From an uncultured bacterium (GTDB lineage: Bacteria; Chloroflexota; Anaerolineae; J036; Brachytrichaceae), in assembly GCA_903873965.1 (NCBI GenBank), contig CAIQQO010000076.1:18270-82269 (forward strand): DNA of 64,000 bases. The letters run 5' to 3'. Position 1 is the first letter of the stretch, and every line of letters begins with the position of its first letter. The translations under genes were made by a program, and so were the position numbers. Below the pieces are notes generated by a model. The model was not told where the DNA came from. It worked only from the letters and a program-made list of their open reading frames with translations, and did not search any database. Below are positions 1 through 64,000 of this stretch, piece after piece.

Positions 1-437
1 CTCTGGATAACGCCGTGCACGATCTCGCCTTCTCGCTCTGCAAAGGTGTTGTACTGGAAATCGCGCTCAGCTTCGCGCAGTTTCTGCACGATCATCTGTT
101 TGACATTCTGGGCCGCAATGCGCCCGAAGTCCTTTACCGTTACGTCAACCATCATCAGGTCGCCGATTTCGGCATCTGCCTTTTCCAGTTTTGCTTCTTC
201 GATCGAGACTTCAGTGCGATCGTCGATGACAGCCTCGACCACTTCTTTTTCGACAAGCACTTTCATATCGCCCTTGTCAATATCCACTTTGACGTCCACA
301 TTCTGGGCGGTCATGATATTGGCATTCTTGCGATATGACGTGACTAACGCACTCTCTAAGACCTGCGTGATGATCTCACGCGGTAGGTTGCGTTCCGAAC
401 AGATTTGGTTTAAAGCTAATGTAAACTCGCTCTTCAT
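1..437 (-). CDS. nusA: Transcription termination/antitermination factor NusA, N-terminal part (truncated by window start)
   Basis: Reverse-strand translation from ATG at 437: MKSEFTLALNQICSERNLPREIITQVLESALVTSYRKNANIMTAQNVDVKVDIDKGDMKVLVEKEVVEAVIDDRTEVSIEEAKLEKADAEIGDL..., a typical NusA N-terminal domain. Confidence 0.9.
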   Translation of the reverse strand, partial: MKSEFTLALNQICSERNLPREIITQVLESALVTSYRKNANIMTAQNVDVKVDIDKGDMKVLVEKEVVEAVIDDRTEVSIEEAKLEKADAEIGDLMMVDVTVKDFGRIAAQNVKQMIVQKLREAERDFQYNTFAEREGEIVHGVIQ

Positions 438-464
438 CGTACGGACTCCTGCGCCGTAGAAAAG

Positions 465-491
465 GAAGAGTGGGTTCATCGCCCACTCTTC
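465..491 (-). promoter_or_regulatory. Hairpin in the nusA 5' leader (10-bp perfect stem)
   Basis: GAAGAGTGGG (465-474) / CCCACTCTTC (482-491), between the promoter and the nusA start. Confidence 0.6.
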
Positions 492-522
492 GATCTAGTT
501 GCCAGAAGTTTTAAGTATGCCT

Positions 523-551
523 AGTGTACCAACTGGTCTTTTGCTTGTCAA
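523..551 (-). promoter_or_regulatory. Sigma70-like promoter for nusA: TTGACA-N17-TACACT
   Basis: Minus strand TTGACA (551-546), 17 bp spacer, TACACT (528-523), about 85 nt upstream of the nusA start. Confidence 0.7.
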
Positions 552-612
552 CAATTCATATCATGAATCGTAATACGTATCCCTCGGGCCTTTCTACGGT
601 CCTGAACATGTA

Positions 613-1875
613 TCATACACCCGGCTTGCGCGTCTGCATATACCTTTTCATGGATTCATACAGCAAAGTAGGGGAAAAGTCGGGTTCGAGCATGCGAAAG
701 TAGTACCACGACTGGTCCCGTTCAGCATCCGAGGCGCGTTTGAAGAACCAAATAGCCATTACACCCACCCACGGCCACTCCTCGCGCGCCCTTTCGTACG
801 TCGCCGGAACATAATCCGCCTGCTGTTGCTCAGTGGCTACGCCATACATGCCCCAACCCTTGATTTTGTCAGGAGTATTCGGTACTGCGTTCCAGTTCAA
901 TTCCGACAGCCATATCGGTTTGGTCGCGTCGCCATTCCGCACCATAATATCGCGCAACAGGACATGACGGGCGACATTGGTCGTCTGCGGATCAAAGCGG
1001 TGATCATTTGGTCCGGAAAACAATCCGTAACCCTGTGCCGACAAGATATCGAAGCAACGGCCTGCGCCGGCGTTGTACATGCGTTGCAGAAACACGAGAT
1101 CACTCAGGTCGCGGCCATCCTGTGCGATCGTCGGCGCCAGCGCCGCACTCAGGATGACGATATTCGGATCAATCGCCTTGGCTCGATCATAGGCCATGCA
1201 CGTCATGCGGGCGTAGTCTTCCGGGTTCACCCGCTGATCGCCCCACTCCGGGTAGATGTTTGGCTCATTCCAAAGCTGGTAATACTGAATGCGTCCCTTA
1301 TACCGGTTTACCACTACCGCCACGTAATCGGCATAGTCATCAAAGCGAGCAGGCGGGCCGAATTCGCCCAAGTCGGCATAGCCGGCATGCGACCACTTCG
1401 GCGGAGCGCTCAACCGGGCGATCACCTTCAAACCATACTTGTCGCTCAGATCGACAATGTTGTCGTACTTGTCCCATGCACTCCGCTCAGGCTGATTACG
1501 CCGGTCGGTGAAGTCGCCCTTGCCATCGATCTCGATATCAGCCCATGGAAACTGCTGACGTATCCACACAAAGCCAGCCTCCTTGATCATCTGCAGAGAA
1601 CGCTCGCGCTTCGCCACCTCCACTTCCTGTTCGAGGAAAGTGTTGACGCCGAACGGATTGACATCTTTAACATACTTTATGTCAGCATCCGGTGCGAGTT
1701 GCAGTGGCGGACGCGCCAGACCCAGGAACAGATTCCACAACCCGCGCAGTTGCGACAGGCGTGCCTCCTCGCCTGTGAGCAGCGCCAGTTGCTGCGCCGT
1801 GGACGGAAGCGCAAACCATACGGCAAACGCCGCAATCACAAGCAAAAGGACCAGCAAGGGAAGTCGGGATTTCAT
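613..1875 (-). CDS. Membrane-anchored glycoside hydrolase-like (beta/alpha)8 protein (cellulase / GH39-like fold)
   Basis: N-terminal hydrophobic anchor MKSRLPLLVLLLVIAAFAVWF; motifs WIRQQFPW, YYQLWNEPNIYPEWG, WLSELNWN. Start placed at the internal Met; the upstream ORF extension is repeat sequence. Confidence 0.75.
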   Translation of the reverse strand: MKSRLPLLVLLLVIAAFAVWFALPSTAQQLALLTGEEARLSQLRGLWNLFLGLARPPLQLAPDADIKYVKDVNPFGVNTFLEQEVEVAKRERSLQMIKEAGFVWIRQQFPWADIEIDGKGDFTDRRNQPERSAWDKYDNIVDLSDKYGLKVIARLSAPPKWSHAGYADLGEFGPPARFDDYADYVAVVVNRYKGRIQYYQLWNEPNIYPEWGDQRVNPEDYARMTCMAYDRAKAIDPNIVILSAALAPTIAQDGRDLSDLVFLQRMYNAGAGRCFDILSAQGYGLFSGPNDHRFDPQTTNVARHVLLRDIMVRNGDATKPIWLSELNWNAVPNTPDKIKGWGMYGVATEQQQADYVPATYERAREEWPWVGVMAIWFFKRASDAERDQSWYYFRMLEPDFSPTLLYESMKRYMQTRKPGV

Positions 1876-1915
1876 GGAGATTAGAGATTGAAAATCGGGA
1901 GACTTGGGATTCCGA

Positions 1916-2584
1916 TCATGCTTCACTTTTTACGCTGACAGGTTTTGTACCCAGGAGCTTGAAAGCCATCTGCACCACGGGGCCGATGCCAAGTGCGAAC
2001 GCGAGTGTACCGATACCAATGGTGCCACCGAGCAGGTAAGCGATGGCCAGGACAGACAGTTCGATGACCGTGCGCGTGACGCGCACGCTCCAGCCGGTAC
2101 GGCGGTGCAGCCCCATCATCAAACCGTCGCGCGGGCCGGCGCCGAGGCGTGTGCTGAGATAGAGGCCGCTCCCAATACCAATGATGGTGATGCCGAGTGC
2201 CATCTCAACCAGTTGTAAGGGGAGCGTCGAAAACACCGGCAGAAAAGTCAAGCTAAGGTTTGTAACTGTGCCAATGCCGATGACGTTCAACACCGTGCCG
2301 ATGCCCAGGCGTTCGCCCAACGGCAGCCACAGAAACAAAATGGGCACACCAAGCAGGATGCTGATGGTGCCAATTGGCAGTCCGACGTGATAAGCGATGC
2401 CCTGGTTGAGCGACTCCCACGGGCCAAGGCCGAGCCTGGCCTGCACCATCAGCGCAATGCCAAAGCCAAAACAAGACAGCCCCGCCAACAGCGTCACCCA
2501 ACGACGGGCGGATATCGCGCTCAGCGTCAGACGCAGCAATGTCAGTCGATTCATATGGACGCTTTGAGTATTTTCGGGATTCAT
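1916..2584 (-). CDS. YczE/YitT-like integral membrane protein
   Basis: Multiple TM segments, GLGPWESLNQGIAYHVGLPIGTISILLG and RLGAGPRDGLMMGL motifs; ATGA overlap with the upstream HNH gene. Confidence 0.75.
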   Translation of the reverse strand: MNPENTQSVHMNRLTLLRLTLSAISARRWVTLLAGLSCFGFGIALMVQARLGLGPWESLNQGIAYHVGLPIGTISILLGVPILFLWLPLGERLGIGTVLNVIGIGTVTNLSLTFLPVFSTLPLQLVEMALGITIIGIGSGLYLSTRLGAGPRDGLMMGLHRRTGWSVRVTRTVIELSVLAIAYLLGGTIGIGTLAFALGIGPVVQMAFKLLGTKPVSVKSEA

Positions 2585-3075
2585 GTGACAAGCAGGTATT
2601 TACGCCAGGCATCATTGCCCGGCGTCATCAACAACGCCATCGCCCAGAAGCGCGGACGCACTGGCGCATGCGCCAGTGTCATATGTGCTTCTTCGGGTGT
2701 GCGATTGGCCTTCTTTCGATTGCATGGCCCGCAGGCTGCCACCATGTTTTCCCAGTCGGCGCGTCCGCCACGCGAACGCGGCATGACATGGTCAATCGTC
2801 AATAGATCACGACCGGGCTGGCTGCCACAATACTGGCAGGTATAGGCATCACGCAACAAGATCGCGCGACGCGATAGAGGCATTGGCAGGTTATGCGGCA
2901 CCCGCACATAATAGCGCAAACGGACCACCACCGGCGCAGGAAAACTGGCAGATTGGCTGTGAATAAAGGTGCCATCGGTTTCGATCACCTCGGCCTTGTC
3001 CGACATCAACAAGTGCATGGCGCGGGGCATCGGAACCACACTAAGTGGCTCATAGGTTGCATTCAGTACCAGCAC
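2581..3075 (-). CDS. HNH endonuclease family protein
   Basis: LVLNATYEPLSVV, CQYCGSQPGRDLLTIDHVMPRSRGGRADWENMVAACGPCNRKKANRTPEEA. Confidence 0.93.
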   Translation of the reverse strand: MLVLNATYEPLSVVPMPRAMHLLMSDKAEVIETDGTFIHSQSASFPAPVVVRLRYYVRVPHNLPMPLSRRAILLRDAYTCQYCGSQPGRDLLTIDHVMPRSRGGRADWENMVAACGPCNRKKANRTPEEAHMTLAHAPVRPRFWAMALLMTPGNDAWRKYLLVT

Positions 3076-3167
3076 ACGGCGCAGGCCAGGCGACGCATGC
3101 CAAGCGGCAAATGCGGTGACAGTTGGTGCCTCTTCTCCTTACTTGCGGATCTATGACCCGGCGTAGA

Positions 3168-3210
3168 AAACGACCAGCGTGTCGTTTCGTCTAACCCGCG
3201 TGTCATCTCG
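3168..3210. repeat. Two tandem degenerate palindromic repeat copies
   Basis: AAACGACCAGCGTGTCGTTTCGTC and CCCGCGTGTCATCTCG immediately downstream of the dnaE stop. Confidence 0.6.
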
Positions 3211-3223
3211 TCTGCCAATGGAA

Positions 3224-6200
3224 TTATAGTATGGATGCTGGCACCGCTTGCACCATCTCTGCGCCTAGCGCAGTCAGTTTCATACGTAATTCAACACAAT
3301 CCCGGGTGGTGTCATTCGGGAAATCAATGATTTGATCTTTCCGCCCGTTGTTACGCAGCCGTATGCTGAAAAGTTGTTGCCCTTTGTACTCCAACAGGGT
3401 CTGATGAATCGCTTCCATCCGGGCGGCATCCTGCTTCATATCGCCACAACGACGCATGACGACCAGAATAGGTCCGCTGGATAACTGGATATCGGCGGCG
3501 CGCGGTGGATTGGCTGACGCAGGAGACGACACGCGTGTCATCCCGACTGACGCCACCTGCGACGATGTCAATGATTTGGTTACCACCGAGGTGGCAGCGA
3601 CCTGTGCAGCAGCCGCAGGGCGCACTGTCTGGTTGGCCGTGGGAGATGTGGGTATAACCAGGGCAGCCGGTTGGTCCGTCGCCCCGGAGCGCTGCCGTCC
3701 CGCTGGCTGTGTTGCGCCAGCTATCTTGACGCTGGCACGCCCTGTTTTAGCGTTCGCCTGCGTTGAGACATAGTCGTCCGGTATCCACACCTCGGTATCT
3801 GTCGCGGCTGACATGCCGTCGTCATAAGGAATATCATCCGGGAATTCGGGTTCAGGTGGTACGTCATAACTGCTGTCCATGTTGGTTTCCTTGAGTGTGC
3901 GCTCTACTGTATTCGCCGCTGGTTGCAGTGTCACCGAGTGTTGCACAACAACCGGCTGCGCCGTTGCTTTCCGCTCAACAACTTGCTCGGCGATGATGAT
4001 GGCCCGTGCCGTGTCAGAAACCGTCGGAACAACCGGCGTGACGTCCCCTGTGGCTGGCATGGCGTCGTATTGCGGATTTGAGAAGTCCTGCCGGGCGTCG
4101 GCGGAAATGGCGCGCGTCAGTGAATCACTGATACGATCGACAAGCAGTTTTGGAGTGTTGCCCTCGCGCACTTCGGCTTTACCCCACACCACCACGACCT
4201 TGTCGCGCTGAATTTTGTCCTGATACTCTTCCCATGTTCGCGGAAATATGGTGAGTTCAATTCGGCCAAATAAATCCTCGAGTTCAGCAAATCCCATCGG
4301 TTTGCCATTCTTGGAAACGTGTGGGCGTATCATCGTCAATATGCCGGCCAACACCACCTTCTGCGCATGGTCTGCTTCGGTCAATTCGTTCGTCGCATGG
4401 GTAACATATTCCCGCAACTGCGCCATGGCCGAAGTCAATGGATGCTCAGATACATACGTACCAATCAGCTCTTTCTCGTAGCTCAGAAGCTCTTTGCGTG
4501 GGATTTCCTTCGCGTTCGTCGGCAATACCAGCAGGTTCTCATCTTCGCCACCACTTAGTCCATCGAACAACATGAACTGGCCGCGCTCTGCTGCTTTGCG
4601 CGTTGTCGCCGCTATGCCGACCATCTGGTCGATGACCGCAAGTAGTTGGTGACGCGGGCCGAAATCGTCGAACGCACCGACCTTAATCAGAGATTCGATG
4701 GCGCGCTTATTCACCTGCGCCATTTCAACTCGCTTGCAGAAGTCGTCGAGTGTCTTGAATGGCCCGCCGCTCTGGCGCGCCTTCACAATCGCCTCAATCG
4801 GTCCCAGCCCGACGTTCTTGATCGCCATCAACCCAAAACGAATCTTTGACACGCCCGGGCGCTCCATGCCCGTGTCCGGTTTCTTCCCTTTTGCTTCTTC
4901 CTTCTGACCTCTGTCGCCTGTCTTCTGTCCTCTGACTTCTTCCTTCTTCGGAGCGTCTTCAATCGAAAATTCCGCGAAGCTATGGTTCACATTGGGCGGC
5001 AGCACTTCGATGCCATGCCCCTTCGTGTCGGTGATCAGCGCAGCAATTTTGTCAGTGTTACCGGCTTCGCACGTCATCAGCGCCGTCATGTACTCAATCG
5101 TATACATCGACTTGAGGTATGCCGTCTGGCACGTGATCTGAGCATAGTCAGCCGCATGCGCCTTCGGGAATCCATAGCGGGCGAAAAACTCAATATCGCC
5201 GAAAATCGCATCGGCGAGTTCTGCCGTATAACCTTTCTTAATCGCCCCTTCACGGAACTTAGTCTTGTGCTTCAGCAACGCTTCCGCATTCTTCTTCGAT
5301 ACGGCCTTGCGGATGGTGTCGGCCTCACCCACCGAGTACCCGGCGATGTCACGCGCCACACGCATGATCTGTTCCTGATACACGATGATGGCGTAGGTCT
5401 CTTTCAACGCCGCCTCAAGATCGGGGTGGCGAAACTCGGTCTTCTCCTCATCGTGCATGCGTTTGATGTACGTAGGGATCTGTTCCATCGGGCCAGGGCG
5501 GAACAACGCGACCGCAGCGACGATGTTTTCAAAACGCGTCGGCTTCATCTGCATCATCAGGTTGCGCATACCGGTGCCTTCCACCTGAAACACGCCCAAC
5601 ACATCGCCGCGCGACAACGTCTGGTAGATCACCTGATCGTGGATCGGGATCGTGTTCAGCGTGAACTCGACCGCGTGACGCTTGCGGATCAATTCGCAGG
5701 CCTTGCGCATGATCGTTAGCATCGACAGGCCGAGATAGTCCATCTTGAGCAGGCCGATGGCTTCCAGATGGGTCATCTCGAATTGCGTGATGGCATTCAG
5801 TTCTTCGCTTAACGGTGTACCAGTCAGCCGATGCAGCGGAACGTACTCGATCAAGGGCTTGTCGGCAATCACGACGCCGGCAGCATGCGTACCCGCGTTG
5901 CGCACGGTGCCTTCCACTGTGATCGCTTTGTCATACAAGTCACGCAAGTTTTCTTCTGAGTCGTAAATCTTCTTGAGATCGGGCACCTGTTCAAGCGCCT
6001 CTTTCAGGCTGACAGGCTTGCCAGGAACAGCTGGAACCAGGGATGTCATGCGCGAGACTTCGCTTAATGGCAGATCGAGCACGCGCGCGACGTCCTTGAG
6101 CGATGCGCGCGCAGCCATCGTGCCAAAGGTGATGATCTGCGCAACCTGTTCCTTGCCGTACTTCTTAATGGTGTAGTCCACCAGCCGGTTGCGCTGATCG

Positions 6201-7582
6201 TCGGGGAAGTCCATGTCGATATCGGGCATGGACACGCGCCCGGGATTCAGGAAGCGCTCGAACAACAGGTCATTGCTTACCGGCTCGATATTCGTCAGCC
6301 CCAGCACGTGCGACACCATGCTGCCGGCAGCGCTGCCGCGCACATTCCACCAGATGCCGTTCTCACGCGCAAAACGAATAAGATCCCACACGATCAGGAA
6401 ATAGGTCGCAAATCCCATCTCGGTGATGACGCTGAGTTCATAATTCAAACGCTGTCGCAATGCCGACGGCTTCAACGCCGGGTTGCCAATCGAATTCGGT
6501 AATGCCAGCGGCGAACGGACGGTGAGATCGATTGGCTCATCGGAAGCAGAAGAAATTGGGGATTGGGGATTCGAGGTTGCTGAGTCAGTTAATCTCGAAT
6601 CTCCAATCTCTAGCTTCTCTTCAAAGAGAATACCGTACCGCTCGTAAAATCCCTCGGCGCACAGGTCACGTAGATAGTCGGCGTCGGAGGGGAATTTTTC
6701 GGGGCGCTTGAAATTGGGCAGATGGAACTGCTTGGTCTTCAGACTGACACTGCAGCGCTCAGCCAGCCGTGCCGTGTTGCTGACAGCCTCAGGCGCCATG
6801 GCATCGAAAATCTCCCGCATTTCCTCTTCGCTCTTGAGGTAATACGAGTCGTTGTTCATCTTCATGCGCTTGGCGTCTTTGTACAGCGTGTTGGTCTGGA
6901 TGCACAGCATCAAGTCCTGCGCTGCTGAGTCCTCGCGGCGCACGTAGTGAACGTCATTGGTGGCTACAAGCGGCACGCCGAGTTCATTGGCCCATCTGAT
7001 CAGCGTCGGCGTGATTGGCTTCAACTCATCGAGGTCGTGTTCCTGCAGTTCGAGATAGAAGCGGTCGCCGAACACATCCTGATACCATTTGATCGCCTGC
7101 TTGCCTTCCTCTTCTTGCCCGCCCAGAATAAATCGCGGAATTTCAGCCGATGGACAACCCGAGGTGCAAATGATGCCTTTGGAGTATTTGACGAGTGTGT
7201 CATGATCAATGCGCGGCTTGTAATAAAAGCCCTCGATCTGTGACAGGCTGGCCATCTTCATCAGGTTGCTGTAACCCTCGTTGTCCTGTGCCAGCAAGAG
7301 AAGATGGTGCGGGCTGCGGTCCTGTCCGCCATCCTTATCCTTCATGCGCCGCCCCTGCTTGCACAGGTAGGTCTCCATGCCAATGATCGGCTTGACACCG
7401 GCGTCATTGCACGCGTCGAAGAACTCAATCGCGCCGTACATCACCCCATGGTCGGTGAGTGCCAACGCCGGCATAGCCAGTTCCTTGGCCCGCTTGGCTA
7501 GAAGCTTAACCCGCCCCAGCCCGTCCAGCATCGAGTATTCCGAATGTACGTGCAAATGAACAAACGACACGCGCGCCTCCAA
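3224..7582 (-). CDS. dnaE: DNA polymerase III subunit alpha
   Basis: PHP domain FVHLHVHSEYSMLDGLGRV; polymerase core PDIDMDFPDDQRNRLVDYTIKKYG; FRPGPMEQIPTYIKR. Contains unusual repeat-derived linkers. Confidence 0.97.
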   Translation of the reverse strand: MEARVSFVHLHVHSEYSMLDGLGRVKLLAKRAKELAMPALALTDHGVMYGAIEFFDACNDAGVKPIIGMETYLCKQGRRMKDKDGGQDRSPHHLLLLAQDNEGYSNLMKMASLSQIEGFYYKPRIDHDTLVKYSKGIICTSGCPSAEIPRFILGGQEEEGKQAIKWYQDVFGDRFYLELQEHDLDELKPITPTLIRWANELGVPLVATNDVHYVRREDSAAQDLMLCIQTNTLYKDAKRMKMNNDSYYLKSEEEMREIFDAMAPEAVSNTARLAERCSVSLKTKQFHLPNFKRPEKFPSDADYLRDLCAEGFYERYGILFEEKLEIGDSRLTDSATSNPQSPISSASDEPIDLTVRSPLALPNSIGNPALKPSALRQRLNYELSVITEMGFATYFLIVWDLIRFARENGIWWNVRGSAAGSMVSHVLGLTNIEPVSNDLLFERFLNPGRVSMPDIDMDFPDDQRNRLVDYTIKKYGKEQVAQIITFGTMAARASLKDVARVLDLPLSEVSRMTSLVPAVPGKPVSLKEALEQVPDLKKIYDSEENLRDLYDKAITVEGTVRNAGTHAAGVVIADKPLIEYVPLHRLTGTPLSEELNAITQFEMTHLEAIGLLKMDYLGLSMLTIMRKACELIRKRHAVEFTLNTIPIHDQVIYQTLSRGDVLGVFQVEGTGMRNLMMQMKPTRFENIVAAVALFRPGPMEQIPTYIKRMHDEEKTEFRHPDLEAALKETYAIIVYQEQIMRVARDIAGYSVGEADTIRKAVSKKNAEALLKHKTKFREGAIKKGYTAELADAIFGDIEFFARYGFPKAHAADYAQITCQTAYLKSMYTIEYMTALMTCEAGNTDKIAALITDTKGHGIEVLPPNVNHSFAEFSIEDAPKKEEVRGQKTGDRGQKEEAKGKKPDTGMERPGVSKIRFGLMAIKNVGLGPIEAIVKARQSGGPFKTLDDFCKRVEMAQVNKRAIESLIKVGAFDDFGPRHQLLAVIDQMVGIAATTRKAAERGQFMLFDGLSGGEDENLLVLPTNAKEIPRKELLSYEKELIGTYVSEHPLTSAMAQLREYVTHATNELTEADHAQKVVLAGILTMIRPHVSKNGKPMGFAELEDLFGRIELTIFPRTWEEYQDKIQRDKVVVVWGKAEVREGNTPKLLVDRISDSLTRAISADARQDFSNPQYDAMPATGDVTPVVPTVSDTARAIIIAEQVVERKATAQPVVVQHSVTLQPAANTVERTLKETNMDSSYDVPPEPEFPDDIPYDDGMSAATDTEVWIPDDYVSTQANAKTGRASVKIAGATQPAGRQRSGATDQPAALVIPTSPTANQTVRPAAAAQVAATSVVTKSLTSSQVASVGMTRVSSPASANPPRAADIQLSSGPILVVMRRCGDMKQDAARMEAIHQTLLEYKGQQLFSIRLRNNGRKDQIIDFPNDTTRDCVELRMKLTALGAEMVQAVPASIL
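3522..3546. repeat. Palindromic repeat copy inside dnaE (GGAGACGACACGCGTGTCATCCCGAC)
   Basis: Matches the 22-bp perfect palindrome at 21687-21708. Confidence 0.7.
4888..4949. repeat. 7-bp-period repeat inside dnaE
   Basis: From 4901: CTTCTGA CCTCTGT CGCCTGT CTTCTGT CCTCTGA CTTCTTC CTTCTTC. Confidence 0.75.
6555..6612. repeat. 7-bp-period inverted repeat inside dnaE (19-position stem)
   Basis: ATTGGGGATTGGGGATTCGAG (6555-6575) / CTCGAATCTCCAATCTCTA (6594-6612). Confidence 0.8.
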
Positions 7583-7693
7583 CGATGATAATGACTTTAT
7601 AAGGTGAAGAGCCTCGCACAGCCGCTCGGGCCGAAGGAGACTGTAGATTTTTGACTAGACCTGTAGGATAGCACAATAATCCGGGTGCGATCT

Positions 7694-8161
7694 CTACCCC
7701 ACCGTCACCGTATCTCCTACCCTGAACTCACCTGTCTGCAACACCCGCGTGTAGACGCGCGACCAGCCCGGGTTCTTGCTCTGATGAATGCGGTTGAAAT
7801 AACCATCAACAAATGACGGGCCGATATTGCTGCACGGTTCGGTATAGCGCGTCACTTCGAGTACTACCTGTTGTCCCAACTGAATGCGGGATCCAACCAC
7901 CACCTTGTCCCAGTCGATGCCCGTAACTGTGACATTCTCGCCTACTGAACCGGGGAAAATCGGATTGCCTTCCACTTGCAACGCCTGAATGCGTTCAAGA
8001 GAATACAGACATACCGCACGATCGGGTCCACCATGATGCTTCAGATCGCGGTGTTTGTCACCGACCAGCCCGAACATATCGACCGTCGCGTCGTAGGTAG
8101 CGTGCTTCGGCACCCCACCCTCTGATAAGTTAATCTGGAAAATACGCCCTGTTTCGCTCAT
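7694..8161 (-). CDS. MOSC domain-containing protein
   Basis: HRDLKHHGGPDRAVCLYSLERIQAL...FPGSVGENVTVTGIDWDKVVVGSRIQLG, MOSC signature. Confidence 0.88.
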   Translation of the reverse strand: MSETGRIFQINLSEGGVPKHATYDATVDMFGLVGDKHRDLKHHGGPDRAVCLYSLERIQALQVEGNPIFPGSVGENVTVTGIDWDKVVVGSRIQLGQQVVLEVTRYTEPCSNIGPSFVDGYFNRIHQSKNPGWSRVYTRVLQTGEFRVGDTVTVG

Positions 8162-8188
8162 ATTGGCCTCGCAGTATAAACTATCGTC

Positions 8189-8923
8189 ATGAATAACTGG
8201 CTACAAACACATACGCATCCACTTGTCATTGGTCATCGTGGTGCCAGCGCGTACGCGCCGGAGAATACACTCGCTGCTTTCTGTCTGGCGCGTGAACAGG
8301 GCGCCGACGGCATTGAACTCGATGTAAAACGTTGCGCCTCGGGTGACGTCGTTGTCATGCACGATCCAACCTTGTTGCGCACCACCGGCGCCGCAGGTCT
8401 GGTGCATGAGTGGACACTGGCCGAACTGCGCGCACTCGATGCCGGGCAGGGCGAACATGTCCCCACACTCGATGATGTGTTCGACGCGATCGGCCCTAAT
8501 CTCCTGGTCAACGTCGAAGTTACCAACTACACTACGCCCGATGATGGGCTTGAACCGCTCGTGGTCGACATTATACGGCGGCATGCCATCGCTGACCGCA
8601 TCGTGTTTTCCTCGTTTCATCCGTTGGTGTTGCGCCGGCTGGCCGTACTTGCGCCCGATATACCGCGCGCTTTCCTGTACGATGATGAGGTCCGGTTCGA
8701 CATCCAGGCTGTATTCAACGATCCGCTCATGCCGCACGAGTTCCGCAACCCGCACTACAGCATGGTCACGCACGCACTGGTGAGAGAGCTACGCTCGCGC
8801 CACATCGGCGTCAATACCTGGACTGTGAACGCGCCTGCCGACATCAAACGCATGGCAGAATGTGGCGTTACGAGCATCATCGGTGATTCGCCAAAGACAA
8901 TACGCGAGGCGCTGGGACTATAG
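8189..8923 (+). CDS. Glycerophosphodiester phosphodiesterase
   Basis: VIGHRGASAYAPENTLAAFCLAREQGADGIELDVKR...VVMHDPTLLRTT. Confidence 0.93.
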   Translation: MNNWLQTHTHPLVIGHRGASAYAPENTLAAFCLAREQGADGIELDVKRCASGDVVVMHDPTLLRTTGAAGLVHEWTLAELRALDAGQGEHVPTLDDVFDAIGPNLLVNVEVTNYTTPDDGLEPLVVDIIRRHAIADRIVFSSFHPLVLRRLAVLAPDIPRAFLYDDEVRFDIQAVFNDPLMPHEFRNPHYSMVTHALVRELRSRHIGVNTWTVNAPADIKRMAECGVTSIIGDSPKTIREALGL

Positions 8924-8952
8924 GGGACAGGGGAAAGAGACGTGAAATCAGG

Positions 8953-9040
8953 CGGAGAGGACAGGATTTGAACCTGCGTCGGATTTTACCCGAACACGCT
9001 CTCCAGGCGTGCGCATTAGACCGGGCTATGCTACCTCTCC
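8953..9040 (-). tRNA. tRNA-Ser (anticodon GGA)
   Basis: Minus strand GGAGAGGTAGCATAGCCCGG...CGC-CTGGAGA-GCG...long variable arm TTCGGGTAAAATCCGA...GGTTCAAATCC...CCTCTCCG; 7-bp acceptor GGAGAGG/CCTCTCC; CCA not encoded. Confidence 0.95.
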
Positions 9041-9179
9041 GCGTAGCCCTGATTATAGTGCAACATTAAAAACTGGTCGATACTCAACTCACCTGCGGCA
9101 CGCGCCGAAGAGATGGGCAATCTTATTACGAAACTAGGGCATACTTTGCGGGACATCAACTGGTGACGGAGGAATATAT

Positions 9180-9914
9180 TTGGATCGTCTAAAAAATAAG
9201 GTGGCCATCGTGACTGGCGGCGCACATGGTATCGGTGCGGCAACGGTGCGCAGGTTCCGCGAAGAAGGGGCGCAAGTGATCATCGCCGATCTGAACCGTT
9301 CAGCAGGTGAGGCGCTGAGTGCAGTCACTGGCGCAACCTATCTGCCGGTCGATGTTTCGGATCACGCCGCCGTGGGGCGGTTGGTTGATGACACTGTTCG
9401 CCAATATGGCGGCCTCGATATCATCGTGAGCAGCGCCGCGGTGTTTCATGCCGGGCCTATTGATGAAATGACGCCCGCAACGTGGAATGAAGTCATGGCC
9501 GTCAACCTGGGCGCCGCTTATCACTTGGCGCATTTCGCCACCCCGCATCTACGCCAACGTCCAGGAGCCTCGATCGTGCTGATCAGTTCGGTGCAGGGGA
9601 TGATTGGCTTCAAAACATTCGCCGCATATGCCGCATCCAAAGGCGGATTAATTGGCCTGATGCACCAGTTGGCCTCCGAACTGGCGCCCGGCGTGCGCGT
9701 GAATACCATCTGCCCGGGCACGATTCAGACTTATCCCGAAACACCACTTGATCCCGACACCGAAAGGTTGTGGGCAGACCGGCATCTGCTGCGGCGCGTC
9801 GGACTACCGATCGAAGTTGCCAATGCAGCGCTCTTCCTTGCCTCTGACGAAGCCTCGTTCATCACCGGGCACAACCTGGTCGTGGATGGCGGTATGACAG
9901 TGATGGGAGATTGA
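9180..9914 (+). CDS. SDR family NAD(P)-dependent oxidoreductase
   Basis: VAIVTGGAHGIGAATVRRF, YAASKGGLIGLMHQLASEL; TTG start. Confidence 0.92.
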   Translation: MDRLKNKVAIVTGGAHGIGAATVRRFREEGAQVIIADLNRSAGEALSAVTGATYLPVDVSDHAAVGRLVDDTVRQYGGLDIIVSSAAVFHAGPIDEMTPATWNEVMAVNLGAAYHLAHFATPHLRQRPGASIVLISSVQGMIGFKTFAAYAASKGGLIGLMHQLASELAPGVRVNTICPGTIQTYPETPLDPDTERLWADRHLLRRVGLPIEVANAALFLASDEASFITGHNLVVDGGMTVMGD

Positions 9915-9920
9915 GAGTAA

Positions 9921-10970
9921 ATGACACAATCCACAGTAATGCAGGCCGCCTTCATGTGCGGCAAACTGGATGTACGCGTCGAAAACGTTTCCATCCCGCA
10001 GATCGAGCAACCCGACGATGTGCTGATTCAGGTGCATTACACCGGCATTTGCGGATCGGAATTGCATGCCATTGAAGGTTATGAGATTACCGCCGGGACA
10101 GCAGTTACGGAAAATGCGCACTCGCCCCTAGGGCATGAATACGCAGGCGTTATTGCCGAAGTCGGCCCTGGTGTCAAGCACCTTACCAAGGGTCAACGCG
10201 TGACGGCATGGCCGCGCGGACCATGCGGGCGCTGCGATATGTGCCGCAACAGCCTGCACGCGCTGTGCCGCAAGATTGCGCAACGCGGCGGATCATGGGC
10301 CGAGTACATCGTCACACCAGCGCCACTCGTCTATGCGCTGCCTGACGACATCAGCATGGCGATCGGCGCGATCACCGAGCCGCTCAGTTGCGCAGTGCGC
10401 ATCATGGATCGTGCGTGGATGCGCGCCGGGCAGACCGTGGCTGTCATTGGGGCAGGCCCCATCGGTCTGTTCTCAGCCATTATGGCGAAGCATGCAGGGG
10501 CAGGCCTAGTCATCGTCAGCGAGCCTCGTAAAAGCCGCCGCTTGATGGCGCAACGCATGGGCGCAGACATCGTCGTCGACCCACTCGTCGAAAACCTGCA
10601 TGACATTGTCATGCGCCATACGATGCAGCGGGGCGTGGACATCAGCATTGAGGCAGTTGGGCTTGAACCAGCCCTGTCGCAGGCAATTAATATCGTCGGC
10701 GTTGGCGGCACGGTCATCTGGGGCGGCGTTGCCCCCGCTGGTTTGCGCGTACCTATTTCGCCCAACGATATGTTCATGCGGGAGTACACCCTGCGTACCT
10801 CGTGGGGTGGATTGCTGGAGTATGACCGCACCCTACGCCTTGAACGTGTGATTGACTGGTCACCTACCGCGCAAGAAATCTTCCCGTTGAGCCAGGCCAT
10901 GCAAGCGGTCAATTTCTCGCGCACCCAGGCAGCAGGCAAAGTCCTGCTCAAGACGGCAGCGGCCGATTAA
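9921..10970 (+). CDS. Zinc-dependent alcohol/polyol dehydrogenase (MDR family)
   Basis: GICGSELHAIEG, GHEYAGVIAEVGPGV, CGRCDMCRNSLHALC, VIGAGPIGLFSAIMAK. Confidence 0.92.
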   Translation: MTQSTVMQAAFMCGKLDVRVENVSIPQIEQPDDVLIQVHYTGICGSELHAIEGYEITAGTAVTENAHSPLGHEYAGVIAEVGPGVKHLTKGQRVTAWPRGPCGRCDMCRNSLHALCRKIAQRGGSWAEYIVTPAPLVYALPDDISMAIGAITEPLSCAVRIMDRAWMRAGQTVAVIGAGPIGLFSAIMAKHAGAGLVIVSEPRKSRRLMAQRMGADIVVDPLVENLHDIVMRHTMQRGVDISIEAVGLEPALSQAINIVGVGGTVIWGGVAPAGLRVPISPNDMFMREYTLRTSWGGLLEYDRTLRLERVIDWSPTAQEIFPLSQAMQAVNFSRTQAAGKVLLKTAAAD

Positions 10971-10978
10971 GGAATACC

Positions 10979-11650
10979 ATGCAAGTCTTTACGATTAACC
11001 AAATCACCACCCATGTTCTGTGCAACACGCCACAGTGCTTCGCCGAAGTGCGCACCCTCGCACCGGGAGAGGCTATAGCGCCGGCGGCGGCGGAAGTCAC
11101 GCTGTGCGTCATTGAGGGGAGCGTCGACCTCGGCGCCATCGGGATACTGGACGCGATGACGGGAGTGCAGATTCCTGCCGGTTATACATGGCATGGCGCT
11201 GCCGGTACATCAGGAGCGAAGGTGCTGCGCGTCGACAGCCCGCATCCCGATTTTGACGCAGCGCAGCGCCTGATCGTGCCTCTCACAGCGCCGCATCGCT
11301 TTGCCGTTGCCGGTGGACAGATGATGGTCTATGACGACTATGTGCGCGGCGGTGTACTCACTTTTGCGCCCGGTTTTATCGCCGACAAACATTTCCACGA
11401 CGGTGCTGATGAGATTTTCTGGTTCTTCCAAGGCCAGTGCCGTGTGACTGGCCCGTATGAAGAAGTCGTCCTCGACGCAGGCAACATCGTACTCACCCCG
11501 GCCAACGAATGGCACATTATTGCCAATGCCGGATCACAGCCCCTGCTGATGTTCCTGACGGTAACACCCAACGTGGTGCCCAGTCACACTTTCTTTGATG
11601 CCGATGGCAAACCGTATGCCCGCAGCATGCTGCCACTGACAAAGGCCTGA
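10979..11650 (+). CDS. Cupin-domain (bicupin) protein
   Basis: FAPGFIADKHFHDGADEIFWFFQGQCRVTGPYEEVVLDAGNIVLTPANEWHII. Confidence 0.8.
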   Translation: MQVFTINQITTHVLCNTPQCFAEVRTLAPGEAIAPAAAEVTLCVIEGSVDLGAIGILDAMTGVQIPAGYTWHGAAGTSGAKVLRVDSPHPDFDAAQRLIVPLTAPHRFAVAGGQMMVYDDYVRGGVLTFAPGFIADKHFHDGADEIFWFFQGQCRVTGPYEEVVLDAGNIVLTPANEWHIIANAGSQPLLMFLTVTPNVVPSHTFFDADGKPYARSMLPLTKA

Positions 11651-11659
11651 AATCGGACT

Positions 11660-13333
11660 TCAAATCCGTCCGGCTGAAAATTCGTTAATGATCGCCGGAG
11701 TCTGCGCATCAAACCCCACTACATCCAGCGTATTGGGGTCGGCGGGGTCAGCAACGCTGAACTCTGTGGCCGTCATACCGACGACAATGAGCTTGGCGTT
11801 GATACCTGTCTTTGCGCGGTACCGGCGCAACGCCTCCATCGGATGGATGCTGCCCGCCCATGTCTCGTTATCGGTATAGATCACAAACACATCGACCTGA
11901 AGATTGTTTTCGATCGCGTTGAGCATCGGCAGCGCGCAGTCGGTCCTGCCCATGGGGATAAGTTCAATCGCCTTCACAATCGCCATAAGTTCCATGTGTG
12001 ATGACACTGACACATCGACCATCTTGCTACGGCTCCAGTCATGCGATTGTGATGCAGCAGCATCTATGCCAAATCCCCGCACAACAAAGTGGGCTTCCTT
12101 TTGCATGGTAACCAGCGCCATCGCCGCAGAGGCCACACGAGCCGAGAGATGCGTACCGTTGATCATGGATGCACCCATTGAGCCTGACACATCCAGCGCA
12201 AGGTAGTATCTCAAGCCTGTTGGCGCGACATTCTTAAACGCCTTGATAAAGGCAACATCCAGTGCATCCTTAATTTGCGGCACCGGTGTCCATTTCAATT
12301 TGCCCTTCACACCCTTGCCAGCCTGATAGGTGGTTGCAGCCAATAGAAAGTGCATCGGGTGTACTTTCGCCTTCATGATGGCGGTTTCATCCGTCAGTTT
12401 GTCAACAATGGTCTTGATGATGTCGAATTTGCCCGGAGCAATCACTTCCTGCGCCGACAACTGACCCAGGTTGCGCGTCAACGCCATCAACGGCATGGAA
12501 GGAATCAACACCTCCCATATTTCGGGCGTCATCTTCGTTGAGGGAATGACCTCCCAAACCACCCTGTCGCCACTGGCGATTTGATTGAGTATCGTTTGTG
12601 TATCCGGCGCGGTGTCCATGATGTGCTTCGTGTAGATCAGGCCCATATCGCTGTCAGGAACATACGATTCGTTTGTCCCTCGCGCCTTGATCCAGGCAAA
12701 GATCTTCTTTTCAAGTTCGGTTTGCGGCGCGGGATGCACTACGCGCAAGACATCCCAGTGCGTCCACTCCCCACGATTCCAGTATTTCGCAACCTGATAG
12801 GCCACATTCAAATCACCGCCGGCAGTGCCGCGCGCATACCAACGGGTGATGGTGCGCGCGAGTAGCTTGCCAAACCCGCGCCGTCCCTTCAGAATGCCGA
12901 TCATGGTCAAAAGGTGCGTGCCTGTGCGAACGATTTCATTGAAGTGTTGCTCTGCCTGCTTCATCACAGCCAGATTACCGCACGACAATGCCATGGCCAG
13001 CAGCGCCAGAACAGGCTCCTGTTTATGGGCGCGCCCGTTGATCGACACGTCACGAACCATCTCAATGGCTTCAAGACCATGGTGCTCTAGGCATTCTGCC
13101 ACCATCTTAATCGCCTTGTCCGTCATTTCCCGTTCGCCAACATAGTAAGTCCCGCCCAAGGTACCCAGGATCAGAAAGCGCTCCAACTGCTTGAGTAGCG
13201 TGATCTGATAGGTATAGCCACCCGCATTGTTCAACACCTGACGACTATCGAGCGGCTCGCTTTGTGGAATTGGCGCTACGGTGTTATCTGATTCCGGATT
13301 GGTTTGCATGGCCTTGCGGTAAGCATTACCCAT
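11660..13333 (-). CDS. rsr: TROVE domain / Ro60 (Rsr)-like RNA-binding protein with vWA domain
   Basis: NNAGGYTYQITLLKQLERFLILGTLGGTYYVGERE (TROVE), C-terminal vWA with LALDVSGSMGAS. Confidence 0.92.
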   Translation of the reverse strand: MGNAYRKAMQTNPESDNTVAPIPQSEPLDSRQVLNNAGGYTYQITLLKQLERFLILGTLGGTYYVGEREMTDKAIKMVAECLEHHGLEAIEMVRDVSINGRAHKQEPVLALLAMALSCGNLAVMKQAEQHFNEIVRTGTHLLTMIGILKGRRGFGKLLARTITRWYARGTAGGDLNVAYQVAKYWNRGEWTHWDVLRVVHPAPQTELEKKIFAWIKARGTNESYVPDSDMGLIYTKHIMDTAPDTQTILNQIASGDRVVWEVIPSTKMTPEIWEVLIPSMPLMALTRNLGQLSAQEVIAPGKFDIIKTIVDKLTDETAIMKAKVHPMHFLLAATTYQAGKGVKGKLKWTPVPQIKDALDVAFIKAFKNVAPTGLRYYLALDVSGSMGASMINGTHLSARVASAAMALVTMQKEAHFVVRGFGIDAAASQSHDWSRSKMVDVSVSSHMELMAIVKAIELIPMGRTDCALPMLNAIENNLQVDVFVIYTDNETWAGSIHPMEALRRYRAKTGINAKLIVVGMTATEFSVADPADPNTLDVVGFDAQTPAIINEFSAGRI

Positions 13334-13351
13334 TGATCCCCTCCAATAAAT

Positions 13352-13376
13352 AAAAAAACGCGCACTGATCGCGCGT
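13352..13376 (-). terminator. Intrinsic terminator immediately upstream of the TROVE gene, same strand
   Basis: Minus strand ACGCGC-GATCAGT-GCGCGT-TTTTTT (6-bp stem, T run), 19 nt before the TROVE start. Confidence 0.75.
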
Positions 13377-13419
13377 CCTTCATCCTCTGATGTGGCAATT
13401 AACGGACCCGCTGAGTCCG

Positions 13420-13614
13420 TTACTCCAATTTCATCGGGGCTAAAATTCTGCCAATAGTGTTTTTTGGAAGAAAACTACTGACAATCGTCCCCGACTTAAA
13501 TAGTGTACCACAATCAACCAAAACAGCAGTAGATTTAAAAAATCCGGAAGGCTGTCTGGCCTCAATAACTGCCCAACCAGCTTCGTCTTGCCTCATATCT
13601 CTCACTTCTGTCAT
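13420..13614 (-). CDS. Possible small protein, 64 aa, unknown
   Basis: MTEVRDMRQDEAGWAVIEARQPSGFFKSTAVLVDCGTLFKSGTIVSSFLPKNTIGRILAPMKLE; more AT-rich than neighbours; no recognised family. Confidence 0.35.
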   Translation of the reverse strand: MTEVRDMRQDEAGWAVIEARQPSGFFKSTAVLVDCGTLFKSGTIVSSFLPKNTIGRILAPMKLE

Positions 13615-13713
13615 CTTTTGTGACGCCAGTCATCACACAATATGGCGGTAGTCACTGGCGCACATACGAGCACAGGCATAATATAGACTTGGAGAAAAGG
13701 TGAAACTCACACT

Positions 13714-14757
13714 ATGAATCACAAGCTATTTTCAATCGCGGCGCTCCTGGGCAGCGCCATTCTGACAATCACTCCCGCCTTGCCGGTCCAGGCAGAAGGT
13801 CGTCGCCCGTCAGATATCCTGGCGTACACACCTGAAGCCGGGCAAGTCACCAAGGTCATTGATGGACAAACCATTCAGGTTGCATTGTCCACGGGCTCAA
13901 CAGTCACAGTTCGCTATATCGGGCTGACTACCCCCACAGGTAACAGTTGTGGCGCATGGCAAGCCACAGCCGATAACGCCGCGCTCGTGTCTGGAAAAAC
14001 CGTGCGCATGGAAAAAGATACGCTTACGGCCTCGGCAGATGGCAGCGTGCTGTATCGCTATGTCTATCTATTGAATGCCACCATGATCAACGAAGAGCTG
14101 ATCAAAAAAGGTGACGCGATGGCAACGGTGGCTTCGCCCAACCTGAAGCATCAGGGCACGCTCAATGACCTTGAAGCACGTGCGCGCGCCAGCTATGTCG
14201 GCATCTGGGGCGGATGTGGTGCAAAATCTACCGTCGCGGAAACACCGGGAACCTGTGTCACCATTACGGCTGAGGCGCTTTATAACCGTGTGGACAAGGT
14301 GCCTGAAGTCGGTTTATTGCATGATGGCGACTGTGTCACCATCTACAAGGCCGAGAATCTTGATGGCCCGGCGTGGCAGGGAAATTATATATACCACCCC
14401 GCAGGAACTGTGGTTGGCATGGCACCCATGTACTTCCGCTGGAAGGACGGCATGGTGAGTATCCACGTCGACAGCAATGGCCTGGTTACCGCAGATGTCG
14501 TGCGTCACACCAAAACCAAGACCACTTCTTTTGGTCCGTTCACTTTCCGGCGCGAAGTGGGTGTTGCGGAATACCCGACGACGCAGTCTGTGCTGACTGA
14601 CCCTGGGCGGCAGGATATGCTGCAGATCCAGAACCCGCGCACATGGTTGATGCAGAGCCTGGGTAATGGCAAATACCAGGTACTGACCGATATCTTCGTA
14701 TACCAGTCAGGTGATTACCCAGTGATGTATTACGGAGAGTTTGGCGGTCTTCATTGA
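13714..14757 (+). CDS. Secreted SNase-like (thermonuclease-fold) protein
   Basis: Signal peptide MNHKLFSIAALLGSAILTITPALPVQA; GQVTKVIDGQTIQVALSTGSTVTVRYIGLTTP...NEELIKKGDAMATVASPNLKHQGTLNDLEARAR. Confidence 0.75.
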   Translation: MNHKLFSIAALLGSAILTITPALPVQAEGRRPSDILAYTPEAGQVTKVIDGQTIQVALSTGSTVTVRYIGLTTPTGNSCGAWQATADNAALVSGKTVRMEKDTLTASADGSVLYRYVYLLNATMINEELIKKGDAMATVASPNLKHQGTLNDLEARARASYVGIWGGCGAKSTVAETPGTCVTITAEALYNRVDKVPEVGLLHDGDCVTIYKAENLDGPAWQGNYIYHPAGTVVGMAPMYFRWKDGMVSIHVDSNGLVTADVVRHTKTKTTSFGPFTFRREVGVAEYPTTQSVLTDPGRQDMLQIQNPRTWLMQSLGNGKYQVLTDIFVYQSGDYPVMYYGEFGGLH

Positions 14758-14786
14758 ACAACACTGACAGCGATTGATCAATCTAT

Positions 14787-14820
14787 AACCCGATGCTTCA
14801 AAAGAAACATCGGGTTTTTT
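14787..14820 (+). terminator. Intrinsic terminator
   Basis: AACCCGATG (14787-14795) ... CATCGGGTT followed by TTTT. Confidence 0.85.
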
Positions 14821-14859
14821 ATTACTGCCCCTCTGCATCAGAGTTCTGATCTTTGTCTC

Positions 14860-16542
14860 ATGATCCTTAATTCATATCCATCGGTTATCATACATACAGC
14901 AATGAGAACACGACAAGACTGGGAGAGCGAAACGCTCAAACCATCACTAAAACGCGCGCCCGAACGGCGAACTTCGTTCGAGACGCCCTCCGGTATTCCG
15001 TTTGAGATCGTCTATGGCGATCAAGCCTCCGATGAATATCCCGGTGAATATCCATTTACGCGCGGTGTGCACCCTACCATGTACCGATCGCGCTTGTGGA
15101 CGATGCGGCAGTACGCGGGTTACGCCAGCGCGCAGGAATCCAACCAGCGCTATCGCTACTTGTTGCAACAGGGCCAGACCGGCATCTCGGTTGCCTTCGA
15201 CCTGCCCACGCAACTGGCCATGGATGCTGACGATCCACTTGCGGCCGGCGAAGTGGGCAAGGTAGGCGTGAGCATTTCAACGCTCGATGATGCGCGCGAG
15301 TTGTTTGATCAGATCCCACTCGACAAGATCAGCACCTCGATGACCATCAATGCGCCCGCTGCCATTCTGTTGGCGCTCTATATTGCGGTCGCCAAAGAGC
15401 AGGGCGTTACCGAAAGCAAACTGCGCGGCACCATCCAGAATGACATTCTGAAAGAGTATGCGGCGCGCGGGCTATATGTATACCCACCTCGCCAGTCGAT
15501 GCGACTTGTCACCGACATTTTTGCCTATTGCAAAGATCACGTTCCACACTGGAACACAATCAGCATCAGCGGATATCACATTCGCGAAGCGGGCAGCACT
15601 GCGGTGCAGGAAGTGGCATTCACGCTCGCCAACGCGATTGCTTACGCCGAGGCAGCGATGAGCGCCGGTCTGGACGTGGACGAGTTCGCCGGCCAACTAG
15701 CGTTCTTCTTCAACGCGCATAACGACTTCCTCGAAGAAATCGCCAAGTTCCGTGCAGCGCGCCGGCTGTGGGCTAAACTGATGCGCGACCGTTTTGGGGC
15801 GAAGGATATGCGCAGTTGCATGCTGCGATTCCATGCGCAGACAGGCGGCAGCACTCTCACGGCGCAACAGCCGATGAACAACGTCGCACGGGTAACTATT
15901 CAAGCACTTGCAGCCGTCCTCGGCGGCGCTCAAAGCCTGCATACCAACAGCATGGATGAAGCCTTGTGGCTGCCCACCGAAGAATCGGTGCGCACCGCCC
16001 TGCGCACGCAACAGATCATCGCGCATGAAAGCGGCGTTGCCAGCGCAGTGGACCCAATGGCTGGCTCGTATGTAGTGGAAAACCTGACCGACCAGATCGA
16101 ACAGCGCGCCACAGCATTAATCGACGAGATCGACCGAATGGGTGGCGCCGTGCGCAGTATCGAGAGCGGCTGGATGCAGTCGCAGATATCTGACGCATCG
16201 TATCGCTATCAGCGTGAGATCGAGTCGAAGGATCGCATCATCGTCGGCTTGAATGAGTTTAAGTCCGAGGGTAATGCATCCGAAGGCAACCGTCAGATCA
16301 CGCGCTTTAATGTGAATCACACGGTTGAGCAGCGTCAGTGCGAACGTCTTGCAGACTGGCGCGCCAAACGCGACGCTGAGACGGTCAGCGCGTTGCGCGA
16401 CAAACTAGAGACGGCAGCGCGCGGTTCAGAGAACGTCATGCCATGCCTCATCGCATGCGTCGAGGCGGGGATGACGGTAGGTGAGATTGGCAATGTATTC
16501 CGACATGTCTTTGGCGAGTATCATCCGCCAACGGTGATTTAG
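14860..16542 (+). CDS. Methylmalonyl-CoA mutase large (alpha, N-terminal) subunit
   Basis: [23 protein letters not shown]-like region ([55 protein letters not shown]), [20 protein letters not shown]; true start may be 14902. Confidence 0.95.
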
Positions 16543-16603
16543 AAAATAGCTGTCGTCACATTCCCGGAGTGTGCCGACTCTTGATAAGGAGCCGTACTCT
16601 CAA

Positions 16604-17449
16604 ATGGAAGTCAATCTGGGTGAAACGCAGATCGTCGAATTACAGGCAACCTACTCGGCTGAACAGATTCAGGGCATGGCTGTCGGCAAGCGCATCGATG
16701 CTTTTGGACAAGTAGCCAAGCTGTTGCAGCGACCGAAACCGGAAGACATAGAAATTGTGACGATTCAGAAACAGTATGAATCGTTCTGGGCTGTATCAGC
16801 CACAGCGCACTATATCTATGAGCGCAAACGCGTGTACCACGTCGATGTACCGACGCCGGAAGTGCAGTCCGTCGTCCTGCATGAGCGCGAATATCCCATC
16901 ACCATCAACCGCACACGCGGATTTGATATCGATACGATTGAGCATTGCGACGAAACGCTTCATCGCGATCTGACACTGGACGGCAAAACGGGCGAGGTCG
17001 GCGATTTCAAGCGTTACATGACAGCGCCACAACAGATGATGCCCGACATCGCCACACTGCAACGCAGTGGCGCGGACGTTATCGTTCCGGATGTGCGCAG
17101 TTCATTTGTCATCCGCCATGTTATCCCGATGTTGATGAAGACGTATCAAGCGGACAAGGTGATTAAAGAAGTCATCAACATCGAGTCGATCGTCTTGTGT
17201 TTCCATGCGATCTACTCGGTGGAGTATTCGTGGGCAGCGAAACAAAAACGTCAGGCATTGATCTTCGACGCAGTCAGCGGCGGATCAAAACCAGCCAGCG
17301 CCGAAATACGTACGCGTTCTGCGCGCGTGCTGGCCAACGACACGCTCTTTGATATCGGCAGCGACGCCGTCGGCACCTTCCTGCCGGGCGCGAATGTTTC
17401 AATTCAACTCGGGAGGCTGGCGCCGCCAAACGCGGTCAGCGCGCCATGA
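16604..17449 (+). CDS. Conserved-looking protein of unknown function, translationally coupled to amrS
   Basis: MEVNLGETQIVELQATYSAEQIQGMAVGKRIDAFGQVAKLLQRPKPEDIEIV...; AAGGAG upstream of ATG 16604; stop overlaps next ATG (17446). Confidence 0.75.
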   Translation: MEVNLGETQIVELQATYSAEQIQGMAVGKRIDAFGQVAKLLQRPKPEDIEIVTIQKQYESFWAVSATAHYIYERKRVYHVDVPTPEVQSVVLHEREYPITINRTRGFDIDTIEHCDETLHRDLTLDGKTGEVGDFKRYMTAPQQMMPDIATLQRSGADVIVPDVRSSFVIRHVIPMLMKTYQADKVIKEVINIESIVLCFHAIYSVEYSWAAKQKRQALIFDAVSGGSKPASAEIRTRSARVLANDTLFDIGSDAVGTFLPGANVSIQLGRLAPPNAVSAP

Positions 17450-18525
17450 TCCGCAAACCCATCACTGGCGACGAGGCGTTATCATCCGTCATCGATCTGC
17501 TGGTGAAAGAAGCCGTACTGGTTGAACCGCTCGCTGATGGCGGGGTGCGTTGTGTTGCGTGCGGTCATGAATGCCGAATCAAACCCGGCGCACGCGGCAT
17601 CTGTCAGGTGCGCTTCAACAACAGCGGGAAGTTGTACGCACCATGGGGCTATGTCAGCGCGCTCAACTGTGACCCGATCGAGAAGAAACCCTTCAACCAC
17701 GTCCTGCCCGGCACCGATGTGTTGACCTTCGGTATGCTTGGGTGCGACATGCATTGTGCCTATTGCCAGAACTGGAACATTTCACAAGTCTTGCGCGATA
17801 GCGAAGCAGGCGGTGAACCGCAGCAGGTTACACCGCAGCAAATCGTGGCGCTGGCCGGACAATATGGCGCGCGCACGCGCAGCGTCGCCAGTTCATACAA
17901 CGAGCCATTGATCACCACCGAATGGGCTGTGGACGTGTTCCGGCAAGCCAAAGCCGCCGGGCTCATGTGCATGTATGTATCGAATGGCAACGCAACGCGC
18001 GAAGCGCTGGAATATATACGCCCTTTTACAGATGCGTACAAGATCGATCTGAAGACCATGCGCGATGTCAATTACCGCGCGCTGGGCGCTGTGCTTGATC
18101 GCGTGCTGGATTCTGCCCGCACTGCGCATGCACTGGGTTTCTGGCTGGAGATCGTGACGCTGGTGGTGCCGGGATTCAACGACTCAAATGACGAGTTGCG
18201 CGATGCGGCGCAGTTCATCAAGTCACTGTCGCCCGATGTGCCGTGGCATGTAACCGCATTTCATCAGGATTATCGGATGCGCGAACCGGCCAACACCAGC
18301 GCGCGCATGTTGATACGCGCCGCCGAGATCGGTTATGCGGAAGGCCTGCGCTATGTTTATGCCGGCAACTTGCCCGGACGTGCAGCCGCATATGAGAATA
18401 CGCGCTGCCCCGGCTGTGGCACAACATTAGTCGAGCGGCATGGTTTTCGCGTTCGGTCAAACCGGATCACGTCGACAGGGCGGTGCCCGGACTGCCAGAC
18501 TGCTATCGCGGGCATCTGGATGTAG
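17446..18525 (+). CDS. amrS: AmmeMemoRadiSam-system radical SAM enzyme
   Basis: CVACGHECRIKPGARGICQVRFNNSGKLYAPWGYVSALNCDPIEKKPFNHVLPGTDVLTFGMLGCDMHCAYCQNWNISQ (CxxxCxxC-type radical SAM motif). Confidence 0.93.
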   Translation: MIRKPITGDEALSSVIDLLVKEAVLVEPLADGGVRCVACGHECRIKPGARGICQVRFNNSGKLYAPWGYVSALNCDPIEKKPFNHVLPGTDVLTFGMLGCDMHCAYCQNWNISQVLRDSEAGGEPQQVTPQQIVALAGQYGARTRSVASSYNEPLITTEWAVDVFRQAKAAGLMCMYVSNGNATREALEYIRPFTDAYKIDLKTMRDVNYRALGAVLDRVLDSARTAHALGFWLEIVTLVVPGFNDSNDELRDAAQFIKSLSPDVPWHVTAFHQDYRMREPANTSARMLIRAAEIGYAEGLRYVYAGNLPGRAAAYENTRCPGCGTTLVERHGFRVRSNRITSTGRCPDCQTAIAGIWM

Positions 18526-18622
18526 GCGCAGAACAGCGCCGCGTGGCGTTGGTTCGACATCTGTCTCGCATAGCGTGTGCGCCGTGAAACAGCTTGTAGT
18601 GTAGTATGGAATTATCCGGAGA

Positions 18623-20398
18623 GTGCAAATGCTGCAGGAAAATCAAATACTTCAGGGGCGTTATCGAATTATCAAGGCGTTGGGGCAAGGCGGCATGGGC
18701 GCCGTTTTTGCCGCACGCGAACTCTCGCTCGATATCGCGTGCGTGGTCAAGGAAATGCTGCCGCTGAACGAGCCGGCTTTCGCCGAAACGTTTGCGGATC
18801 AATTCAAGCGTGAGGCCAAGACACTGGCCGATCTGCGACATCCCAACCTGCCGCGTGTGACGCATTACTTTATCGAAAACGGCAATTATTACCTCGTCAT
18901 GGATATGATCGAGGGCAAGGCGTTGGATAAACTGATTAGCCCGAACGGCATGTCTGAAGCGATCGTTGTGGATATTGGCGATCAACTTCTCAGTGTACTG
19001 GACTACATCCACTCCAAAGGCGTGCTGCACCGCGATATCAAGCCGGCCAACATTATTCTGCAGCCCGATGGCCGCGCCGTACTCGTTGATTTCGGCCTCG
19101 TAAAAGTAGAGAACGGCATGGGCGGCAAGGATGGCCCGAGCATTCGGGGGCTGACACCGCACTACGCGCCACCAGAACAATATACGGGCGGCACCGATCA
19201 ACGCAGTGATCTCTTCTCATTGGCTGCCACGCTTTACCAGATGTTGACCGGACGGCTGCCTGTAAGCGCTACGGATCAGAGTTCCGGCGAACCGCAGCAG
19301 CCCATCCGCATGTATCGCGGCGACGCTTCTGAAAATACCGAGCGCGTGATCATGAAGGCGCTCAGCATGGATCGCAAACAGCGGTATCAAGATGCGGCTT
19401 CGATGCGCATCGCGTTGAAGGGCTCTGCTCCTGCACAGGCGCAGGCACAGAATGCCGTGATGCCGACGATCGTGATCCCCGATCCTGAATTTCTGAGCCA
19501 GACGCCCGAACATGCGCGCTCAATCGAAGCGATCTCGGAGGCCGGGGGCGTATTGCAACCCGAGGCCACGATGCTCGGACCGGGGCTCTATCTGGACTTG
19601 ATGCGCATACCGGCCGGCGAGTTCAAAATGGGCAGTGCGGTACAGGATGCCGACGCGTTTATTGAAGAAAGTCCGCAGCATACTGTCTATCTCGACGTAT
19701 ACCTGATCGGTAAATACAATGTGACCAATGCGCAGTTCGCGGCATTTACAAGCGCAACGGGGTATCTGACGGCGGCAGAGAAAGAGGGCAACGGCTACAT
19801 CTTGACCGCTGCCGGATGGAAGGATACCGCCGGCGCGGATTGGCGGCATCCGAAAGGCCCGGGCAGCGACATCATGGGCAAAGACAGTTACCCGGTCGTA
19901 CTGGTGACATGGGACGACGCTAACGCTTTCTGCCAGTGGGCCAGTCAGGTGACCAGTCGCGTCATCACACTACCCACCGAAGCACAGTGGGAAAAAGCCG
20001 CGCGTGGCGGACGTGGACGATTATTCCCGTGGGGCGGCACCTTCACGGCTGGCGGCAGCGCAGAACCCGATTCGACCCGCGTGAACTACAACATGAATGT
20101 TGGTATGCCGACGCAGGTGGGCAAGTACAGCCCCGCGTGGGATAGCCCGTATGGTGTATCCGATATGGCCGGCAATGTGTGGGAATGGACCGGCAGCCTG
20201 CACCGACTATATCCATACAATGCCAAAGACGGGCGCGAAGACGCCGATAGCCGCGATGTGCGTGTTCTGCGCGGCGGTGCCTTCAACAGCGTGCGCCGCG
20301 TGTTGCGCTGCGCCTATCGCAGTTGGAGCCTGCCCCACTTCCGTTTTGACTATCTCGGCTTCCGCGTTACGGCATCGCTGAAAACGCCAACGGTATAG
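18623..20398 (+). CDS. Serine/threonine protein kinase fused to a formylglycine-generating-enzyme (SUMF1) domain
   Basis: Kinase: YRIIKALGQGGMGAVFAARE, VLHRDIKPANIIL, VDFGLVK; FGE: MRIPAGEFKMGS..., LPTEAQWEKAARGG, SDMAGNVWEWTGS, RVLRGGAFN. Confidence 0.95.
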   Translation: MQMLQENQILQGRYRIIKALGQGGMGAVFAARELSLDIACVVKEMLPLNEPAFAETFADQFKREAKTLADLRHPNLPRVTHYFIENGNYYLVMDMIEGKALDKLISPNGMSEAIVVDIGDQLLSVLDYIHSKGVLHRDIKPANIILQPDGRAVLVDFGLVKVENGMGGKDGPSIRGLTPHYAPPEQYTGGTDQRSDLFSLAATLYQMLTGRLPVSATDQSSGEPQQPIRMYRGDASENTERVIMKALSMDRKQRYQDAASMRIALKGSAPAQAQAQNAVMPTIVIPDPEFLSQTPEHARSIEAISEAGGVLQPEATMLGPGLYLDLMRIPAGEFKMGSAVQDADAFIEESPQHTVYLDVYLIGKYNVTNAQFAAFTSATGYLTAAEKEGNGYILTAAGWKDTAGADWRHPKGPGSDIMGKDSYPVVLVTWDDANAFCQWASQVTSRVITLPTEAQWEKAARGGRGRLFPWGGTFTAGGSAEPDSTRVNYNMNVGMPTQVGKYSPAWDSPYGVSDMAGNVWEWTGSLHRLYPYNAKDGREDADSRDVRVLRGGAFNSVRRVLRCAYRSWSLPHFRFDYLGFRVTASLKTPTV

Positions 20399-20460
20399 AC
20401 TGGAAGGAAGGGTAGAAGTCATTATCCAGCTTCTACCTCCGCCCTCTGACTTCTTTTGGT

Positions 20461-20691
20461 ATGATGTTAACTACTATGGCAGAAGTAAATCCCACCATCA
20501 CAGTCAAATTTCTAGTCGACGGCAAAGAAGTTGGTATGATGTTGCTCAATCCAAAGGAGTTCAAGACCGGCAGCACCGGGTATTTTGCAAATGGCAAAAT
20601 ATCGCTGGGCGATGACGCCGTGAAGGGGTATCAGGCTCAGGTGCAACTTGTTAAAGTCGGATCAAAAGAAGCAAAAACTCAGACCGAGTAA
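20461..20691 (+). CDS. Small hypothetical protein (76 aa)
   Basis: [71 protein letters not shown]; likely start at the internal Met (20476). Confidence 0.6.
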
Positions 20692-20715
20692 GAGATGACT
20701 CGCGTGTCGTCTCGG
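20691..20715. repeat. Palindromic repeat copy (GAGATGACTCGCGTGTCGTCTCGG)
   Basis: Same core GCGTGTCGTC as at 21687-21708. Confidence 0.65.
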
Positions 20716-20726
20716 AGGTAAACACT

Positions 20727-21677
20727 GTGCGCATTCTCATCACTGGCGGTGCTGGATTCATTGGATCGCATCTCTGTGAACGCCTGATTGGCGAAGGTCA
20801 TGACGTGGTGGCGATGGACAACTTCATCACCGGGTCGCCTGCCAATCTTGCTCACGTCAAAGGCAGCAGCCATTTCACTTTCATAAAAGCGGACATCAGC
20901 GAATGGTGCGAAGTTGAAGGGCCACTCGACGCCGTGATGAACCTCGCTTCACCGGCAAGTCCGGTCGGGTATCTGGACAACCCCATCGCGACAATGAGAG
21001 CCGGATCGCATGGCACGTACAACGCGTTGGAAGTCGCCCGCGTCAAACACGCGCGTTTTCTGCAGGCCAGCACCAGCGAAGTCTACGGCGACCCTTTGGA
21101 GCATCCGCAGACCGAAACGTATTGGGGCAATGTCAACTGCATCGGCGTACGCTCAGTTTATGACGAAGCCAAACGCTATGCTGAAGCTATCACCATGGCC
21201 TACCGCCGTACCTATGGCGTGCAAACGCGCATCATTCGCATCTTCAACACCTATGGCCCGCGCATGGCATTGAATGATGGGCGTGTCGTGCCCAACTTCG
21301 TCGCGCAGGCAGTGCGCAACGAACCGATTACAGTGTATGGTGATGGCTCCGCCACCCGCGCCTTCTGTTACGTCAGCGATCTTGTCGATGGCATGTTGCG
21401 GCTGTTGTGGTCTGACGAGGTCATGCCAGTGAATGTCGGTAACCCGAACGAGATGACCGTGCTCGAATTTGCACAGGCCGTGCACGCAGCCGGACAGCCC
21501 GGATGCAAGAGCGACATCGTCTTCTTCCAACCCAAGGCTGACCGCGTCGCCGATGATCCGCAGCGGCGCAAGCCCGATATCACACGCGCGCGCACCATTC
21601 TGGGATGGGAACCCAAAGTAGCACTGGATGAAGGCCTGAGAAGAACTATCGACTACTTCCGCACGATCGTGCACTAA
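20727..21677 (+). CDS. NAD-dependent epimerase/dehydratase, UDP-glucuronate decarboxylase-like
   Basis: [46 protein letters not shown]. Confidence 0.92.
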
Positions 21678-21686
21678 CTAAAATAT

Positions 21687-21708
21687 GGGACGACACGCGT
21701 GTCGTCCC
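21687..21708. repeat. 22-bp perfect palindrome GGGACGACACGCGTGTCGTCCC
   Basis: Equal to its own reverse complement; related copies near 3168-3210, 3522-3546 and 20691-20715. Confidence 0.8.
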
Positions 21709-21742
21709 GTCAGTTGCCCAACTAGATGGTAGGATAGGCGTA

Positions 21743-22858
21743 ATGGCTATCATCTTCCCATTTACGGCATTAGTGGGTCAGGAGCGCATGCGACGCGCTC
21801 TGGTACTCAACGCGATTTATCCACAGATCGGCGGCGTATTGATTCGCGGCGAACGCGGCACAGCAAAGAGCACGGCAGCGCGCGCATTGGCTGCACTGTT
21901 GCCCGAGATTGACGTTTTTGAAGGCGATCCGTTCCAGTGCGATCCATCGAATACGGCCACCTATACCGAGGACGTGCGCACACGCATTCAGGCAGGCGAC
22001 AGCCCGCGGGTCATGCGCAAGAAGACGCCGTTTGTCAACCTGCCCGTCAGCGCGACAGAAGACCGCGTCGTCGGCACACTCGATATCGAGAAAGCCATCC
22101 AGCGCGGTGAGCGCCGTTTCGACCCTGGCATCCTGGCCGCTGCCAACCGCGGCGTGCTGTATGTCGACGAAGTTAACCTGCTCGATGATCACGTCGTCGA
22201 CCTGTTGCTCGATGTGGCCGCAATGGGTGTCAACGTTGTCGAACGCGAAGGCGTGAGTTTCTCGCATCTGGCGCGCTTCGTATTAATCGGTTCGATGAAC
22301 CCGGAAGAAGGCGATCTGCGCCCGCAACTCCTCGACCGTTTTGCACTCGCCGTCGATATTCTGGGTATTCGTGACCCTGCCGCGCGCATGTCCATCCTTG
22401 AGCGCAACCTGGCCTTTGAAGCCGATCCGGCTGACTTTGTCGCGCAGTGGCAACCCAAAGAAGAGCAATTGCGCAACGACATCGTTGCCGCACGAGCACG
22501 CCTGCCACTCATCAAACACACGCAGCGCGACCTGGCGACGATTGCCAATCTGGTTGCCAGCCTCGGTGTTGATGGTCATCGCGCCGACATCGTCATCCTG
22601 AAAACAGCGCGCGCACATGCGGCGTTGCAGGGACGCGAAGGCATCAACGAGCAGGATATCCTCATGGCGGCTGAACTGGCTTTGCCGCACCGCTTGAAGC
22701 GTCATCCGTTCCAGGACACCGAACAGGCCATGGCCGTACTTGGCGAAAAGTTGCAGCAGATCGAAGACCAGATGACGGGTACGCAGCAACAGCCTGACAC
22801 GCAGAGTCAGCAGGGCAAGGCCCCGGAGAGCATCGCAAAAAAAGTGAAGCGGGGCTAA
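21743..22858 (+). CDS. Magnesium-chelatase-type AAA+ ATPase (BchI-like)
   Basis: FPFTALVGQERMRRALVLNAIYPQIGGVLIRGERGTAKSTAARALAALLP, YVDEVNLLDDHVVDLLLDVAAMG. Confidence 0.92.
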   Translation: MAIIFPFTALVGQERMRRALVLNAIYPQIGGVLIRGERGTAKSTAARALAALLPEIDVFEGDPFQCDPSNTATYTEDVRTRIQAGDSPRVMRKKTPFVNLPVSATEDRVVGTLDIEKAIQRGERRFDPGILAAANRGVLYVDEVNLLDDHVVDLLLDVAAMGVNVVEREGVSFSHLARFVLIGSMNPEEGDLRPQLLDRFALAVDILGIRDPAARMSILERNLAFEADPADFVAQWQPKEEQLRNDIVAARARLPLIKHTQRDLATIANLVASLGVDGHRADIVILKTARAHAALQGREGINEQDILMAAELALPHRLKRHPFQDTEQAMAVLGEKLQQIEDQMTGTQQQPDTQSQQGKAPESIAKKVKRG

Positions 22859-22896
22859 ACGACAATCCCGACGCTTCGCAAGGCCCCGCGGAGCCC

Positions 22897-23841
22897 ATGA
22901 TGCAGTCAACGCCCTCGGCGCCACAAAGCGCGCCGGATACCAAGGGCGGACAGAAGGTCGCCATTGGCGATCAGTTCCACGTGCGTAAACTCAACACGCC
23001 GCTGGATAAAATGACACGCAATCAGGCGGGACGGCGCAGCATGACGCGCACCGACCGCAAGCGCGGCCGCTATATTCGCGCGCGCCCGATGGGCGAAGGA
23101 CGCGTGAGCGACCTGGCCTTCGACGCCACACTGCGCGCCGCGGCTGTGCATCAGCGTTCGCGCCGCCGCGCACTGGCGGAAGCTACCAGCAAGGCTACGC
23201 CCGGCCTGAAACCCGAAGTGCAGAACCCGAAGTTTCTGGTGCGCCGTTCGGATTACCAGCGCAAAGTACGTGTGCGCCGCACCGCCAATCTGGTGGTGTT
23301 CGTTGTCGACGCCTCGTGGAGCATGGCCGTTGCCGAGCGCATGGCTGCAACCAAAGGCGCGATCATGTCGTTACTCACCGATGCCTATCAACGACGCGAC
23401 CGCGTCGGTTTGATTGTGTTTCAGAAGAATGCGGCCACGCTGATCCTGCCGCCCACCTCATCGGTGGAATTGGCGCAGAAGGCATTGGGCGACATCCCGG
23501 TCGGAGGAAAGACGCCGCTCGCCGCCGGCCTGACGCTGGCTTACCAGGTCATAACACGCGAACTACGCCTGCACCCCGAAGTGATGCCGTTGATGATCAT
23601 CCTGACGGATGGTGCCGGCAACGTGAGTATGGGCAGCCTGCCGCCGCAAGTCGAAGCTTATCGCATCGCGAACCTGATCCGTGATGAGAGTATTCGGTCG
23701 GTCGTGATCAATATGGAGCACGCGGCCTTTGACCAGGGGCTAGCGCGCAAACTGGCCGAGAATCTGGATTGCGTCTGCCTATCTTTGCGCGATCTGCACG
23801 CGGAAACGCTCTATGCCGCAGTAAAGAAAGAACTCAAGTAG
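22897..23841 (+). CDS. vWA-domain protein, ChlD/BchD-like
   Basis: LVVFVVDASWSMAVAERMAATKGAIMSLLTDAYQRRDRVGLIVFQ...IILTDGAGN. Confidence 0.88.
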   Translation: MMQSTPSAPQSAPDTKGGQKVAIGDQFHVRKLNTPLDKMTRNQAGRRSMTRTDRKRGRYIRARPMGEGRVSDLAFDATLRAAAVHQRSRRRALAEATSKATPGLKPEVQNPKFLVRRSDYQRKVRVRRTANLVVFVVDASWSMAVAERMAATKGAIMSLLTDAYQRRDRVGLIVFQKNAATLILPPTSSVELAQKALGDIPVGGKTPLAAGLTLAYQVITRELRLHPEVMPLMIILTDGAGNVSMGSLPPQVEAYRIANLIRDESIRSVVINMEHAAFDQGLARKLAENLDCVCLSLRDLHAETLYAAVKKELK

Positions 23842-23862
23842 AACTTGCATACGGAGATGAAC

Positions 23863-24138
23863 ATGTCAGAAACACAACTACCGACAGTAAAAATGTACGG
23901 AGCCATGTGGTGCGGTGACACGCGCCGCGCACGCTCGTGGTTCGACACACACAAGGTAGCCTACGAGTGGATCGATGTGGACAAGGACAAGGAAGCCGAG
24001 GCCTACGTGAAATCGGTCAATAACGGCAACCGCAGCATCCCGACGATCCTATTCCCCGATGGGTCGAAGCTGACCGAACCCAGCACCAGCAAACTCGAAG
24101 CGCACGTTAAGGCGCTGGGGCTGCTGCCAGCAGAATAA
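23863..24138 (+). CDS. Glutaredoxin/mycoredoxin-like protein
   Basis: VKMYGAMWCGDTRRARSWFDTHKVAYEWIDVDKDKEAEAYVKSVNNGNRSIPTILFPDG. Confidence 0.85.
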   Translation: MSETQLPTVKMYGAMWCGDTRRARSWFDTHKVAYEWIDVDKDKEAEAYVKSVNNGNRSIPTILFPDGSKLTEPSTSKLEAHVKALGLLPAE

Positions 24139-24209
24139 CTTAGTACAAAACATCAGGGATTGGGAGCCGGTGAGTACGCACTATATGGCTTCATGGGAAA
24201 GTAGGGATC

Positions 24210-24824
24210 ATGATCATTTCACACGCTCTGAAATACGTGTATATTGGTATTCCACGTACCGGCTCGAAATCCATGAACAGGTGGTTGCTGGACTACTATC
24301 AGGGTGAATGGTATGGTGAACATCATGGTTGGAAAGTACCAGACGAAGCAAGGGATTACACCCGGTTCACCATTGTGCGTAACCCGTATGAACGTGAAAT
24401 AAGCGCTTGGTATTTTGTTCCATGGGGCGCTGAAACCGTCTCGCCACCTCCTCCTGCCAACCAGTTTGCCGAGTTGTTTCGTGGAACTATTGCATTACGA
24501 GATGGAAATGTGAGGATAGAGTCGCACGAGACACCGGAAGTCAGGATGAACCAGTTCCATTTTGTTCGAAAGTCTGGCGTCTCGCTTGTTTTACACTTTG
24601 AGCATCTGCCACACTGTCTGAAAGATTTGCCTTTTGTTGACAAGAACCACGTACCACCATTTCCGCATAAGGAAGAACGAGGGGTGCGCCCACCGGGGAC
24701 TTTTTTCGATCACTTTAATGCAGATGCCGAAAAGGCCGTCTGGGAATATGCCTCAGATGATTTTGAAGCATTCGGATACCACCGCTATGAAAGCGGCTAT
24801 GCGGACAAGTTTGCGCTCGTGTAA
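24210..24824 (+). CDS. Sulfotransferase-family (P-loop) protein
   Basis: YVYIGIPRTGSKSMNRWLL (5' PAPS-type loop), FTIVRNPYEREISAW. Confidence 0.8.
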   Translation: MIISHALKYVYIGIPRTGSKSMNRWLLDYYQGEWYGEHHGWKVPDEARDYTRFTIVRNPYEREISAWYFVPWGAETVSPPPPANQFAELFRGTIALRDGNVRIESHETPEVRMNQFHFVRKSGVSLVLHFEHLPHCLKDLPFVDKNHVPPFPHKEERGVRPPGTFFDHFNADAEKAVWEYASDDFEAFGYHRYESGYADKFALV

Positions 24825-24896
24825 GTGAGGTTTCGTGATAGCAGCCTTCGCAAGGTGACATGGTTCTCCTTGCGAAGGCCTCGTGTAAGTGAGGTT
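24816..24896. repeat. 17-bp perfect direct repeat flanking a hairpin
   Basis: CTCGTGTAAGTGAGGTT at 24816-24832 and 24880-24896; between them CCTTCGCAAGG / CCTTGCGAAGG (11-bp stem, 24845-24878). Confidence 0.85.
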
Positions 24897-24939
24897 ATGT
24901 GAATGAACTCACTTTAATCTCCAGTCTCTAGTCCGTTTC

Positions 24940-26205
24940 CTACGACCACAGTCGATCCCACGAATCCAGCTTGTCCCACGCCGTCGTCGGCTCGAAGTAG
25001 CCTGTATCCTCGGGATGCAGGTGCTGCTTAATTTCCTCTTCGTTCAACTCGATGCCCAACCCCGGCGTTTCCGGCACGGCGATGTAGCCGTTCTGGATCA
25101 AGGGCTTCGGGATGCCGGTCACCAGGTTGTCCCAGTACGGCGTGTCGGCGAAGTGGTGTTCAAGCGCGATGAAGTTCTCCGTCGCTGCGGCACAATGCAC
25201 CGCAGCCATCGTCGACACAGGGGTGCCGGCCATGTGTAACGCCATGCTGACGCCGTACTCCTGCGCCAGGTCGCCGATCTTCTTCGTCTCCAGAATACCG
25301 CCCGATGTCGCAATGTCGGGATGACATACGGAAATCGCGCCGGCCTGGAACAGCTTGAGGAAGTCTTCTTTCAGGTAGATGTCCTCGCCGGTACACACGG
25401 GCGTTCGCAACGCCTTGCGCATCAACACCCACTGCTCGGTCAACTGCCATGGCACCATATCCTCCAGCCATGCCAGGTTAAACGGCTCCATCGCATCACC
25501 CAGGCGAATGCAGTCTTCGACGCCGATGTGACCAAAATGATCAGCTGCGATCGGAATATCGTAGCCCACGACTTCGCGCACGGCGGCGACATAGTCCACA
25601 AGCCAGTCAATGCCGATCTCGGTCAGGCGAATGTGCGTGAACGGGTGCATGACGCTGCGTGTATCCAGCATGCCTGCGGGTGATGACAGCGCGCCCGGAA
25701 TTTCAAGCAAAGGTTCGATGCCCACGTCCATCTTCAGCATCGTAAAACCACGATCCATGCGTCCCTTAAGCATGGCGCCCATCGCTTCGCCAGTCGGCTC
25801 GTTGGGCGTGTCGCAATACAACCGGATGCGGTCGCGGAATTTACCGCCCGCGAGCTGATACGCCGGGACGCCGTACGCCTTGCCGGCCAGGTCCATCAGC
25901 GCCATCTCAATCGCGCACACGCCGCCACCCTGGCGCGCATGTCCGCCGAATTGCTTGATCTTGCGAAAGATCTTGTCCACGTTGCACGGGTTCTCGCCGA
26001 CCAGGCGCGACTTCAGCATCAGGGCATACGTCTTGCTGGCGCCATCGCGCACTTCGCCCAATCCATAGATTCCCTGGTTGGTGTCGATGCGGATCAACGG
26101 GCAGCGCCCGATCGGAATGCGCGTGGTTACAGCACGAATATCGGTAATGCGCAGATCGCTCGGGCGCGAATGCGTGCGGACATTGTCTTCTGGAATAGCA
26201 CTCAT
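24940..26205 (-). CDS. Mandelate racemase/muconate-lactonizing (enolase superfamily) protein
   Basis: TDIRAVTTRIPIGRCPLIRIDTNQGIYGLGEVRDG..., AADHFGHIGVEDCIRLG, HPDIATSGGILETKKI; start placed at MSAIPEDNVR. Confidence 0.9.
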   Translation of the reverse strand: MSAIPEDNVRTHSRPSDLRITDIRAVTTRIPIGRCPLIRIDTNQGIYGLGEVRDGASKTYALMLKSRLVGENPCNVDKIFRKIKQFGGHARQGGGVCAIEMALMDLAGKAYGVPAYQLAGGKFRDRIRLYCDTPNEPTGEAMGAMLKGRMDRGFTMLKMDVGIEPLLEIPGALSSPAGMLDTRSVMHPFTHIRLTEIGIDWLVDYVAAVREVVGYDIPIAADHFGHIGVEDCIRLGDAMEPFNLAWLEDMVPWQLTEQWVLMRKALRTPVCTGEDIYLKEDFLKLFQAGAISVCHPDIATSGGILETKKIGDLAQEYGVSMALHMAGTPVSTMAAVHCAAATENFIALEHHFADTPYWDNLVTGIPKPLIQNGYIAVPETPGLGIELNEEEIKQHLHPEDTGYFEPTTAWDKLDSWDRLWS

Positions 26206-26275
26206 CTTGGTAGTCACTCCACTTTCTAAAAACGCAAAGTTAGACTTCAACATCTTTAATTCTATAATCAGTTGC

Positions 26276-27505
26276 ATGAACGCAACATCCCTGACTTTAG
26301 ACGAGCAAGTAGCCCTGTTGATGCAAGGCACGGAATACGGCGATGAACAGACCGCCCGCAATATGGCAACCGAGTTGCGCAACCGGCTGGCCGAGGGCCG
26401 CCCCCTGCGCGTATACTGTGGCTACGACCCCCGCACCAGCGACTTGCACATCGGACACACCATCACCATGCGCAAGCTGCGCCAGTTTCAGGAACTCGGT
26501 CACCACGTCATCTTCTTGATCGGCAACTACACCAGCCTGCTCGGCGACCCGTCCGATCAGGATAAGTTGCGCCCTACCCTGACCGCAGAACAGGTCGCGC
26601 AAAACGCCCGCACCTACTCCGAACAAGCCTTCAAGATTCTCGACCGCGAGAAAACCCAGATTCGCTTCAACGCCGAGTGGCTCGGTGAACTCAGCTTCCT
26701 CGAAGTCATCCGACTGGCACAGAACTTCACGGTGCAACAGTTCATGACGCGCGAGAACTTTGCGCAACGCATTCAGAAGGGCGATGCGATTCATCTCCAT
26801 GAAACCTTCTACAGCCTGATGCAGGGCTACGACGCCGTCGCGCTGGAGACCGACGTTCAAGTCGGTGGCACTGATCAACTCTTCAACATTCTGACAGCCG
26901 GGCGCAAGCTGCAGGAAGCCCACGGACAGAAACCGCAGATCGGCATTTTCGTGCAGATTCTGCCCGGCACCGATGGCGTCATCAAGATGTCGAAGTCACT
27001 TGGCAACCACATCCCGATTCTGAGCACGCCGGAAGACATGTATGGCAAAGTGATGAGTATCCCCGATGCCGCGATGCCGATCTACTTCAAACTGGCCACG
27101 CGCTACACCCCAGACCAGATCGCGCAGATCGAGGCCAGTCTGAAGCACGGCACAGCGCACCCGCGTAACGTCAAGATGGAACTGGCACGCGAAATCGTGG
27201 CGATCTTCCACGATGATGCAGCCGCGCTGCGCGCAGAGGAACACTTCCGAACCGTGTTCCAGCAACGCGAGGCGCCGACTGATATGCCTTCTTATCTCGT
27301 CAACGGAACAGCCACTGTCACCGAAATCATGGTGGCCACTAAACTGGCGCCGTCGAAGAACGAAGCGCGTCGGTTGATCAGCGGCGATGGCGTGACCCTC
27401 GATGGACGCAAGGTCAGTGATCCGCTTGAAGTAGTGAGCCCACCCGATAGCGGCATCGTGTTACAAGTTGGCAAGCGCCGGTTCGTCAGGTTGGTTAAAG
27501 CGTAG
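26276..27505 (+). CDS. tyrS: Tyrosyl-tRNA synthetase
   Basis: VYCGYDPRTSDLHIGHTITMRKLRQFQELGHHVIFLIGNYTSLLGDPS, KMSKSLGNHI, C-terminal S4 domain. Confidence 0.93.
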   Translation: MNATSLTLDEQVALLMQGTEYGDEQTARNMATELRNRLAEGRPLRVYCGYDPRTSDLHIGHTITMRKLRQFQELGHHVIFLIGNYTSLLGDPSDQDKLRPTLTAEQVAQNARTYSEQAFKILDREKTQIRFNAEWLGELSFLEVIRLAQNFTVQQFMTRENFAQRIQKGDAIHLHETFYSLMQGYDAVALETDVQVGGTDQLFNILTAGRKLQEAHGQKPQIGIFVQILPGTDGVIKMSKSLGNHIPILSTPEDMYGKVMSIPDAAMPIYFKLATRYTPDQIAQIEASLKHGTAHPRNVKMELAREIVAIFHDDAAALRAEEHFRTVFQQREAPTDMPSYLVNGTATVTEIMVATKLAPSKNEARRLISGDGVTLDGRKVSDPLEVVSPPDSGIVLQVGKRRFVRLVKA

Positions 27506-27732
27506 TGTGTAGCGGCGGATATCGACACCCTCGCCAATGGCAGAGGTGTGGCAAAAGTCGCGCGCCCAGTGAAGAGCTACACGGCGACGGCCAGTCAACC
27601 ACGCAGCATGTCTATTCGCCGCATCTACTGTCCGATGATCGAGATCAAGCAGTTTCCTGTGCCGCCACCTCAGTTGCGTCCTGAAGTGGCGGCATGGTTA
27701 CAACAACAAAAATCGCGTAGCGCGCTTTCGCG

Positions 27733-30414
27733 CTAGGCCTCTTCAATCAATCCGCACGGCTTGACCGTGATGCCCTTGCTACCACGCTTCACCTTGAGCG
27801 TGGTTATTTCAAACGGTTTTAGTTCCACGCGCGTCAGTTCCGCCCCTTCCAGCGTCAACGTAGTCATCGTGGTCATACCGACAGATTCCACCAGCCGCAC
27901 GATCAAAGCGTCCTCGTCTTCGGCTTTGCGCAAGGCGCCCAGTTGCACTGTTTGCGGCGTCACCTGCAGGAAGGGCGCAACAGCATGCGCGACGTCCAGC
28001 CGCGGCGTCGGCGGAAAGAACGCGGCAAACACGTCAAAGGGCTGGTTCAGTTCCAGAGCCGCCGGCATCAGCGTGTTCGTCACCTCGGCAGGTTGCCCGA
28101 TCACAATTCGGAAGCGCGTGTCAATCTGGCCCTGATCCTGAAACGTGTGGTGCTCATTGGCTTCAATCGCTTGATCGCCCCAGCGCGTATGCACTGCGCC
28201 GCGCGCGACGCTCAGTCCCACCGTGCCATCGGGTGTTACTGCGAAGCCATACTGCCCGTTATTGGCTACACCCACCGCAAGTTTCTTGGGTTTTGATTTC
28301 TTGGCCACAGCCTTGGCAGCACCTTGCGCCTCGATTGCGCGCGGCGTGCTGTCGCCTTCGTCCAGGCGCAACCAGCGGTTCTGCGAATGCTCACTGCCAT
28401 CGGCGGCGCGATTCGCGATGCCATACGGCACTTCGCACGTCACCAGCGGATTGGGCAGATCAAATGGCAATACCAGCTTGGCCATCTTGCGGCGCTCCTG
28501 CCAATGCAGGCGTGTGTTGATATCAATGTGCGGCAGATCGGCATACAGTGTGAACTGAATACTGGCCTTCGACTGCCCCCAACTGGTCAAGCCCTCAATG
28601 GTGACCGCCAGTTCACGCGACATACCCGCAGGCAGTAATTCACCTGCCGCCGGCAAAATGCGCAACGGCGCCCCGGTTTCTGCCATTTCACCGGCCCATT
28701 GCGCGCCAACCTGCGCGGGTGTCAATGGCGCGAATTCACCGACCGTAGTATTGAAATCCGCATTGCTATCGCCGCCCCAGGCATCGCCTGTATCGCGCAT
28801 GGCTGCAAACCGCACCGGCCCATGCAACAATTCGCGCTCGGTACTCTTCTCGACTAGCGAAACCAGCGCAGCCGACTTATGCGAGAACGTCGCCTTCAAC
28901 CAGCGGTTCTCCACCACGATCTCCGTCGCGCTCTGGTGCAATTGCAGCGGGCCCGACGCGACGCGCCGCGACGGCTTAGTATTCGTGCGCACCACATAGC
29001 GCCGCACGGACATGGCGGGCATATCGGCGATAAAGTGCAGGTGCGGCTGGAATCCGCCGCTCGTTTGTTCGTAAGCGCCACCCCCAGTCTGGCACGGCGT
29101 CAGTTGCCCTTCGTCGTCCTGCAGGATAAAAGGGTGTCGTCCGGGCGGTGGGCGATAGTCAATGACAAAATGGCCACTCACCGCTGCTTTCATCGGGTAG
29201 GGGTGTGGGTTAAACACGTACAGCGGTATCGTCCCCGGGTCCGGCTTCACGGCAGGCGTCAGGGCGTTTTGCGCCCGGAAGGTGATCTGGTCCGCGATGT
29301 TCGTCGCATACCCAAAGTAGTCCATCACGCCAGGCAGCGCCGTCTCTGCCAGTGAACCGCACAGCGTGTCGTGGAAGGTGTTAAACAACGCCGCTTTCCA
29401 CGCCTTGCGTAATCGGCTGGCCGGATATGGCACGCCCGTGCGCCACCATGCCACTGTCGCCCATTTTTCGGCGCTGCTGATTGCCGCTTCCGCGTGACGC
29501 ATCGCGCGCTTGATCGGCGCTACCGACGTGTAACAGCCGGCAAAAGTGCGCTGCAGTTCGTCCTGATGAACCGGTATCGACTCCATGGGCAGCTGAGTTG
29601 TCAGCCGTTCAAGATACGCCTCGGGCGTACTGTGAATCACCTGCACGTCGTTCGTCTCGGCTATCAACGCGCGCAGTTGCAGCAGATCGGCACGCGTCGG
29701 CCCACCGCCATGGTCGCCTAGTCCCCACAGCACCAACACGTCTCGTCCGGTCTGGCGCGCCTGAGCAATACCGTTGAGCGCCTGGTCCCGCGCCGTCTGC
29801 ACGCCGGGGACGGGTGTATCGGCAGGCCCTGTGCAATACCATCCCGTGTCGGGGCGCAGCGTCAGCACGCGCGCGCCGTCATGCCCCTGCCACTGGTAAA
29901 GCGGCGCCGGCAACGTCAGTTGATGCTGCACAGGTCGGCAATGAATATACATGTCAAAACCGGACTGCTTCAGTATCTGGGGCAGGCTCGCGGGATGCCC
30001 AAAGGTATCGAAGTTGTACGCCACCGTCGGTTTGACTCCAAAGCGGCTCGAGAAGTAACGCCTTCCCTCCTGGATCTGTTGCACAATCGACTCGCCGCCC
30101 GACATGTTCAAATCAGGTTGCAGGTACCAGCCGCCGGCGATATGCCAGCGCCCCTGCTTGACGTGTTTGCGTATTCGGTCAAACAGCGCAGGGTCGTTGT
30201 CCTCGATCACTTCGTACAGGATGCTTTCGTTGTGGTTAAAAACAAATTCCGGGAATTCATCCAGTATGTCGGCGGCCGTGTGGAAGGTCGATATCGCTTC
30301 GCGCGCGCCCTCCTGCCATGTCCACATCCACACGGGATCGATATGCGCCTGGCACACCAGGTGTACGGTTGCACGGTCATCAGTGGTCGTCTTATTATTC
30401 TTTTCTCTAGCCAT
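27733..30414 (-). CDS. GH38 alpha-mannosidase
   Basis: VHLVCQAHIDPVWMWTWQEGAREAISTFHTAADILDEFPEFVFNHNES, YNFDTFGHPASLPQILKQSGFD. Confidence 0.95.
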   Translation of the reverse strand: MAREKNNKTTTDDRATVHLVCQAHIDPVWMWTWQEGAREAISTFHTAADILDEFPEFVFNHNESILYEVIEDNDPALFDRIRKHVKQGRWHIAGGWYLQPDLNMSGGESIVQQIQEGRRYFSSRFGVKPTVAYNFDTFGHPASLPQILKQSGFDMYIHCRPVQHQLTLPAPLYQWQGHDGARVLTLRPDTGWYCTGPADTPVPGVQTARDQALNGIAQARQTGRDVLVLWGLGDHGGGPTRADLLQLRALIAETNDVQVIHSTPEAYLERLTTQLPMESIPVHQDELQRTFAGCYTSVAPIKRAMRHAEAAISSAEKWATVAWWRTGVPYPASRLRKAWKAALFNTFHDTLCGSLAETALPGVMDYFGYATNIADQITFRAQNALTPAVKPDPGTIPLYVFNPHPYPMKAAVSGHFVIDYRPPPGRHPFILQDDEGQLTPCQTGGGAYEQTSGGFQPHLHFIADMPAMSVRRYVVRTNTKPSRRVASGPLQLHQSATEIVVENRWLKATFSHKSAALVSLVEKSTERELLHGPVRFAAMRDTGDAWGGDSNADFNTTVGEFAPLTPAQVGAQWAGEMAETGAPLRILPAAGELLPAGMSRELAVTIEGLTSWGQSKASIQFTLYADLPHIDINTRLHWQERRKMAKLVLPFDLPNPLVTCEVPYGIANRAADGSEHSQNRWLRLDEGDSTPRAIEAQGAAKAVAKKSKPKKLAVGVANNGQYGFAVTPDGTVGLSVARGAVHTRWGDQAIEANEHHTFQDQGQIDTRFRIVIGQPAEVTNTLMPAALELNQPFDVFAAFFPPTPRLDVAHAVAPFLQVTPQTVQLGALRKAEDEDALIVRLVESVGMTTMTTLTLEGAELTRVELKPFEITTLKVKRGSKGITVKPCGLIEEA

Positions 30415-30492
30415 ATTTCCTTCTCAATTGCTCTTGCGCCTTTCATCTTGCAATGAAAGCGGCAGCATAGCTTGGTATCTCATTGGAGTCAT

Positions 30493-32394
30493 TTAACCCA
30501 CCCTCCCAAATGCGCGTTCCAGTTGCGTCACCCCGATCTGAATCATGGTCGGGCGGCCGTGCGGGCAAGTGCGCGGCGAATCGCACGCTTCCAGGTCGCG
30601 CACCAGCGCCTGCATCTCGCTATAGGCCAGTACCCGTCCGGCCTTGATCGACATGCGTTTGCACACGCGCCTCACGATGCGCGCCTCCATATCTTTGTGC
30701 AGCGGGGCGTCTCCCATCTCCAGGTCGGCCACAATCTCGCGTATGGCGGCCGTGATGTCATCCTGCGCCATCACGGCGGGCACGGAGCGCACCAGAAAGG
30801 TGTTCGCTCCAAAGTGATCGATGTCAAAGCCAATCTCGCGTAGCAGGTCGAGGTTGCCGTGCAGTTGATACGCACTGTCCGCGGGGATGTCGACCGGAAC
30901 GGGATCGAGCAGTCGTTGTGACGTCGCCGCACCTAGCTCGCGCGCCGTCATCATTTTTTCGTACATGATACGCTCGTGCGCTGCATGCTGGTCGATCAGA
31001 TACAACCCTTCAGGCCCTTCCGCAATAATGAAACTGGTCGCCAATTGGCCCAGGATGCGCAATGCGGGCAATTGCGCGCGCATCGTGGGTTTGACAGGCA
31101 GCGTCGATGGCTCGGCATCGCTGTAAGATGGCTGATCGCTGGTTGACGGACCGGTTGCATCCGGCGCCACATGGCGCGCAATGCCTATTCGTTCCCATGC
31201 CTCGGCGCCGCTCAATGTCGGTTGTTGTCCGGTCCACGCCCTCAGCATTGGGTTTCCGCCGTTCACGGCTCCCGCTTCAGTCGCTGTACCTGACAACAGT
31301 TCCGTCATCCCTGAACTCGAGTCTCCGGTCGTGCCACTCGGATGGCTCGGCACCCCAGTAGGAAGGCTAAACACACTCGGCGGTTCCGGCGCCGGCAGAT
31401 GTTCCAGCAGCGCTGTACGCACCGCCCGCATCACGGCGCTGAAGGCACTCTCCGCATCCCGGAATCGCACCTCTGCCTTCGCTGGGTGTACGTTAACATC
31501 AACTTCCTCCGGCGCCACCTGCAACATGATCACCGCAATCGGATACCGTCCGGTCATCAACAGCGTGTGATATGCCCGCACCACGGCATACGCCAGTTTG
31601 ACATCCTGCACCGGCCTGCCATTCACAAACAGGGTGATCTTGTTGCGATTGCCATGATCCAGCGCCGGTAATGCCGTGTAGCCGTGCACGCTCATTCCTC
31701 CCATGACGCCTGTTTTCTCTTCGCCCACAGGGATCATCTGCTCGACTGACGATGCGCCGTATATCTCGATCAGGACATCACGCATGTTGCCTGTGCCGAG
31801 TGATTGGAAAGTGCGGCGACCGTCATGGTGGAGTGTGAAGCGGATGTGGGGATAGGCCAGCGCATAGCGCGTTACGATGCCGTCTATGTGGCCCCGTTCG
31901 GTCTGGGTGGATTTGAGGAATTTGAGGCGCGCCGGCACGCGGGCAAATAGATGCTCTACTGTCATCGTTGTGCCTGGGTTGCGCCCAATGCTTTCCTCGC
32001 TGATGAACTTGCCATTGTCAATCCGCACAAGTGTGCCAACAGTCTCATCCACATGCCGCGTGCTGCACGTCAACGTACTCACGGACGCGATACTGGCCAG
32101 CGCCTCGCCGCGAAAGCCTAGCGTCATGATGTGCGAAAGATCATCGACCGACTGTAGTTTGCTCGTGGCATGGTGCGCAAATGCCAGCACCGCTTCTGAC
32201 TTGTGGATACCGCTGCCATCGTCAGTGACGCGAATGAGACGGCGGCCGCCTTCGCTGCACTCGATGCGTATATCATGCGCGCCGGCATCGATGGCGTTCT
32301 CCATCATCTCCTTGATCACCGAGGCCGGGCGCTCCACCACTTCGCCCGCCGCAATGCGCGCTACCAGTGTCTCGGACAGTATCTGAATAGGCAT
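30493..32394 (-). CDS. mutL: DNA mismatch repair protein MutL
   Basis: IQILSETLVARIAAGEVVERPASVIKEMMENAIDAGAHDIRIE; C-terminal dimerisation domain LYLIDQHAAHERIMYEKM. Confidence 0.96.
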   Translation of the reverse strand: MPIQILSETLVARIAAGEVVERPASVIKEMMENAIDAGAHDIRIECSEGGRRLIRVTDDGSGIHKSEAVLAFAHHATSKLQSVDDLSHIMTLGFRGEALASIASVSTLTCSTRHVDETVGTLVRIDNGKFISEESIGRNPGTTMTVEHLFARVPARLKFLKSTQTERGHIDGIVTRYALAYPHIRFTLHHDGRRTFQSLGTGNMRDVLIEIYGASSVEQMIPVGEEKTGVMGGMSVHGYTALPALDHGNRNKITLFVNGRPVQDVKLAYAVVRAYHTLLMTGRYPIAVIMLQVAPEEVDVNVHPAKAEVRFRDAESAFSAVMRAVRTALLEHLPAPEPPSVFSLPTGVPSHPSGTTGDSSSGMTELLSGTATEAGAVNGGNPMLRAWTGQQPTLSGAEAWERIGIARHVAPDATGPSTSDQPSYSDAEPSTLPVKPTMRAQLPALRILGQLATSFIIAEGPEGLYLIDQHAAHERIMYEKMMTARELGAATSQRLLDPVPVDIPADSAYQLHGNLDLLREIGFDIDHFGANTFLVRSVPAVMAQDDITAAIREIVADLEMGDAPLHKDMEARIVRRVCKRMSIKAGRVLAYSEMQALVRDLEACDSPRTCPHGRPTMIQIGVTQLERAFGRVG

Positions 32395-32451
32395 AGTTCT
32401 GATACGTAATATGTAAAACGTGACTGAGTGTCACAGGGCATGGCCGCCGCC

Positions 32452-35400
32452 TCAGGTGAGAAGTTTGGTGTTAAAGGTGCTGACAAGACCGCCTTGTGCC
32501 TGGATGAACTGTAATAAGTCGGCATAGATGGGTTGCGATTGCAGTACTTCCGCCACGCCCAGAATGATCAGGTGTTTGCGCGCGCGGGTAATCGCCACGT
32601 TCAATTTGCGATCGACATTTGCCGCAGGATTGAGCGATTGGATGGTATCCATCTGGGATACGTGGTTTACGGCCATCGACATCAGGATAATGTCACGTTG
32701 GCTGCCCTGAAAGCGCTCCACGGTGTCGATCGTCATGTTTTTTCCCTGCAGGGCCGACGGCAGGCGTTTTCGAATCTCCGATATTTGTGCGCGAAAGGGT
32801 GTAATCACGCCGACGGTCTCTTCCGGGTCAAAGCTCTTGCCATAGACGCGGTAAATCGTTTCCAGCAAAACCGCGATGCGTTGTGCTTCCTCGATATGCG
32901 TGCGCATCTGACGTTCTCTGTTCGAAGGGATGAACAGGACGCGCGATGATGCGATAGTCTTCTCGATGTCATCGCGCGACACAGCCGAGAAATTCTGAGC
33001 TACGGCTGTCTGCTCAGCCTTCATCGTGCGCAGGCGACCGTCATAGAAACGGCTGCTGGGAAAGTCCTGTATCTTCTCATGCATGCGCCCCTGCTTTTCA
33101 AGCATCGCAAAGGCATGAGTCCAGCCGTTGACCTTGCATACCTCGAGCAAACGCTCAAACAAAGAAACGCGCAGGTCTTTGATGCCGAGTGACAACAAAT
33201 TCGGATCGGTCACCGTTGTCTGTTCAATGGTTTGTGCGATGACCGCCGGCAACTGTTTTTCGTCGCCGATCAGGATGAAGCGTTTCACATCAGTCAACAA
33301 ACCTGCAAGATGAGGTTCAAGCAATTGCGACGCTTCATCGATGATGGCCACGTCGAATTGTTTATATCCCAGCAACTCCGTTCGGTTCAGCGCGGTAGAT
33401 ATCGTTGTCACAAACACGCGCGTGTTCTGTATCTTCTGGCGCGTTTCATCAACGCTCTTCTTACGCGAGAATTCATCGAGGCAGGTGTTCACGTCTTTGA
33501 GGCCGTCACTGTTACCCAAACGCAGAAAGTCGACTCCCTTCATTCCCTCAAGCACTTCGCAGATTTCAGACACGGCGCGATTGGTATAAGCCAGCAACAA
33601 CACATTGTCGCGCGTGTTTTTATACAGAAGCTCTATCATCGTCTTCAGCATCATGCGCGTCTTGCCGGTGCCGGGCGGGCCCTGCAACAGGAAGTAGTCC
33701 TGTGCTTCTAGCGCCGCTTTCAACACTTTTCTCTGGTGATCATCGAGGTCGACAGTCGGCAGCGGCGCCGACCACGGCACAGTGCGAGGTTTAGTCTTGC
33801 CAAGTAATAAGTTGCGCTTCGCGGGTGTCGCCCGGATAAATCGCGCCAGCGCCTTATACTGCACCGTGAAGCCGTTTTCGAACATATCGGATTCCACAGC
33901 CCAGAAACCGCGCGCATCCAGTTGCAACTCGCCGCTGCGTATTTCAATTTCGATAGCCGCAGCGCTGACTTTGCGCAGATTGCCTCTCAGCAATTGACTG
34001 CGCAGCGGATCGGCTGTGCCATCTTCGTTGTGCTTATAGATGACGACGGCATCGCCTTCGCGAAAACTTGTGGGCGCCATTTCACCCTTGCGACTCGAAT
34101 GGAAATAGGCCATCTTGGTATCGCGGTCATAGCGCTCAAACATGAGGTTAGGAATGGCGCCATATCCTGCTTCTTTCGACGACAAATCATTCAACCACAG
34201 TGCCGCAAAACCATTCTGATTCGAATCCGGATCGGAACTCCCAATGCGCGCCATCATGTGTTCGCGCGCGATCAACATGCTGAAGGCTTCGAAATAGGCG
34301 CGTTCCTGTGGAGATACTGCTGCCAGAGCGCGCTCCAGGACGACAATATCGCTAATGATATATGGTGGCGCGTCAGCGATGTTCGCCCTGTTGATCTGCC
34401 GTAATGGTGTCGCATCGCCATTTGCGATCGCCCACTCGTTCATGACAATCCTGTTTCGCAGGTTGACAATACTGCGACGCAATACTGGCGTAACTTCCAC
34501 TGTGCGCATCGGACTGATAGGGTCTGCCGAGAACAGGATATTTTCTGTGACTGTAAGATCAGGATTGGTAGACTGCATGATCAGGTTGTAACAGGCGGCC
34601 TGCGCCAACTGCGTCGACCAGACGCGCACAGACATGGGTACGCCATCAACGACCACACTATAGTAGGTATTGACCGGTTTCCCGCTCTTCAGTTCGATAA
34701 TCTGTTTTTGCAAAGGTTGTTGACTATCAACCAACGCATCAAGTCGTCCTTGAATACCATACTTGCTTGACAAAAACGTAGCTTCAACATCAATGCGACG
34801 TCCAGCCAATTTCGTTACTTCTCTCTGTAGCGTTGTGAATTGCTTTCTTACATCGTCGCGCAGAGTGGCATCGTGGTTAGGGCCAAGCAGGGTCAACGCG
34901 GTCGCATTTTGCCGCGCAGCACGATCATAGCAACTCTCAAAGGACGCACCCGGGTCTTTGATGAGATAGCCAAAGATTAAACCAACCATATTGCCCTTAA
35001 CCATAGGCTCGGTCGTGGTGCTATCCAGAAAACGACCAGCCAGATTAATCATCGAGTTGGCGCTATTCTGCAGGAAACAATTCGCAATGGCTGTGGCGTC
35101 GATCAGAATATCGGGCTCGACCACCACCACGCTGTCAGCGGTCGTGGTGTATACATCTTTGCGGAGAGCATGAAGCGCCGAGATGGCCACCGTGGCATAC
35201 TGGCGCAGTGCCACGTCCTGCCAGTCAGAGCCAAGTTCAACCGTAATCTGATCCAGCGTTTGCGGCGACTCGACGCCACAGATGATTCTGCGCCCCTGAG
35301 CACCAGGTTCACCAATGCCAATAACCACGCCGCGCATCCATGTAATCTCGTTAAGGGGCAGCGCCGACTGCACCGGCAACTCCACATTCACCACTGCAGC

Positions 35401-35790
35401 AAGTTGCTGTTGAAGCACCTCGGGGATGGGTTTTTCCGTGATGAAACTAATGGTCTGCAGCAGCGCCTTAACGCCCTGATTCACGTGCGACTCTGTGGCC
35501 ACGAATGTCATTTCGTGAACACATGTATTGGCTGTCTTTCGGAATGTGTGCGCCTCAGCTTCAATATTAGGTGGAAGATGCACGGTGTTGAAAACAAAGA
35601 TTGATCGTGCAAACGCGGACGGGAAAGTCTGCAATTCTGCTCGCGTCAATTCCTTCAACAGGCTTTCATAAATCTGGCGCAACCGAATAATGCGATTTCT
35701 GGGCGACTCATGTCCTGCCGCGGCGGTCTCGCCAACCATGTCGAAGTAATATTGGCGCTGATCATCTGTCAGATGCATCTTTCCCTCCAT
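32452..35790 (-). CDS. Dna2-like SF1 helicase with internal PD-(D/E)XK (RecB/Cas4-like) nuclease domain
   Basis: Nuclease: YGIQGRLDALVDSQQPLQKQIIELKSGK...QAACYNLIMQ; helicase: YFLLQGPPGTGKTRMMLKTMIELL, VAIIDEASQLLEPHLAGLL, LNVAITRARKHLIILG. Start estimated. Confidence 0.88.
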   Translation of the reverse strand: MEGKMHLTDDQRQYYFDMVGETAAAGHESPRNRIIRLRQIYESLLKELTRAELQTFPSAFARSIFVFNTVHLPPNIEAEAHTFRKTANTCVHEMTFVATESHVNQGVKALLQTISFITEKPIPEVLQQQLAAVVNVELPVQSALPLNEITWMRGVVIGIGEPGAQGRRIICGVESPQTLDQITVELGSDWQDVALRQYATVAISALHALRKDVYTTTADSVVVVEPDILIDATAIANCFLQNSANSMINLAGRFLDSTTTEPMVKGNMVGLIFGYLIKDPGASFESCYDRAARQNATALTLLGPNHDATLRDDVRKQFTTLQREVTKLAGRRIDVEATFLSSKYGIQGRLDALVDSQQPLQKQIIELKSGKPVNTYYSVVVDGVPMSVRVWSTQLAQAACYNLIMQSTNPDLTVTENILFSADPISPMRTVEVTPVLRRSIVNLRNRIVMNEWAIANGDATPLRQINRANIADAPPYIISDIVVLERALAAVSPQERAYFEAFSMLIAREHMMARIGSSDPDSNQNGFAALWLNDLSSKEAGYGAIPNLMFERYDRDTKMAYFHSSRKGEMAPTSFREGDAVVIYKHNEDGTADPLRSQLLRGNLRKVSAAAIEIEIRSGELQLDARGFWAVESDMFENGFTVQYKALARFIRATPAKRNLLLGKTKPRTVPWSAPLPTVDLDDHQRKVLKAALEAQDYFLLQGPPGTGKTRMMLKTMIELLYKNTRDNVLLLAYTNRAVSEICEVLEGMKGVDFLRLGNSDGLKDVNTCLDEFSRKKSVDETRQKIQNTRVFVTTISTALNRTELLGYKQFDVAIIDEASQLLEPHLAGLLTDVKRFILIGDEKQLPAVIAQTIEQTTVTDPNLLSLGIKDLRVSLFERLLEVCKVNGWTHAFAMLEKQGRMHEKIQDFPSSRFYDGRLRTMKAEQTAVAQNFSAVSRDDIEKTIASSRVLFIPSNRERQMRTHIEEAQRIAVLLETIYRVYGKSFDPEETVGVITPFRAQISEIRKRLPSALQGKNMTIDTVERFQGSQRDIILMSMAVNHVSQMDTIQSLNPAANVDRKLNVAITRARKHLIILGVAEVLQSQPIYADLLQFIQAQGGLVSTFNTKLLT

Positions 35791-37594
35791 GTTTACCCGG
35801 CGATGCGCCTCCATCCTTCTGCGACGGTTCTGCGCTTTCATGCAGCGCGAAATCCTGCACAAGTAGTTGCAGTCTGCGCTCTCCGTTCCATTCATTCAGA
35901 TCAAGCTGAAACACCACGTCGATCTTATCGCCTGTCTTGATCTCCGCGGCGCGCTCGCCCATCTTCCACCCAACAGCATCCCACGTGTTGTTGGCGGCGT
36001 CTCTCAAACCCAGTTTTAGGTGCGGTCCGGCTGCGGGCGTAGCACCATCGTGTCCATGTGCTTTGCCTATGCGCCTAATGCTATGCACCGTAGCGTTGCA
36101 CGCCATAAACAGCGGACGCGGATTGCCCATGCCGTGCGGTTCCAACAGCGCCAGTGCATCCAGTGTAGCCATGCTGGTTTTCACTAGCGTAATCTCGGCG
36201 TCAATGGCCAATGCACGCTGCCAACCACCCTCGGGTTGCTGGGCACGCGCAATCTCAATCAGCCGCTCGCGCAGTGGTTCCAGCGACACGGCAGGGGCCG
36301 TGAATCCCGCCGCCGCCGCGTGGCCGCCATGCCGTGTCAGCAGGTCCTTGCATTGATCGAGTGCCGCAGTGATATTGAAGCCTTCGACGCTGCGACACGA
36401 TCCGCGCGCCTCGCCCATCTGCGTAGCCACGATAACAGCAGGTTTGTAGTAGCGCTCTACCACCCGTGCAGCCGCAAGGCCAATCACGCCAGAGTTGTAG
36501 TCTTCACCGGCAGCAAACAGTAACGGCACATCCGCCTGTCGATCTCCCAGCGTAAGTGCAACGGCCGACTGGGTCACGCTCTCGGTAGTTTTCTGGCGAA
36601 GCTCGTTGCGCTCATTCAACTCTCTGACAATCTCAGCCGCATCCGATTCGCCCGTTGTTGTCAATAACTGATAGGCAGCGAGTGCATGCTCAATTCGACC
36701 GGCAGCATTCAGTCGCGGTGCAATGCCGAAGCCAATCGTCTGCGTCGTCACAGCGCCGATCTTCGCGCCGGCGGCAGCCGCCAGCATGCGCACGCCAATG
36801 CGCGGTTGTGTGTTGATCTGCTTCAGCCCAGCCTGAACCAATGCGCGGTTTTCGCCGACCAGTTGCGCCACATCGGCCACTGTGCCAATAGCCACCAGAT
36901 CAAGCAACGTTTCTTCGTCGCATTCAGACGCTGCATCAGACTGCGCCGCGTACATCCTTAACAACGCCTGCGCCAGTCGGTACGCCACACCCACCCCGGC
37001 CAGCGACCTGAATGAATAGGTGTTGGCAGCATCAGTGCGCGTCGGGTTGATGACCGCCAGCGCATCGGGCAGTTGGCCATGCACCAGTGCGTGATGGTCG
37101 GTGATGATCAGATCGATGCCGATTTCGCGAGCGTGTAGCGCTTCTGCGTTAGCGCGCGCGCCGCAGTCAACCGTAATAACGAGAGTGACACCCTCAGCTT
37201 TTAACGTGTCGAGGGCATCGGCATGCAACCCGTAACCTTCTTCAAAGCGATTGGGGATGTAAACCTTCGAACGCGCCTTAAGAGAAATGAGTACCTGCGT
37301 CAGTAACGCGCACGAAGTGACGCCGTCGCAATCATAGTCGCCATAGATTGCGATCAACTCGTTGGCTTGAATCGCGCGCAGGATGCGGTCGACCGCTACA
37401 TCCATATCAGGCAGTGCAAACGGATTAACATCGGTTGCGTCGCTGCCAAGAAAAGCGGCAGCTTCTTCTGCGTCGCGAAAACCACGCGCCCACAGCACCT
37501 GCATAACCAGCGGGTGCACGCCCTGAATGGCATTACGAAATTCAGCAGGCGCCAGTGGTGTGATATGCCATTGAGAACGCGAGATGCTTATCAT
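35762..37594 (-). CDS. recJ: Single-stranded-DNA-specific exonuclease RecJ
   Basis: IAIYGDYDCDGVTSCALL, LIITDHHALV, NAAGRIEHALAAYQLL, RHGGHAAAAGFT. Confidence 0.95.
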   Translation of the reverse strand: MISISRSQWHITPLAPAEFRNAIQGVHPLVMQVLWARGFRDAEEAAAFLGSDATDVNPFALPDMDVAVDRILRAIQANELIAIYGDYDCDGVTSCALLTQVLISLKARSKVYIPNRFEEGYGLHADALDTLKAEGVTLVITVDCGARANAEALHAREIGIDLIITDHHALVHGQLPDALAVINPTRTDAANTYSFRSLAGVGVAYRLAQALLRMYAAQSDAASECDEETLLDLVAIGTVADVAQLVGENRALVQAGLKQINTQPRIGVRMLAAAAGAKIGAVTTQTIGFGIAPRLNAAGRIEHALAAYQLLTTTGESDAAEIVRELNERNELRQKTTESVTQSAVALTLGDRQADVPLLFAAGEDYNSGVIGLAAARVVERYYKPAVIVATQMGEARGSCRSVEGFNITAALDQCKDLLTRHGGHAAAAGFTAPAVSLEPLRERLIEIARAQQPEGGWQRALAIDAEITLVKTSMATLDALALLEPHGMGNPRPLFMACNATVHSIRRIGKAHGHDGATPAAGPHLKLGLRDAANNTWDAVGWKMGERAAEIKTGDKIDVVFQLDLNEWNGERRLQLLVQDFALHESAEPSQKDGGASPGKHGGKDASDR

Positions 37595-37670
37595 GCGCTA
37601 TGTTCGGGAAAGTAGAGAAGCGTGCTACGGATATGGTGTGTACCCAAAGTGCATGCATCCCAGAGAACAA

Positions 37671-37700
37671 GAAGCCCGCTTTCACATGAAAGCGGGCTTC
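37671..37700. terminator. Hairpin/terminator (near-perfect palindrome)
   Basis: GAAGCCCGCTTTCA-CA-TGAAAGCGGGCTTC, downstream of the minus-strand gene at 37726-38058. Confidence 0.65.
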
Positions 37701-37725
37701 CGCAAAACGATTGAGCGAGCGCGGA

Positions 37726-38058
37726 CTAGAACCAGCCCTGCTTCTTGCAGAAGTCGGTTACGACGGGGATGTTGATTTCCTTGCCCTGATACGCTTGGAT
37801 GGCCCAGATAATCAAAGGAATATAAGGAACCCACGCGACACAAGCAAGAATCACAGTCACGGTCAGAATAATCGCAAGAACGAATTCGACGACTGCATAA
37901 GCAATGCTCTGAACCGCATGCTTGCGCAGCACGGGGTCATTCTTCATGTTGTCTGAGAGAAGAATGATAATACCGCCGACAGGGGCGATCAGATACGCCA
38001 ACAAAGACATCAACTTCGCATTTGAATCGCTAGACGGAGACTGTGTTGCCATTGTCAA
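37726..38058 (-). CDS. DUF4870-like small membrane protein
   Basis: SSDSNAKLMSLLAYLIAPVGGIIILLSDNMKNDPVLRKHAVQSIAYAVVEFVLAIIL. Confidence 0.78.
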   Translation of the reverse strand: MTMATQSPSSDSNAKLMSLLAYLIAPVGGIIILLSDNMKNDPVLRKHAVQSIAYAVVEFVLAIILTVTVILACVAWVPYIPLIIWAIQAYQGKEINIPVVTDFCKKQGWF

Positions 38059-38205
38059 ATCCTCCTAAATCACATACTAAAAGTTTATCTGCAATCCGTA
38101 TTGTAAACCGAAATCGCCGCGAGCGCTTCAGGTCTATGGAAACTCCCGCACTTTATTGCACTTCCACAGAATACTGCTTTTCGGAGCAGATGGAGTGAAG
38201 GGGAA

Positions 38206-38349
38206 TCAATCAAACACATTCGCAATAAAGCGTACATCAAAGCCCTTGCCAGTTGTGGCACTAATCAATCGTGCGTCAGCGGTTACCATAGGAATGCATA
38301 ATCGCTGCGATAAAGCATTGTCGATTTCACCCATTCGACTGATTGCCAT
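38206..38349 (-). pseudogene. Truncated PIN-domain (VapC-like) toxin remnant
   Basis: Minus strand MAISRMGEIDNALSQRLCIPMVTADARLISATTGKGFDVRFIANVFD*, which resembles the C-terminal third of VapC (A..L..PlVTADaRL..); in-frame TAG two codons upstream of the ATG. Confidence 0.65.
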
Positions 38350-38385
38350 GTCGCGCTATTGCACCACAGGAATACAATCTCTCCC

Positions 38386-39342
38386 ATGCCAAGAATTCTC
38401 TTTATGGGCACGCCCCAATTCGCCGTGCCTTCACTCGCTGCGTTATCGCAGCACTTCGACGTCGTCGCCGTTGTCACGCAGCCCGACGCGCCTGCCGGTC
38501 GCGGACGCACGTTAACGCCGTCGCCAGTCAAGCAATTCGCGCTGGCGCACTTGCCCGGCATACCGGTGCTGCAACCTGAAACGCTCAAGCCGCCCGAAGC
38601 CGTAGCCCAGTTGCGCGAGCTCGCTCCAGATGCGATTGTGGTGGCAGCCTTCGGCCAGATTCTTCGCCGCAACGTGCTTGATCTACCGCCTCACAAGTGC
38701 ATCAATGTACATGCGTCCATCCTGCCGCGCTGGCGTGGGGCGTCCCCCATCAGCGCTGCCATCGCCGCCGGCGATCTAGTCACTGGCGTCACGATCATGC
38801 TGATGGAAGCCGGATTAGACACCGGACCCATTCTGACGCAACGCCACGCACCAATTCTGCCCGATGACACCACCGGCACGCTTGCTGACAAGCTGGCGCA
38901 GGTGGGGGCAGACCTCCTCGTCGAGACACTACCGCGCTGGTTTGATGGCGAGATTGCGCCACAGGTGCAGAATAATGCACTCTCGACTCAATGTGAGCGG
39001 CTGCTCAAGGAAGATGGTGTTATCCGCTGGACGCGTAGCGCCATCGAGATCGAACGCCAGGTGCGCGCGGTCACTCCCTGGCCGGGCGCAACCACCGTGT
39101 GGCAGGGACGGCAACTACAGATCAAACGCGCCCGAGCGCGCGTCGCCGCCGGTACTGGGCAGTCCGGCATTGAGACGGGCGTTGTCATCGAAGAAGACCG
39201 CGCCGTGTGCGTACAATGTGGCGAAGGTACGCTGGAACTGATCGAAGTGCAACTCGAAGGTAAGCGCAGTGTGACTAGCGCCGAGTTCACCCGCGGTCAG
39301 CGACAGTTCATAGGATCGAAGCTTGACGCAAATCCAAAGTAA
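38386..39342 (+). CDS. fmt: Methionyl-tRNA formyltransferase
   Basis: RILFMGTPQFAVPSLAAL, QPDAPAGRGRTLTPSPVKQFAL, NVHASILPRWRGASPI. Confidence 0.95.
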   Translation: MPRILFMGTPQFAVPSLAALSQHFDVVAVVTQPDAPAGRGRTLTPSPVKQFALAHLPGIPVLQPETLKPPEAVAQLRELAPDAIVVAAFGQILRRNVLDLPPHKCINVHASILPRWRGASPISAAIAAGDLVTGVTIMLMEAGLDTGPILTQRHAPILPDDTTGTLADKLAQVGADLLVETLPRWFDGEIAPQVQNNALSTQCERLLKEDGVIRWTRSAIEIERQVRAVTPWPGATTVWQGRQLQIKRARARVAAGTGQSGIETGVVIEEDRAVCVQCGEGTLELIEVQLEGKRSVTSAEFTRGQRQFIGSKLDANPK

Positions 39343-39357
39343 AACTATTCTTGCACC

Positions 39358-41820
39358 ATGAAAAGTACAGATGCAACGGCATCATCGGAGCCACATATTT
39401 TGCGTGAAACGCGCAACACTCTTTTTTCGAACAACCCGCCCACAACCAGTAAGCCCGTTGTCAGCTCCTTGCCCGGCGACACGGAAATTGTCAGCGCCGA
39501 AGAGCTTGCCATCCTGGAAGATATCCAGGAACGGTTACTTTGGTTGTCCACATTGATGATCCATCACGCCAACCATGTTCGTCCCAATTCAGATGGGTCG
39601 AAAATCGGCGGACACCAGGCCTCATCAGCCTCCGTCGTCACCATCATGACGGCGTTGTATTTCCACTTCATGAAAACCGGCGACCGCATTGCGGTTAAGC
39701 CGCATGCGTCACCGGTTTTCCACGCCGCCATGTACCTGATGGGATTGCTGCCTCAGAAGTACCTGACCACACTGCGTGAGTTCGGCGGGTTACAGGCGTA
39801 CCCCAGCCGTACCAAAGATATCGACTACGTCGATTTTTCCACGGGATCTGTGGGATTGGGCGCTGTGGCGCCTACCTTTGCAGCGTTGACGCAGCAATAT
39901 ACCAAAGCACACTTCGGCGACACGACAGCCAGTCGTTTCATTGCACTAAGCGGTGATGCCGAACTGGACGAAGGCAATGTGTGGGAGGCGATCATTGAAG
40001 AGTCCTTGCAGGGACTCAATAACACGATCTGGATCATCGACCTGAACCGGCAGAGCCTCGATCGCGTGGTGCCGGGCGTGCGCGCCTCACGGCTGAAGGC
40101 CATCTTCGCCGACAGCGGTTGGCAGGTGCTCGAAGCCAAATATGGCGCCAAGCTACAGACTGCTTTTGCACGCGAAGGCGGCGTCGCATTGCGCCAGTGC
40201 ATCGATGATATGAGCAACGAGGAGTATCAGAGCCTGATCCGCGAACCAGGCGATGTTATCCGGCGAAAACTGGCTGAGCATGAAAATGGCGATCTCCTCA
40301 CCCGTAATGTAGCCGATGTTTCCGACGACGACTTGCCAGGCTTGATCGCCAACCTCGGCGGTACGGACTTGACCGAAGTCATCCGCGTGTTGGGCACAGC
40401 CGAAGCCGAAACGACCCGACCCACCGTCATCTTCGCCTATACCATCAAAGGCTGGCGCCTGCCGATCGCGGGCGATCCGCTCAACCATTCCGCATTGCTC
40501 AGCCCCGACCGGCTTGACGCTTTCCGTACCCTGCTGGGCATCGACGAGCAAAAACAATGGGATGCTTTTGCACCCGGAAGCCCCACCGACAACTGGTGTA
40601 AGCAGTCGCGTGAGCGGCTGGGACTGCTGAGCAAGCAACCCACCCATGCCGTACCCGTAACGTCAGCCGACTTCCCGCAGGAACTGAATGCCACCAATGT
40701 GGCAAGCGCTTCGACGCAAGAGGCCTTTGGGCGCGCGTTGTTGCGACTTGCGGACATCCCCAAAATCGGTGAGCGCATTGTGACGTCATCGCCCGACGTG
40801 TCCGTGTCCACAAACTTGGCTGGGTGGATCAATAAGGTTGGCTCTTTTTCGCGCCAGCCCGTCACCGATTATGAGGCAGGGCGCACCCGGGCATTGAACT
40901 GGCAGGCCGCATTACTTGGCCGCCACATCGAATTAGGCATCTCGGAGATGAACCTGTTCATGCTGCTTGGGCAACTGGGACTGTCGTACGAACTGAACGG
41001 TCAGTTGCTGTTCCCGATCGGCACGGTGTATGACCCATTTGTATGCCGTGGCCTCGATGCACTCATTTACGGCTTGTATAGCGCCTCCAAGTTTATCTTC
41101 GCCGGCACGCCCAGCGGCACATCGCTGTCGCCGGAAGGCGGCGCGCACCAGTCGGCGGTGACGGCTTCCCTCGGCGTCGAGTTGCCTAACCTCGATTTCT
41201 ACGAACCCTGTTTCGCGCTTGAAACCGAATGGGCGTTGCTCGAAGGCCTGCGCCAGTGTTGCGACCGCGTCAATGGCCGCAGCACCTACCTGCGCCTTTC
41301 GACAAAAGCTGTGAACCAGGCCCTGATGAAACCGGCGCTAGACCGACTTGGCAAGATTGAACTGGCGCGTCAGGCACTCGCAGGCGGGTACGTAATCCAC
41401 GAGGCAGGTATTCAGGCGCCACTGGTTCACCTGGTGACGTGTGGCGCGATGGTACCTGAGGTGCTGGCCGCTGCTGACTATCTGGAAAACGAGGGCGTCG
41501 GCGTCAATGTGTTGCACATGGTCAACCCACGGCGCGCTTATGAAGACTGGCAGACGCATCGCCGTAACGACGCTGACGACTGCGCCCATCACCTGGCCAC
41601 GCTGATCCCACCGGCGCAACGCAGCGCGCCCATTGTCACCGTGCTTGATGGCGCCTCGCACTCGCTGGCATGGGTCGGCAGCGTGTTTGGCCAGATCACG
41701 ACATCGCTTGGCGTCGACAAGTTCGGCTTGTCAGGTGGTCGCAGTGACGTATATCGCTATATGCATATCGATGTAGACAGCATCATTGCGGCGGGATTTG
41801 CAGCGGTAGACGGGGAATAG
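39358..41820 (+). CDS. Transketolase-like / homodimeric AceE-type pyruvate dehydrogenase E1
   Basis: NSDGSKIGGHQASSASVVTIMTALYFHFMKTGDRIAVKPHASPVFHA, ALSGDAELDEGNVWEAIIEE, LNRQSLDRVVPG. Confidence 0.85.
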   Translation: MKSTDATASSEPHILRETRNTLFSNNPPTTSKPVVSSLPGDTEIVSAEELAILEDIQERLLWLSTLMIHHANHVRPNSDGSKIGGHQASSASVVTIMTALYFHFMKTGDRIAVKPHASPVFHAAMYLMGLLPQKYLTTLREFGGLQAYPSRTKDIDYVDFSTGSVGLGAVAPTFAALTQQYTKAHFGDTTASRFIALSGDAELDEGNVWEAIIEESLQGLNNTIWIIDLNRQSLDRVVPGVRASRLKAIFADSGWQVLEAKYGAKLQTAFAREGGVALRQCIDDMSNEEYQSLIREPGDVIRRKLAEHENGDLLTRNVADVSDDDLPGLIANLGGTDLTEVIRVLGTAEAETTRPTVIFAYTIKGWRLPIAGDPLNHSALLSPDRLDAFRTLLGIDEQKQWDAFAPGSPTDNWCKQSRERLGLLSKQPTHAVPVTSADFPQELNATNVASASTQEAFGRALLRLADIPKIGERIVTSSPDVSVSTNLAGWINKVGSFSRQPVTDYEAGRTRALNWQAALLGRHIELGISEMNLFMLLGQLGLSYELNGQLLFPIGTVYDPFVCRGLDALIYGLYSASKFIFAGTPSGTSLSPEGGAHQSAVTASLGVELPNLDFYEPCFALETEWALLEGLRQCCDRVNGRSTYLRLSTKAVNQALMKPALDRLGKIELARQALAGGYVIHEAGIQAPLVHLVTCGAMVPEVLAAADYLENEGVGVNVLHMVNPRRAYEDWQTHRRNDADDCAHHLATLIPPAQRSAPIVTVLDGASHSLAWVGSVFGQITTSLGVDKFGLSGGRSDVYRYMHIDVDSIIAAGFAAVDGE

Positions 41821-41995
41821 AGGACAGAAGCCCTCAATACAAAAAAAGCGCATTACTGAGTTATACCGATAAGATCAGAGGTCAAACAGAGAAAGCACTC
41901 CTGGGATTGAGCAGACACCAGGAACGTCTTTCTCTGTTTCTCTCTGTTTTTGCCTTGACCTGTTCAGATCAACTGTGTTCTAATGGTTGGTCTAT

Positions 41996-43870
41996 ATGGA
42001 GAGCTACAGGCCTGAAAATCCGCTGATTGTCCAAAGCGATAAGACCGTGCTGCTGGAGGTTGATAACCCCCAGTACACCGATGCGCGTGATGTGCTAGCA
42101 CGTTTCGCCGAACTGGAGAAAAGTCCCGAGTACGTTCACACGTACCGCGTCACGGCACTCTCGTTATGGAACGCCGCGGCGGCTGGCCTGACGGCGCAGG
42201 CCATCCTCAACGATCTGGATCGCTTTTCCAAATACCCGCTGCCCGACAACATCCGGGTCGATATTGCTGATTCGATCAGTCGTTTCGGGCGCATCAAAAT
42301 CATCATCGACAACGGCCGGATGCTACTCATCTCCGACGACTATACCTTGATGGAGGAGATATCGCGCCACAAGCTATTTGCACCACTGGTGAAGGCGCGC
42401 ATCGGGCAGACAACTTTCGAGATCGATCCGGCGCAACGTGGTCATGTTAAACGCGTGCTGGTACAGATCGGCTTTCCAGCAGAAGACCTGGCTGGCTACG
42501 TCGACGGCGCGGCCATGCCCTTCGAACTGCGAAGCATCGGTGTAATCAGCGGCGACCCCTTCAACGTGCGGGCCTACCAGGAAGAAGCCGCCGATGTGTA
42601 TTGGGCTGGCGGGAGTGCGGCTGGCGGCAGCGGCGTCATCGTGCTGCCGTGTGGAGCGGGCAAGACAATTGTGGGCATGGCGGCCATGCAACGTACCCAG
42701 TGCGCCACACTCATCCTATGCCCAAACACCGTCGCCGTGCGCCAGTGGATCCGCGAATTGCTCGATAAAACCACGCTGACTGAAGATCAGATCGGCGAAT
42801 ATACCGGCCTGAAGAAGGAAGTGCGCCCGGTGACGGTAACCACCTATCAGGTACTCACCTACCGTCCGCGCAAAGCCAAGGTGACCGGTCCATCTGAACC
42901 GTTTATCGGTGATGCAAGTATGCCCTCGCCGGCGCGCTTGCCGGCGCCAGAGGATGATGAGGTACACACCCACAGCCGCAATGCGCCGGTGGTGGTATCG
43001 GAATACCCCCACATGCAGTTGTTTACAACTCTCGACTGGGGATTGATCATCTACGACGAAGTACATCTGCTCCCCGCGCCGGTATTCCGCATCACGGCAG
43101 AAATCCAAGCGCGCCGACGCCTGGGACTGACAGCCACCCTGGTGCGCGAAGATGGGCGCGAAGGCGAAGTGTTCTCGCTGGTCGGACCGAAGAAATATGA
43201 CGTGCCGTGGAAGGACCTGGAGCGCCAGGGTTGGATCGCCACCGCCGAATGCCACGAGATCCGCGTCACACTTGATGAAGACGACCGCATGGAATATGCT
43301 GTCACAGACCAGGACACCAAATACCGTTTCGCCGCGACGAACCGGAAGAAAGAGTCGATCATTTCGATGTTGGCGCAAAAACATCGCGAAGATTCCGTCC
43401 TGATCATCGGCCAGTTCCTGAGCCAGCTGGGGCACATCGGCGAACGCATTGGGGCGCCCGTCATCACCGGTGAAATGCCGGTGCGCATGCGCGAGAAACT
43501 ATACGGCCAGTTTCGCGATGGCGAGATCAACACACTCGTGCTGTCTAAGGTGGGCAACTTCTCGATCGACCTGCCCGACGCAAATGTATTGATCCAGGTG
43601 AGTGGCATGTTCGGATCGCGCCAGGAGGAAGCGCAACGCCTGGGACGCGTGCTGCGGCCCAAACAACATGGATTGCTGGCGCATTTCTATACTATCGTCA
43701 CGCGCGATACGCTGGATCAAGAGTTTGCTGCGCGGCGCCAGCTATTTCTGACCGAACAAGGCTATCACTACGATATTTTCTATGAAGATGAAGTGCCCGC
43801 GTTCCAACCCGCGGTGATTGCGACGAATGCAGCACCAGTGCGCCGCAGCACGCATGGATTTCTGTCTTAA
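41996..43870 (+). CDS. XPB/ERCC3-type DNA helicase
   Basis: GVIVLPCGAGKTIVGMAAM, LIIYDEVHLLPAPVFRITAEIQARRRLGLTATLVREDGREGEVFSLVGPKKYDVPWKDLE (RED motif typical of XPB), QEEAQRLGRVLRPK. Confidence 0.93.
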   Translation: MESYRPENPLIVQSDKTVLLEVDNPQYTDARDVLARFAELEKSPEYVHTYRVTALSLWNAAAAGLTAQAILNDLDRFSKYPLPDNIRVDIADSISRFGRIKIIIDNGRMLLISDDYTLMEEISRHKLFAPLVKARIGQTTFEIDPAQRGHVKRVLVQIGFPAEDLAGYVDGAAMPFELRSIGVISGDPFNVRAYQEEAADVYWAGGSAAGGSGVIVLPCGAGKTIVGMAAMQRTQCATLILCPNTVAVRQWIRELLDKTTLTEDQIGEYTGLKKEVRPVTVTTYQVLTYRPRKAKVTGPSEPFIGDASMPSPARLPAPEDDEVHTHSRNAPVVVSEYPHMQLFTTLDWGLIIYDEVHLLPAPVFRITAEIQARRRLGLTATLVREDGREGEVFSLVGPKKYDVPWKDLERQGWIATAECHEIRVTLDEDDRMEYAVTDQDTKYRFAATNRKKESIISMLAQKHREDSVLIIGQFLSQLGHIGERIGAPVITGEMPVRMREKLYGQFRDGEINTLVLSKVGNFSIDLPDANVLIQVSGMFGSRQEEAQRLGRVLRPKQHGLLAHFYTIVTRDTLDQEFAARRQLFLTEQGYHYDIFYEDEVPAFQPAVIATNAAPVRRSTHGFLS

Positions 43871-43875
43871 AACAC

Positions 43876-46542
43876 ATGGCACGTAAACCGATAAACGACA
43901 ACCACACCTTGGGGCAAATACTGGATCCCGTCATCCGTGCGCAAATAGAAGAGGAGATGCTCGAAAAGGTCGAGCGGGTTCTGCCTCCAGATTTCGATAT
44001 GCAGCATCTGAATCGCATCCTATTGGATTACGGTCAGAGCATCTGGTTTCTGGAGCAATCGGATGTGGATGGTATGTCCAAACCAAAGGTGCTGGAAAAA
44101 GCTCGCGCGATACTGAGTATCAGGGGTCTGATTCAGCCCGGATTTGACGGCGATAGCGTGACCGGCATCGTGATTGATGGCGCTCATCCTTATCATCCGG
44201 AATTCTCATATCGCTTTGATAACGCCGTGTGCGATTGTCGTGAGCCGACAGCGCAGTTGTGCAGCCACCTGGTTGCTTTGTTAACCATGTGGATGCAGCA
44301 CAGAAGCCTCTTCCTGCCGCTTGATCTGCCGTCAGAACAACAGGAAGAAATCATGGCCACCGAATTCGGTGAAATGGGTATCGCAATCACTGGTGAAAGC
44401 AGCTACCCGAAGATTGTCGCCAAGCTGCTGAGTGCGCCTGCTCATGCGAAGACTACGCCACAAGCCGTGCCGCAACTCGCAAGTCCACTAGCAACGGCAA
44501 CAACACTAAGCAGTACGGGCAATGCGAAATGGCCAACGGCAAGTGATCATCGCGTAGCGCCGCCGCCGCTGAAAGAGACCATCGAGGCCGAATTCAACAC
44601 AACGCAGTTGCGCGAACTGGCAAAGAACCTCGGCGTCAAATTAAAAGGCACGTCCAAGTCAGCCTTTGTCGAACAGATCGTGCTTGAGTTGCAATCGCGC
44701 ACCAGGCGCATGCGGCAGACGCCTGAACTGCTGCTCGAAGGCTTGGCTGACGATCAGGCCAACCTGGTACGGCAGGCGATGACGGCGCGCGATTACTTTC
44801 TGCCGTTGCCGCGCAACCTGACCAATGCCTTGTGGCTGCAACTGACCAATCGCGACACAGCCAAACGATCGGTGGATGCGCTTGATGTGTTGCGTCGAAA
44901 AGCGATTCTGTTCCCTACCCGCAATTACATGGGCTCCCGCGATGTGTACTATCAGTGGCTGCCATTGGAGGCATGCGGAGGCAGTGTACCCTTGATGAGC
45001 TGGTCAGCAAAAACACTGCTGGCCAAGAACGCTGCCGCGCGTCCGACGCCGGAAGGGCAGATTAACTTTCTTGATGCTTTGGAGAAACTGATTGGCGCGT
45101 TGATGTCGAGCGGTGCCGAAATACGAGCATCGCTGCCGAGGCATAAAAAAGCAGACGCCATGCCATGGCTGCAAAACTGGGAACATGATGCGAGTGAAGC
45201 TGAACTGCTGCTTAATTCACGCCCGGGATGGGTGCCGAACCCATCGAGCGGGATCAGCGTGCCTATGCATTCACCCTTGACACAGAAAGCGCATGTTCTA
45301 CTAGAAGGCCTGACGGGTTTGAGCGGGGCACAATGCGATTTTCTATTTGGCATAGCGGCAGCATTGCAACTGGTTGAGGCGCCGGATCAATACGCGAAGA
45401 ATGGCAGCAGCGCCAAGCACCTGCGAACGGCATGGAAGGTAGGCGCACGCGCGAGCGCTATCGAGGAATGGTTTGCTCTCAGCGATGAGGATAAGCTGAT
45501 GCGCACGTGGGCAGCCTGGCGCCAATTGGTTCCGTTTGGATTCGAGGCTACGCGCGCAGCCCGGCGCGCGCCAGGCGAAGGTTCAGTGGTCGAGACCTCG
45601 CGTTTTCAAGTGATGCGCACCATCGGCACCCCAGGCTTTCAACCAGCAGATCTGGCCAGTGAGTGGGCCGCCATGCGCCGCTACATAACCCGAGTATTGA
45701 CGGGGTTGCCAAGAAACGGGTGGATCAGTTGGCCTGAATTGCGCAAGCAATTGTTCGAGTTCTACCCCGGCTGCCAATGGAGCATGTTTGGCGTGGAGCA
45801 GTGGTGGCTGAATGCGCCTGGTAAACCAACCCGGCTGGACCTCAATCATTACGATGACTGGCAGAAAACCGTCGGCGCCGTGATTGAAATCATCATTGCA
45901 GAATCACTGTGCTGGTTTGGGGTAGTGGAAATCAATAGCGGTAAAAACGGACTGGAAGCATTTCGTGTCACCGAATTGCTTGATTGGTTAAACCAGGCGC
46001 AAGTAATTTCAGCCGACAGTGACCCTGCCGAACCGCCTGTGTATCCACGACTGCCGGCCCAGGCGCAACCGCGCCCGCGCAAGATTGAACCAGTTAAATG
46101 GTTGAGTGACAGTCGATGGCACTTGCCCCCTGCGCCGAATCGCTCGGAGTTTATCAACTTCGCGCGATTAATCGCCGACCCGGTAGATGTTCCATTTACC
46201 TATGCACTGACAGCAACCAGCATCGAACGCGCCATTTCTGCCGGCATCACTATTGACGAAGTGACAAGGCAGTTTGACCGGATGGGCGCGCCATTGCCCG
46301 CTGACGCCCGCGCAATGTATGAATCCATCGCTGAACGTTTCGGGCGTGTGCGGCTTTATGAATCGCTCACGGTGCTACAACTGGCTGATGATTACGCGCT
46401 GCGCGAACTGATGTCGGCCACATCGCTGGGGCAGCATGTGATCTATCAGATATCCTCTCGCGCCGTTGTGATCAAGGCTGAAGCTATAAATGGACTCGTC
46501 GACGAGTTGATTGCCAAGGGATACACACCGGGGGTTCAATGA
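43876..46542 (+). CDS. XPB-associated large protein with SWIM zinc finger and SAP-like segment
   Basis: SWIM-type CDCREPTAQLCSH; SAP-like FNTTQLRELAKNLGVKLKGTSKSAFVEQIVLEL; starts 5 nt after the XPB stop. Confidence 0.7.
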   Translation: MARKPINDNHTLGQILDPVIRAQIEEEMLEKVERVLPPDFDMQHLNRILLDYGQSIWFLEQSDVDGMSKPKVLEKARAILSIRGLIQPGFDGDSVTGIVIDGAHPYHPEFSYRFDNAVCDCREPTAQLCSHLVALLTMWMQHRSLFLPLDLPSEQQEEIMATEFGEMGIAITGESSYPKIVAKLLSAPAHAKTTPQAVPQLASPLATATTLSSTGNAKWPTASDHRVAPPPLKETIEAEFNTTQLRELAKNLGVKLKGTSKSAFVEQIVLELQSRTRRMRQTPELLLEGLADDQANLVRQAMTARDYFLPLPRNLTNALWLQLTNRDTAKRSVDALDVLRRKAILFPTRNYMGSRDVYYQWLPLEACGGSVPLMSWSAKTLLAKNAAARPTPEGQINFLDALEKLIGALMSSGAEIRASLPRHKKADAMPWLQNWEHDASEAELLLNSRPGWVPNPSSGISVPMHSPLTQKAHVLLEGLTGLSGAQCDFLFGIAAALQLVEAPDQYAKNGSSAKHLRTAWKVGARASAIEEWFALSDEDKLMRTWAAWRQLVPFGFEATRAARRAPGEGSVVETSRFQVMRTIGTPGFQPADLASEWAAMRRYITRVLTGLPRNGWISWPELRKQLFEFYPGCQWSMFGVEQWWLNAPGKPTRLDLNHYDDWQKTVGAVIEIIIAESLCWFGVVEINSGKNGLEAFRVTELLDWLNQAQVISADSDPAEPPVYPRLPAQAQPRPRKIEPVKWLSDSRWHLPPAPNRSEFINFARLIADPVDVPFTYALTATSIERAISAGITIDEVTRQFDRMGAPLPADARAMYESIAERFGRVRLYESLTVLQLADDYALRELMSATSLGQHVIYQISSRAVVIKAEAINGLVDELIAKGYTPGVQ

Positions 46543-48917
46543 ACTGGACAGATATTCTCAAACCCTATGCACCCAAGGTCTTATCGGAGATATGCCGCGC
46601 ATTCGGAATGACCGACTATGTCGGCAAAATTATCCCTAGTAACCGGTTGCGCGCCTTAGACCAGTTGCGGCGTCACATGGGCAAAAAAGAATTGGTGCGT
46701 TCGGCGCTAGACAGAATCGGCCCCATCGAACTGGCGATCATCAGGATACTCATAGCCGACGGCGGACATGCAGAAACCGAAAAAGTGCGCCGTACGGTGG
46801 AAATGAAGGCGAAGACGCGGCCGGCTACGCCTGCAGAAATTCCAAACGCATGGTACCAGGGCGTGCCGAGTTTTGAAGACGCCGTATTGCGAACCACATG
46901 TTACGGGCTGGTTTTCACACGCGATAACCATGAGATCGATTTCAGGCCCGGCAAGTTCATGTTCATCCCCGATCCCGTGATGAACCTGATCAATGCAGAT
47001 CCCGACTGGACGAAAGCGCTTGCCATCGCGCCTGCGCCAGAAGCCGAGCGTGCCTCTATTCCTGCGCCGGAGTTAATTAGCACGATTGCTGCCGCAGACT
47101 TTCAGCGCGATTTAAGCCGCTATCTGCGCCATGTGCGTAAACAAAAGGAAGTGCCACTCACCACGGTAGGCTGGATATATAAGGCCAACTTCAAAACATT
47201 CCTGACTGCCATGAATGCATCGGCGGACGCGGCGAATGATGAGGCATCCAATGGGCGACTGTGGTTCATGCGCCGGTTGTTGAGCAAACTGGGCGAGATT
47301 CACCCGAACGAAAACCTGATCACAGCTAATTTATCAGGCACGCTGCTATTGTCTCCTATAGCAGAACGTGTCAAACGCGCCTTTACTGCCTGGAACGAAA
47401 CTGGCGCATGGAATGAACTCAACCGCATTAGCAACGACCATCAGGGGTATGACTATCGGCGCGAAGCACCGCCCGAGCTCACCAAGGCGCGCGCCACAAT
47501 CTTGCGTGCGATCACGCGCATGGCCACATCAGCTTCCCAGACCCGACACAAAGCAGCGCCCGCTACGTCCGGGGAGAAAGAAGAGGGCTGGATCAGTACG
47601 GAACAGTTGATCGATCAAGTGCGCCGGAGCGATTATGAGTTTTTATTTCCGCGCAAGTTTAACTATCGCGAGATGTTTGGTGCCACCGGTTTCTACGGCA
47701 CGCCATATTACAGCACGAACAACCCATATGGCATCTCGTTCCCGTCGGTGAATGACGAGAAGAGTGGATGGGACGCCGTCGAACGACAGGTTATCGTAGC
47801 CATGCTTGCCGGCCCATTGTTCTGGATGGGGCTGGTTAGTCTTGGATACGCCAAGAACCAGACGCCGAGTGAAAACATGGCGCCTGTCGCGTTCCGTTTA
47901 ACTCAGACTGGCGCATGGCTGCTTGGTCTAGCCAATCAACCGGAATTTATCGAGACCGGTGGGCGTGTTCTACTGCAGCCGAACTTCACCATAATCGCCA
48001 TGGAACCCATCAGCGACTCGGTGCTGCTTGCACTGGATGAATTCGCTGAATCACAAGGCGGCGACAGGGCCATCACCTATCACCTGACGCGCCAGTCGGT
48101 GTATCACGCACAGCGGCAGGGTTGGGGCGCACAGCGCATCTGCGCGTTTCTGGAGCAGCATCAGGGTGCGCCGATTCCAGCCAACGTGCAACGTTCGCTG
48201 GATGAATGGCAACTGCAGCATCAGCGTATCACGTTTCACCGCAGCGCGTGTGTGATTCAATATGCCGACGTCAAGGCGCGCGATAGCGCACAGCAGGCGC
48301 TGTTGCAAGCGGGTAAAACCACCCAGTCGCTTGCGCCGATGTTTGATCTGATCGAGCGCAAAGCTGAAGGGAAAGCCACAACGCCAAGTGAGTTGAGCAC
48401 GATGCTGAATGCAGCAGGCTGGATGCCGTTACTCACCCCTGGGAACGACGGCACGGTGCACACGCAGAATTCTCTGCGCATCACTGAAAACGCTGAAGTG
48501 CTGTTCAAAGAGTCGGTTCCCAGCCTGTTTACGTTAAGCCAGTTACAACCCTTTGCCGAGCAGGATGGCGAACGCTCACGCATCAGCGCAAGCAGCGTGC
48601 GCGCAGCCATGACAAAAGGCGTGACACTGGATCATTTGCTCTCAATTCTGATTCACCTGAACGGCGGCCCGCTGCCGGGAAAGGTTGAGATCAACATTCG
48701 CGCATGGGCAGGGTTTTATGGCCACGCATCACTCCAGCAGGTGCATCTGCTCGAGTTATCCAGCCTGGAAGTGCTAAACAATCTGCTTAACGATGAGCAG
48801 GTAGGCGCATTCCTACGCCCAATCGACGCGGCCGCCTACCCGCTTGCTTTTGTCGATCCCAAGCACGCCGAAGTCGTGCGCAATGCTCTTATCGAGCGTG
48901 GTGTGACGTTAAAATAA
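46539..48917 (+). CDS. Helicase-associated (Helicase_C_3 / Ssl2-N-like) large protein
   Basis: ATGA overlap with the previous gene; C-terminal half GGRVLLQPNFTIIAMEPISDSVLLALDEFAE...YHLTRQSVYHAQRQGWGAQRICAFLEQHQGAPIPANVQRSLDEW resembles the domain found beside XPB in actinobacteria (from memory, not searched). Confidence 0.75.
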   Translation: MNWTDILKPYAPKVLSEICRAFGMTDYVGKIIPSNRLRALDQLRRHMGKKELVRSALDRIGPIELAIIRILIADGGHAETEKVRRTVEMKAKTRPATPAEIPNAWYQGVPSFEDAVLRTTCYGLVFTRDNHEIDFRPGKFMFIPDPVMNLINADPDWTKALAIAPAPEAERASIPAPELISTIAAADFQRDLSRYLRHVRKQKEVPLTTVGWIYKANFKTFLTAMNASADAANDEASNGRLWFMRRLLSKLGEIHPNENLITANLSGTLLLSPIAERVKRAFTAWNETGAWNELNRISNDHQGYDYRREAPPELTKARATILRAITRMATSASQTRHKAAPATSGEKEEGWISTEQLIDQVRRSDYEFLFPRKFNYREMFGATGFYGTPYYSTNNPYGISFPSVNDEKSGWDAVERQVIVAMLAGPLFWMGLVSLGYAKNQTPSENMAPVAFRLTQTGAWLLGLANQPEFIETGGRVLLQPNFTIIAMEPISDSVLLALDEFAESQGGDRAITYHLTRQSVYHAQRQGWGAQRICAFLEQHQGAPIPANVQRSLDEWQLQHQRITFHRSACVIQYADVKARDSAQQALLQAGKTTQSLAPMFDLIERKAEGKATTPSELSTMLNAAGWMPLLTPGNDGTVHTQNSLRITENAEVLFKESVPSLFTLSQLQPFAEQDGERSRISASSVRAAMTKGVTLDHLLSILIHLNGGPLPGKVEINIRAWAGFYGHASLQQVHLLELSSLEVLNNLLNDEQVGAFLRPIDAAAYPLAFVDPKHAEVVRNALIERGVTLK

Positions 48918-48950
48918 TAGTCTTGCTTGTGCGGGTATACGTCATTACGC

Positions 48951-49019
48951 CAAAAGCACCCATTCTTTTCACGTTGTGTCATCACCATTGGACACGAGGT
49001 GAAAGAATGGGTGCTTTTG
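48951..49019. terminator. Long bidirectional terminator (about 29-bp arms) between convergent genes
   Basis: CAAAAGCACCCATTCTTTTCACGTTGTGTC / GACACGAGGTGAAAGAATGGGTGCTTTTG. Confidence 0.9.
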
Positions 49020-49041
49020 TCAATCTAACTTGAACCGCGCC

Positions 49042-49437
49042 CTATTTTGCGCTGGATTTATCATGCTCACGACGATCATCGATGTCATCAGCATAAGTCA
49101 ACGCAGACGGGCCGCGATCGCCTGTGCGAATGCGCACAACATCATCGACCGGGTAGATGAAGATGACGCCATCGCCTTCGGCTCCGGTCTGGGCAGCCTT
49201 GATAATGGCATCGATGGTCTTCTCGACATTGCGCTCGCTCAAGACAATGTTGACTTGAATCTTCGGCAGCATGTCCATGCGATAGGATGACCCGCGCCAC
49301 ACCATATCAATACCACCCTGACGACCATGACCGCGCACCGAAACAACGTTCATACCCACAATCCCAATCGCGCGCAAGGCTTCCTTGACATCGTTCAAGG
49401 CTTCTTCGCGGATGACCGCTTCAATTTTCTTAAACAT
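49042..49437 (-). CDS. P-II family nitrogen regulatory protein
   Basis: MFKKIEAVIREEALNDVKEALRAIGIVGMNVVSVRGHGRQGG...KTIDAIIKAAQTGAEGDGVIFIYPVDDVVRIRTGDRG. Confidence 0.95.
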   Translation of the reverse strand: MFKKIEAVIREEALNDVKEALRAIGIVGMNVVSVRGHGRQGGIDMVWRGSSYRMDMLPKIQVNIVLSERNVEKTIDAIIKAAQTGAEGDGVIFIYPVDDVVRIRTGDRGPSALTYADDIDDRREHDKSSAK

Positions 49438-49522
49438 CTTATGACCTCACAATAATTGTAGTTCTTCGTTCATGAAAGATTCCCGACATCTTCCGTTCCG
49501 ATATTTCGGGAACCTTCACGCC

Positions 49523-51127
49523 TCAAGCCCCTTTCTTCTTCGAAGAATCCGCCATCTTGGATACGACCGCCATTAACATCGGATGCTGATCCGGCGGGAT
49601 GAGCGCATATTCGGGATAGGCAATGGCGCCGTGCTCATGAATGTCCATGCCGATCAATTCGCCCTCGTGCGAGATGCGCAAGGTCTTGGTCGCCTTCACA
49701 GCCAGCATGAGAACGATAGTCACGATTGCCGTTACACTAACCGTTGCGGCGCTGCCAATCAACTGTGAAATCAACTGTGCTGCACCACCACCGAAGAACA
49801 AACCTGCGATTGGAGCACTGACGTCAGCGCCAAGTGGCGTGGGTAGGAAGTATTTGCCGGCGGCGAATAAGCCGAGCGATAGAGTTCCCCAGATGCCGCA
49901 TACCATGTGCACTGGTACGGCGCCGATGGGGTCATCAATGCGGGCATATTCGAGAACCTCAATGGCTATCACCACGAGCGGGGCAGCTACAATACCAATG
50001 ATGAAGGCGCCCATGGGGTCGACCCAATAGCATGGAGCCGTAATGGCCACGAGACCGCCCAGGAACCCGTTGACCGTGATGCCAAGGTCCCACTTGCCGC
50101 TGCGGAAATAACTGATAAACAACGCAGTCAACCCAGCCGAGCACGCTGCCAACGTCGTGTTAAACGAAACGCGACCGATGCCCTGAACATCCAAACCCGA
50201 CAAGGTGCTGCCGGGATTGAAACCGTACCATCCAAACCACAGGATCAAGCCACCGCACGCGCCGATGATCAGGTCATGCGCAGGCATCGGGCCGCCGCCA
50301 TCGCGCTTGAACTTGCGTCCCAGGCGCGGGCCAAGAATGACAGCGCCGACGAGTGAGACGACGCCACCGATGGTGTGAACAACCGTGGAACCGGCGAAGT
50401 CGCGGAAGGGAACCGCCATAGTTACCAGCCATCCATCGGGACCCCAAGACCAGTGACCGATGATTGGATAGATAAAGCCAGTCACGCCGACGCTATAGAG
50501 CAGGTCGCCGATGAAGCCGGTGCGTCCGACCATCGCGCCGGAGGTAATCGTCGAACAAGTGTCGGCAAACGCGAACTGGAACACCCAGAAGGCCAGCACG
50601 GGAACACCCGTAGTGAGGTAGGTGTCGGGCAGACCCTGCAACGCAAAACCATGCAGGCCTATGAAGGGGGAGCCGTCCATGAACATGAACGCAAAACCCC
50701 ACAGCCAGAAGGTAATGCCGCAGATACAGGTGTCAGCAATGCCCTCAACCAGAATGTTGACCGATTCGCGCGAGCGGGCAAACCCGGCCTCAAGCATCTC
50801 GAAGCCAACTTGCATACAGAACACCAGAAAGGCCGAGATCAGCGTCCACACGGTATTAACCGCGTTCACGGTCGCCGTTGGGTCAGGCGTCGCGCCATCC
50901 GCCAGCGCCTTTGTCGGCAGGAACAAGCTCATTACTGCGAGCAGCGCCGCCAGGCCCATCATCTTGCCGACCATCAACACTGCCACGTTCTTACGGACAA
51001 TAGGGTTCTTCGCGGCGCGGACAAGCCTTTCGCCGAGACTACCCTCCTCTTTTGCGACCAACCAGCCACCTGTCGGTTTGTGCAAACCCGACTTCATAAC
51101 AGACAATAGAACTCTCGAAACGCCCAT
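49523..51127 (-). CDS. amt: Ammonium transporter
   Basis: FCMQVGFEMLEAGFARSRESVNILVEGIADTC, AFADTCSTITSGAMVGRTGF, DFAGSTVVHTIGGVVSLVGAVILGPR. Confidence 0.96.
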   Translation of the reverse strand: MGVSRVLLSVMKSGLHKPTGGWLVAKEEGSLGERLVRAAKNPIVRKNVAVLMVGKMMGLAALLAVMSLFLPTKALADGATPDPTATVNAVNTVWTLISAFLVFCMQVGFEMLEAGFARSRESVNILVEGIADTCICGITFWLWGFAFMFMDGSPFIGLHGFALQGLPDTYLTTGVPVLAFWVFQFAFADTCSTITSGAMVGRTGFIGDLLYSVGVTGFIYPIIGHWSWGPDGWLVTMAVPFRDFAGSTVVHTIGGVVSLVGAVILGPRLGRKFKRDGGGPMPAHDLIIGACGGLILWFGWYGFNPGSTLSGLDVQGIGRVSFNTTLAACSAGLTALFISYFRSGKWDLGITVNGFLGGLVAITAPCYWVDPMGAFIIGIVAAPLVVIAIEVLEYARIDDPIGAVPVHMVCGIWGTLSLGLFAAGKYFLPTPLGADVSAPIAGLFFGGGAAQLISQLIGSAATVSVTAIVTIVLMLAVKATKTLRISHEGELIGMDIHEHGAIAYPEYALIPPDQHPMLMAVVSKMADSSKKKGA

Positions 51128-51191
51128 GATTGCTCTCCTTTATGAATTTGCATGACTCACGTGACCGCATCATGGCGCCTGAAAACGAAAA

Positions 51192-51221
51192 ACCTCCGAA
51201 TGCCATTCAGCACTCGGAGGT
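51192..51221 (-). terminator. Intrinsic terminator within the amt 5' leader
   Basis: Minus strand ACCTCCGAGTGC-TGAATG-GCATTCGGAGGT followed by TTTT: 12-bp stem (one G-U), 6-nt loop. Confidence 0.88.
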
Positions 51222-51242
51222 AACAAGACCTCTGGTTAGAGT

Positions 51243-51281
51243 TTAGAGCGGAAGCAGCAAGGTAAAACGAACATAGTCCAT
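51243..51281 (-). promoter_or_regulatory. Candidate amt leader peptide MDYVRFTLLLPL* (alternative frame 51236-51274: MFVLPCCFRSKL*)
   Basis: Short ORFs between the promoter and the leader terminator; the stop codons fall next to or within the first pairing segment. Confidence 0.45.
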
Positions 51282-51299
51282 TTCACGTCTGCACGGCTG

Positions 51300-51327
51300 A
51301 GTATACGGAAAACTCGAACACTGTCAA
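51300..51327 (-). promoter_or_regulatory. Sigma70-like promoter for the amt leader: TTGACA-N16-TATACT
   Basis: Minus strand TTGACA (51327-51322), TATACT (51305-51300). Confidence 0.8.
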
Positions 51328-51515
51328 GGATTTTTAGAGGGAGTTTCAGAAAATCAAGAAATCGGGTTTGCGCTTTCAATTTGCATTAATCTGAAAGTAA
51401 TCGTAAAATATCAAAACCATACCACGGATCAGTACGAATATTCGGATTACACGGATACGATAAATTAGTGGTCAGAGGTCAGAAGTTAGGCAAGGAGGTG
51501 GCTCGGATTGCAACA

Positions 51516-52286
51516 ATGAAAGAGCTTTACCTGGAAGAACGTCGCCAGGAAATACTGCGGCAGGTGCAAAAGGCTGGGCGCGTATCGGTATACGACCTGA
51601 GCCAGCAATTCGGCGTATCAGAAGTAACGATTCGCGCCGATCTGCAAGCATTGGCTGAAAGTAACCTGCTCGTGCGCACTCACGGTGGCGCCGTGCCGGC
51701 AGGACGCGGGCTACCCGAATTGTCACTTACTTTGCGCCGTCAGCAGCAGGTCTCGGAGAAGAGCCGCATCGGCGAAGCCGGCGCCAGTCTGGTGGCCGAC
51801 GGTGACGCGATTTTCCTCGACACCAGCAGCACCGCGCTCGCCATTGCCCAACGGCTCAAACAGCATCGCCACCTCACCATCATCACGAACAGCCTTGCCA
51901 TTGCGCAGGAAATGCTGGATGCGCCGGGCGTGACTGTGGTGATGCCTGGCGGCCAGTTACGACGCGAGACAGTTTCGCTCATCGGCACCGATGGGCTGGA
52001 AGTGCTGCGCAAACTGAACATTCAGAAAGGATTCTTCGGCGCGCATGGCCTCAGCGTGCCCGAAGGGCTGACTGATGTCAGCGCCGCAGAGGCCGATATA
52101 AAGCGCCCGCTGGTGGCCATGTGCAAGCAAGTGGTCGCCGTGCTGGATGCAACGAAGTGGGGCCGCGTGGGCCTGGCATCGTTCGCCCAATTGAATGAGA
52201 TTGATATTGTCATCACCGACTTACTCGCGCCTGCATCGCGCATCGATGAAGTGCGCGGGCGCGGGATACAGGTAATCACAGTTTAG
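51516..52286 (+). CDS. DeoR/GlpR-family transcriptional regulator
   Basis: [55 protein letters not shown]; start moved to the internal ATG. Confidence 0.93.
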
Positions 52287-52317
52287 GTTATAGATAGATA
52301 AGGGGTTTGATAACAAC

Positions 52318-54417
52318 ATGACCGTAGTTGCGTCCGCGGATGACATCCGCATGAAAACAGAATCGTTGATTGAAGAGCAGGAATTGACCCGCGAAGAAGT
52401 GCTGGGTTACCTGCGCCAGATGATGGAAATCCGCGCGCTGGAAAACCAGATCGCTGAACTCCTCGGCAAGGCTGTGTTGAAGGGTGCCTCGCACCTGTAC
52501 GCCGGCGAAGAGGCTGTTGCCGTCGGCGCTGTAGGCGCGCTTGGTGATGATGACATGATCACCAGCACGCACCGCGGCCACGGCCACGGGCATGCGCACG
52601 GTGACAAGTTCGCCAAGACACCCGAGGCCAAGCAGGAACACTATAACAAGATGATGGCCGAAGTGATGGGCCGCTCGACCGGCTACTGCAAAGGCAAGGG
52701 CGGCTCGATGCACATTGCAGACGTGGTGCACGGCAACCTCGGCGCCACCGGCATCGTGGGCGGTAACATCGCCGTCGCGACCGGCGCAGCACTGGCCGAG
52801 AAGATGAAGAACTCCGACAAAGTGACGCTGTGCTTCTTCGGCGATGGCGCCAGCAACGAAGGCAGCTTCCACGAGTCGCTGAACATGGCGAGCATCTGGG
52901 ATCTACCTGTCGTGTTCGTATGCGAAAACAACATGTACGGCATGTCGGTGCCATGGGCCACCGTCACCAAGCTGCCCGACGTAGCATCACGTGCAGCGGC
53001 CTACGGTATACCCGGCGTGGTTGTCGATGGCATGAACGTGCTTGAAGTGCGCGCCGCTGTCAAGCAGGCAGTCGATCGCGCCCGCCGTGGTGAAGGTCCT
53101 ACCCTGGTCGAGTGCAAGACCTACCGCTATTACGGCCACTCACACTCCGATCCACGCGTGTATCGCACCAAGGATGAGGAAGCGGCATGGAAGAAGCGCG
53201 ACCCCGTCGGCGCTTTACGCGATGGCCTGGTAGCGATGGGCTGGATTACTGAAGCCGACTTCGACAAGATGGATGAAGCGGTGCAAAACAAGATCGCCGA
53301 AGCGGTCAAGTTTGCCGCCACCTCGCCCGAGCCAAACGCCGACCAGCTTTATACCGATGTATTTGCGCCGGTCAACACCTCGCAGGTCGATATTGATGCC
53401 GATAAGCGCTTTCGGATTGAGATGCGCGAGAATCCCGCCAAGTTCAAGCAAGTGACCTATGCGCAGGCAATCTCCGATGCGTTGAAGGAAGAAATGGAAC
53501 GCGATTCGCGCGTGTTCTGCCTGGGCGAGGACATCGGACTGTACGGCGGCGCGTATGGCGCGACGCGCGGTCTGTTCGAAAAGTTCGGCAAGTGGCGCGT
53601 ACTCGATACACCCATCTCTGAGGCCAGCATCGCAGGTGCGGCCGTTGGCGCAGCCATGGCTGGTTTGCGGCCCGTGTCCGAAATCATGTACGTCGACTTC
53701 ACACCGCTAGCGATGGACCAGGTAGCCAACCAGGGCGCGAAGAACCGCTATATGTTCGGCGGGAAGACGACAGTACCGATGGTGGTACGCACAGAAGGTG
53801 GCGCAGGGCGCGCCATTGCGGCGCACCACTCGCAAAGCCTTGAATCGCTGTGGACGCACTTCCCCGGCATCTATGTCGTGATGCCCTCCACACCCTACGA
53901 CGTCAAGGGCTTGCTCAAGGCCGCCATTCGCGACGACAATCCGGTCATGTTTATCGAGCACAAGATGCTCTATAAAGAAAAGGGCCCAGTGCCCGATGGC
54001 GATTACATGATCCCGCTCGGCGTGGCCGACATCAAACGCCCCGGCGCGGATATTACTATCGTCACCTACTCGCGCATGGTGCTGCGCGCGCTTGAAGCCG
54101 CTGAAATCCTGGCTAAGGAAGGCATCGACGTCGAAGTAGTCGACCTGCGCTGCCTGAAACCGCTGGACATCGACACCGTCGTCGCATCGGTGAAGAAGAC
54201 CGGCCGGCTGGTCGGCGTGACCGAATCGTATGAGAACACCAGCTTTATCAATGAAGTGATGATGCAGGTGAACGAGGCCGCCTTCGACTACCTGGACGCC
54301 CCGATGGTGCGCATCGCGTCGGCCAACGTGCCCGTGCCGCGCGCCGAAATTCTGGAAGACCTGGCGATCCCGAACACGAATCGTATCGTTGAGGCGTGCC
54401 GAAAGATTGTGAAGTAG
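52318..54417 (+). CDS. Pyruvate/2-oxoacid dehydrogenase E1, alpha-beta fusion
   Basis: Alpha: GYCKGKGGSMHIADVVHGNLGATGIVGGNIAVATGAAL; beta: EDIGLYGGAYGATRGLFEKFGKWRVLDTPISEASIAGAAVGAAMAGLRPV; one 699-aa ORF. Confidence 0.94.
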   Translation: MTVVASADDIRMKTESLIEEQELTREEVLGYLRQMMEIRALENQIAELLGKAVLKGASHLYAGEEAVAVGAVGALGDDDMITSTHRGHGHGHAHGDKFAKTPEAKQEHYNKMMAEVMGRSTGYCKGKGGSMHIADVVHGNLGATGIVGGNIAVATGAALAEKMKNSDKVTLCFFGDGASNEGSFHESLNMASIWDLPVVFVCENNMYGMSVPWATVTKLPDVASRAAAYGIPGVVVDGMNVLEVRAAVKQAVDRARRGEGPTLVECKTYRYYGHSHSDPRVYRTKDEEAAWKKRDPVGALRDGLVAMGWITEADFDKMDEAVQNKIAEAVKFAATSPEPNADQLYTDVFAPVNTSQVDIDADKRFRIEMRENPAKFKQVTYAQAISDALKEEMERDSRVFCLGEDIGLYGGAYGATRGLFEKFGKWRVLDTPISEASIAGAAVGAAMAGLRPVSEIMYVDFTPLAMDQVANQGAKNRYMFGGKTTVPMVVRTEGGAGRAIAAHHSQSLESLWTHFPGIYVVMPSTPYDVKGLLKAAIRDDNPVMFIEHKMLYKEKGPVPDGDYMIPLGVADIKRPGADITIVTYSRMVLRALEAAEILAKEGIDVEVVDLRCLKPLDIDTVVASVKKTGRLVGVTESYENTSFINEVMMQVNEAAFDYLDAPMVRIASANVPVPRAEILEDLAIPNTNRIVEACRKIVK

Positions 54418-54453
54418 ACGCGTGAAACGTGAAGAGCGAGGTTATTAACAGCT

Positions 54454-55857
54454 ATGGCAAAAGAACTCTTTATCCCAAAACTGGGACAAACGGTTGAAGA
54501 AGTGCGCCTGGTGCGCTACCTGGTCGAAGATGGCGCCAAGGTGGATCAGGGTCAGGAAGTGCTCGAAGTCGAAACCGACAAGGCCGTGTTTGCGGTCGAA
54601 TCGCCGGCCAAGGGCTTTATCCATTTCGGCCCTTACAAGGAAGACACCACAGTGGCTGTGTTGACGGTCGTCGCGACCGTCGGTAAGGTCGATGAGAAGT
54701 TCGCGCCGGAAGGTGTGCCGGCTGAGGCTGCGGCAGCGCCGGTCGAAGAAGCCAAACCCGCCGAAGTGGCGGCAGCGGCCAACCTTCAGGCGTCAGTATC
54801 CAATCCCACCAAGGTGTTCGCTTCGCCGCGCGCGAAGAAGCTGGCCGCCGAAGAGCACGTGGACCTGTCAAAAGTCACGCCCACAGGCGGCGGTGGTGTG
54901 CGCGTGGCAGAACGCGATGTAATCTCCTATCTCGCGTCTGCGCCCAAGTCCACACCAATCGCCGAACGCATGGCAGCAGAGGCTGGCATTGACCTGCGCA
55001 CTTTGACCGGCAGCGGCGCTGGCGGCACGATCACGAAGGAAGACGTGCAGCAGGCAGTGGAGAAGAAGGGAAGCCAGAAGCCAGAGGTCAGAGGTCAGAC
55101 AGAGCAGGAAACGAAGACTCCAGTCACGCCTGCTACACCTGCTATGCCTGTGACACCTGGACAGGAAGTGACCCAGCGCATACCGCTGAAGGGCATCAAA
55201 GGCATCGTGGCCGAACGTATGGCCGCGAGTGCGCACACCGTAGCGCGCGTGACGATGTTCATGGATGTGGATGCAACCGAGTTCGTCGCCCTGCGCGAGC
55301 GGTTGAAGGCAAAGGTATCAGAAGCATGGGGCTTTGCGCCGGGCTACAACGATCTACTCATCCGCGTGGTGTCGACTGCGCTGCGCAAGTATCCCTACAT
55401 GAACGCGCGCATCACGTCAGATGCCATTGAGTTCCTCGGTCCGATTCACGTCGGCATGGCCGTAGATACCGATCGCGGCCTGACCGTCCCGGTCGTGCGC
55501 AACGCCGACCAGAAGAACCTGCACCAGATCGGTTCTGAATTACGCGAACTGGTTGACCGCGCGCGCAAGGGCCGCTCGCTGCCGAGCGATTTCGGCGGCA
55601 CCTTCACCATCACCAGCCTCGGCCCGATGGATGTGGACGGCTTCACGCCGATCATCAACATCCCCGAAGCCGCCATCCTGGGCGTGGGGCGCATCGCGGA
55701 CAAGCCCGTGATCTACAAGGGCCAGATTGCCGCGCGCAAGATGATGACGCTCAGTCTGGCATTCGACCATCGCGTCACCGATGGCGCGCCAGCCGCCAAG
55801 TTCCTCAAGACCATCAAGGAACTGATCGAGGAACCCTTCCTGCTGCTGGCAGAATAA
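54454..55857 (+). CDS. Dihydrolipoamide acyltransferase (E2)
   Basis: Lipoyl EVETDKAVFAVESPAKGFI; PSBD SPRAKKLAAEEHVDL..TPTGGGGVRVAERDV; catalytic AFDHRVTDGAPAAKFL. Confidence 0.95.
   Translation: MAKELFIPKLGQTVEEVRLVRYLVEDGAKVDQGQEVLEVETDKAVFAVESPAKGFIHFGPYKEDTTVAVLTVVATVGKVDEKFAPEGVPAEAAAAPVEEAKPAEVAAAANLQASVSNPTKVFASPRAKKLAAEEHVDLSKVTPTGGGGVRVAERDVISYLASAPKSTPIAERMAAEAGIDLRTLTGSGAGGTITKEDVQQAVEKKGSQKPEVRGQTEQETKTPVTPATPAMPVTPGQEVTQRIPLKGIKGIVAERMAASAHTVARVTMFMDVDATEFVALRERLKAKVSEAWGFAPGYNDLLIRVVSTALRKYPYMNARITSDAIEFLGPIHVGMAVDTDRGLTVPVVRNADQKNLHQIGSELRELVDRARKGRSLPSDFGGTFTITSLGPMDVDGFTPIINIPEAAILGVGRIADKPVIYKGQIAARKMMTLSLAFDHRVTDGAPAAKFLKTIKELIEEPFLLLAE
55070..55104. repeat. 7-bp-period repeat inside the PDH E2 linker
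   Basis: GAAGCCA GAAGCCA GAGGTCA GAGGTCA GACAGAG. Confidence 0.8.
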
Positions 55858-55886
55858 CCAACAACAGACCTCAACGAATAGAATGT

Positions 55887-55912
55887 AATGGCCGACCCGT
55901 GTGTCGGCCATT
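55887..55912 (+). terminator. Terminator-like hairpin after the E2 gene
   Basis: AATGGCCGAC-CCGTGT-GTCGGCCATT followed by TCTGTT. Confidence 0.65.
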
Positions 55913-55983
55913 TCTGTTATCCCCTGCGCATCATTCAGCGGTTGCATTTTTCGTGGAAAGACTAAAATAACCAAGGATCATCT

Positions 55984-56349
55984 ATGTATCGCCAACATGT
56001 CGAGTTCCCTGATTGGCTGGAAATGCTTGAAAAGTTCGCCGCAGACCAGCTTGAAGAAAGCAAGCCCCAGGACGGTTACTATGTCTACAGCATTCAGTGC
56101 GACGATCGCATTGAGATCAAAATCTACTTCTGGGAGTTTGAACAAGCCGTGGCAACTGACCTGCTTGTGAATGGTCGCGAGGTATGTGAAAACTACATGG
56201 AAGGCTGCGAGTGGGTGCATTTTGATGACCGCACTACGGTTGCCACACTGCTGGGTTCATTTGTCCATGAAAATGGCAAGACTCAGCTCAAAATCGTTGC
56301 CCAGCCAGAACCCTTAATCGAGTGGCGAACCTATGCCACAAGTGATTAG
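55984..56349 (+). CDS. Hypothetical protein (121 aa)
   Basis: MYRQHVEFPDWLEMLEKFAADQLEESKPQDGYYVYSIQCDDRIEIKIYFWEFEQAVATDLLVNG; clean ORF in an otherwise unoccupied interval. Confidence 0.65.
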   Translation: MYRQHVEFPDWLEMLEKFAADQLEESKPQDGYYVYSIQCDDRIEIKIYFWEFEQAVATDLLVNGREVCENYMEGCEWVHFDDRTTVATLLGSFVHENGKTQLKIVAQPEPLIEWRTYATSD

Positions 56350-56486
56350 AGCGTTTTTCCAAATGTAGGCAAGGATTTTCTTGCCGCAGTTGATGAAGGT
56401 TGAGTCATTATGACGTGCGACCTGTGAACCCGCATCAGTGCGGCGAGGGGGCCGCCGATTGGAAATCGGCGTCTGGCATCCAGAAA

Positions 56487-56505
56487 AACCGGCTGAACGC
56501 CGGTT
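56487..56505 (-). terminator. Terminator for the DapA-family gene
   Basis: Minus strand AACCGGC-GTTCA-GCCGGTT followed by TTT, 33 nt beyond the stop. Confidence 0.75.
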
Positions 56506-56537
56506 AAAGCACATTCGCAACGTGCGCGCCTTAACTG

Positions 56538-57449
56538 TTATCCCTTGCGCACTTCGGCGGCGCAGAACGCATCAACCTTGCGCTTTTGTTCGTCCGACAA
56601 GGGCTGCAACGGCGACACGGGCCGACCCGTGCCGATGCCCAGACTGGCAACGCCGTATTTAATGCCCGCAATCCAGTTCGACCCAGCCAGGGGGAGGTTG
56701 GCGCGCAGCAGCATGATGCGCTCCTGCAGGCGCGCCACTTCGTCCCAGTCCTGCCGCTGTGCGGCTTCGAACTGGTGAATGAACGTCCATGGCTCCACGT
56801 TGGCGCTGCCCGGCACGATGCCGCACGCGCCTGCGCGCAAGCCGGCTGACATATTGGCTTCGTCTCCCATGAACACCTTAAGCCCATGCGGTGCGCCGGC
56901 CGAGATCAACCGTTGGAAATACGACAGATTCGCTGAACTCTCCTTGCAATAGGTAATCAGCCCGCGCCGGCAGAGATCGACTACCACCTCGATGGGTATC
57001 TCCGAGTTGGTAAACTGCGGGATGTTATACGCTACCAGCGACATGCCGGGCGCAGCATCGTGGCACTCGGAAAACAGGCGCAAATATTCATCGTTGACCT
57101 TGAGCGGAATATAAAACGTCGGCGTCAGAACGTAATAACCGTAACCGACGTCCGCGAGGATCGCGATACGCTCCTTCACCCGCTGCGTCGAAGTGTCCAC
57201 GACGCCACCCAGCAAGGCTACTGCGTCATTGTTTTCATCGTAAGCAATCTCGATCATCCGCTGCCACTCGCGCGACGCCAATAGCGGGCCTTCACCGCCG
57301 GACCCGCCGACAAACAAGCCATGCACACCGGCATTGATCAACCGCCTGATGACGCGGCGAAATGTAATCTCATCCACACGGTCTTGATCGTCAACCGGGG
57401 TAATAACGGGCACGATGACACCTGAAAGCGTGTGATGTACAGTTGGCAT
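56538..57449 (-). CDS. Dihydrodipicolinate synthase (DapA)/N-acetylneuraminate lyase family protein
   Basis: GVIVPVITPVDDQDRVDEITFRRVIRRLINAGVHGLFVGGSGGEGPLLASREWQRMIEIA; start at MPTVHH. Confidence 0.92.
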   Translation of the reverse strand: MPTVHHTLSGVIVPVITPVDDQDRVDEITFRRVIRRLINAGVHGLFVGGSGGEGPLLASREWQRMIEIAYDENNDAVALLGGVVDTSTQRVKERIAILADVGYGYYVLTPTFYIPLKVNDEYLRLFSECHDAAPGMSLVAYNIPQFTNSEIPIEVVVDLCRRGLITYCKESSANLSYFQRLISAGAPHGLKVFMGDEANMSAGLRAGACGIVPGSANVEPWTFIHQFEAAQRQDWDEVARLQERIMLLRANLPLAGSNWIAGIKYGVASLGIGTGRPVSPLQPLSDEQKRKVDAFCAAEVRKG

Positions 57450-57533
57450 GGTAGTCGATCCTTCCTTATCAAACCAAATAGTAATGCTAAAAAGTGGCCG
57501 ACAGAACAGTTCATGCGCGGGCAAGGAGATTAT

Positions 57534-58730
57534 TTATGTTTCTCGCTTCACGATGCCACCATTGACAGTAAAAACGGCAGCCTTGCGCACGAAGTCCTGA
57601 TCGAAGCGGTTGATGTCGGTCGTCGTCACAATCGTCTGGTGTGAATCGCTGATGCGCGTCAACAACGATTGGCGGCGTCCCGGGTCGAGTTCAGCCAGTA
57701 CTTCATCCAGCAGCAGCACCGGCTCGTCGCCGATCCGTTCGCGCATCCAGTTCACCTCGGCCAGCTTGAGCGCCAGCACGGCAGTACGTTGCTGCCCGCG
57801 CGATCCAAACTCGCCCAGGTCGATGCCGTTAGCGATAAAGCGCATGTCGTCACGATGCGGCCCGACCAGCGTCATGCCGCGCGCCATCTCGTCGCGTTGC
57901 CGTTCCGCCAACGCAGCACGGAAAGCCGTCTGCAAGTCGGCACTATCCATCCCGTCAGGAGGGCGTGAGTTGTCCAATCCCATCTGGTACGTGGCTGCCG
58001 GCGGCGCTGCAGGGTCAAAGTTGGGCTGGTAGACAATCTGCAGATACTCGCGGTTGCCGCTCAGTTCGCGATGCACCGGCGCCGCCATGCGAGTCAACTG
58101 GCCAACAGCTTCACGCCGCTTCAGCGCCACGTCCACGCCGGCGGGAACCATCTGGTCGTTCCACACTTCCAGTTCATCAGGATCGATGCGGCGTTCCTGC
58201 GCCTGACGCAACAGGGCATTGCGCTGCGTCAAGGCTCGATTGTATTGATCAAGCGAATGCACATAGCCGGCGTCGACCTGCGACAGCGCATCGTCGAGGT
58301 AATCACGCCGTAACACAGGCGCGCCTGAAACCAGATCGACATCGCCTGGCAGGAACAGCACGACCGCCAGTTGTCCGACCAAGTCGATGCCGCGCCGGTT
58401 GATGTGATCGATGCGAATCTCCTTGCGCATGCGGTTGCCCTCAGCACGCTGGATGCCGATCTCCAGCAGGTGTAGCCCATCGCGGCGCTGCAAATCAGCC
58501 TTGAGGATGGCGTAGGGGTATGGCGCTTCTTCCTCCGCGCCCCAGCGAATGACGTGGCGATCCGATGTGCCGTGCGGTGAATGCGATGTGGCAAGGTAGT
58601 AGATCGCTTCGAGCAGCGACGTCTTGCCCTGCGCGTTATCACCCTGAATGATCGAGAGCCCGCCGGGCAAATCCAGTTCCAGGCGGGCATATAGCCGCAC
58701 ATTGGTTAGCGCGAGATGACGAATGATCAT
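57534..58730 (-). CDS. recF: DNA replication/repair protein RecF
   Basis: IIRHLALTNVRLYARLELDLPGGLSIIQGDNAQGKTSLLEAIYYLATSHSPHG; LLLDEVLAELDPGRRQSLL. Confidence 0.95.
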   Translation of the reverse strand: MIIRHLALTNVRLYARLELDLPGGLSIIQGDNAQGKTSLLEAIYYLATSHSPHGTSDRHVIRWGAEEEAPYPYAILKADLQRRDGLHLLEIGIQRAEGNRMRKEIRIDHINRRGIDLVGQLAVVLFLPGDVDLVSGAPVLRRDYLDDALSQVDAGYVHSLDQYNRALTQRNALLRQAQERRIDPDELEVWNDQMVPAGVDVALKRREAVGQLTRMAAPVHRELSGNREYLQIVYQPNFDPAAPPAATYQMGLDNSRPPDGMDSADLQTAFRAALAERQRDEMARGMTLVGPHRDDMRFIANGIDLGEFGSRGQQRTAVLALKLAEVNWMRERIGDEPVLLLDEVLAELDPGRRQSLLTRISDSHQTIVTTTDINRFDQDFVRKAAVFTVNGGIVKRET

Positions 58731-61700
58731 TCGCTGCCATAACGCGCCGGTGACTGTGCCGACATGGCAAGCAACTTGTCCACCTGATAGTCGGAACCCA
58801 CTTCGGCCTGATGCAGGGACTCAACGATACGGTGATCATCCTGCAGCGAAGGCTGAGTATCCAGTATTGCACTGTTGTGCCCCAGGTGAGCCAGCAACAT
58901 CAACCGGTCGAGAAGCTGTTCGTAGCTCTCTTTATTGAACCACAAAATATCACGATAACGATTGATACGCAACACTTGCTGCACGTCGGGATCAGTCAGC
59001 AACGTTTCTAGCAGCGCGTGCGGGTGATTGCCCACAACAGCAGGATACTCATACCACTGCTGATGCGAGGTCATCACTTTAACCATCGCCAACGTCATCG
59101 CCGCGCCAGCATTATCCTGCCCCAGATCGCGCATCGCTTCAACAATAGTCTTGCCCAATTGCCACTCGTCGATCCACGAGCGACTGTGCTGGTCAAATCC
59201 GGCAGCGCCACTCACCTTGCCCAACGCATGGACGAAGACCCACACCAATGCTCCGGCACGCGCGGGCATGTCGTCCGGAAGATGGAACAGCGCATCATCA
59301 TGCTCCACCACCAGCGGGCGTTCCGCGACGTTTACAGGATGCACACGTTCACCGGTATCGACAGGCTCCAGTTCCATCTCCAGCATTTGAAGCGATGGTT
59401 GCTGAGACATAGCGTCATCAAGAACCAACTGCGGCTCGGCGGGCGACGCTACGAGCAACTGGCTGAGTTCGCTGCGCAACCCCGCGGCAATTGCCATGAC
59501 ATCGCCGCTGCCATTCACGTAGTTGCGCGCCGCCTCAAGCAGAGCAATCAACTTCTCTTCGGTCGCATCAAGCAATTGCTTCAGATCAACGGGCACGTCT
59601 TCCGTCGGCGCATTCAACAGCCAGCCCAGATGTCCGGCACTGACCAGTTCGCGGAAAGGTTGCTGGATCGGTTGCAACAGAAGCTGATCCAGCGCCTCGC
59701 CCACGCTTGGCACACCGCGCCCATTCAATGTCTCGGCCAGCCGCGCGAATCGCCCAGAGACATCTTCGACCTCGCGGAAGTCAATGAACACATGACGCTG
59801 GTAGGCGTTCAGTTCCACATAGATGCCCTGCGTGTGCAGTGCGCGATTGCTGCGAATGTACTCCAACCCAGTGATGTGGTCGCGGAACAGCGTAAAGATG
59901 TTCTCATCCGCGCGCAGCTCCAGCCCTTCGCCCAGCGTCTTCTGCACCAGCGTAGAGGTGGACAGGGCGGCGCGAGGATCAGCATCCGCGCCTGCATCCG
60001 ACGTCTTGACCACGGTCGCAGCCGACAGGCGCACCCACCCGCGCGTGTCGCCGAACTTGTTGTGATAAATGATCAGCGCGCGTTCGTCTCCATGGCAGTT
60101 TGAGTACGCATATACCTCTTCATCCACAGTGCCGCCGGGCGTGAAGAAGTCGTACAACTGAAAGTGCTCAACATCGGCGAACAGATAACGCTTGTGCAGC
60201 AACGGCGCAATCTCGCGGTTATGGCGTTCGACCAGATAGGTATCGGGTGACTCATCCTTGCGCGCGCGCCGAAATTCCATGCCATACTTTTCCGAGAAAC
60301 CCTCGACCTGACCATGCCCGAACATCGGCAACCCGGGCAGCGTTGACAACAGCGTGGCAATCCCGAAATATTTATCGCCCTTCCCGAACTGATCCGCTGC
60401 AGTACGCTCATCCGGATTATTCATAAAGCTAACGTAGCGCTTAAGAATCTGCGGATCAAACTCCAGCGTGTTCTTAATCAGCGAGCGGTACTTGGCATTT
60501 TCTTCGTCGCGCAGCATGTTCATAAAGGCGCTGTTGTATACGCGATGCATGCCCAGCGTGCGCACAAAATAACCCTCCATCAGCCAGAACGCCTCGGCCA
60601 GCAACAAGGTATCAGGAGCCTCAATGGCGGCGCGATCGACGACCTCGCGCCAGAACTCGTCAGGCATGATGGCGTTGAACTGTTCGCGCGTCATGCTGTG
60701 CTCTGAGCGTGATGGAATCGCTCCACCGCTGCCCGGCTCAGGAAACCACAGGCGTTGGACGTGGCGCTTGGCCAGCGTCATGGCGGCGTCAAACCGGATG
60801 ATCGGGAACTGCCTTGCCACATGCAGAATCGTCTGGATGACGGCCTCGCGCACCTCGGGCAACAGGTAGTTCAACTGCGCCGTGTCATTCCATGGCATGC
60901 TCGTCCCATCATTGCCATGGTAGATATAACGTGTCTCACCCGTGCTTTGATCCACGCGCTTGAACACCACCGCCGCATCGCTGCGGTTGAAGTAGTGGTC
61001 TTCAATGTAGACGCCAACGCGCCCGTCGTTCGACAGATTTTCTCCGCTGAAGGTATACGATGGATAAGGGCTGTTGTCCACCGAGAGGAACCACTCAGGA
61101 TGCTCAACCACCCACGGTGAATCGATGCCCATATGGTTGGGCACCATGTCGCTGGCCATCCGGATGCCGCGGCGCATGGCGCGCTCGCGCAGGTTATCGC
61201 TGGCCGCCTCGCCGCCCAGATCATCGCCAATGTGATAGTCATACAGCGAGTACGCCGACGGCAGCGCATCGGGATTGCCGGTAAGTTGCTTAATGCGTTG
61301 CGAGGCCGGGCTGCGCTTCCACAAGCCGATCAACCACAAGCCGGTGAAACCGCGCGCCGCAAGTTCGTCCAGTTCCTCATCGGGAATCTGATCGAGCCGC
61401 GTGATATCGTGTTGATATTTCTTCGAAAGCTGATCAAGCCACACATAGGTGTTCTTCGCAATCAACACCAGTCGCGGCATCCAGTCGCGATCGGGGCTGT
61501 AGCGCTCGGATTCAACGCTGCCAAAGGGGTCGGCCATGCCCATCGCAGCAAGTTCTTCGCGCGAATAGGTGGGGGTCACCGACGGGCCGGGACCCATGAA
61601 GCCGACTTTCGCTTCTTCTTTGATGAAGTCAGCACTGGTCAGGATGCGGTAGAGCAACTGACCCAGTTGACCCAGCACCGGCTGCCACTTGGTGGAGATG

Positions 61701-62362
61701 AACTGCAACTGATCGAGCAGCGAATGCGGGTGCAACAATGCCGGCGCACGCAACATATCGATCAGATTCTGATTCTCAAGGCCAAAAGGCGGCTGTGTGT
61801 CAAAGAAATTACGCAGTTCAACCATCAGGCTGCTATACGCAGCTTCCTGTTCCATCCGCGTGTCATCAAACAACTCGCGATAGGGCGAGAATGCCGGGTT
61901 GAGATTGGCAAGCCAGAGCATCATCATCTCTTCGAGCACTACTTGCCGATTTGGCACACCCTCCGTTTCGCCTTTCAAATACGCGTCCAATGACAAGTCT
62001 TTGCGATAAGCCGCTACAGTCGGGAAACTGTCGGCGAAAAGACGAACCGCCCTGTCAACCGCGGTGGCGCCGATCTTGGTGTCGAGCCAGTGCAACGCCA
62101 TTCCCATCACCTGCGGATTGCGCTGGTGGCGATACAACGCCACAACCTGATGCAGAATCTCGTCGATCAGCCCCATCGCATTGATGTTGGCTGCCTTAAC
62201 AGCTTTTTCGGGATAATTGACCAGGTCGCGCTTCTGATTCATCTTTTGTGCAAAAAGACGCGCAGCATGGAAATTGGCAAAAACGACGTTGCCGCTCAGG
62301 CCGAACAAGGCATCATCGAACTGATAGCGATCACGAACCTCGCGGGCAATGTGAAATTCCAT
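58727..62362 (-). CDS. Large alpha-amylase (GH13-like) domain protein, 1211 aa
   Basis: LAARGFTGLWLIGLWKRSPASQRIK, RGIRMASDMVPNHMGIDSPW, IIRFDAAMTLAKRHVQRLWFPEPG, DTLLLAEAFW; long N- and C-terminal extensions; ATGA overlap with recF. Confidence 0.88.
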   Translation of the reverse strand: MEFHIAREVRDRYQFDDALFGLSGNVVFANFHAARLFAQKMNQKRDLVNYPEKAVKAANINAMGLIDEILHQVVALYRHQRNPQVMGMALHWLDTKIGATAVDRAVRLFADSFPTVAAYRKDLSLDAYLKGETEGVPNRQVVLEEMMMLWLANLNPAFSPYRELFDDTRMEQEAAYSSLMVELRNFFDTQPPFGLENQNLIDMLRAPALLHPHSLLDQLQFISTKWQPVLGQLGQLLYRILTSADFIKEEAKVGFMGPGPSVTPTYSREELAAMGMADPFGSVESERYSPDRDWMPRLVLIAKNTYVWLDQLSKKYQHDITRLDQIPDEELDELAARGFTGLWLIGLWKRSPASQRIKQLTGNPDALPSAYSLYDYHIGDDLGGEAASDNLRERAMRRGIRMASDMVPNHMGIDSPWVVEHPEWFLSVDNSPYPSYTFSGENLSNDGRVGVYIEDHYFNRSDAAVVFKRVDQSTGETRYIYHGNDGTSMPWNDTAQLNYLLPEVREAVIQTILHVARQFPIIRFDAAMTLAKRHVQRLWFPEPGSGGAIPSRSEHSMTREQFNAIMPDEFWREVVDRAAIEAPDTLLLAEAFWLMEGYFVRTLGMHRVYNSAFMNMLRDEENAKYRSLIKNTLEFDPQILKRYVSFMNNPDERTAADQFGKGDKYFGIATLLSTLPGLPMFGHGQVEGFSEKYGMEFRRARKDESPDTYLVERHNREIAPLLHKRYLFADVEHFQLYDFFTPGGTVDEEVYAYSNCHGDERALIIYHNKFGDTRGWVRLSAATVVKTSDAGADADPRAALSTSTLVQKTLGEGLELRADENIFTLFRDHITGLEYIRSNRALHTQGIYVELNAYQRHVFIDFREVEDVSGRFARLAETLNGRGVPSVGEALDQLLLQPIQQPFRELVSAGHLGWLLNAPTEDVPVDLKQLLDATEEKLIALLEAARNYVNGSGDVMAIAAGLRSELSQLLVASPAEPQLVLDDAMSQQPSLQMLEMELEPVDTGERVHPVNVAERPLVVEHDDALFHLPDDMPARAGALVWVFVHALGKVSGAAGFDQHSRSWIDEWQLGKTIVEAMRDLGQDNAGAAMTLAMVKVMTSHQQWYEYPAVVGNHPHALLETLLTDPDVQQVLRINRYRDILWFNKESYEQLLDRLMLLAHLGHNSAILDTQPSLQDDHRIVESLHQAEVGSDYQVDKLLAMSAQSPARYGSE

Positions 62363-62483
62363 GCGCTAATGATAATGCCGCTTCGTCAGAACACTCTCGA
62401 TATTTCGGAAGTGTTCCGGCAAGCCATTGAATAATCACAACAAGTTGCCCGACATTTTCTTCAATCAGGTTAAAATGTAGCTC

Positions 62484-62549
62484 ATGATTTACGTGACTGG
62501 CGCAATACATTTGCATCACCATCCTGGCAGGCGTTCGGGCTTGGACTAG
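62484..62549 (+). promoter_or_regulatory. Histidine-rich leader peptide upstream of hisS: MIYVTGAIHLHHHPGRRSGLD*
   Basis: ATG at 62484, CAT TTG CAT CAC CAT at 62508-62522, TAG 62547-62549; followed by a terminator and hisS. Confidence 0.7.
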
Positions 62550-62578
62550 GCGCGCTGGTCGTTGAGAAAGACACACAT

Positions 62579-62612
62579 GGCGCAGGTCACAAGCCTGCGC
62601 CGTTTTATTTTT
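62579..62612 (+). terminator. Intrinsic terminator (candidate attenuator) upstream of hisS
   Basis: GGCGCAGG-TCACAAG-CCTGCGCC-GTTTTATTTTT. Confidence 0.88.
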
Positions 62613-62687
62613 CGCGTTCGGAACGCGCCAGGCGAAATGATCGCCCGGTCGAAATCTGGTTCTAAACGGGATACACTGGGAGCATAA

Positions 62688-63953
62688 ATGAAAACGAAAA
62701 TACAATCCGTCAAAGGAGCGCGCGAGTTTTACCCCGAGACAATGGCGTTGCGCAACTGGCTGTACGCCAACATGCGCGCGGCATCACAGCAGTTCGGTTA
62801 TCAGGAGTGGGACGCGCCATTCCTCGAGACAGTCGACCTGTACGCGGCCAAGTCCGGCGAGGAACTGGTCAAGGAACAAGCCTTCGTCTTCCCGGATCGC
62901 GGCGGTGATCTGATCACCCTGCGCCCTGAATTGACACCGTCGCTGGCGCGCATGGTCGCAGCGCGGCAGGGTCAGTTACCCCGCCCCATCCGCTGGTGGA
63001 GCTTCGGCCCGTTCTGGCGTTACGAGCGCCCGCAAAAAGGCCGTTCGCGCGAGTTCTTCCAGTGGAACGTCGACCTGCTCGGCGTCGATAGCCCGACCGC
63101 CGATGCCGAACTGGCTGCTGTCGGCGCAACCTTCTTCGGGTTGATCGGGCTGACGCCGGGTGAAGTCAAGATTCAATTCAACAACCGCCGCCTTATGGAC
63201 GCCGAAGTAACAGCACTCGGGCTGGGCGACAAGAAGAAGGATGTCTTCCGCTTGATTGACCGGCGCGACAAGATGACACCCGAGGCATGGGATAAGTATG
63301 CCGGCGACCTTAGCATCAGCCCGGAGCAACTGGAAGGCATCAAGACACTGCTTGGCGACCGTGAACTCTGGCGCAAGTCGCCGGAGACCGTGGCATTCTT
63401 CGAGGCCGCACGTCTGCTCGGGATTGCCGATTATCTGGAGTACGAGCCAACCGTCGTACGCGGGCTGGACTATTACACCGGCACCGTGATGGAAGCACGC
63501 GACCGTGATGGCGAGTTCCGCGCCATCTTCGGCGGTGGGCGCTACGATAACCTGCTCAGCGATGTCGGCGGCGATCGCATTCCGGGAGTCGGTTTCGCCA
63601 TGGGCGATATGGTCATCGCACTCGTCGCGCAGAAATTCGGCAAGACGCCGACATTCCGCACCTCGCCCGCCGAAATACTGGTGACCAATTTCAACGAGGC
63701 CATGTTGCCCGAAGCGCTCAAGCTGTCGCAGGAATTGCGCGCCGCCGGATTGCGCGCCGAGTGGTATCCCGAAGCCCTCAAATTAGACAAGCAACTGAAA
63801 TATGCCGATGCCACCGGTGTGCGCTTCGCGGCCATCGTCGGGCCGGATGAGGCAGAGAAAGGCGTTATCGCTGTGAAAGACTTGAAAGCGCGCACGCAGG
63901 CGTTTTGCCCACGCGCCGACCTGAGCGCGCTCATCGCCTTGATTCGGGGTTAA
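62688..63953 (+). CDS. hisS: Histidyl-tRNA synthetase
   Basis: KGAREFYPETMALRNWLYANMRAASQQFGYQEWDAPFLETVDLYAAKSGEELVKEQAFVFPDRGGDLITLRPELTPSLARMVA; VVRGLDYYTGTVMEA. Confidence 0.95.
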   Translation: MKTKIQSVKGAREFYPETMALRNWLYANMRAASQQFGYQEWDAPFLETVDLYAAKSGEELVKEQAFVFPDRGGDLITLRPELTPSLARMVAARQGQLPRPIRWWSFGPFWRYERPQKGRSREFFQWNVDLLGVDSPTADAELAAVGATFFGLIGLTPGEVKIQFNNRRLMDAEVTALGLGDKKKDVFRLIDRRDKMTPEAWDKYAGDLSISPEQLEGIKTLLGDRELWRKSPETVAFFEAARLLGIADYLEYEPTVVRGLDYYTGTVMEARDRDGEFRAIFGGGRYDNLLSDVGGDRIPGVGFAMGDMVIALVAQKFGKTPTFRTSPAEILVTNFNEAMLPEALKLSQELRAAGLRAEWYPEALKLDKQLKYADATGVRFAAIVGPDEAEKGVIAVKDLKARTQAFCPRADLSALIALIRG

Positions 63954-63956
63954 GCC

Positions 63957-64000
63957 ATGACAACAGCTCGCCAAATCGCCAGTGTTTTCGAAACGATCGC
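63957..64000 (+). CDS. Start of a further CDS truncated by the window end (MTTARQIASVFETIA...)
   Basis: ATG 3 nt after the hisS stop, open to the window end; too short to classify. Confidence 0.4.
   Translation, partial: MTTARQIASVFETI

Follow-up and report, generated by a model that had tools for sequence, protein, structure and literature searches.

A hexaloop attenuator upstream of amt in an uncultured Chloroflexota bacterium: a probable ANTAR-type antitermination switch

We propose that the leader of the ammonium transporter gene amt in an uncultured Chloroflexota bacterium is an ANTAR-type transcription antitermination switch of a nitrogen regulon, the reading that best explains our sequence comparisons and one that we consider probable. 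The attenuator upstream of amt is real: in the window, the 64,000-nt stretch of DNA that was analysed, the minus strand at 51192-51327 carries a terminator close to the promoter and, upstream of it, a hairpin that competes with it, which bears out the original prediction. Its architecture, its recurrence, the conservation of its loop, the occurrence of ANTAR genes and their linkage are all observed. We infer protein binding, antitermination and a direction of the nitrogen response at the amt leader, which would proceed as follows. By default, RNA polymerase would start at about position 51293 and halt at the terminator (51221-51192). Under nitrogen shortage, an ANTAR response regulator in its activated form would bind the C1/G4 hexaloop of the mini-hairpin at 51232-51217 while the terminator is being synthesised and, by holding the 3′ strand of the mini-hairpin, would let the polymerase continue into amt-glnK. 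The same switch is predicted to operate ahead of the second amt and the glnA of this genome, and ahead of an amino-acid permease gene in two sister species.

The features of the region are collected in Table 1. The promoter boxes TTGACA (51327-51322) and TATACT (51305-51300) are separated by a 16-nt spacer on the minus strand, and the promoter, ORFs, 1:2, 2:3 and 3:4 pairings and terminator of the original prediction are all present where it had placed them. Its naming of the downstream genes as amt and P-II likewise agrees with their matches to PF00909 and PF00543; glnK is presumably co-transcribed with amt, and a DeoR-type regulator gene is divergent to amt. Promoter-like and terminator-like patterns are no more numerous around the site than in shuffles; the promoter at 51300-51327 and the terminator at 51192-51221 are, however, the region's two best sites, in the correct order and 60 nt upstream of amt. 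The 60 nt that separate terminator and amt show no evident second promoter, so transcription of amt probably passes the terminator. A sigma-54 promoter 3′ of the terminator was considered and rejected, the consensus being absent on inspection by eye. Two inverted repeats lie nearby. One, CTTTCA...TGAAAG at about 51365-51395 in the intergenic region of the DeoR gene and amt, is partly kept in genomes G003 and G002 and is a possible operator for the divergent DeoR-type regulator; the other, the long repeat AAAAGCACCCATTCTTTCAC/GTGAAAAGAATGGGTGCTTTT after glnK (about 48952-49018, minus strand), is probably a bidirectional terminator.

Table 1. Coordinates of features in and around the amt leader (positions in the window)
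Feature	Position	Strand	Remarks
Sigma-70-type promoter TTGACA-N16-TATACT	51300..51327	(-)	11/12 consensus matches; kept in the G003 amt leader as TTGACA...TATACT
5′ leader hairpin (outer stem GCAG...CTGC, inner stem GTGAAATGGAC/GTTCGTTTTAC)	51254..51292	(-)	MFE fold
Proposed leader ORF MDYVRFTLLLPL	51243..51281	(-)	No Shine-Dalgarno-like sequence; start within hairpin; missing in the amt leader of G003 and the permease leader of G002
Proposed 1:2 helix CTCT-AACC-AGAG	51230..51241	(-)	Weak, -1.3 kcal/mol; not retained in G003 or G002 leaders
Antiterminator mini-hairpin (2:3) GAGGU-CUUGUU-ACCUC	51217..51232	(-)	Hexaloop with C1 and G4; 3′ strand common to terminator (ANTAR P2 geometry)
Intrinsic terminator stem-loop, then TTTTTCGTTTT	51192..51221	(-)	13 pairs, -21.9 kcal/mol, z -6.9
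Element H, post-terminator hairpin CGC-CAUGAU-GCG	51166..51177	(-)	Hexaloop C1/G4; family-wide hairpin count
amt, ammonium transporter	49523..51127	(-)	Pfam PF00909, E 6e-111
glnK, P-II protein	49042..49437	(-)	Pfam PF00543, E 2e-28

The 2:3 and 3:4 helices cannot form together, and in the window leader, as in the amt and permease leaders of G003, transcript prefixes that end within the terminator adopt the 2:3 hairpin. The whole folded leader is more stable than its shuffles (z -4.6). The 2:3 hairpin GAGGT-CTTGTT-ACCTC folds with -4.6 kcal/mol (z -2.0); the pattern GAGGTC-N(3-9)-CCTC occurs 27 times in the genome and its reversed control 19 times, so that a hairpin of these 5 bp is not by itself unusual. 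In form it is a P2: a hexaloop hairpin that shares its 3′ strand with the terminator's 5′ strand, with C and not A at loop position 1. Upstream of it, the 5′ leader hairpin encloses the ATG of the proposed leader ORF and has an equivalent in G003, where the outer stem GCAG:CTGC has become ACAG:CTGT. The apical loop of the window's hairpin is something other than a G4 hexaloop, so this hairpin is no canonical ANTAR P1.

Comparison with relatives delimits the conserved part of the leader. The genomes searched belong to a class that we take to be Anaerolineae, or close to it, within the Chloroflexota, and f and g numbers below are the family and genus labels from that search. G003, of the same genus, encodes an Amt 89% identical to that of the window behind a homologous leader, which keeps the promoter, the GAGGTC segment, the terminator and the bases past the T run, and whose mini-hairpin has the loop CCUGUA. 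The element is repeated in G003 just downstream of glnK, before an APC-type amino-acid permease gene, where a bulged C is required for the hexaloop to form. The ortholog of this permease in G002 has the same leader, in which GAGGT-CUCGCA-GCCUC (loop CUCGCA) overlaps the CCTCCGGATA/TATCCGGAGG terminator; the terminator stem is kept in both G003 leaders, and the G002 permease leader keeps it with altered inner pairs. Because the amt and permease leaders of G003 and the permease leader of G002 share them, the promoter, 2:3 hairpin and terminator form the conserved unit ahead of nitrogen-uptake genes. The G003 amt leader, that of the closest ortholog, retains these three parts and has neither helix 1:2 nor the leader ORF.

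Beyond these leaders, a promoter, a 20-100 nt leader and a strong terminator precede many of the family's amt genes. The terminators vary in sequence, but the hairpin sharing their 5′ strand retains a G4 hexaloop, with C or less often A in position 1. The second amt of the window genome has the leader hairpin AGGC-CUGGUU-GCCU; glnA leaders in five species of the window's genus, its own genome included, have CAC-C(U/C)(G/A)GAC-GUG, and those in two other genera have GUCAC-CANGAC-GUGAY. A class-wide search for the pattern GAGG...CCTCCG returned no additional amt leader outside the genus, the two matches inspected lying between convergent genes. A family-wide terminator repeat was also considered and rejected: CCTCCG...CGGAGG terminators elsewhere in this family have neither the GAGGTC segment nor the promoter context, and resemble gene-end terminators.

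Other leaders of nitrogen genes in these genomes are built differently. Ahead of second glutamine synthetase genes (L140, L142, L143), strong terminators lie 60-90 nt 5′ of the in-frame stop that precedes the gene; no hexaloop was found in these three paralogs, though the leader terminators are present, and the terminators are either a different kind of leader or the end of an upstream gene. The amt leaders of genus g7 (L007-L010, L013, L015, L016) contain two attenuator-like elements in tandem, the first with the hexaloop CGUGAA or a similar one and the second with CGCGAA; after them comes a long conserved leader that ends in GACCTACCCYGTCGTCGGTC. In genus g8 (L011, L012, L014) amt follows glnK, and a conserved, structured-looking intergenic block, GACAGYG..CACCGGCGACCACGAGGTRAGCATCTGG..CTGTC, replaces the terminator.

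The canonical ANTAR antiterminator loop has the consensus A1/G4. Scanning for hexaloop hairpins that overlap terminators, blind to loop sequence, we found an M1/G4 loop (A or C at position 1, G at position 4) on 10 of 29 leader terminators, compared with 3 of 121 in the control set (Fisher p 3e-6), with G4 in 10 of the 11 leaders that have a hexaloop at all. On the G002 contigs and the window (925 kb) such a loop accompanies 4 of 74 terminators. Three of these belong to the permease, amt2 and amt1 leaders, all of which have a TTGACA promoter, and the fourth lacks a promoter; two contigs were included here deliberately and the remaining contigs gave the single promoterless match, while the G002 glnA leader was missed on account of its long terminator loop. 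Position 4 is G in all 30 P2 loops collected, and position 1 is C in 26, A in three and G in one; many of these hairpins were first chosen by eye and several stems have one mismatch, so that the blind scans carry the weight. The collected stems also change on both sides at all five pairs, a covariation consistent with the hairpin but no proof of it, nor independent evidence, as the alignment was built from hairpins selected for pairing. M1/G4 loops recur outside the window's family, in f33 (AAUGCC), f35 (CAGGAC, CACGAC), f39 (AAUGAC) and f45 (CGCGAA, CGUGAA, CGAGAA). An upstream P1 hexaloop with the same loop rule was not found in the window leader, nor a canonical dual A1/G4 ANTAR motif in the window. 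P1 is missing from most leaders, several relatives' leaders having no room for it, and is present with the C1/G4 rule in some, as in G005 amt2 (GCAUUC-CACGGU-GAAUGC) and G003 glnA (CAGGAUU-CUUGAC-GAUCCUG).

A candidate regulator for this loop is encoded in the same genome. The window genome has one ANTAR response regulator (PF03861, G000:C175, E 4e-15), with the Rv1626 structure 1s8n as its best PDB match (E 7e-42). In the EutV-RNA crystal structure, G4 is read by stacking of Tyr164 together with Arg142, Lys149 and Glu160, A1 makes no protein contact and one hexaloop is bound per site (PMC8934654). The regulator of the window genome keeps all four of these G4-contacting residues (EutV R142, K149, E160 and Y164) and has Arg at the position of the Met172 plug of EutV. 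This combination of Y164 and R172 marks an ANTAR subfamily, B, which occurs in f1, f35 and f45 and, judged by these residues, also in f21 and f49; the common type A has Phe164 and Met172. An ANTAR-B gene lies directly upstream of a leader-bearing amt in two f45 genera (G128:C782 and G165:C382), and in both genomes that amt has the promoter, the C1/G4 hexaloop and the terminator; in G093 an ANTAR-B gene lies 5 kb from amt. Outside f1, the element was found in 5 of 8 amt leaders from genomes with ANTAR-B, 2 of 28 from genomes with type A only and 0 of 17 from genomes with no detected ANTAR, types being assigned from residues and genomes without residues shown being counted as type A by their lower match scores. 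The association of leader and ANTAR-B (Fisher p 0.001, one G1 loop counted among the rest) is indicative only, since genomes of the same family are not independent. The ANTAR proteins present in f33 and f39 are of the other subfamily, A. No ANTAR gene was found in G008, a 92% complete genome, although it has leaders.

Several other mechanisms could act on the same terminator. Another trans-acting RNA-binding protein, not of the ANTAR type, might read the C1-N-N-G4 hexaloop and antiterminate likewise; it would account for C1 in place of A1, for the single hexaloop of most leaders and for G008, where leaders occur and ANTAR was undetected, but the position of ANTAR-B genes immediately 5′ of such amt genes in two genera, and the association of leader and ANTAR-B across families, speak against it, and we regard it as improbable. 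That a metabolite-binding riboswitch, related for example to glutamine or ammonium, resides in the 5′ hairpin region and controls the terminator is suggested by the structured hairpin that precedes the switch in the window, G003 and G002. This hairpin, however, has no conserved loop sequence and is missing in many leaders, and Rfam returned no riboswitch in the window or relatives, tRNA being the only match above the gathering score in the window and in 20 relative loci; such a riboswitch is very unlikely. The imbalance between the strong terminator and the weak predicted antiterminator (-21.9 vs -4.6 kcal/mol) would suit a terminator that leaks constitutively, or an independent small RNA gene 5′ of amt, with unregulated readthrough. 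Against this stand the 60 nt between terminator and amt, with no evident second promoter, and the same architecture and loop rule ahead of unrelated nitrogen genes, which together make unregulated readthrough very improbable indeed.

Ribosome-mediated attenuation, in which translation of MDYVRFTLLLPL would choose among 1:2, 2:3 and 3:4, was the mechanism first proposed from the geometry; in its favour, the short ORF ends just 5′ of segment 1 and the 2:3 and 3:4 helices exclude each other. The ORF, however, is not conserved, being absent from the G003 amt leader, has no Shine-Dalgarno-like sequence and has its ATG within a hairpin, and it is probably not a gene; an out-of-frame alternative, MFVLPCCFRSKL, starts at 51274 on the minus strand. 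Neither an ATG nor a GTG precedes the 2:3 hairpin in the G003 amt leader or the G002 permease leader, and relatives' short leaders have no space for an ORF: in L025 and L021 as little as ~15-30 nt separate the -10 box from the hairpin, which is too short for a leader peptide. The 1:2 pairing has only -1.3 kcal/mol and no conservation, and leucine-rich codons are ill-suited to an ammonium transporter. Attenuation by a translating ribosome is thus extremely unlikely. The accompanying statement that no such mechanism was known for amt and P-II genes is incorrect, as ANTAR target RNAs have been predicted upstream of both in other bacteria (PMC3369931).

ANTAR-type antitermination accordingly remains our preferred reading, in a form that departs from the strict dual-hexaloop family. 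The window leader would work like an ANTAR target, and is not filed as a member of the A1/G4 dual-hexaloop family because it has no P1, has C at position 1 and has counterparts in G008 with no detected ANTAR. Furthermore, a second hairpin with the C1/G4 loop rule of P2, element H, lies between the terminator and amt; in the amt leaders of the family it is typically GCGC-CNNGAY-GCGC (for example L007, L010, L017, L022 and L024). In 30 family leaders we counted 25 hairpins with a C-N-N-G-(A/C)-Y hexaloop in the sense strand, a few of them P2, terminator or other hairpins, against 3 antisense and 1.8 expected from shuffles, and 21 of the 30 have at least one. A perfect Shine-Dalgarno-like AGGAGGTGAG stands tens of nt before element H in L007-L010, L017, L018 and other amt leaders, with no ORF evident behind it.

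A more specific version, which we put forward tentatively as somewhat less than an even chance, is that Anaerolineae-like Chloroflexota have a reprogrammed ANTAR system, in which the subfamily with Arg for Met172 would read C1-N-N-G4 and antiterminate amt, glnA and permease genes mostly via one hexaloop, with help or tuning from the second, H, which is placed after the terminator and not before it. If true, this would offer a natural test both of the sufficiency of a single hexaloop and of the co-evolution of loop base 1 with residue 172. Antitermination in E. faecalis requires both hexaloop hairpins in vivo. The minimal ANTAR motif has been redefined from structure as a single hexaloop (PMC8934654), and the contrast between two hexaloops in vivo and one as structural minimum would become directly testable in natural single-hexaloop targets that combine a changed loop base with a changed ANTAR subfamily. 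If the ANTAR reading is right, a candidate nitrogen regulon of amt, glnA, glnK and permease genes would be under termination control in a poorly cultured phylum; the literature searched contained no description of ANTAR-type attenuation in Chloroflexota.

Set beside known systems, the leader shares with the ribosome-mediated attenuators of the trp, his and leu operons the alternative 2:3 and 3:4 helices before a terminator, and differs from them in having neither a conserved peptide nor a conserved 1:2 helix. The regulator has the REC plus ANTAR domain layout of Rv1626 (PdtaR)-type response regulators, but where Rv1626 and the type A proteins of the class have Phe at 164 and Met at 172, it has Tyr and Arg. 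The closest likeness is to ANTAR antitermination as known from EutV/eut of Enterococcus faecalis, NasR/nasF and AmiR/amiE (PMC3369931, PMC8934654). Unlike those systems, the leaders here have C at loop position 1 (A in few families), the window and most other leaders have no canonical P1 hexaloop, an extra hexaloop hairpin follows the terminator, and the regulator belongs to a subfamily with Arg at the position of EutV Met172. Common to both are the mini-hairpin with a G4 hexaloop and a 3′ strand that doubles as the terminator's 5′ strand, an encoded regulator that in some relatives sits beside its target, and targets that are nitrogen genes, amt and P-II among them.
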